Both the position numbers and the translations under genes were made by a program. A stretch of 34,306 nt of DNA from Pseudomonadota bacterium (GTDB lineage Bacteria > Myxococcota_A > Polyangia > Fen-1088): assembly GCA_017881245.1 (NCBI GenBank), contig JADGRC010000481.1, positions 1-34,306 on the forward strand. Reading direction: 5' to 3'. How positions within the stretch are numbered: position 1 is the first letter of the stretch; the number at the start of each line of letters is the position of its first letter. Under the pieces are notes generated by a model. It was not told where the DNA came from, did not search any database, and saw only the letters and a list, made by a program, of their open reading frames with translations. This document shows, one piece after another, positions 1 through 34,306 of the stretch.

Positions 1-524
1 CCGGGCATGCAATCGTCGGCCGCGGGATTGCACATCTGACCCGCGCCCTTGGTTCCCCCGGCCGCGACACATGCGGCCCCCGTCGCGGTGATGTTGCAGC
101 GCATACCGCAACCACACCCCGTCTGGCAGACTGGATCGCATCCGGCGGGGGCTCCCGCGGCGGTCTGGCACAGTGGCGCGATTGGGTGAGCGCAGGTGCC
201 GCCGGCGCCACCCACGCCACCGTGTCCGCCTTTTCCGCCCGCGCCATCGTCGCACAAGCCGTTCACGCAGGTGAACCCGTCGGGACACTGTTTGCCCGGC
301 AGCGGACCGCAATGCAGCGTACCCGTCTGCACCTTTGGGTCGAAACACCCTGAGGTGCCGGAGACAACGAAACTCGCCAACAACCCGAGTGCCGCCGTCA
401 CCCCGACGAACGCGCCGCGACGGCAAGGCTGAAGCTGGGGAGAGGGCGGCCTGGCGAGCCGGGCCCCGACCTCCACCCCAACGCCAGCCGTGCCGCGCTC
501 ATCCTGACCGATTCCGCTTGCCAT
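1..524 (-). CDS. Cys-rich, Gly-rich secreted/lipoprotein-like protein, C-terminus truncated by the window edge
   Basis: Manual minus-strand translation from ATG at 524: MASGIGQDERG...GAFVGVTAALGLLASFVVSGTSGCFDPKVQTGTLHCGPLPGKQCPDGFTCVNGLCDDGAGGKGGHGG...CDPVCQTGCGCGMRCN...; open to the window start. Absent from the ORF track because it has no stop in the window. Confidence 0.7.
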   Translation of the reverse strand, partial: MASGIGQDERGTAGVGVEVGARLARPPSPQLQPCRRGAFVGVTAALGLLASFVVSGTSGCFDPKVQTGTLHCGPLPGKQCPDGFTCVNGLCDDGAGGKGGHGGVGGAGGTCAHPIAPLCQTAAGAPAGCDPVCQTGCGCGMRCNITATGAACVAAGGTKGAGQMCNPAADDCMP

Positions 525-548
525 GGTCGTTGCCGCTCGGCTCGTGAC

Positions 549-1433
549 TCAGAAGCGCAGCGTCGCGGCGGCACCGGTGATTCCGCCTCCGATCACCGGG
601 GACACGACCGGGGAAGCCGCGCCGCTTTCCGCGGAGCTGCCACCGCCCGACATGACGAAGAGCACCACTCCCGTAATCGCCAGCGCTCCCCCCGCGATCA
701 CCGTGACCTTGGCGACGCTGTCGAGGGTCTTGCCGTTCTTTTCGACGTTGGCAAGGCTGGAGGTGAACACCTCCATGTTCTTCGACGCACTCGTTAGTTT
801 GTCACCCTTGTCGGCGGCCAATTTCCCAGTGATGGCCGCGGTGATCAGGGCCGCCGCGCCGACCGAGGACAACACAATGCCCGCGACGCGCAGACCGCCA
901 CTACCTTCGTCATTCTTCACCAGCGGGGGCGGGGGCGCCGGCGCCACGGGGACCGGCGCAGGAGCCACCGGAACGACCTGGGCGGCCGCCTTCCGGCGTT
1001 CCTCGACGGTCTTCTCGAGGTCCGAAATCTTGCGCTCGACGTCGTCCCGGTTGCGGGCATTCGGGGAGCGCTGCAGATATCGCCGATAGAAGCGCAAGGC
1101 ATCGGGCAGCTGGCCCCCTAGCCGGTAGGACTGGGCCACATTGTAGAGCATCGCCGGATCCCCACCGATCTCGTACGCCTTTTGATACTCATCCACGGCC
1201 TCGTTGTACTTCTGAACATCGTAGGCCCGCGTTGCCTTCTCGTAGTGCTGCTTCATCTCCTGCTTCTGTACGGGAGTAAGCTGCATTGCATTCGCGCGAC
1301 CCGCGCCAAGCCCGATCATCAGCAGGCCCAATGCGATGAGGGCCATTCGCTTCGCTAGTCTTGTAAGTTCCGCGCCGCGGCGCGGGTGTCGCCGCGCTGC
1401 ACATCCAAAGTATCTCGTCTCACGTGAGATCAT
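549..1433 (-). CDS. Exported TPR-repeat protein with C-terminal TM segments
   Basis: ATG at 1433 preceded by GGGGAG; signal-like MALIALGLLMIGLGAGRANA; TPR pattern YEKATRAYDVQKYNEAVDEYQKAYEIGGDPAMLYNVAQSYRLGGQLPDALRFYRRYLQ; two hydrophobic segments. Confidence 0.8.
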   Translation of the reverse strand: MISRETRYFGCAARRHPRRGAELTRLAKRMALIALGLLMIGLGAGRANAMQLTPVQKQEMKQHYEKATRAYDVQKYNEAVDEYQKAYEIGGDPAMLYNVAQSYRLGGQLPDALRFYRRYLQRSPNARNRDDVERKISDLEKTVEERRKAAAQVVPVAPAPVPVAPAPPPPLVKNDEGSGGLRVAGIVLSSVGAAALITAAITGKLAADKGDKLTSASKNMEVFTSSLANVEKNGKTLDSVAKVTVIAGGALAITGVVLFVMSGGGSSAESGAASPVVSPVIGGGITGAAATLRF

Positions 1434-1654
1434 GTGCTCCCCTAATTTTTCCGCGCTGAATCCGGTCGCCAAAAAACTAATAAATCCACTGTTGGACACA
1501 ACGGGGACATACAGTAACGTACCTCGTCCCCTGTGGAAAGGTCGCACCCATCGCCAGGGTCCTGTGCCGCTCCCGGGCACGGACGCCCCGTTTGCTTGCC
1601 AGCGTTGTCGCGGACGGCAACTGCCCAGGTCCTGGCCAATCTAGGAGGTTTTCA

Positions 1655-2695
1655 ATGCATTCTCGCCAACCAGCCGAAATGAGATTGTCCCGGAATCCCG
1701 CGACCCACGGGCGGTTCTTCTCATTGGCCGCTCTGGGGATGCCCGTGCTCGCCCTCCTCGCGGGCTGCCCCAGCGCCGATAAGTCCGGCGCGGGCTCCGC
1801 CAGGAGCTGTCCGCCAGACTGCGACCAGCCCAAAATCCCGCCCGGTGTCCCCGCCTTCCAGGTCGTCAAGGATTCCGCGACCGGTCCCGCCGACGGCCAG
1901 GACGTCACCATCCGCGTGGTGCTGAAACAGAAGACCAAGCGCGATCAAATTTATCCGGCGCTGCACTTCCTTTATCGCTATGCCATGACGCGCAATCCGA
2001 CCGAGCCCCGCAACTTCGTGGGCGAATTTTACGCGTCGGACACCGACGCGGCGGCAGGCAACGGTCAAGTCGCCAAGGTTTTCCGCCAGCAGGCGGACAA
2101 GGGTCCGAAATGCGAGAACGCCATCAAGCTGGAACTGCCCGAACAAGTCGAGCGGGCGTTCGCGCACAGCCTGAATCGAGGCGATGTCGAAGACTTGGAA
2201 GACACGTGCCACTTGAACGAGAAGAAGAAGGTCGCGCGTTTCGATGACAAGTTCACGCACAAGCCGACCTACACGGTGGACCTGGGTGGCAAGTCGGTCG
2301 AGGTGCGATACCCCTATATTGAAACCGGCAAAGACGAATATGTGAAGACGTTGTCGTTCAACGCGGCCATGACCTACTGGGCGGAATTCATGAGCACGAT
2401 GTTCGAGAAGGCGCCCGAACTGCAACAGATCAACTACCTTGGCATGTTGGACGAGCAGCCCGTTCTCAAGATCGCCGTGACGCGGCAAGAGTACGATTCC
2501 AAATTGACGACGGTGCAGGAGACCATAGCCAGTTTCGCGGCGATCACCTTCGCCAAGATTGGCCTGCACAAGCTGACCGACAAGGCCGCGCAAAAGGAAC
2601 AGGAAGCGCACAAGACCAAGACCTACACGAACGCCCTGTCCTTCCTGCCCAAGGACCACGTGTTCATATCGCCGAGGCTGAAGAAGTCTTCGTAA
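1655..2695 (+). CDS. Lipoprotein of unknown function
   Basis: ATG at 1655 preceded by AGGAGG; signal peptide with lipobox LALLAGC; long ORF. Confidence 0.75.
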   Translation: MHSRQPAEMRLSRNPATHGRFFSLAALGMPVLALLAGCPSADKSGAGSARSCPPDCDQPKIPPGVPAFQVVKDSATGPADGQDVTIRVVLKQKTKRDQIYPALHFLYRYAMTRNPTEPRNFVGEFYASDTDAAAGNGQVAKVFRQQADKGPKCENAIKLELPEQVERAFAHSLNRGDVEDLEDTCHLNEKKKVARFDDKFTHKPTYTVDLGGKSVEVRYPYIETGKDEYVKTLSFNAAMTYWAEFMSTMFEKAPELQQINYLGMLDEQPVLKIAVTRQEYDSKLTTVQETIASFAAITFAKIGLHKLTDKAAQKEQEAHKTKTYTNALSFLPKDHVFISPRLKKSS

Positions 2696-2979
2696 GTCGT
2701 GGGTGCACGTCGTTCGACGATCGCCAGCACCGGGTCGACGGGGATCTGGAACCCAACATCGTCGATCCGTTCGACGATGACCAGCTAGGACTCGGAGGGC
2801 GCGGCGTCTGATCTGCGGAATGCAACGCTCGCGATAAAGAAATCGGCGATTTGCACCGCTTGGCCCATGGAAGGCCCCCGGAACCGCGTGGAAGCATGTA
2901 CTTCCGAATGCCGGACCGCATTTGCTAGGCATGAGGGTTGCTTCCTCGAGAGACCGTCATGCAATGAACGGAGGTTTCG

Positions 2980-3408
2980 ATGCCCCCCTGTGACGGCTAC
3001 GAAAGACGAAGGAATTTCTCGAATCTGTTGCGTGCGAGGTATGACGGCAGAAAGTTGGCGTCCCTTCGAAGGGCGGCGGGTGCATTTCTCGTAGGCGTGG
3101 GCTCCTTGGTCGTGGTCCTCAGTCAATGTGTAGAAGGCAGGATCGGGCGCGCGATGACCATTCTCACGGCGGTTTGGCTGTGCGCCCTGTTGACCATGAT
3201 CGGCGTTCTGCAACGGGAATGGCGGAATCGCGTCCGCATGGAAGCGCTTCACCTCGCGTGTCTGGGTGATGACGACGACGATGAGAATCGGGCCAGCCGA
3301 TCATCATTGTTAGAAGAGGCAGAATTGCGAGAGCCAGAGGCGACTCGCGCAGTCAGTGAGGACTCCTGGAGATTCAACCCCAGGGCTCGGTCTGAGATGC
3401 CCGTTTAA
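2980..3408 (+). CDS. Small membrane protein with two TM segments and an acidic C-terminus
   Basis: GGAGG upstream of ATG; hydrophobic segments AGAFLVGVGSLVVVLSQ and AMTILTAVWLCALLTMIGVL; acidic DDDDDE stretch. Confidence 0.55.
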   Translation: MPPCDGYERRRNFSNLLRARYDGRKLASLRRAAGAFLVGVGSLVVVLSQCVEGRIGRAMTILTAVWLCALLTMIGVLQREWRNRVRMEALHLACLGDDDDDENRASRSSLLEEAELREPEATRAVSEDSWRFNPRARSEMPV

Positions 3409-3409
3409 T

Positions 3410-3820
3410 TCACTGTGGCCGCGGTTTGGCCGCGCCATCCAATTGCGCGCGATGGTTGTCGTTCGAGGGTTTGGCCGCGCCGCTTGCCCCTCCAGACTGG
3501 ATGATCAAGCTTCCCACCAGAATGACGGCCAATCCCAGCCAGGTGGATCGGGACACGGTTTCGTTGAAAATCAAGCGACCGCCAAGAACGCTGACGATGG
3601 CGAAGAAGGCCACGTAGCCTCCGAGCAGCTTCGAGAAGTCCAAGGGAAGAAGGTTCACGACGATCCCGTAAGAACCGAGGACCGCGAAGCCGGCCAGGAC
3701 GAGCATCAACCCCTTGCCGCGCAGACCCGCGCGAATCAACGCGTCGCCGGCCACCTCGAACACCGCCGCTAGGATCATGACGCCGGTACGAATCAGAATA
3801 ATCGCCGCAATGGATCTCAT
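3410..3820 (-). CDS. Small DMT/EamA-like membrane protein
   Basis: ATG at 3820; four hydrophobic helices (IAAIILIRTGVMILAAVFEVAGDALI, GLMLVLAGFAVLGSYGIVV, LLGGYVAFFAIVSVLGGRLIFNE, WLGLAVILVGSLIIQSGG) in a half-size DMT layout. Confidence 0.6.
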   Translation of the reverse strand: MRSIAAIILIRTGVMILAAVFEVAGDALIRAGLRGKGLMLVLAGFAVLGSYGIVVNLLPLDFSKLLGGYVAFFAIVSVLGGRLIFNETVSRSTWLGLAVILVGSLIIQSGGASGAAKPSNDNHRAQLDGAAKPRPQ

Positions 3821-3896
3821 GTCATGTGCTTCGCACGATCCGACGACGGACACAACCTTCAGCGGACATTGAAGCCAGGTGTGCGTGGCTACGATG

Positions 3897-5249
3897 TCAC
3901 CCCGGCGGATACGCTTCCGAAGCCATTTCTTGGGTGTCGAGGCCCGCCCACTCGACCTCGGCCGGGACGCGATTGCCGACCGCGCGATCGAGGAGCCGAA
4001 AAAAGCCGTACGACGCACCAAATACGAATAGGACGTTGGTTGTCACGCCGATCAGTTGCGCGACCAGTTGACCCCCATCGCCGAAGAAGAGGCCGCGCAC
4101 GGGCCCCGCGACTCCGTTCCAACCGTCCCCGTATGTCCCGTCAGCCAGCAAGCCCAACGACAGGGCGCCCCACATTCCGCACGCTCCGTGAACGGCCACC
4201 GCACCCACGGGATCGTCGATTCTAAACCGCGTCTCCAGCATCATCACGACGAGGACCACCAGCAGTCCCGCGATGACCCCGATCAAGAGCGCGGCCTGCG
4301 GACTCACAAACGCGCACGGGGCCGTGATAGCCACCAGGCCGCCGAGCAGTCCGTTACACACCATCCCGAGGTCGGGTCGCTTCGACCAGCGCCACCCCAG
4401 CGCAAGGGCAGCTATGGCCCCAGCGCTGGACGACAACATGGTGTTGACCGCGATCGCCGCAATGCGAGGGTCTGAAGCCGAGAGAGTCGATCCGGTGTTG
4501 AAGCCGAACCACCCGAACGCGAGCACGAGCGTCCCGATCACCGTCATCGGCAGGTTATGGCCGGGAATGGCGCTGATGGTCCCGTCGCGTCGAAATTTTC
4601 CCAGGCGCGGTCCGAGCACGATGGTGCCGGCCAGGGCGGTGACACCCCCGGTCATGTGAACCACCGACGAGCCTGCGAAATCCACGTGGCCGTGGCCGAA
4701 TCCGAAACTCACACCCAGGCCCGCAAGCCAACCGCCACCCCAAACCCAGTTGCCGTAAATGGGGTACGTGACCGCGGCGATGAAGACGCCGTAGCAGAGA
4801 AACGCGGCGAATTTCCAGCGCTCGGCCATTGCGCCGGTCGGAATGGTCGCCGCCGTGTCCATGAAAACCGCGGCATACAAGAACATCGCCAAATTGGACG
4901 GATCGCGAGCCACCGTCAGCAACGCGAACTTCGAGCCGCCGAGGAGGCCGAAGAAGTGCCCGCCGACATGAAACCCGATCTCGTGAGCAGTGCCGGACGC
5001 AAGCGAGGGGCCAAGCGCGTCCCATTCGGGAACGCCCCCCAGCATCAAGCCGAAACCAAGAGCCCAGAACGAGAGCACACCGAGCGGGTAGATGACCATG
5101 TTCATGGCCATGGTGTTCACCGCGTTCTTGGCGCGGGTGAACCCCGTCTCCACCATCGCGAAGCCCACTTGCATGAACATCACCAGGAAGGCCCCGAGCA
5201 GGACCCACGCGAGATTGATCGAGTGCGCAAACTCGGTCGGCGTCGTCAT
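3897..5249 (-). CDS. amt: Ammonium transporter (Amt/MEP/Rh family)
   Basis: MTTPTEFAHSINLAWVLLGAFLVMFMQVGFAMVETGFTRAKNAVNTMAMNMVIYPLG, conserved GWFGFNTGS, DDPVGAVAVHGACGMWGALSLGL; C-terminal EVEWAGLDTQEMASEAYP typical of the family. Confidence 0.95.
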   Translation of the reverse strand: MTTPTEFAHSINLAWVLLGAFLVMFMQVGFAMVETGFTRAKNAVNTMAMNMVIYPLGVLSFWALGFGLMLGGVPEWDALGPSLASGTAHEIGFHVGGHFFGLLGGSKFALLTVARDPSNLAMFLYAAVFMDTAATIPTGAMAERWKFAAFLCYGVFIAAVTYPIYGNWVWGGGWLAGLGVSFGFGHGHVDFAGSSVVHMTGGVTALAGTIVLGPRLGKFRRDGTISAIPGHNLPMTVIGTLVLAFGWFGFNTGSTLSASDPRIAAIAVNTMLSSSAGAIAALALGWRWSKRPDLGMVCNGLLGGLVAITAPCAFVSPQAALLIGVIAGLLVVLVVMMLETRFRIDDPVGAVAVHGACGMWGALSLGLLADGTYGDGWNGVAGPVRGLFFGDGGQLVAQLIGVTTNVLFVFGASYGFFRLLDRAVGNRVPAEVEWAGLDTQEMASEAYPPG

Positions 5250-6277
5250 CGGATCTGGCTTCGCGCGGAATTCTGTCGATGAGACTGACCCGGGGCGGAA
5301 TCGGGGCTGGCGGCGTAGCGATGACTCAACCACACCAGGAGACCGAGCGTCGCGAGCACCGCGCCGATGATCACTCCCGTTCGCAACTGGTGTGACACTC
5401 GTGCGCCCCAGTTGGTCTGTGCCGCCGCCGCCCGTTCGGGATCAAGAGCGCGCGCCGGCTCCCGCAGGTCCGCGAGAAACTCGCTCATCGTTTGGTAACG
5501 ATCTCTTGGCGCCCTCTGAATGGCCTTCACGATGACGGCCTCCAGGGCTGGGTCTATCGCCGGCACAAAGTAGCTCGGCGGGCGCGGCTCCTCGTTGGTC
5601 TTCGCCCGAATCAACGAGTGGGGATTGGGCGCAGAATAGGGCAGGTGCCTGGTGAGCATTTCGAAGAGGATGGTTCCCAGCGAGTAGACGTCCGTGCGCG
5701 CGTCGCCGCGCCGGCCGCCGATCTGCTCGGGCGCCATGTAATCAGGGGTGCCCATTGCCGTCGATAGCTTGAACCAGGTCAGGCGCCGTGCGGACTCGTC
5801 GAGCGCGATACCAAAGTCTAGAATCTTCGCCCGGCCGTCACCACCGACCAGAACATTTTCGGGTTTGATGTCACGGTGGATAACCCCCTGCCCATGCAGG
5901 TACACCAACGCCTCGGCAAGCTGCTGGACAATGTCGACCGCCCGGATAGTGGGGGTCGGCTTCTCCTCGTTCATGACGGCGCGGAGTGACCTCCCGTCGA
6001 CGAACTCCAGCGCCAGATACATGCGACTCTTCTCGCGCGGCTGCAGCACCTTGATAATGCCGGGGTGTTCCACCCGCTGGCCGATTTTCTCTTCGCGCTT
6101 GAAGCGCTCGAAGAAGACGACGTCGCTCTCCAGGTGCGGATGCGGAATCTTGAGAGCGACGGTCGCTCCGGTGTCGAGATCCTTCGCCTTGAAAATCGAC
6201 GCCATGCCGCTCTTGGCAAGCAATTCCTCGAGCTCGTATTGATCGAGCCTGTCGCCGACCAGAAGCTCGCGCATCAA
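5246..6277 (-). CDS. Ser/Thr protein kinase (PknB-like) with a C-terminal TM helix
   Basis: VALKI lysine, HRDIKPENV catalytic loop, ILDFGIAL, MGTPDYMAPEQ, DVYSLGTILFEMLT; C-terminal TM GVIIGAVLATLGLLVWLSHRY. Its TGA overlaps the amt ATG (ATGA at 5249-5246). Confidence 0.93.
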   Translation of the reverse strand: MMRELLVGDRLDQYELEELLAKSGMASIFKAKDLDTGATVALKIPHPHLESDVVFFERFKREEKIGQRVEHPGIIKVLQPREKSRMYLALEFVDGRSLRAVMNEEKPTPTIRAVDIVQQLAEALVYLHGQGVIHRDIKPENVLVGGDGRAKILDFGIALDESARRLTWFKLSTAMGTPDYMAPEQIGGRRGDARTDVYSLGTILFEMLTRHLPYSAPNPHSLIRAKTNEEPRPPSYFVPAIDPALEAVIVKAIQRAPRDRYQTMSEFLADLREPARALDPERAAAAQTNWGARVSHQLRTGVIIGAVLATLGLLVWLSHRYAASPDSAPGQSHRQNSARSQIR

Positions 6278-6385
6278 AACACGGGCACGTGGACAAACAT
6301 TTAGAAAAGGGGGCGCCGTCCCTCAATCGGGCTTTCTTGGTGGCGGCATCGTCTATTAACACAGATCACATTGGGCCGGGAACAT

Positions 6386-7228
6386 TCACCGCGCCGCGCG
6401 GGAGCCAACCAATTTCCGCAATCGCCCGAAGACACTTTTCGTCGAGATTCCCGTGTCTTCGTCCGCGAGGGATGTGGGCCCCGTCATTTGGATCACCGCC
6501 GCGGTCACGTTGTCCAGGGTGCCAACCTGATTGGCGGCGTCGACCAACTCCCGACAGGACGATGACGCGTCGCGATCGGATACGATGCGGGCAATGTCGG
6601 ATTCATCGAGTGCGTTATAGAGCCCATCGGTGCACAGGACGAGGGCGTCGCCTTGCTGAACACGTCTCGTGAAGCGATCCAATCCGACGATCAGCTCGCG
6701 TCCCAGGCAGCGCGTAAGAGTCGAGCGGTCTGGATGGTGACGCGCCCGCGCTTCGCTCAACAGGCCCATTCGGATCTTGTCGCCCGTGACCGTGTGATCC
6801 TTCGTGAGCTGGGTGATTGCTCGGTTACGCACCAGGTACAGACGCGAGTCCCCGACGTGAGCGGCCGCCAGTTGCCCCCGCTCGATGGCGACGGCCGTCA
6901 ACGTCGTCCCCATCCCTCGAAGCTCCGTCACCACGACGGAGAAATCGTAAACGTCAATGTTAGCTTGTTGCACCGCCCGCCACAGCCGCTTTCCAGGGCT
7001 CAGCTGGGCTGACTGTTCCTGGTAAGAGCGAAAAGTGGACTCGACAGCCATCCGGCTGGCCGTCGCGCCCCCTGCCTGACCAGACACGCCGTCGGCCAGG
7101 ACCACCAAGGCCCCGGATTCGCCCATCAACTGGTGGCGGGCAAAGTCCTGATTGTCCGGCCGCTCGGTACCGGTGTCCGATACGACGGCCACCTCCAACG
7201 CGAAATCTGCTTTGGAGGTGGTCGCCAC
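6386..7228 (-). CDS. PP2C-family protein serine/threonine phosphatase
   Basis: VSDTGTERPDNQDF, VVLADGVSGQAGG, AAHVGDSRLYLVRN, LVLCTDGLYNALDESDI, LDNVTAAVIQ. GTG start at 7228 preferred over 7378 because the longer form overlaps the APC permease by ~120 nt. Confidence 0.9.
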   Translation of the reverse strand: MATTSKADFALEVAVVSDTGTERPDNQDFARHQLMGESGALVVLADGVSGQAGGATASRMAVESTFRSYQEQSAQLSPGKRLWRAVQQANIDVYDFSVVVTELRGMGTTLTAVAIERGQLAAAHVGDSRLYLVRNRAITQLTKDHTVTGDKIRMGLLSEARARHHPDRSTLTRCLGRELIVGLDRFTRRVQQGDALVLCTDGLYNALDESDIARIVSDRDASSSCRELVDAANQVGTLDNVTAAVIQMTGPTSLADEDTGISTKSVFGRLRKLVGSRAAR

Positions 7229-7256
7229 GTTGTCAGGTCGAGGTGGCGGCGCGCTT

Positions 7257-9149
7257 TCAGACTCCGCCGAAGGCTTGCGCCGCCGCCTTCTTTTCCGCGA
7301 AGACCGCCTTCCCCTTTGCCTTGCTCGACCGCGCGAAGAAGACCGCGCCGTAAATGCCCCACGTGCCGCAGACCGCAAGCGCGATATAGGGTTCCTTCCA
7401 ACTCATTCCCGAAACCGTAAAGGGCCCCACAAGATAGAAGAGCATGCACAGCAGATTCGCTACCAACCCGAAGATCGGCACGAACATGTGCTTGAACCCG
7501 CTGAAGGTGTGGTGTTCGCGAAAAGCAACGATCGCGATCACGCATGTGAGCATGTAAAGCAGGAACGTTCCGAAGTTGCTGATGAGCGTGACGATGACCA
7601 GCGTGTTTGGCAGCTTCGCCAAAGTAGCGGGATCAAAGAAACCGAAGCTGTACCAGATGTTGTGGTACTTCGCGTCGAGCGGCGCCGGAGTGGTTCCACC
7701 CAGGTACACCGTCACAGTGACGATGCCGATGATCGCTGAGAGGATGGCCAGCGTCCAAATCGCCCGATGGGGTGTCAGGTTCTTACCGTGGAGCATGCCG
7801 AAGTGCTCGGGCACCTCCTCGTCCCTGCCCATCGCGTAGGTCACCCGCGCCCCTGTGTTCAGGCAGGCCAGGGTGGTCCCAATGAGCGCGAGGAACACCG
7901 TGAACGCCTCGACCAGCATGAAGGCCCGTCCCGCCGAGTAGCTCCCGAACAACCAGGTTCCGACGATGACCATCATGTCACCGATCGGCGCACCCGACGC
8001 CGCGGCGTTGGGCATGTTGTAGCCCGAATTGAGGAAATAATTCGCCGCGAAATACTCGAACAGGTAGCACACCAGCCCCTGAATACCGAGGGACAGGAGC
8101 ACGGCCCGCGGGATATCGCGCTTGGCGTTCTTGGCTTCCTCGCCCATTGAGGTGACCGACTCGAAGCCGACCAGAATCAGGATCGCGATGCACGCCTGAA
8201 TGAAAATAAACGAGAATCCGTGTGGCCCTGTCACGGAGCTGGCTGTGGCGTGGAACTTGAAATGCGGTGTGAGATCCTTGGGGTGATCGGCGTCGGACGG
8301 CTCCAAGGTCGTGGCTTGGTCCGGAGCGTACGACAGAAGGAATGGCACCGGGTTGCCGTCCTTCATCTCGGGGACTGGGTTCCCCGCCGCGTCCATCTTG
8401 TTCTGCAGCACCGGCTGTCCACCGCTGTCGAGCTTGGGCTTTCCGTTTTCCATCACCGGTTCCTGCGCGACGACAAAATCGACCGGCGTGCCGTTTATTA
8501 ACTGTAGTCCGCGCGCCCCCTCCGGATGATTCGCCCGATAGGCGATGGCCATGATGGCGAACACCACCAGCGCTGAAATCTGGACGATGTTGATCACCAT
8601 GTTCACCACGGTGGTGCCCGTGACGCCGCGATACGCGATAAAGGCGACACCCAACGCGAACGCGAAGCAGAACAGATACATGAAAAGGGGACTGTTGAAT
8701 CCACCGCTGAACGTGTCCGGAAAGAATTGATTCAGAAGGTAGCCACTGATGAGAGCGGTCACGCCCACCATGCAACCGGGGTACACCCAGTAGTAAAGGT
8801 GGCTGGCCCACCCGGTGATGAACTTCGCCAACCGCGCAAACTTGTAAGCGTGCGTCTTGCTGAGGAAGGCCTGTTCGGCGAAGAAGTACGACGAGCCCGC
8901 GCCCGGGTACAACTTCGACAGCTCCGAGTAGCTGATCGCCGTCGCGAAGCAAAGCGCCAAGGCAGCAACGATCCCGAACCACATCGCCGAGCCGGCCATC
9001 GGAGCTCCGTAGAGCGACTGAATCTGGTACGTAAGCCAGAGGAACGCGCCTGGCGCGATCAGGGCCATCGCGTTGATTGTCAGACCCGTCAGACCCAACG
9101 TCGCGCGGCTCGGCGTGGGGCTGCTCGAAGCAGCGTTAACATCAGCCAT
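7257..9149 (-). CDS. APC superfamily amino acid permease with a long hydrophilic insertion
   Basis: ATG at 9149 with GGAG upstream; LGLTGLTINAMALIAPGAFLWLTYQ, YPGAGSSYFFAEQAF, FESVTSMGEEAKNAKRDIPRAVLLSL; multiple TM helices. Confidence 0.9.
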   Translation of the reverse strand: MADVNAASSSPTPSRATLGLTGLTINAMALIAPGAFLWLTYQIQSLYGAPMAGSAMWFGIVAALALCFATAISYSELSKLYPGAGSSYFFAEQAFLSKTHAYKFARLAKFITGWASHLYYWVYPGCMVGVTALISGYLLNQFFPDTFSGGFNSPLFMYLFCFAFALGVAFIAYRGVTGTTVVNMVINIVQISALVVFAIMAIAYRANHPEGARGLQLINGTPVDFVVAQEPVMENGKPKLDSGGQPVLQNKMDAAGNPVPEMKDGNPVPFLLSYAPDQATTLEPSDADHPKDLTPHFKFHATASSVTGPHGFSFIFIQACIAILILVGFESVTSMGEEAKNAKRDIPRAVLLSLGIQGLVCYLFEYFAANYFLNSGYNMPNAAASGAPIGDMMVIVGTWLFGSYSAGRAFMLVEAFTVFLALIGTTLACLNTGARVTYAMGRDEEVPEHFGMLHGKNLTPHRAIWTLAILSAIIGIVTVTVYLGGTTPAPLDAKYHNIWYSFGFFDPATLAKLPNTLVIVTLISNFGTFLLYMLTCVIAIVAFREHHTFSGFKHMFVPIFGLVANLLCMLFYLVGPFTVSGMSWKEPYIALAVCGTWGIYGAVFFARSSKAKGKAVFAEKKAAAQAFGGV

Positions 9150-9320
9150 CTGGTCGCTCCTTGCGTGAAGTGGTTTCGTTTCCAAACACGGGGCGTTGTC
9201 TCTGCCCGGTGACCAAACTTTACGGAGCGCTGATGAACCGGCGGTTTCCGACACACAAATTCGACGTAACTTCCGAGCGCATCAACGCAAAGAATAGCCC
9301 TTCCCAGAGGTCTGGATTAT

Positions 9321-9348
9321 CAACGCTGAGTCCTAGTTATCAGCGTTG
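9321..9348. promoter_or_regulatory. 9-bp inverted repeat CAACGCTGA-N10-TCAGCGTTG in the divergent intergenic region
   Basis: Arms 9321-9329 and 9340-9348 are perfect reverse complements with a 10-nt spacer; lies between the divergent APC permease and alpha-CTD-like genes. Confidence 0.6.
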
Positions 9349-9352
9349 TTCT

Positions 9353-9365
9353 CTGCATAATGCAG
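9353..9365. promoter_or_regulatory. Odd palindrome CTGCAT-A-ATGCAG
   Basis: 6-bp perfect arms around a central A, 4 nt after the preceding inverted repeat. Confidence 0.45.
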
Positions 9366-9533
9366 GATCGCCATGGTTGGATCCCCGCATTTTGCAAGTT
9401 GTTAGGGACGCCAAATTGTTTGTGCCTTTGGACACGGGCCACGTCTGAGGTCGGCTCACACATCCTGTCGAATGAGACTCCGCCGTGGATCCTGTTTTTC
9501 ATTGCGGCCTGCTGCACACTTCTGCACGCCTGC

Positions 9534-9550
9534 CATTGCAATATGCAATG
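9534..9550. promoter_or_regulatory. Palindrome CATTGCA-ATA-TGCAATG
   Basis: 7-bp perfect arms with a 3-nt centre, upstream of the alpha-CTD-like gene; shares the TGCA core with 9353-9365. Confidence 0.5.
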
Positions 9551-9666
9551 CCGGCTAAGCGGCTACGAGCCTAAGTGGCTCTCGGAGCCGGACCGAGTCC
9601 ACACCGATCTATGGTGCGTGACTTGGGTACGTGACTTGCTCTGATTCGGCTGGGGAGGCAGCAGCG

Positions 9667-10914
9667 ATGAATGCGGCCCTAGACGTTCTGCCGAATCCGC
9701 AATCACCTTCACGAAGTCGCAAACACGAAGGCGAGCCGCGGAACTCTAACGAGAGACGATACCCGCGGTCGGGTGGGACCTTGCTTCCATCCGAGCTTGA
9801 GTATCTTCGCGTGGGAGACGATATCGGGTTGGGGCCAAGGACTCTGATGTCCGGCGAATCGCCGGAGATGAGAGCCAGGTTGGGACGTCGGGTGGTCGAA
9901 CGGCTCGCGAAGACCGCCCATGCGCTGCCTCGACATATCTTGGAGCTCGAGGTTCCCCCTCCCCCAATCGTACTGGACACGTTCCTGATCGATGAGCGAA
10001 CGCGGCGCGCCTTGGAGAGGATGCAACCCTACCGCGACACTCAACCCTGGACGCTGGCTCGGTACCTGGAGCTCCCCAGGTTTGGACCACGGTGTTTGGT
10101 TGATCTCTTGGCGGCTCGCGCCGAAAAGTTGGCGACACAGGAACATACCAACCACACTGCGCCTTCAGTTGGAGCGAAGGCGATTGATTGGGGTGGCACG
10201 CGGGTGTCGCTTGCATCCGAGACCGTGATGGTGCTGGATCTGATATCGCGGTTCCTGAGCCAGCGCACGCCGGTGGGGATGGAACAGATTCACAAGCACG
10301 CGTGCGACCACGGACTCAAGGTCCCGGCTGCGACGCTTGCAGATCTGCTGCTTCTGTATCGAAAGAGCAAACGGACGCCGCCATTTCGAATCGCTAGTCT
10401 GGCTGGGGCCGAGGTGGCTGTGCGCCCTCATGAGCAACGATCCTCGGGCGCAATATCGATCACGGCGACCCATTTCATTGATTGGTGGGGACTTGCGCCC
10501 GTGGAGTCGGTCGCCAGCCGATCCCGGCTGGTCACGGGATGCGCAATATCCGAACGAACCATCCACAATGTTTTGGAGGTATCGAAGGGGTTCGTATGGC
10601 TGGATGATGAAAGGACTTGGTTCACGTTCCGACAACGCGACAGCTCCCTGCTTCGACTGTTGACGAAAATGCTCACGATCGGCGAGTGGTTCGACCTCGT
10701 TCGTGTTCAACTCCAAGTTGGCAAATGCCAAGCGCAGGTGCGTGATGTACCGCGCTCGGTGTTCGCACGCTATCTGCGGACCGCTGTGAACTGCCAAATC
10801 CGAGCGACTTGGGCGCGGCGCAGACGGCCCGACGACGGGCCAGATCTCGAGCGACCGCTGCTGCCTGTACGTCTGGCGTCTCCTCGGTCGCACTATGGCC
10901 GGGACCTTCGATGA
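9667..10914 (+). CDS. RNA polymerase alpha-CTD-like helix-hairpin-helix protein with downstream helix-turn-helix-like segments
   Basis: ATG at 9667 preceded by GGGGAGG. LDTFLIDERTRRALERMQPYRDTQPWTLARYLELPRFGPRCLVDLLAA reads onto the alpha-CTD consensus LDxLxLSxRxxNCLKRxx...LLxIxNFGxKSLxEVxxxL. Later VSKGFVWLDDERTWFTFRQRDSSLLRLLTKMLTIGEWFDLVRVQLQV resembles winged-helix/sigma-region-4-like modules. No polymerase core domains. Confidence 0.65.
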   Translation: MNAALDVLPNPQSPSRSRKHEGEPRNSNERRYPRSGGTLLPSELEYLRVGDDIGLGPRTLMSGESPEMRARLGRRVVERLAKTAHALPRHILELEVPPPPIVLDTFLIDERTRRALERMQPYRDTQPWTLARYLELPRFGPRCLVDLLAARAEKLATQEHTNHTAPSVGAKAIDWGGTRVSLASETVMVLDLISRFLSQRTPVGMEQIHKHACDHGLKVPAATLADLLLLYRKSKRTPPFRIASLAGAEVAVRPHEQRSSGAISITATHFIDWWGLAPVESVASRSRLVTGCAISERTIHNVLEVSKGFVWLDDERTWFTFRQRDSSLLRLLTKMLTIGEWFDLVRVQLQVGKCQAQVRDVPRSVFARYLRTAVNCQIRATWARRRRPDDGPDLERPLLPVRLASPRSHYGRDLR

Positions 10915-11927
10915 TCGACGTCGAGCCAGGTTCGAGGGACCAATCGACTCCTCAAGCAGATGTCGCGCGCCGACGTGTGCGCACCCTGACAGACGTGACC
11001 CCAAAATCACAAAATCCCCGAATGGCGAGGGTCATTGCGACCATTCGACGTGCGGCCCACTCGAACGCTCCGATCCTTCTTCGGGGCGAAACCGGCACGG
11101 GGAAATCGACCTTCGCTGAAGTTCTTCACAGCGAGAGCCCCCGACGTGCAAGCCCATTCGTCGTCGTCGATTGTCCGACTCTATCTGATGCCCTGTTTGC
11201 AAGTGAGTTGTTCGGGCACGGAACAGAGACAGCTGCTGTAACTCAGGATCAGGCAGGACGCATCGAGGCGGCTACTGGCGGCACCCTGTTTCTGGACGAA
11301 ATCGGAGAGATGCCACTGTCGGTCCAATCGAAGTTGTTGAGGTTCCTCGACAAGAGGAGGTACGAAGAAACCGGTGGCGGCCAGTCCTCGAGTTGCGACG
11401 TGCGAGTTGTCGCGGCGACCAACCGACGCATTGAAGACGACGTCAAGAATGGCCGTTTTCGGCTGGATCTGTTTTTTCGCCTGAACGTGGTCGAGATTGA
11501 TATCCCACCACTAAGAGAACGACCTGAAGACATTCTGCCGATAGCGCGCCACTTCATCGAGGTTTTTTCGGCGCAACACGGGAGACCCGTTCAACAGCTG
11601 TCAAAGGGCGCCGTCCAGCTGCTTTCCTCGTACGCTTGGCCTGGAAACGTGCGCGAGCTGAGAAACACGATTGAGCAGGTGGTCATGTTGTGTTCTGCCA
11701 ACGTTATCGAAGCCGAGGCATTTCCTGTTCGACTGGCAGGGGCTACACGCCCGCAACCCTCTATCGGTGGGGATTTCGCGGTCGACGAAATCGAACAGGA
11801 GCACATCATGCGGGTCATCCGGCGGACCCCGACGCTGGAAAGGGCCGCCGTCATCCTTGGTATCGACTACACGACTCTCTGGCGCAAGCGAAAACGCTAT
11901 CTGAGTGCCGATTCCGTGTCAGGATAG
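10911..11927 (+). CDS. NtrC-family AAA+ ATPase with Fis-type HTH, lacking GAFTGA and any receiver/sensor domain
   Basis: Walker A GETGTGKS, Walker B GGTLFLDEIGEMP, LDLFFRLNVVEIDIPPLRERPEDI, YAWPGNVRELRNTIEQ, C-terminal TLERAAVILGIDYTTLWRKRKRY. The GAFTGA position reads GHGTETAAVTQDQAGRIE. ATG overlaps the upstream TGA (ATGA, 10911-10914). Confidence 0.88.
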   Translation: MIDVEPGSRDQSTPQADVARRRVRTLTDVTPKSQNPRMARVIATIRRAAHSNAPILLRGETGTGKSTFAEVLHSESPRRASPFVVVDCPTLSDALFASELFGHGTETAAVTQDQAGRIEAATGGTLFLDEIGEMPLSVQSKLLRFLDKRRYEETGGGQSSSCDVRVVAATNRRIEDDVKNGRFRLDLFFRLNVVEIDIPPLRERPEDILPIARHFIEVFSAQHGRPVQQLSKGAVQLLSSYAWPGNVRELRNTIEQVVMLCSANVIEAEAFPVRLAGATRPQPSIGGDFAVDEIEQEHIMRVIRRTPTLERAAVILGIDYTTLWRKRKRYLSADSVSG

Positions 11928-12074
11928 CGAGCGGCGCCGAATCCCGCCACCGCTCGCAACGGGCCGGGGTTCGCCATCGTGGTGCATTCACGGAACACAC
12001 GCGACGGCCCGGGGCCCCCGGGGTTGCGCCTTCGCACGACCCCTCCGGCACAGCCCCGGACCACTCCGGCGACG

Positions 12075-14255
12075 CTATTTGATGAACAGAATCTCCTGGA
12101 ATGTCGGCAGGGGCCACAGATCGTCGTCGACGACTGCCTCCAACCCGTCGGCCGCCTCGCGTACCTTGAGCATGGCCGGCAAGACCGATGTGCAAAAGTG
12201 TTTCGCTTCGGCAAGCGCGCCGTCTTGGCCATGGTGGGCGGTCGCGACTTCCAGACCGGCAAGGCCCGCTTGCAACTTACCGAGCAGATCGGTCACTTGC
12301 TTCAGGACGGACGTATCTGGCGTGAACCCGGCCGCCTTCACCGCCGTGGCGCTCTCCGCCAGCTCACGCTGATAGTGCATGGCCGCCGGAAGGATCGATG
12401 TCTTGGCAATCTTACTCGTCAGCTTCGCTTCCACGTTCACCGACTTGCTGTAGTGCTCCAGGTAGGTTTCGTAGCGGCTGTGCAGCTCCCGCGGCGATAG
12501 CACTTTGTATTTGTCGAACAAGGCAACAACGTCCTTCTGTTGCAGCACGGGCAGAGCGTCAACCGCCGTTTTGTAGTTGGGGAGCCCCCTCTTCTCGGCC
12601 TCCATGTGCCACTCCTGCGAGTATCCGTTGCCGTCGAAGATCACGGCGCCGTGCTGCGTGATGATCTCCGCAAGCACCTCCTGAATCGCCGCGTTCAGCT
12701 TCTTCCCACTGGCAAGGCCGGCGTCGAGTTTGGTCGCAATGACGTCGCAGGATTCGGCGATCGCGGTATTGAGCGCCACGAGCGGATCAGCGATGGACTG
12801 GCTTGAGCCGACCGCTCGAAATTCAAAACGATTGCCCGTGAAGGCAAACGGGCTCGTGCGGTTCCGATCACCGGCATCGCGTGGAAGCTTGGGCAAGGCG
12901 TCGACACCGATCTCGAGCGTGCCCCCCATCTTCGAGGACTTCGCCCCACCTGTGCGAATCTGCTGAAACACGTCGGAGAGCTGCTCGCCAAGGAATATGG
13001 AGATGATGGCGGGCGGCGCTTCGTTGGCCCCGAGGCGGTGATCGTTGCTGGCGGTCGCGATCACCGCCCGTAAAAGGCCCGCATACTTGTGCACCGCGCG
13101 GATCACGGCGCCGCAGAACACTAGAAACTGCGCGTTCTCGTGGGGAGTCTCGCCAGGGTCGAGCAGGTTACCTTGGGTCTGGTTCCCGAACGAGAAGTTG
13201 ACGTGCTTGCCGGACCCGTTCACGCCCGCAAACGGTTTTTCGTGCAGCAGGCAGACGAGACCATATTTTTCGGCCACCCGCCTCAGCGTGATCATCACAA
13301 TCTGCTGGTGATCCGATGCGATGTTTCCGCTCTCAAACACCGGTGCGACCTCGAACTGGCCGGGGGCGACCTCGTTGTGGCGCGTCTTGACCGGAACGCC
13401 GAGCTTGAACAGCTCCCGATCGCACTCCATCATGAAGGCGATTACGCGCTCGGGAATGACACCGAAGTAGTGGTCCTCGAACTCCTGCCCTTTGGGTGGA
13501 CGAGCGCCGAAGAGCGCACGTCCGGCGTTCAGCAGATCGGGCCGCGCGTAGAAGAAATTCTTGTCGATGAGGAAGTACTCCTGCTCCGCGCCTGCGTAGG
13601 ACACGACCATCGCGGGCTTCTCGTGGCCGAACAGCTTCAAGACGCGCGCGACCTGGGCATTGAGCGCCTGACCCGAACGCAAGAGCGGCGTCTTTTTGTC
13701 CAGGGCCTCGCCGGTCCACGACACGAAGGCGGTCGGAATGCAAAGCGTCGTGCCGTTGGTCGTCTCCAGTAGGTAGGCGGGGCTGGTCACGTCCCACGCG
13801 GTGTAACCACGCGCCTCGCTGGTGGCGCGAATCCCACCGTTGGGGAAGCTCGACGCGTCGGATTCGCCCTGAACCAGCGTCTTACCCGCGAACTCGGTGA
13901 TCGCCCCACCCTCGCCGTCCGGAGACAGAAAGCTGTCCTGCTTGCCGGCGCTGACGCCCGTGAGGGGATAAAAGACGTGCGCGTAGTGCGTGGCGCCCTT
14001 TGAAAGGGCCCACGCCTTCATGGCCGCGGCGACCACGTCCGCCACTCGCGGATCAAGGGATGTGCCCGTCTCGACCGTGCGCTTGACCGCCCGGTAGACT
14101 TCTTTCGGCAATTGCGCCTTCATGGTCGCAAGGCCAAAAACATTCGTGCCGAACAGGGACGCCGCTGGGCTCTCTTTGTAATCGAGGGGTGCGCCCGTGT
14201 GTTTGTAGTTTGTCGCCGCCGTGATCGCCGCTCGCCGCGCCGTGCTTCCGCTCAT
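12075..14255 (-). CDS. glnN: Glutamine synthetase type III (GSIII)
   Basis: 726 aa; [132 protein letters not shown] upstream of ATG. Confidence 0.95.
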
Positions 14256-14288
14256 GATGTTCGTTCTCCTTTTCGAATTCTGATTCGA

Positions 14289-14309
14289 GTTCGCCGCCGA
14301 ACGGCGAAC
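14289..14309 (-). promoter_or_regulatory. Inverted repeat GTTCGCCG-CCGAA-CGGCGAAC in the glnN upstream region
   Basis: Perfect 8-bp arms with a 5-nt loop, about 34-54 nt upstream of the glnN ATG. Confidence 0.5.
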
Positions 14310-14494
14310 GGTGGTCCAACGAGTTCATAGCTCTTTTGACCTTGGATACGGCAAGGGTTTTCGTCGTCGCACGCGCGTATTTTCAAAAAAATCAGCAAAC
14401 ATCAACAGCACGAAACCGCCAGGTTTCGGCTGCATTTCCGCCGTCTTTCCGTCAGGACAACACCGGGCCTCCCTGAACTCGGAAGGCAGCGGCG

Positions 14495-15301
14495 CTAGAC
14501 CTCCGCTTGGGTCTCGATTGCGCGTCGAAAGCGCTCCGGGGAACGAAATAGCTCGGCGATGCAGTTCCACGAAAGCTCGCCGAGCCGACTCTCCCTTTGT
14601 CGGCCGAGGGCACATTGCAGGTAGATCGCCTCGCGTAGCAACGGCACGAGGTCGAGGCGGCACCGGAGCTCCCAGGCCGCGGCGTCGGTCGCTTCGCGCC
14701 GAACGGCGGCCTCGAAATCGATCAGAATGGGTTCGAGCGGCGCTGGACACACGATGCAGTTGTGCAACTCAGCGTCGCCGTGCGCCAGGCCGCCGCTTTG
14801 CAGGACCAGCAGTTGCGCCAGCGTCTCCTCTGCCAGCCGCCACAGTCCCGCGGCGGTTGCCAGCGATAGCTTCTGTGCCTTGGCGATGTTGTTCTCGGGA
14901 GGCTCGCCGCCAAATGGAGTGAGACGGGCGAACGACTGGCCCGGAACCAGGCAACTGCGAAACACGTTCGACTCGTACCCGATGGGGGGCGGTATCGTGC
15001 TCAGCTGTGAAGCCAGGAGATGTTGGTCGAATTCGACGCGGGGATCGCCGTGCAATCTTCCCGGAAAATACGTCTTGCGAAAATGAAGCGGGTAGGTCTG
15101 CGCGGCAGGGTGCATCCGGCGCGTGTCCTCTCCCGCGATGATCAGCTCCGCGGTCATCAGCGGCAGACCGTTCGCCTCGCGACGTGCCTGGGTGCGGACG
15201 ACGAAATCCTGCCGCGGAGGCCTTTCGATCAGCGAAAACAGCTCCTGCGCCAGAAGAACCGTGTGCCGTGGCGACACCGCGATGGGCCGGTTCTCGTCCA
15301 T
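14495..15301 (-). CDS. Protein-kinase-like/phosphotransferase-like protein
   Basis: LAHGDAELHNCIV...PILIDFEAAVRRE matches the HGDxxxxN...DFE layout of the APH/kinase-like fold; 268 aa ORF. Confidence 0.6.
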   Translation of the reverse strand: MDENRPIAVSPRHTVLLAQELFSLIERPPRQDFVVRTQARREANGLPLMTAELIIAGEDTRRMHPAAQTYPLHFRKTYFPGRLHGDPRVEFDQHLLASQLSTIPPPIGYESNVFRSCLVPGQSFARLTPFGGEPPENNIAKAQKLSLATAAGLWRLAEETLAQLLVLQSGGLAHGDAELHNCIVCPAPLEPILIDFEAAVRREATDAAAWELRCRLDLVPLLREAIYLQCALGRQRESRLGELSWNCIAELFRSPERFRRAIETQAEV

Positions 15302-15387
15302 TGTCGCCTGCCTTACGACGCCCGGTGTCCCAAGACAAGTCCGTTCTGGCCAGATTCACTTCAGACCCGTGGACCCTGGTATACGAT

Positions 15388-16425
15388 GTGACCGTGTATT
15401 CTGCGTGGCTCGCGATCCAGATTTTGATTCTCCCGCTGGCGATTCAGAGCCTTGAGGTCAAGGGCACCATTTTCTGCCCGAGCGCAAGCGATGTGCGCGA
15501 GCGTCTGCGACCGCTCTTGACCTCCGAGGCCAGTGTGCCCGCGACGGACTGGCTGGAGCTTTACGACGTGCCGTCCCGAACCCCAGGCATCCAAGATTTG
15601 GAGGTGCGTCTGGCGCGCACGGGTACCGGCCGTCCACTCGGCGTCCGCCGCGTCGAGCGGAAGGAATCCTGTGCAGAAACCGCGGACGTCGTCGCGGTGA
15701 TTACAGCCAGTTGGATCGCGAGCTACCCGACCCCGGTCCTGGGGGTGCCATCATTTCCGGACCTGACGCCGCCCGCTTCCATTGGTCCCATCGTCGGCCT
15801 GCCGTCCTCTGCCACCGTTTCGGACGCGAGCAGCTCCGTGGGGCAGGCCCTGGATCTAAAGAACGAGACGGTCCGAGTCTCGGCGGCTTCCGGCCGGAAA
15901 TCCCCGCGCGAGTTGGCCGTCGGGGCGGCGGCCGGCATCGTCTCGGGGATGTCTGGAGGATCGGCCCCCGAGGTACAGATCGAAGGCGAAATCGATTCGC
16001 GACGTTGGGTGCTTCGCCTGGCGGCTGTCGGCAACGGCACGCGCGACGTAGCTTTCGGAATGGGAAGAGCGACCTGGAGGCGACTCACTATCTTCCCCAC
16101 CGTGACTTCCGCCTGGCATTCGTCGAACGGGTTCATGGAGGTAGGCGGAGGTCCCCTGATCGCCGCGACGCAGGCCCGCGGGACGGGCTTTACGAGCGAC
16201 GGAAGCGATACCGGACTGGATCTCGGAATCGGGCCGTCGTTGCGTGTCGGCAGGCGCCTGGCTGGATCTCGTTCTGCGATCTGGGTGGGCGTCCGGTCGG
16301 CTTTCTGGCTCCGACCTCACCGGGCCGCGGTCGATGGGTTGGCCGATGGCCAGCCGCCAAGCGTGGCGCTGCCCTGGTGGGACGTGTCGGCCGCCGCCGG
16401 AATCACCTTTCCCATAGGAATCTGA
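15388..16425 (+). CDS. Secreted protein of unknown function, upstream of an ECF sigma gene
   Basis: Probable GTG start at 15388 (or 15394), then hydrophobic AWLAIQILILPLAIQSLEV; ORF continues to 16425. Confidence 0.6.
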   Translation: MTVYSAWLAIQILILPLAIQSLEVKGTIFCPSASDVRERLRPLLTSEASVPATDWLELYDVPSRTPGIQDLEVRLARTGTGRPLGVRRVERKESCAETADVVAVITASWIASYPTPVLGVPSFPDLTPPASIGPIVGLPSSATVSDASSSVGQALDLKNETVRVSAASGRKSPRELAVGAAAGIVSGMSGGSAPEVQIEGEIDSRRWVLRLAAVGNGTRDVAFGMGRATWRRLTIFPTVTSAWHSSNGFMEVGGGPLIAATQARGTGFTSDGSDTGLDLGIGPSLRVGRRLAGSRSAIWVGVRSAFWLRPHRAAVDGLADGQPPSVALPWWDVSAAAGITFPIGI

Positions 16426-16466
16426 AACAAACGCGGGGGACTTGGACACTAGGGGAGTGACCCAAT

Positions 16467-17048
16467 ATGCCACCTGCCTCCTCCCCATTGCGGCGCCCAC
16501 CCGCGCGGATGTCTGGCCTTGACCCGCCGCTGTCGTTCGAGGCTCTGTGCCGCGCGCATGCCGACCAGATCGCACGGTGGGCCGCGCGCCTCGGTGGGCC
16601 TGGCCTCGAACCTGAAGAGGCGGTTCAAGAAGTCTTCCTGATAGTCGCGCGGCGACTGGGTGAATTTCGCGGCGACGCGAAGATCACGACCTGGCTGTTT
16701 CGAATCACCGTGCGGGTTGTGGCGAACCAGAGACGGGCCCTGCGGCGTCGTCAGGGTTGGGCACGCCTGACACGGCGGATCGTGGACCAGACCGCCACGG
16801 CCGACCCCGGCCCGGCGGCCCAGATGGAACAGGCCGAGGCAACGAGACGGTTTTACCGAGCTCTCGACGAGCTGCCGGAACGACACAGGCAGGTTCTGGT
16901 CCTTTTCGAGTTGGAGGACATGGGCACGGAGGAAATCGCGGGCCTGGTCGAGCGGCCGGCGACAACCGTGCGGGTCTGGCTGCACAGGGCGCGCAGGGGG
17001 TTCATCGATGCCTGGCGTCGCAACCAGAGGCTGGAGGACCAAGAGTGA
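16467..17048 (+). CDS. ECF-family RNA polymerase sigma factor
   Basis: FEALCRAHADQIARWAARLGGPGLEPEEAVQEVFLIVARRLGEFRGDAKITTWLFRITVRVVANQRR (region 2) and LDELPERHRQVLVLFELEDMGTEEIAGLVERPATTVRVWLHRARR (region 4). Confidence 0.92.
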   Translation: MPPASSPLRRPPARMSGLDPPLSFEALCRAHADQIARWAARLGGPGLEPEEAVQEVFLIVARRLGEFRGDAKITTWLFRITVRVVANQRRALRRRQGWARLTRRIVDQTATADPGPAAQMEQAEATRRFYRALDELPERHRQVLVLFELEDMGTEEIAGLVERPATTVRVWLHRARRGFIDAWRRNQRLEDQE

Positions 17049-18259
17049 AGACACGCGATGATGATCAAGATCCCCGGCGCTGGGCGGACCTTCCGCAGGG
17101 GGGGGCTGGTGTCGAAGCCGAGATCGGCGCCGCCGCCCGCCTGGTACGGGGCGTATCGCCCGCCGGTCCGTTTCGTCTGGCGGAGGCTCAAGAAAACGCG
17201 TTGGGACCGGCGTCCCGCTTGGGTTCCTGGGCCGCGACGCGACCGAGAACGAGAGCACGAACACGAACGACGGCCCTGGTGGCGGTTTCTCTCTTCTTGG
17301 GAGGGGTGGCGGCCGCGCTCTCGGGGAAGGTCATCCAACAGATTGTAAAACGTCGGGAGACAGCGGTTCTCAAAGAGAAAATGGTTGTGCGGCCATCAAG
17401 ACCGCTCAGCGCCTCTCCCACTCGCGTCGCTGTCCGCGGCGCGGTGACCTCCCCTCCCCTGGCCCCTGTCACCGCGGAAGCGGCGCTGGCGGTCCCGAAT
17501 GTTCCGCCGCCCCTTGCTGGCCGCCGAGTGGCGGTCGCCGAAATGGTGCGTCCAAAGATCTCGTCCGGGGCTCGTGCCTCCGTTGAAAGACCGCGGTCGC
17601 CCACGAGCGACCGGGCCACACCGACGTCATTTCCGGCCGAGCAACCGGACGTGAGGGCAATGGCCGTCGAGCCACCACCCTTGGCTCCGTCGGACCCCGG
17701 GCGTAACGCAAAGGGTGCGTGGGTGACACCCGCGGTCAACCTGCGGCCTCACACGTCTCCGGTCCGACCGAACGCCAGCGAAGCGTCCCTGATCGCCCGT
17801 GCGCTTGCCCGCCTGCGGCGCGACCACGATGGGCTGTGGGCACTCGACGATCTGGACGAACACGATAGGCAATACCCACACGGTAGCCTGCGGCGGGAGG
17901 CCGCCCTGGCCCGGGCCGAAGCGTTGCTCGCGCTCGAGCGAAATGGCGACGCTTTGGCGGTGCTGGACAGCGTCGGCCTGGCAGCGTCCGCCACCGACCG
18001 GCGGGCACAACTGGCACGCGGCGAGCTACGCGCGCAGGACGGCCGATGCTCGGAAGCCATCGGCGACTTCGACCGTGTACTCGACAGCGGCGCGGACGAC
18101 GGTCTCGCGGCGCGGGCGCTGTACGGACGCGCGGTCTGTCGCTTGCGCGGCGGCGATCTGGGCGGGGCGCGCACGGACTTGCGCGACTACCTCCAGCGTT
18201 TCCAGGAAGGCCCCAATCGCGCCGACGTGACGAACATGCTTGGCCGCATCGGAGGCTGA
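17045..18259 (+). CDS. Single-TM protein with C-terminal TPR-like repeats, possible anti-sigma partner
   Basis: GTG at 17045 overlaps the sigma gene TGA (GTGA); TM TALVAVSLFLGGVAAALSG; C-terminal LWALDDLDEHDRQYPHGSLRREAALARAEALLALERNGDALAVLDSV...CSEAIGDFDRVLDSGADDGLAARALYGRAVCRLRGGDLGGARTDLRDYLQRF. Confidence 0.75.
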   Translation: MKTRDDDQDPRRWADLPQGGAGVEAEIGAAARLVRGVSPAGPFRLAEAQENALGPASRLGSWAATRPRTRARTRTTALVAVSLFLGGVAAALSGKVIQQIVKRRETAVLKEKMVVRPSRPLSASPTRVAVRGAVTSPPLAPVTAEAALAVPNVPPPLAGRRVAVAEMVRPKISSGARASVERPRSPTSDRATPTSFPAEQPDVRAMAVEPPPLAPSDPGRNAKGAWVTPAVNLRPHTSPVRPNASEASLIARALARLRRDHDGLWALDDLDEHDRQYPHGSLRREAALARAEALLALERNGDALAVLDSVGLAASATDRRAQLARGELRAQDGRCSEAIGDFDRVLDSGADDGLAARALYGRAVCRLRGGDLGGARTDLRDYLQRFQEGPNRADVTNMLGRIGG

Positions 18260-18305
18260 AACAATTTCGGGCCGAGGCGACACCAGTGAGGCGAGGAGAG
18301 CACAA

Positions 18306-19622
18306 ATGACAAAAACCAGGATAGCGACCATCACGACCCAGCCCGCACGCGTTCCGACATGCATTCCCCATTTTCGCCCGTCGCGACTGGCGATGGTGTT
18401 CTGGCTGTTGCCGCTCGGGCTTTCCGCCGCCGGTTGCGACGTGATTCTTCATATCGGCAGCGTCGCCAACCGCGATCGGGGCATCGGGGGAGGCCGGCTC
18501 GACGGTGGTTCATCGGACGGGATGGCGGAGACAAACAGCGGGACCGGCGGATCCTTCGTCCCTGTCGTTCACCCGTTGCCAAATCGCCACCCCGCTTTCA
18601 CGAGCACGTCGAAGCTCGACTTGCTTTTCATGATCGACGATTCGAGCTCGATGACACCCCTACAAGAAAAGCTGCGCACGCATCTGACCGATTTCATGAA
18701 TGTGCTTAAGAGCCTTCCAGGGGGATTGCCGGACCTGCACGTCGCCGTCGTATCGTCCTCGCTCGGGGCCGGCAAATTCGGCGACGTTCCCGGGTGTATG
18801 CCCGGAACCGCCGGCAACGTCAACGGTTCGTTCCAACACTCGGCCGCCTGTACGCAGCTCATGCCGGGCAATTCGTTCTTGGTCTCCGCCAAGGATGGGG
18901 CGGGCGGGCGCGTGGAGAACTTCACCGGCGGCGACCTCACGGCGGTCTTGAGCTGCATCGCGAACCTGGGTGAAAACGGATGCGGGTTCGAGCACCAGTT
19001 CGAGTCTACCCGGCTCGCGCTGCAGCGGTCACTGCTCTCGGGAGACGAGAACGCCGGGTTTTTGCGTTCCGACGCGTACCTCGGCGTCGTGATGCTGACG
19101 GACGAAGATGACTGCTCCGTGCCCGCCGATTCGGATCTCTTCGATCCGAGCATGCAAACCCTCGCCGACCCATATGGTGGCCTGCAGTCCTATCGCTGCA
19201 ACGAGTTCGGGCACAAGTGCGACCAGCCGTTGCCTCACACCGTCGCGGGCTTGCCGATGACCCTGACCGGGTGCACTTCAAAAGAGGACGGCAGGCTGGT
19301 CACGGTAAGCGGATTCGTCGACTTTCTCTTCAGCTTGAAAGCCAGTCCCGAGAAGATCTTCGTGGCCGCCATCGCCGGACCGGCGACCCCCTACACCGTC
19401 GGCAGGTATTCCTTCATGCTTGGCAACGGCTCGACGGAGGCCCAACCCAGAATAGAACACTCGTGTACATCCGGGGTGGCGGGCACGGAGTACGCCGATC
19501 CGGGTGTCCGGATCCAGCAACTGACACAGGCGTTTGGCCCGAACAGCTTCTTCGCCAGCATATGCGAGGCCGATTTGACGAACACGATGGAGTCGCTGGC
19601 GCAGCAGATGGTCGGGCCTTGA
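18306..19622 (+). CDS. Lipoprotein with von Willebrand factor A-like domain
   Basis: AGGAGAG upstream of ATG; signal plus lipobox LGLSAAGC; KLDLLFMIDDSSSMTPLQEKLRTHLTDFM is MIDAS-like (DxSxS). Confidence 0.78.
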   Translation: MTKTRIATITTQPARVPTCIPHFRPSRLAMVFWLLPLGLSAAGCDVILHIGSVANRDRGIGGGRLDGGSSDGMAETNSGTGGSFVPVVHPLPNRHPAFTSTSKLDLLFMIDDSSSMTPLQEKLRTHLTDFMNVLKSLPGGLPDLHVAVVSSSLGAGKFGDVPGCMPGTAGNVNGSFQHSAACTQLMPGNSFLVSAKDGAGGRVENFTGGDLTAVLSCIANLGENGCGFEHQFESTRLALQRSLLSGDENAGFLRSDAYLGVVMLTDEDDCSVPADSDLFDPSMQTLADPYGGLQSYRCNEFGHKCDQPLPHTVAGLPMTLTGCTSKEDGRLVTVSGFVDFLFSLKASPEKIFVAAIAGPATPYTVGRYSFMLGNGSTEAQPRIEHSCTSGVAGTEYADPGVRIQQLTQAFGPNSFFASICEADLTNTMESLAQQMVGP

Positions 19623-19625
19623 CCG

Positions 19626-19850
19626 TCAGTTGAATCGCACCATCGGGATCACGCCCATCCCCAACAGGATCCCGAGCACGCCGCAGGTCACGAAGACCAC
19701 GGCCCGGACGACGGCACCGTTGATGTACTTCTGGGCGGCTGATTCTCCGGGTTTGCGCGGGCGAACGAAGACCTGGGCGACGCCCGACAACACCAGGATA
19801 ACGCCCGAGATCACGAAGAACTTGGGCATGAACGACGCGGCGGAATTCAT
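19626..19850 (-). CDS. Small membrane protein (about 74 aa)
   Basis: GGGAGC upstream of ATG at 19850; two TM segments FFVISGVILVLSGVAQVFV and AVVFVTCGVLGILLGMGVIPMV. Confidence 0.55.
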   Translation of the reverse strand: MNSAASFMPKFFVISGVILVLSGVAQVFVRPRKPGESAAQKYINGAVVRAVVFVTCGVLGILLGMGVIPMVRFN

Positions 19851-19875
19851 GTGCTCCCTGACGCCCTTCGCCGCC

Positions 19876-20742
19876 TCACGGAACGCCGGCGCGGGCGAGG
19901 ACATCGTAAAGGGCCATCACTTTTCGCGTCACGGGGCCCGGCTTGCCATCCCCGACGGGACTGTCGTCAACCTTGGTCACGGGCAGTGCCCCCCTGGTCG
20001 CGCTGGTGATGAAGACTTCCTCGGCTCCCCGGAGCTCCTCGCGAGAGATACGCGTCTCACGCAACGGGATACCGTTCGCGCGGCAAAGGTCTAAAACCTT
20101 TGACCGCGTGATTCCGTCCAGGATTCCGACATCGAGCCCCGGCGTGCGAACCTCCCCACGCGCGACGATGAAGATATTGCTCGTGGAGCCTTCCGCGACG
20201 CTGCCGTCGGCCGCGCACAAGATCGCCTCGTATGCGCCCGACCGGCGGCGCGCCTCGCCGAGCGCCAGCACGTTGTTCAGGTAGTTCCCGGACTTGACCG
20301 CGGGATCGATGGCGTTGGGACTGTTGCGTTGCACCGATACGATCGCGACCGACACGCCTTTTTCGTACATCGCGGGCGACGGCGGGCCGAGCGGAAACAC
20401 GATCACCACCATCTGCGTGTCGTCGACGGCGGCCGGGTCGAGATCCAGCTTCCCCGCGCCACGCGTCAGGATGATACGAACCCTGGATTCGGGGTTTCCC
20501 GCCGCCGCCACGGTATCGGCCACGGCCTTTTCGATCTCCGCACGGGGCGGAACGCGCAAGCCGATGCGCTCGGCCGACCGCTCCAAGCGCACCAGGTGGT
20601 CCTGGAGCGCGAACAGCCGCCCGTAGGCCGTGCCGATCGTCTCGTAAACGCTGTCCCCATAAAGGAATCCGCGATCGAAAACCGATATCTTGGCTTCCTC
20701 GGGTAGGCAAATTCGACCGCCGATATGAACGCGAATGGACAT
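19876..20742 (-). CDS. Class IV aminotransferase (branched-chain or D-amino-acid type)
   Basis: FDRGFLYGDSVYETIGTAYGRLFALQDHLVRLERSAERIGL, VKSGNYLNNVLALGEARRRGAYEAIL-like block, VAEGSTSNIFIV, ILDGITRSKVLDLCR, EVFITSATRGALPV. Confidence 0.92.
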   Translation of the reverse strand: MSIRVHIGGRICLPEEAKISVFDRGFLYGDSVYETIGTAYGRLFALQDHLVRLERSAERIGLRVPPRAEIEKAVADTVAAAGNPESRVRIILTRGAGKLDLDPAAVDDTQMVVIVFPLGPPSPAMYEKGVSVAIVSVQRNSPNAIDPAVKSGNYLNNVLALGEARRRSGAYEAILCAADGSVAEGSTSNIFIVARGEVRTPGLDVGILDGITRSKVLDLCRANGIPLRETRISREELRGAEEVFITSATRGALPVTKVDDSPVGDGKPGPVTRKVMALYDVLARAGVP

Positions 20743-20808
20743 GGGCGGCGCAGAACCTAGTACAGTTCGCGCGCGTCGGCTATTCTCCCGACCGGGAGCC
20801 CCTCGTCC

Positions 20809-21429
20809 GTGATCATCCTCCGCGTTCGCTGTCGTAACCTCGAAGAGTTCGAGGAACATTATTTGCCCGACTTGCCCAACGGCGGGGTGTTCTGTCCCAC
20901 CACCACGGAGCTCGGACCAGGCACCGCCGTCGTCGTCGAGCTGGCCTGTGACGGTCTGCCGAACAAGGTCTTGATTCGCGGCAACGTCCTGACGTGGCGC
21001 CCCGCCCTGCCGCGCATGCGGGTACGAGCCGGAGCCACCGTCGAATTCGAGACGGACGAGATCCCCAAGCGGGATTTCGTCCTGCAGACTATGCACGGCG
21101 ACCGCGCGCCCACTCGCCGGCGCAAGCACACCCGCATCCCGATCGGCGTGCCGGTCATGGTGCGCGAGGTCAACCAGCTCGAGGCCACGTCGGCGGAATT
21201 GCGCGAGATCAGCGTGAGCGGCGGCCTTCTGACCGGAGCGATCCAGCCGCCGGTCGGCACCGACATCGTCATGGAGTTGGCGCCGCCTGGCAGCGAAGCG
21301 CCGTTCGACCTGTCGGGCCGCGTGGTTTATCATGTTGGCCCGAACCAAACGGGTGTGAAATTCCTGTATCGAGAGGGCGGCGGATCGCGGCGGCTGAGAG
21401 AGCTCGTACGCCGCTTCAAGGCCTTTTGA
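20809..21429 (+). CDS. PilZ-domain protein, possibly with two PilZ-like barrels
   Basis: GTG start; RKHTRIPIGVPVMV...REISVSGGLLTG...IVMELAPPG...LSGRVVYHVGPNQTGVKFL matches PilZ (RxxxR then xxSxxG). Confidence 0.7.
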   Translation: MIILRVRCRNLEEFEEHYLPDLPNGGVFCPTTTELGPGTAVVVELACDGLPNKVLIRGNVLTWRPALPRMRVRAGATVEFETDEIPKRDFVLQTMHGDRAPTRRRKHTRIPIGVPVMVREVNQLEATSAELREISVSGGLLTGAIQPPVGTDIVMELAPPGSEAPFDLSGRVVYHVGPNQTGVKFLYREGGGSRRLRELVRRFKAF

Positions 21430-21558
21430 CGAACATCCGACAAAGATGACGACCGGACCGGACACCGAGCACGAACGGGGACCGGGAGGACGGTCAAAAT
21501 TTGCCGAGATCGACATATTGGCGTTCCCATCGCGGGATGGAGAACAAAGGAGAGCTTC

Positions 21559-22044
21559 ATGCGACACGGACTGTTCATCGCCCTGCTGACGGGATTGACG
21601 CTGCACCTGTTCTCGAGAAACGCCTTCGCCAGTCACTACGCTGTGGGCGATGTCCCTACCCTCATCACTGCGGCGGACGCGGCCAAGTTGACCAAGGCGG
21701 GTGTATCCACCACCGAGGACCTATTGCAAAAAGGCGCCAAAGCCAAAGATCGCAAGGCCCTGGTAAAAGCGTCGGGCCTGTCCGCATCCACCGTAGGCGC
21801 GTTGCTGCGACGCTGTGACTTGCTCCGAATCAAGGGAATCGGGCCCGAGATGGTCCTGCTCTTGGAGGCCGCCGGTGTCAAAGCGACCGCCGATTTGGCC
21901 AAGAAGGAGGCACCCGCGCTGACGACGGCCGCGACCGACGCGAATAAGTCCAAGAAGATCACGGAGAAGCCTCCCACGGAGCCCCAGTTCCAGGATTGGA
22001 TCGACCAGGCGAAACAATTGCCCGTGGTCATCGAAGGGAAGTAA
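21559..22044 (+). CDS. Exported helix-hairpin-helix protein (DUF4332-like)
   Basis: Signal peptide MRHGLFIALLTGLTLHLFSRNAFA, then DVPTLITAADAAKLTKAGVSTTEDLLQKGAKAKDRKALVKASGLSASTVGALLRRCDLLRIKGIGPEMVLLLEAAGVKATADLAKK, including HhH KGIGPE. Confidence 0.72.
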   Translation: MRHGLFIALLTGLTLHLFSRNAFASHYAVGDVPTLITAADAAKLTKAGVSTTEDLLQKGAKAKDRKALVKASGLSASTVGALLRRCDLLRIKGIGPEMVLLLEAAGVKATADLAKKEAPALTTAATDANKSKKITEKPPTEPQFQDWIDQAKQLPVVIEGK

Positions 22045-22069
22045 CGCCGTTTCGCATGGTCCGGACAAC

Positions 22070-23935
22070 TTGATGAGACAGGCAACAGAATCGATGGAGA
22101 CGGCCGCGGCGCCGATCCGGATCTTGACCGGCACCGTCATTGGCGGGCGTTTTCGTATCGAATCCCTGCTCGGACGCGAAGGCGGAACCGTGATTTACCG
22201 CGCCGCCGACACTGAATCGGGCGCGCCGTGGACCGTGCGAATCGTCCCGCTGTCGATTGTGGTGGGTGGGGCGGATCGCCTGCTGGCGGACGTGAAAAAG
22301 ACGCAGGCCCTGCGACACAAGAATCTGGTTGATGTCGAGGCCGTCGGATGCGAAGGGGATTTTCTGTTCGTGACGACCGAGTTCGTCGACGGACAAACGC
22401 TGCGTGAATTCATCGACGGAAAGCGCGCCGAGGGTCGGGGCGTCTCGCTGAAGGGTGCGACGAACCTGGTGGCGCACGTCGCGAACGCGCTCGACTACGC
22501 GAAGAGGATGAGCGTGCACGGTGCGCTCACTCCGGCGATCATTTGGGTGAACCGGACCGGCCGGGTCAAGGTATCCGCGCTTGGCCTAGCCGCGGGCGTT
22601 CCAAGCCTGGCGCGGCATGGCGCCCCGCCGGGAGCGGCCGACACCGTTTACGTCGCGCCGGAGGTCCTGGCGGGGGGCGCGCCTACGACCCTGTCGGATG
22701 TGTATTCTCTAGGTGCAATCCTGTACGAGCTCCTGACGGGCCACCCCCCAGGAAGTACGCTGACGCCGGCGAGCGCCGTCGGGGCCGAGGTGCCCGGCGC
22801 GGTCGACGCTGTCATCGAACGGGCGTTGAGTCGCGATCCGGACGCGCGGTGGCCATCCGGCACCGCCCTGAAGGATGCTCTCCAGGCGGCGGCCGGAACC
22901 ACCGGCGGCGATCCGGGACGTTCCACCGACGCGACCACCGGCCGGCCAGCGTCTCCGTCGGCGCCGGGGATGACGGCTCCCCTCGCCGCGACGTCCTTGG
23001 TCGCGTCCATCGAGCCAGCTCGCCCAGCCCCGCGAGAGGCGTTCGCGCCCCGGCCAGGACCGACGAAAGCAAGCACCCACGCGCCAGGATCTCCGAACAA
23101 CCCCATCCTGATCCCCGTCGGAGGCGCCGATGACAACGTGGAACGCTGGCTGGTTCACAAGGATGGCCTGGACTTTGGTCCATTTTCGATGACGCAGTTG
23201 CGGGTCCAGATCGAACGCGGCGAGGTCCTCGGCGAGCACATCCTCATGGACAACGAATCGGGAGCCCGCTGTCAGGTCAAGGAGTACTCTGGACTCGGGG
23301 ATCTCGCCAAGCGAGCCCACCGCCACCTGGAGCAGGCGCGCCGGGCGCAGGCCGAGCAACGTTCAGCGAAATCCGAGAAGAAGAAGTCCTTCGCCACGAC
23401 CCTGATCGTCGGATTGGTGCTGCTGACCGTGCTCGGAGGAGTCGCCTTCTACGTGATCTCTCGTCGGGATTCCACGGGAGGCCGGTTGGCCTCACGCGAG
23501 GAAGAGGCGGAGATTGAAAGCTTCCTGAAGGGCGTAAAGATCAGTGGACTGAAGGCATCCGTCCGACGCGGCGGACACCGGAGTGCCGGCAGCCCGAGCG
23601 GCGGCTCGGCGGAGGATTTCAATAACGACGCCAACTTTGGCGACGCCTCCAAGGGATTCACCGAGGGCGATCAGACGCTGGACGACGATCAGATTCAGAA
23701 CACCATGATGGCGAATTACCGCAAGCTCATCCCGTGCATCGTTCACGGAGGCGTCAATGAGATCGCCATGGAGTTCGTCGTTAGGGGCAACGGCAAGGTC
23801 AGCGCCGTGAAGGTCAACGGTCAAAGAGCGGGCGCCTTGCCGGCGTGCCTTCTCGGCCGCATGCAAAGCTTCAATTTTCCGAAATTCAACGGCTCTAAGA
23901 CCATCGCCAGCTGGTCCATGTCCATGGGCCGGTGA
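22070..23935 (+). CDS. Membrane pseudokinase with GYF_2-like and AgmX/TonB-C-like regions
   Basis: Kinase fold readable (GGRFRIESLLGREGGTVIYRAAD, YVAPEVLAG, SDVYSLGAILYELLTGHPP) but catalytic residues replaced; then WLVHKDGLDFGPFSMTQLRVQIERGEV (GYF_2-like), TM TTLIVGLVLLTVLGGVAFYVIS, C-terminal YRKLIPCIV...FVVRGNGKVSAVKVNG...LPACLLGRMQSFNFPKF. Confidence 0.8.
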   Translation: MMRQATESMETAAAPIRILTGTVIGGRFRIESLLGREGGTVIYRAADTESGAPWTVRIVPLSIVVGGADRLLADVKKTQALRHKNLVDVEAVGCEGDFLFVTTEFVDGQTLREFIDGKRAEGRGVSLKGATNLVAHVANALDYAKRMSVHGALTPAIIWVNRTGRVKVSALGLAAGVPSLARHGAPPGAADTVYVAPEVLAGGAPTTLSDVYSLGAILYELLTGHPPGSTLTPASAVGAEVPGAVDAVIERALSRDPDARWPSGTALKDALQAAAGTTGGDPGRSTDATTGRPASPSAPGMTAPLAATSLVASIEPARPAPREAFAPRPGPTKASTHAPGSPNNPILIPVGGADDNVERWLVHKDGLDFGPFSMTQLRVQIERGEVLGEHILMDNESGARCQVKEYSGLGDLAKRAHRHLEQARRAQAEQRSAKSEKKKSFATTLIVGLVLLTVLGGVAFYVISRRDSTGGRLASREEEAEIESFLKGVKISGLKASVRRGGHRSAGSPSGGSAEDFNNDANFGDASKGFTEGDQTLDDDQIQNTMMANYRKLIPCIVHGGVNEIAMEFVVRGNGKVSAVKVNGQRAGALPACLLGRMQSFNFPKFNGSKTIASWSMSMGR

Positions 23936-23997
23936 GCCGCGCGCGCAGGTCCGGCAACTTGATCTAGACTGCTTTCACGTTGACGTGAGCGAACAGC

Positions 23998-24060
23998 ACG
24001 GTCGTCCCCTCTCCCTGCAGCCTTCGGCCGCCGACCTCTCCCCGTCGGGGCGAGGTTTTC
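23998..24060. repeat. REP-like GC-rich element with a 21-nt hairpin and TTTT tail
   Basis: CCTCTCCCTGCAGCCTTCGGCCGCCGACCTCTCCCCGTCGGGGCGAGGTTTT; hairpin 24035-24055 CCTC-t-CCCCG/CGGGG-c-GAGG. Could act as a terminator for the pseudokinase gene. Confidence 0.45.
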
Positions 24061-24087
24061 GGATCGATCGCCTCAATCTGAAAACGG

Positions 24088-24369
24088 TCAGCGACCGAAC
24101 CCCGCGGGGCGATCTTTGGGGGTTGACGGGCTGGACAGCTTGAACCCCAGCACGTCCTCATAGGCGAAAACGAAACGCTCGTCCTTGGCCGTCTGCAGGG
24201 ACAAGAATCCCTCCCGAAGATCCAGTTTCGTAACACGCCCGACGGCCATCACCTCCCCGGGAGATTGAATGAAACACGTCGCTTCCCGCTCCTCGCGGAT
24301 GTTGACGGCTTGCCCGGAGAGCTTGGCGCCTTCGGCCTCCCAGATCTGGATGATCATGTCGCGAGTCAT
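24088..24369 (-). CDS. Small hypothetical protein
   Basis: MTRDMIIQIWEAEGAKLSGQAVNIREEREATCFIQSPGEVMAVGRVTKLDLREGFLSLQTAKDERFVFAYEDVLGFKL; plausible amphipathic beta pattern. Confidence 0.5.
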   Translation of the reverse strand: MTRDMIIQIWEAEGAKLSGQAVNIREEREATCFIQSPGEVMAVGRVTKLDLREGFLSLQTAKDERFVFAYEDVLGFKLSSPSTPKDRPAGFGR

Positions 24370-24446
24370 GCGCGTAGCATACAACCGTTGGGGCTCGTTT
24401 CAGCGCCGATATACTGTTCGCGTGCTTTTCCCGTATCCTCTGGAAG

Positions 24447-25394
24447 GTGAATCTTGCCCCTCTGGGTCGCATTGCGGTTCTTCCGATACTTGCCACGCTT
24501 GGAAGTGTTGAGCCTGTCGGTTTCGCGATGACCACGGTGGCCACGGGTACCCCGAGCGATCCCGCCTACGTTCGCGAAATCGAGACGTGGCAGACGACCC
24601 GCGTCGAGCGTTTGCGCGCGGACGACGGATGGCTGACGCTGGCCGGTCTCTTTTGGCTAAAACCGGGAACGAACGCGTTTGGCTCGGAGTCCGCCAATGA
24701 CATTCGGCTCCCGGGAAATGCCACGCCGGCTCGCGCCGGCACGTTCGTCGTCGATAAGACCAATCATGTCAGCGCCGAAATCGCGGCCGGTGCCGGGGCA
24801 ACACTGGCTGGAAAACCCGTCACAAAAGCAGCGCTGCGCTCCGACGCCGATCCCTTGGGGCCCGATATCCTGGCCCTGGGATCACTGACGATGCAGGTCA
24901 TCGAAAGGCAGGGGAAGCTGGCCATTCGTCTGAAAGACCGAAACAGCAAGGTCCGCCAAAGTTTCAAAGGGCTCCACTACTACCCCGTCAATTCCCGCTA
25001 CCGCATCGAGGCGCGATTCATCGCCCACAGCACGCCGGTCTCCATTTCCGTTCCCAGTGTGCTGGGAGGATCCGAAGATCTGGTCAGCCCAGGCTACGCC
25101 GAGTTCGAGCTGGATGGGCGAACTCTGCGCCTTTATCCGGTGACCGAGACGCCGGGCGATGCGAAGCTGTTCTTCATCTTTCGAGATCCGACGGCTGGCA
25201 AAACCACATACGGCGCCGGCCGATTTCTGTACGCCGATCCACCCCGGGACGGTCGCGTGGTGCTGGATTTCAACAAGGCCTATACCCCACCCTGCGGGTT
25301 TACGGCGTACGCGACCTGTCCCCTGCCGCCCGCGCAGAACCGGCTGCCGATCCCGATCGAGGCGGGCGAGCGCTTCGACGGTCATCCACACTGA
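24447..25394 (+). CDS. DUF1684-family exported protein
   Basis: GTG start; WQTTRVERLRADDGWLTLAGLFWLKPGTNAFGS... and FIFRDPTAGKTTYGAGRFLYADPPRDGRVVLDFNKAYTPPCGFTAYATCPLPPAQNRLPIPIEAGE are hallmark blocks. Confidence 0.85.
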   Translation: MNLAPLGRIAVLPILATLGSVEPVGFAMTTVATGTPSDPAYVREIETWQTTRVERLRADDGWLTLAGLFWLKPGTNAFGSESANDIRLPGNATPARAGTFVVDKTNHVSAEIAAGAGATLAGKPVTKAALRSDADPLGPDILALGSLTMQVIERQGKLAIRLKDRNSKVRQSFKGLHYYPVNSRYRIEARFIAHSTPVSISVPSVLGGSEDLVSPGYAEFELDGRTLRLYPVTETPGDAKLFFIFRDPTAGKTTYGAGRFLYADPPRDGRVVLDFNKAYTPPCGFTAYATCPLPPAQNRLPIPIEAGERFDGHPH

Positions 25395-25428
25395 GCGGGG
25401 TCGCCGGCGCGTGCCGTTCGGAACGACC

Positions 25429-27045
25429 CTAACTGTTTTCGAACGAGGTGGCGGACCAGTCAGCCCTGACCGCGGCTATCGCCTCCGGAAGGTCCCCGGC
25501 GATGACGCCCGTCGATCCGAACGTTTGGGCCGCGCGCGTGCCGGCGCTTCCGTGCAGGAACACAGCCGCGCGCGCCGCCGGTATGGTTTCCATTCCCTGC
25601 GAGAGCAACCCACCGAGGGTGCCCGTGAGGACGTCGCCGCTGCCCGCCGTCGCTAGCGCCGGCTCAACGGTGGGGTTCACGTGCGCCGTGCCGTCGGGCG
25701 CGACCACCAGAGTTCGGGCGCCCTTTAGAACGACGTTGGCACGGCTGCGGGCTGCGAATTCCCGCGCGGTGTCCAGACGCGCCGCTTGAACCTGCGCCGT
25801 GGGACGACCGCAGAGCCGGCCCATCTCACCCGGATGGGGCGTGACGACGCGGGGGCCGGATGCCCCGGCAAGAATCGAAGCCGCCTCCGGGCCGAGAAGA
25901 TTCAGACCGTCGGCGTCCAACACCATCGGAATGGAAATCTCCCGCGTCAGGCGTTCCACCACGGCCCGCATGCCCGCCCCGGTGGGAATACCGGGCCCGA
26001 GCGCGATCGCACGAACATTCGGGCGCGCGCACAGCGCGGCGATGGCGTAAAAACTGTCGGATACCGCGTCGTCGGAATCGGAGAACGAGACCGTCATGGC
26101 TTCGACGACCTTGGCATCGAGGGCCGTCTGCCCGGCCGCCGTGGACGCAATCGTCACCAGTCCCGCTCCGGCACGCAGGGCCGCGCGCGCGGTCAGCAGC
26201 GCCGCTCCCGTCTTGCCACGCGAGCCGGCCACGATGATCAGATGGCCGCCTACGCCCTTGTGGGCATCGGGTTGTCGCGTGGGCAAGGACGCGCGGACTG
26301 TCCGTTCGTCCGTCCAAAAGCAGAACGGGCCGCCGGAGGGATCGGGAGCGATCGGCAATCCGAATCCCACGACCTCGATCTCGCCGACACCCGCATCGGG
26401 ATTGATCACGAGGCCGAGCTTGCGCGCACCGACGGCGACCGTCACATCGGCGCGCACGGACGAGCCGTGTGGTCGGCCCGTGTCGCCGTCGAGGCCGGAG
26501 GGAATATCCACGGCTACCTTCATCCCCGCCGCGGCGTTCATGGCCGCGATCGCGGTGGCGGGGACTCCGGCCACGTCGTCGCGGAGCCCGGTTCCAAACA
26601 CGGCATCCACCACGACGTCCACGTCCCGCAGGGCCCGCCGCCACGCCTGGACGTTCGTCTCCTCGCCGAGCTCCGAAATCACGACGTCGGGAACGTCTCG
26701 CAGCGCGTGCAACATGACCGCGGCATCGTCCGTCAATCTTTCCCGAGGCGCCGCGAGCAGAACACGAATCCAGGCGCCCGCCTGCGCCAGGTGCCGGGCG
26801 ACGACGAATCCGTCGCCGCCGTTGTTTCCCGCGCCGCACACGATGGCGACGGTCAGCGGTCGAGCGGCGGGGACGGTGGCTCGCCGCAGGATGGTCGCGC
26901 TCACCCCGCGCCCGGCGTTCTCCATCAGGATCAGGCTAGAAAGGCCGCTCCGAAGCATCACGTCGCGATCGACCGCCCGCATCTGCGCGCATGACAAGAC
27001 ATACGAAGGCGGCGCATATCGCGACAACGAGGTGGAAGCCGTCAT
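25429..27045 (-). CDS. nnr: Bifunctional NAD(P)HX epimerase / ADP-dependent NAD(P)HX dehydratase
   Basis: N-domain CGAGNNGGDGFVVARHL, VDAVFGTGL, VDIPSGLDGDTG; C-domain KGVGGHLIIVAGSRGKTGAALLTARAALRAGAGLVT, TPHPGEMGRLCG, NPTVEPALATAGSGDVLTGTLGGLL. Start at 27045 overlaps the acpS stop. Confidence 0.93.
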   Translation of the reverse strand: MTASTSLSRYAPPSYVLSCAQMRAVDRDVMLRSGLSSLILMENAGRGVSATILRRATVPAARPLTVAIVCGAGNNGGDGFVVARHLAQAGAWIRVLLAAPRERLTDDAAVMLHALRDVPDVVISELGEETNVQAWRRALRDVDVVVDAVFGTGLRDDVAGVPATAIAAMNAAAGMKVAVDIPSGLDGDTGRPHGSSVRADVTVAVGARKLGLVINPDAGVGEIEVVGFGLPIAPDPSGGPFCFWTDERTVRASLPTRQPDAHKGVGGHLIIVAGSRGKTGAALLTARAALRAGAGLVTIASTAAGQTALDAKVVEAMTVSFSDSDDAVSDSFYAIAALCARPNVRAIALGPGIPTGAGMRAVVERLTREISIPMVLDADGLNLLGPEAASILAGASGPRVVTPHPGEMGRLCGRPTAQVQAARLDTAREFAARSRANVVLKGARTLVVAPDGTAHVNPTVEPALATAGSGDVLTGTLGGLLSQGMETIPAARAAVFLHGSAGTRAAQTFGSTGVIAGDLPEAIAAVRADWSATSFENS

Positions 27046-27419
27046 GTTCCACTCTCGAGGACAACGACGGCGGCGGCCATCCCTCCCGCGTGCGTCAGCG
27101 ACACATGCTGCGCGGCGACGCCGCGCCTGGCGGCGGCGGCGGCGGCGGCTCCGGACAGAATCAACAAGGGCCGTCCCCTGTCGGCCGTGCGCACCTCGAT
27201 CTCGACCCACCTCAGTCCCGACGGAACCCCCAGTGCTTTCAACACGGCCTCCTTGGCGGCAAAACGGGCGGCATAATGTTGCGCCGGCTCCGCGCGACCG
27301 TCGCAATCGGCGCGCTCTCCGGGGGAGAACAACCGCTCGGCCGCCCGCCGGCCGTGACGGGCCAGCATGGCCTCCACGCGAGCGATGGGTACGAGGTCGA
27401 GGCCGACGCCGAGGATCAC
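27042..27419 (-). CDS. acpS: Holo-[acyl-carrier-protein] synthase
   Basis: [56 protein letters not shown] start overlaps the pdxJ stop (GTGA). Confidence 0.92.
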
Positions 27420-28165
27420 GTTGTTAGGACCGATCGGGCGCCCTCGCTGATCGCGGCGCGCAGCTCGGACACCGCCCGATCCAGCCCCAGCATCACGGCA
27501 CGCGCGACCAACCCGTGCCCGATATTCAGCTCCTCCAGGAAAGGCAAGGCGGCCACGGGACCGACGTTGGCGCAGTCGAGGCCGTGCCCCGCACCCAATC
27601 GCAAACCCAGATTTCCGGCGGCTCGCGCCGCTCCTTCGAGGCGCGCCAACTGTCGGGCGGCATCCGGCGATCGCGGCGCCGCGTCGCAATAGTATCCGGT
27701 GTGCAATTCGACGATGTTGACACCTAGAGCGTGCGATCGAGCCACCGCCTCCGGATCCGGATCGATGAACAGGCTGACGCCAACACCAGCACCCCGCAAC
27801 CCTCCGATGACGCGTCCAAGCGCGGTCCCCGCCTCGACGCCGACGTTCAGGCCGCCCTCGGTCGTCCGTTCAGCGCGCTTCTCCGGCACAAGGGTGCAGA
27901 AATCTGGCTTCACGTCGAGTGCGATGGCCAACATGTCGTCGGTGGCCGCCATCTCCAAGTTGAACACCCCCCGCACCGTCTGCCGCAACAAGCGAACGTC
28001 GCGCTCCTGAATGTGCCGGCGATCCTCGCGCAGATGAACGGTAATCCCATCGGCGCCTGCCAGCTCGCACAATCCCGCCGCCACAACGGGATCTGGATAT
28101 CGCGTACCTCGCTGCTGACGCAGCGTCGCGATGTGGTCGATGTTGACGTAAAGGCGGGGCGCCAT
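27416..28165 (-). CDS. pdxJ: Pyridoxine 5'-phosphate synthase
   Basis: [108 protein letters not shown]. Confidence 0.97.
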
Positions 28166-28237
28166 GACCGGAAGATTATAGCGTCACACGCGACGGCCGC
28201 GATGAAAGAGTCGAGACCCACGTGGCCATGCCGCTGG

Positions 28238-29620
28238 CTACGCCAAGGCCTGCGTGATCGCGCGGGCGATATCCTGCGCGTGGGCGCGGATCGATGCCTC
28301 GTCGGTACCCTCGATCATGACGCGGGCCTTCGCCTCGGTGCCCGAGTACCGAACCACGACGCGACCCTCGGCTCCAAGGAGCGTCTCCACCTGTTTGATG
28401 ATCCGGCACACCTCCGGCAGCTCGTCGAAGGGTCGTTTGCGTGCCACCGCGAAATTCAACAGAACCTGCGGATAGCGAACCATCGCGGCCCCGATCAATT
28501 CGGACAAAGGACGGCCCTCGGCCATCATGACGGCCAGAACCCGCAACGCCGCCACGGTCCCGTCACCCGTCGTCGCGTGGTCGAGGAAGATGATGTGCCC
28601 CGACTGCTCGCCCCCCAGGACCAATCCGCCTTCGCGCATCGCCTCCACGACGTATCGATCGCCGACGGCGGTTCGCATCAGCTTTCCCCCACGCCCCGCC
28701 AGCGCCCGTTCCAGTCCCAGGTTCGACATGACCGTCGCCACCACCGTTCGTTCGGGCAGCTTGTCGTCGGCCAGCATCCTCGTACCGAGCAAAGCCATGA
28801 CCTGATCGCCGTCGACGATCTGTCCCTTCTCGTCAGCCAGAATCAGGCGATCCGCGTCGCCGTCCAGCGCCACACCCAGCGCGGCGCCCGATCGTCGGAC
28901 CTCATCCGCCATCCGCTCGGGGTGCATCGCGCCACATCGATCATTGATGTTTCGTCCGTTCGGTTCGACGCCGATCGCGATGACTTCGGCGCCAAGCTCC
29001 TCGAACACCTGAGGCGCGACGTGGTAGGCGGCACCGTTCGCGCAATCCACGACAACCTTGACGCCGTCCAGCGTGCGCTCCTTGGGAAACACATTCTTCA
29101 AGAACTGGACGTATCGGCCACCAGCATCGTCGATACGAACGGCGCGTCCTATCGCATCAGGTGTCGTACCCCGAACAACGCCGTCGGTGCCGGCTCCCTC
29201 GCCGATCTCCATCATGCGCTCCAACTCGGCCTCGACCTCATCGGGCAATTTGAAACCGTCGGCGGCGAACAGTTTGATGCCGTTGTCCTGGTACGGATTG
29301 TGCGACGCACTGATCACCACGCCGGCGTCGGCGCGCATCGACCAGGTGATGAACGCGATTCCGGGCGTCGGAAGCGGCCCCACCAACATGACATCCGCTC
29401 CCGCCGAAACGATACCGGCCTGGAGCGCGCTCTCCAACATGTAGCCGGACAGGCGGGTGTCCTTGCCGATCACGATGCGACCAGGCCTGCCCGCGTGCTT
29501 GAACCGTCGCGCCACCGCGCGTCCCAGGCGCAAGGCCACCTCGGCGGTCATGGGATCTTGATTGGCGACCCCTCGAATCCCGTCGGTACCAAACAGCTTG
29601 CGCGCTTCGTCTTGGCTCAT
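28238..29620 (-). CDS. glmM: Phosphoglucosamine mutase
   Basis: [83 protein letters not shown]. Confidence 0.97.
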
Positions 29621-30435
29621 GCAATGTCCATCTTATCGCTTATCGCATTCGCCACCAGAACCGCGTCCCTCATGGCCGCCACGTCATGGACCCGCACGGC
29701 CGAGGCACCAGCGAGAACGGCCCCCGTTACGGCCGCAGCCGTTCCAAAGATCCGCTCCCCCGCGGGTTTGCCGGTGATCTGGCCAATGAACGCCTTCCGC
29801 GAGACGCCCACCATCACGGGAACCCCGAGGCGACCACAGAGCGTTGACAGGTTCTTCAACAAGGCAACATTGTGCTCGAACCGCTTGCCAAATCCGATAC
29901 CTGGGTCCGCCCAGATTTCCGTGCAACCGACGGCGCGCGCCACCTCGATTCGGCCGCCCAGCTCTCCCGTCACCTCCGACACCACGTCGGCGAAAGACAC
30001 CGCTTCCATCATCGTCCCCGGCGCTCCCCGCAGGTGTCCGAGGACCATCGCGGCGCCGGCCCCGGCCGTGACTCGAAGTATCTCCGGGTCCAGGAGGCCT
30101 CCCGATATGTCGTTCACGATGGTCGCCCCGGCGGCGATGGCCGCGCTGGCGGTGGTCGCTGTGTAAGTATCGATCGAAAGTCGCGCCCGATCGCCGAGGC
30201 GCGCGGCGAGAGCGGCTATGACCGGGATGACCCGGCTCTGTTCCTCGATGGCATCGACCGGCGAGGACCCCGGGCGCGTCGATTCTCCGCCGACATCGAT
30301 CCAGTCCGCGCCGGCATCGACCATCGCCAGGCCGGCGACCACCGCTTCTTCGACGGCGGTGAAACGCCCCCCGTCAAAAAACGAGTCCGGCGTGCAATTG
30401 AGCACGCCGACAATCAAGCAGCGCTTAGACAACAC
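29617..30435 (-). CDS. folP: Dihydropteroate synthase
   Basis: [80 protein letters not shown] overlaps glmM ATG. Confidence 0.96.
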
Positions 30436-30576
30436 CCACTCGCGCTCTAGCCTTACCCGATCGAAGTGTGGACAAGCGCGGCAACTTTCTCCGAATGGCG
30501 ATTGCGGTAGCTAAGTTTTGATTTTCGGCGATCCAATAGCCAATCCAAGCACGGGGAGGTCCAGCTTCGCTGGGCC

Positions 30577-30723
30577 GGCCTCGTCGTCAAGCAACTCCGT
30601 GGGGGTTTCGCAGGGGGCCTTCCCAGGTCCCTTGCGGCGGCGCAGCCGCGGCCTCGCCGTCAAGTAATTCCTTGGGGGGGCTCGCAGGGGGCCTTCCCAG
30701 GTCCCTTGCGGCGGCGCAGCCGC
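30577..30723. repeat. Two-copy tandem direct repeat (about 73 bp unit) immediately after the ftsH stop
   Basis: Copy 1 30577-30649, copy 2 30650-30723; the last 42 nt (TCGCAGGGGGCCTTCCCAGGTCCCTTGCGGCGGCGCAGCCGC) are identical in both copies and the remainder is diverged. Confidence 0.85.
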
Positions 30724-30724
30724 T

Positions 30725-32695
30725 CTAGGCCTTCTCGGGATCCGGCATCGGACGCGGGGGCGCGAAGATGCTGGGGCGGGAGGGACGCTCCGCCGGCGAG
30801 GGGCGCTTTTCCGGTGGAACCTTGGCCCCCGCCGATGCCCAGGTCGACGGTTTGCGGTCCAAGTGCCCACCCGAAAACAGAGTATCGATCTCGCCGCCAT
30901 CCCCGGTCTCGTATTCCAGCAACGCATCAGCCAGAACCTTGAGCTTGTCGAGGTTCTCCATTACGACCTGCTTGGCGCGGCCGTAATTCTCGGTCACGAT
31001 GCGCCTTACCTCGGCGTCGATCTCGACAGCCGTCTGCTCGCTGTACTCCTTGCCGCCATCGTTGAAGTCGCGGCCGAGGAACACCTCGGCCTCACGCTTG
31101 CCAAAGTGCAACGGCCCCAGTTTTTCGGACATGCCCCATTCGCACACCATCCGGCGCGCCATGTCGGTGGCCTGTTGGATATCGTTGGATGCGCCCGTCG
31201 TCAGCTGGCCGAAGATGATTTCCTCCGCCAGGCGACCGCCCATCATGACCGCGATATGATCGTTCGCGGCGTCGGCCGACATACTGAGGCGATCCTCGAT
31301 GGGCAATTGCTGCGTTAAGCCCAGCGCCCGTCCCCTTGGGATGATCGTCACCTTGTGGATAGGATCGGTGTACTTCAGCAGCTTGCCGACCAACGCGTGC
31401 CCGGCTTCGTGGTAGGCCGTGTTTCGTTTTTCCTTGTCGCTGATGACCATGGACCGCCGCTCGGGCCCCATGAGGACCTTGTCCTTCGCCATCTCGAAAT
31501 CGAACATTTCAAGGCGATCCTTGTCGGCGCGCGCCGCCAAGAGCGCCGCTTCGTTCACCAGGTTCTCAAGATCGGCGCCAGAAAATCCCGGCGTCCCGCG
31601 CGCGATGGTTTCCAGCTCCACGCCGGCTCCGAGGGGGGTCTTCTTGGTGTGGACCTTGAGGATGCCCAAGCGTCCCTTGACGTCGGGACGCGCGACAACG
31701 ATGCGACGATCGAAGCGGCCCGGCCGCAGCAAGGCGGGATCGAGAACGTCTGGCCGGTTGGTGGCGGCGACCAGAATGACGCCGTCGTTCGACTCGAATC
31801 CGTCCATCTCGACCAGGAGCTGATTCAGCGTCTGCTCGCGCTCGTCGTGCCCACCCCCGAGGCCCGCGCCCCGGTGCCTGCCCACGGCGTCGATTTCATC
31901 AATGAAGATGATGCAGGGCGCGTTCTTCTTGCCCTGCTCGAACAGATCTCGCACGCGGCTCGCTCCCACGCCGACGAACATCTCGACGAAATCCGACCCG
32001 GAAATCGAGAAGAACGGCACGCCCGCCTCGCCCGCGATGGCGCGCGCCAGCAGCGTCTTTCCCGTCCCTGGGGGGCCCATCATCAGAACGCCTTTGGGGA
32101 TACGGCCCCCGAGCCGCGTGAACTTCTTCGGGTCCTTGAGAAAAGCTATGATCTCCTCGACCTCGTCCTTCGCCTCCTCGACTCCGGCCACGTCGGCGAA
32201 CGTCATTTTCTTTTGGTTCTCGGACAGGAGCTTCGCCTTGCTCTTGCCAAAGCTCATGGCCTTGCCGCCGCCAACCTGAAGCTGCCGCATGAACAACAGA
32301 AACAAGACCACCAGCACGACCATGGGAAGCCAGGTCACGAGAACCTGCTGCCAGAATGAGTTCTCCTGCTCCTTGACGACGTCGTAGTTCAGGTGCGCCT
32401 TGTCCAGGCGTTCAAGCACCTTGTCGCTAATGAGGCCGGTCGTCGCGAAGCTCTCACCGGTCGTGAGTTGTCCCCGAAAATCGGCTGCGTCCTGGAATTT
32501 GCGTATCTGGATCGAGGCCCCCGCCTTGAATTTCTCGGGGTGTTGCTCGACGTCCTGCATGAACAGCGAGAACGCCAGGCGATGGTCGTCCGGACGGCTC
32601 CCGCTCAGGAACTGGTAGACGACGAAGAAGGCGAAGATCAACATCACCCAAACTAGGAAGGTTTTATGTCCCTGACGCACGCGCTTTCCTTTCAT
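30725..32695 (-). CDS. ftsH: ATP-dependent zinc metalloprotease FtsH
   Basis: [73 protein letters not shown], second region of homology [25 protein letters not shown] zinc site. Confidence 0.98.
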
Positions 32696-32801
32696 CTAGC
32701 CCGGCCATCGAATCTCGTTGTCCGCACATCCAATCGACCGATTTGTCCTCGAGCTTGCCTTGAAGTTGCCCTTGTTTCGACCCGTGGCGGGGGTGATTCT
32801 T

Positions 32802-34289
32802 TTACGGATAATGTCCAGTATTGCCTCGGATGATCGGTCGGTCAACCAAAGCATCATGATCCGCATTTCGGGCGACCGCCAGGCCAATCCATCTGATCGT
32901 CGATACCGACGGGGCGGCAGTCCGCGACGGGCGTAGCCCGGGAACAAAGAGCAGCTCGCCTTTGGCCGTGGTCACGACGGGAAGCAGGTTTCTTGCTTGG
33001 CGCGGGATCTTCGCATCAATGAGCAAATCGGACAGTTTTCGACTACCCGTCCCGCCCCGGGGATGCATGCGATCGCCAGGCCGGCGCGGGCGAGCGAGGA
33101 GCGGAAACGACAACTCGGCGCCGTCGAACCAGCACCATCCGTCCCTGCCCCGACCGTCGCCGCCCTCGCCGGCGTCGCTGCCGCCGCTGCCGCGGTCGTC
33201 CGCCCGGCGTCGCCGAGGCGGGAGGCGAGGCGCGTCCTCCTCGCGGACCAAGACCTCAACGCCCGATGCGAGTTGGTAGGTGCCAGGCCCACAAATGGTG
33301 TCAATCGGATGAGCCTCTGAATCATTCGTTTTCGGAGGAGACTCCGGCACCGTCCAGGCCCGGCGCGGTTCCGCGTCCGACGTCTTCAGGCTTACCTGTC
33401 CATATGAGACCGTGACCTGTCGCCTGCCGTTGACGTCAAAGGAATGTGTCCCGTGCCCTTCGCGCGCGGCGCTACGGATCTCGGCCAGGACGCGGATCGG
33501 AATGTGCACGCCTGCGCCAACGATGTCCGCCAAGCCCGGGGGCTCGGCAAAACGCGCGGCGGCGGCCGTCGCCAGTGACCGAAGCGCCTGATCGACGCGC
33601 GGATTTTCCTTTCGCAGGAAGGGCAACACCTGATGGCGCAGGCGGGCCCGCGTGTAACGAAGGTCGGCGTTCGACGGATCCGTCGCGAAACGCAAGCTTC
33701 GCCGGGTCAAATAGGTAAGGATCTGGGCGCGCGTCACGTCCAGCAGAGGACGAATGAAGGCGCCGCGTCGGTACGGAATCCCCGTGAGGCCATTCAATCC
33801 GGTCCCGCGCAGAATCCGAAACAGGACCGTTTCGGTCTGATCGTCGGCGTGATGCCCGAGCGCAATCCGATCGAGACCGCGGGTCGCCGCCAGTTCAGCC
33901 AGGGTTGACAGCCGCAACCGACGCGCGACTTCCTGAACGCCGCCGCCGCCCCGCCCCGCGCTGTGCCCCGGGACCGCACCGTCCGCTTGCGGTCGCGGCA
34001 CCGGTCGCTCTCGTGCCGCCGCTACATCGACACGAATCGGATGGAACGGTAGTCCCAGATCCGCGGCCCGCTCGGCGACCAGTGAGATCTCGGCGGCGGC
34101 ACCAAGCCGCAGACCGTGATCAACCGTCGCGACCTCCAGTTCCAGCCCCAGACGGGGACCGAGCTCCCAGAGGCACGCCAGAAGCGCCATCGAGTCCGGT
34201 CCCCCCGAGACAGCGCAAAGGACGCGGCTTGGCCGAGGCCCGGCGAGCAATCCGTGGCTCGTGATGGTACGAAGAACCTGCGAGAGCAT
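32802..34289 (-). CDS. tilS: tRNA(Ile)-lysidine synthase
   Basis: CAVSGGPDSMALLACL (PP-loop SGGxDS), TVDHGLR, ALGHHADDQTETVLFRILRGTGLNGLTGI, IRPLLDVTRAQILTYL, DPSNADLRYTRARLRHQVLP. Confidence 0.93.
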   Translation of the reverse strand: MLSQVLRTITSHGLLAGPRPSRVLCAVSGGPDSMALLACLWELGPRLGLELEVATVDHGLRLGAAAEISLVAERAADLGLPFHPIRVDVAAARERPVPRPQADGAVPGHSAGRGGGGVQEVARRLRLSTLAELAATRGLDRIALGHHADDQTETVLFRILRGTGLNGLTGIPYRRGAFIRPLLDVTRAQILTYLTRRSLRFATDPSNADLRYTRARLRHQVLPFLRKENPRVDQALRSLATAAAARFAEPPGLADIVGAGVHIPIRVLAEIRSAAREGHGTHSFDVNGRRQVTVSYGQVSLKTSDAEPRRAWTVPESPPKTNDSEAHPIDTICGPGTYQLASGVEVLVREEDAPRLPPRRRRADDRGSGGSDAGEGGDGRGRDGWCWFDGAELSFPLLARPRRPGDRMHPRGGTGSRKLSDLLIDAKIPRQARNLLPVVTTAKGELLFVPGLRPSRTAAPSVSTIRWIGLAVARNADHDALVDRPIIRGNTGHYP

Positions 34290-34306
34290 GGAAATTCCGT
34301 CGGCGA

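What the first reader, a model, noticed from the sequence alone, without database searches (positions are those of the whole stretch)
9667..11927. Translationally coupled pair: RNA polymerase alpha-CTD mimic plus GAFTGA-less enhancer-type ATPase
The alpha-CTD-like gene stop and the ATPase start share ATGA at 10911-10914, so the two are probably co-translated. One protein carries what looks like the RNAP alpha-CTD HhH fold without polymerase; the other is an AAA+ remodeler that has lost its sigma54 contact. A plausible model is that the alpha-CTD-like partner supplies the promoter or polymerase contact that the ATPase lacks, giving a two-part, sigma54-independent ATP-driven activator. I am not aware of a described system of this kind.
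Basis: inference. Interest (0 to 1): 0.85.

Follow-up and report, generated by a model that had tools for sequence, protein, structure and literature searches.

The report
Sigma54-uncoupled regulator beside alpha-CTD-like gene
In one uncultured myxobacterium a DNA-binding ATPase that has lost both the switch and the polymerase-contact loops of its potassium-regulator relatives lies in an operon with an RNA-polymerase-alpha-like protein; it appears to share its relatives' DNA sites, so it is more likely a local competitor or feedback regulator than half of a new two-part activator.

Summary
ORF 9667-10914 (P0001, 415 aa) and ORF 10911-11927 (P0002, 338 aa) overlap by ATGA, and P0002 is an enhancer-binding-protein (EBP) ATPase without GAFTGA. 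The alpha-CTD resemblance is weak but real in profile searches: the only natural protein in the PDB sequences found with the family profile is an RNAP alpha subunit. Pfam and fold searches do not confirm it.

The two-part-activator reading is not supported. P0001's family occurs in 13 of 18 genomes of its bacterial family and in none of the other 300 genomes searched in the class. It sits at a nitrogen locus (PII, amt, Ser/Thr kinase, PP2C). None of 14 other copies has an EBP next door; 7 lie directly behind a PII gene.

P0002 is a fast-evolving member of a kdp-linked, NtrC-type response-regulator subfamily. It lost the receiver domain and both sigma54-facing loops, but kept the ATPase motifs and the recognition helix. 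A rare palindrome, TGCA-N3-TGCA (34 in 6.17 Mb), marks the subfamily: two copies precede P0001, two precede one paralog, one follows the other, and one precedes kdpA.

Most likely P0002 is a sigma54-uncoupled binder of its paralogs' sites, acting as competitor or feedback regulator. Function is inferred. GAFTGA-less EBPs are already known (Caulobacter and Rhodobacter NtrC, VpsR).

The parts
9667..10914 (+). P0001, 415 aa: alpha-CTD-like helix-hairpin-helix domain (about residues 84-156) followed by poorly conserved regions; lacks the C-terminal segment present in homologs L021 and L025
9916..10134 (+). alpha-CTD-like domain of P0001 (residues 84-156); R111 aligns with R265 of E. coli alpha, G140 with G296
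10911..11927 (+). P0002, 338 aa: AAA+ sigma54-activator-type core, lid and Fis-type HTH; no receiver domain; loops L1 (GAFTGA) and L2 altered
10911..10914 (+). ATGA stop/start overlap of the two genes
11214..11252 (+). degenerate L1 region (GHGTETAAVTQDQ) where GAFTGA should be
11358..11396 (+). degenerate L2 (pre-sensor I) loop, 6 of 8 subfamily-invariant residues changed
9354..9364 (+). palindrome TGCATAATGCA, probable upstream activating site of the P0002 subfamily
9386..9396 (+). one-mismatch copy CGCATTTTGCA, 32 bp from the previous site
9537..9547 (+). palindrome TGCAATATGCA, probable upstream activating site
9625..9640 (+). sigma54-like -24/-12 element GGGTACGTGACTTGCT ahead of P0001
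12075..14255 (-). glutamine synthetase-like gene (glnN/GSIII type, by reading of the sequence only; not scanned against Pfam); neighbour
7257..9254 (-). amino-acid permease-like gene, divergent neighbour (by reading of the sequence)
3897..5333 (-). ammonium transporter (amt)
5246..6277 (-). Ser/Thr protein kinase
6386..7378 (-). PP2C phosphatase

Best explanation
P0002 is a diverged duplicate of a kdp-linked, NtrC-type response regulator. It lost the receiver domain (so it is not controlled by phosphorylation) and the two loops that push on sigma54 (so it cannot open sigma54 promoters). It kept the ATPase core, the oligomerisation elements and the DNA recognition helix. It therefore most likely sits on, or co-assembles with its paralogs at, TGCA-N3-TGCA sites. 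These include the three sites before its own operon, which also carries a sigma54-like promoter. There it would compete with or damp the functional paralogs, as negative feedback. P0001 is a divergent alpha-CTD-like DNA- or polymerase-binding protein of an otherwise PII-linked nitrogen-locus family, which P0002 joined secondarily. Shown by sequence: the domain losses, the shared site motif and the site positions. Inferred: binding, competition and any joint action with P0001.
For: Subfamily placement: 13 relatives at 318-380 bits against at most 246 bits for other EBPs. Those read in full begin with a receiver domain and carry GAFTGA or GSFTGA. Changes at subfamily-invariant columns are enriched in L1/L2 (8 of 17, against 19 of 109 elsewhere in the AAA+ core, Fisher P 0.01); Walker B, sensor I and sensor II segments have none, and four other subfamily members have none in the loops. 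Sites: TGCANNNTGCA occurs 34 times in 6.17 Mb; two precede P0001, two (32 bp apart) precede paralog C495, one follows paralog C35 with a one-mismatch partner 31 bp on, and one lies 360 bp before kdpA with a sigma54-like promoter between. Tandem copies 30-31 bp apart also occur in G006 about 310-340 bp before kdpA (L096), and in G016 and G015 (L091, L092). kdpA, kdpB, kdpC or kdpD neighbour several relatives. Sigma54-like element at 9625.
Against: The motif was first seen in this window, so only the sites at C495, C35, kdpA and in relatives are independent evidence. No binding or transcription data. The sigma54-like element scores 10, a score reached 3 times in the 34-kb window on both strands, so it could be chance. 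GAFTGA-less EBPs can be real activators at sigma70 promoters. Long branch (0.8) and low GC3 (0.62-0.65, neighbours mostly 0.72-0.80) could mean relaxed constraint.
Confidence: 0.45

Rival explanations
1. P0002 is a stand-alone sigma70-type regulator: like Rhodobacter capsulatus or Caulobacter NtrC it binds upstream sites and activates or represses housekeeping-polymerase promoters (for example its own operon, the divergent permease or the glutamine synthetase) without touching sigma54.
For: L1/GAFTGA loss with an intact ATPase core matches those proteins (PMC10274813); the nitrogen-locus setting is similar; no sigma54-like element scoring 8 or more was found on the permease strand between 9100 and 9700.
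Against: Those proteins keep the receiver domain and need phosphorylation (RcNtrC) or use its aspartate; P0002 has none. A sigma54-like promoter precedes the operon.
Confidence: 0.25
2. One reading: P0001 supplies the polymerase or promoter contact and P0002 the ATP-driven force, a two-part sigma54-independent activator.
For: Operon overlap; alpha-CTD-like profile match; contact loops lost in P0002.
Against: The pairing is found in one genome only; 0 of 14 other P0001-family copies have an EBP next door, and P0002 relatives never lie beside a P0001 homolog. The P0001 family occurs alone, half of the time behind PII.
Confidence: 0.08
3. The pair is decaying: P0001 lost its C-terminal segment and P0002 is a degenerating duplicate with no present function.
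For: Low GC3, long branch (0.8), missing C-terminal part of P0001 compared with L021 and L025.
Against: Both frames are open; Walker B, sensor and HTH segments are nearly unchanged while losses concentrate in the sigma54-contact loops; three sites and a promoter-like element are kept upstream.
Confidence: 0.15

Closest known systems
GAFTGA-less NtrC of Caulobacter crescentus and Rhodobacter capsulatus (PMC10274813)
   Same: EBP with L1/GAFTGA deleted, ATPase core kept, nitrogen-related setting
   Different: They keep the receiver domain and a partner kinase; P0002 has neither, comes from a kdp-linked subfamily and also changed L2
VpsR of Vibrio cholerae
   Same: EBP without GAFTGA acting at sigma70 promoters (as cited in PMC10274813)
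   Different: Keeps its N-terminal domain; no alpha-CTD-like partner
kdp-linked NtrC-type response regulators of the same bacterial family (own C35 and C495, relatives)
   Same: 52-58% identity, similar HTH recognition helix, same candidate sites
   Different: They have a receiver domain and GAFTGA/GSFTGA
RNA polymerase alpha C-terminal domain (PF03118)
   Same: Profile match over the helix-hairpin-helix, R265 and G296 positions in register
   Different: Not fused to alpha-NTD, below Pfam threshold, loop in place of the middle helix in the AF2 model, no Foldseek match
Large alpha-CTD plus sigma-region-4 proteins (L023, L026)
   Same: Share a later domain with P0001 (phmmer, residues about 266-362)
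   Different: Carry a true PF03118 domain and sit next to a HATPase_c_3 gene

Membership tests
Sigma54 activator (bEBP) | AAA+ core with Walker A/B, sensors, lid and Fis-type HTH | tested here: met
Sigma54 activator (bEBP) | GAFTGA motif in loop L1 | tested here: not met
NtrC-type response regulator (its own subfamily) | N-terminal receiver domain | tested here: not met
   AAA+ domain starts at residue 34
GAFTGA-less sigma70-type EBP (RcNtrC, Caulobacter NtrC, VpsR) | L1 loss with ATPase core kept | tested here: met
   PMC10274813
GAFTGA-less sigma70-type EBP (RcNtrC, Caulobacter NtrC, VpsR) | regulation of sigma70 promoters | not testable with these tools
   needs transcription assays
RNAP alpha-CTD (PF03118) | match to the curated profile | tested here: not met
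RNAP alpha-CTD (PF03118) | detectable homology by family-profile comparison | tested here: met
   (weak: E about 0.01; hhalign probability 60)
RNAP alpha-CTD (PF03118) | alpha-CTD fold | tested here: inconclusive
   AF2 of the short homolog pLDDT 85 but no Foldseek match; P0001 model poor
Conserved two-gene system | the two genes are neighbours in other genomes | tested here: not met

The most novel reading that the evidence does not exclude
A receiver-less, sigma54-uncoupled EBP has been recruited next to a PII-linked alpha-CTD-like protein and the two act together at TGCA-N3-TGCA sites, with P0001 bringing or mimicking the polymerase alpha contact, so that potassium and nitrogen control are linked through a new kind of ATP-driven regulator.
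Probability: 0.08. Interest if true: 0.85.

Novelty: new variant of a known kind. Interest (0 to 1): 0.45.

Why it matters
It gives a natural test of what an EBP does once both its switch and its sigma54 contact are gone but its DNA sites are kept, with the target sites, the intact paralogs and a reference promoter (kdp) all named. It also brings out an undescribed PII-linked alpha-CTD-like protein family confined, in this search, to one myxobacterial family.

Tried and rejected
Foldseek with both models gave no significant match; the P0001 model is poor (pLDDT 52.6). Single-sequence PDB search with P0001 gave only antibody chance hits. Laying the whole genome in the Python box was not available. 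Paper searches for an alpha-CTD/PII link or dominant-negative hetero-hexamers gave nothing. A frameshift origin of the ATGA overlap was looked at in three frames and gave no sign of a lost continuation.

Full report
What is there. The two ORFs and the ATGA overlap are exactly as described. The window is a contig of a 6.17-Mb draft genome. Named near relatives recovered by the P0001 family are Myxococcales MAGs from fen samples. P0002 has the sigma54-activator AAA+ domain, lid and Fis-type HTH, begins at the AAA+ domain and has no receiver.

P0001. It has no Pfam or NCBIfam match. Relatives occur in its genus and family: 13 of 18 family genomes, and in a search of 318 genomes of the class only in that family. 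(Two of the matches, in G004, are only to the later domain or weak.) Some relatives are long like P0001 (G001, G003, G007); in others only the roughly 120-residue alpha-CTD-like part exists. The family profile hits a single PDB sequence, RNAP alpha (E 0.0098; 0.0094 with the short forms, where a designed repeat protein also appears at 0.011). hhalign with RpoA CTDs of the same bacterial family gives probability 60. The residue equivalent to R265 is nearly invariant; N268 is kept in most but is R114 in P0001. Fold search does not confirm it. I call it probable, divergent alpha-CTD homology.

Its neighbours. Among 14 other copies read with context, 7 lie directly behind a PII gene on the same strand (L021, L024, L027, L028, L049, L050, L054) and most are near amt, the Ser/Thr kinase or PP2C. 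The window has the same amt, kinase and PP2C genes but no PII. No copy has an EBP next door; the nearest, NtrBC in G001 (L021), is about 4 kb away with amt between. Context was limited by contig ends in several cases.

P0002. It belongs to a subfamily with one member in 11 of the relatives and two in the own genome (C35, C495), at 318-380 bits, well apart from other EBPs. Those members have a receiver domain and GAFTGA/GSFTGA. In the tree P0002 is a single long branch (0.8; placement within the subfamily unresolved). Of 150 subfamily-invariant columns 32 are changed in P0002; they are over-represented in loops L1 and L2 (8 of 17, against 19 of 109, P 0.01), while Walker B, sensor I and sensor II are untouched and 13 of 14 in the HTH segment are kept. 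Overall HTH identity to the paralogs (51%) is no higher than that of the core; only the recognition helix stands out (69-75%). Several relatives lie beside kdpA, kdpB, kdpC or kdpD.

Sites. Palindromes in the 412-bp gap before P0001 led to TGCAWWWTGCA, which occurs in the genome only twice, both there. The relaxed TGCANNNTGCA occurs 34 times (reversed control 86). Independent of the window, two lie 32 bp apart before paralog C495, one follows paralog C35 with a one-mismatch partner 31 bp on, and one precedes kdpA. Chance of two sites in the 500 bp before the two paralogs: about 1.5e-5 (the choice of interval was mine and made after seeing the sites). Among 12 further sites checked, none had a partner within 100 bp. 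Relatives show pairs 30-31 bp apart: in L096 about 310-340 bp before kdpA; in L091 and L092 the gene that follows was not annotated here. A site pair 22 bp apart also lies between NtrB and amt in G001 (L021), so the motif may not be exclusive to this subfamily. A sigma54-like element at 9625-9640 lies about 80 bp after the nearest site, comparable with the own kdp promoter (site 656, element 708).

Mechanism. Shown: loss of receiver and sigma54 loops, retention of core and recognition helix, shared candidate sites. Inferred: P0002 binds those sites and competes with or damps its paralogs; the operon may itself answer to them. Precedents for EBPs without GAFTGA acting at sigma70 promoters (PMC10274813) make the sigma70-regulator rival serious. 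Nothing shows that P0001 and P0002 act together.

Verdict. A real, unusual arrangement, but a new variant of a known kind rather than a new class of activator.

Noticed in passing
L021, L024, L027, L028, L049, L050, L054: The alpha-CTD-like gene lies directly behind a PII (glnB/glnK) gene in 7 of 14 copies: a PII-linked family confined, in 318 genomes searched, to one myxobacterial family.
   Followed up: partly
own genome C456:656-666 and 708-723 (L208); L096 8617/8648: kdp operons in this family appear to be driven by sigma54 promoters with TGCA-N3-TGCA sites and an NtrC-type response regulator instead of, or besides, KdpE.
   Followed up: partly
L165, L166, L167 (own genome C272, C443, C397): Three other EBPs of this genome have altered or missing GAFTGA: GAHSQA, GAHSTA, and one without it.
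   Followed up: no
L023:4558-8015 and L026:2076-6260: A HATPase_c_3 gene is followed by a large protein with a true RNAP alpha-CTD domain and, in L023, a weak sigma-70 region 4 match; possibly a mobile or defence-type pair.
   Followed up: no
window 9667-11927: GC3 of both genes (0.65, 0.62) is below that of the neighbouring genes (mostly 0.72-0.80).
   Followed up: partly
window 3897-7378; L028 10196-12542: An amt gene adjoins a Ser/Thr kinase gene, with a PP2C gene nearby, in the window and several relatives.
   Followed up: no
L021:3737-3769: Two one-mismatch relatives of the window palindrome (TGCANNNTGCA) 22 bp apart between NtrB and amt in the same-genus genome G001.
   Followed up: no
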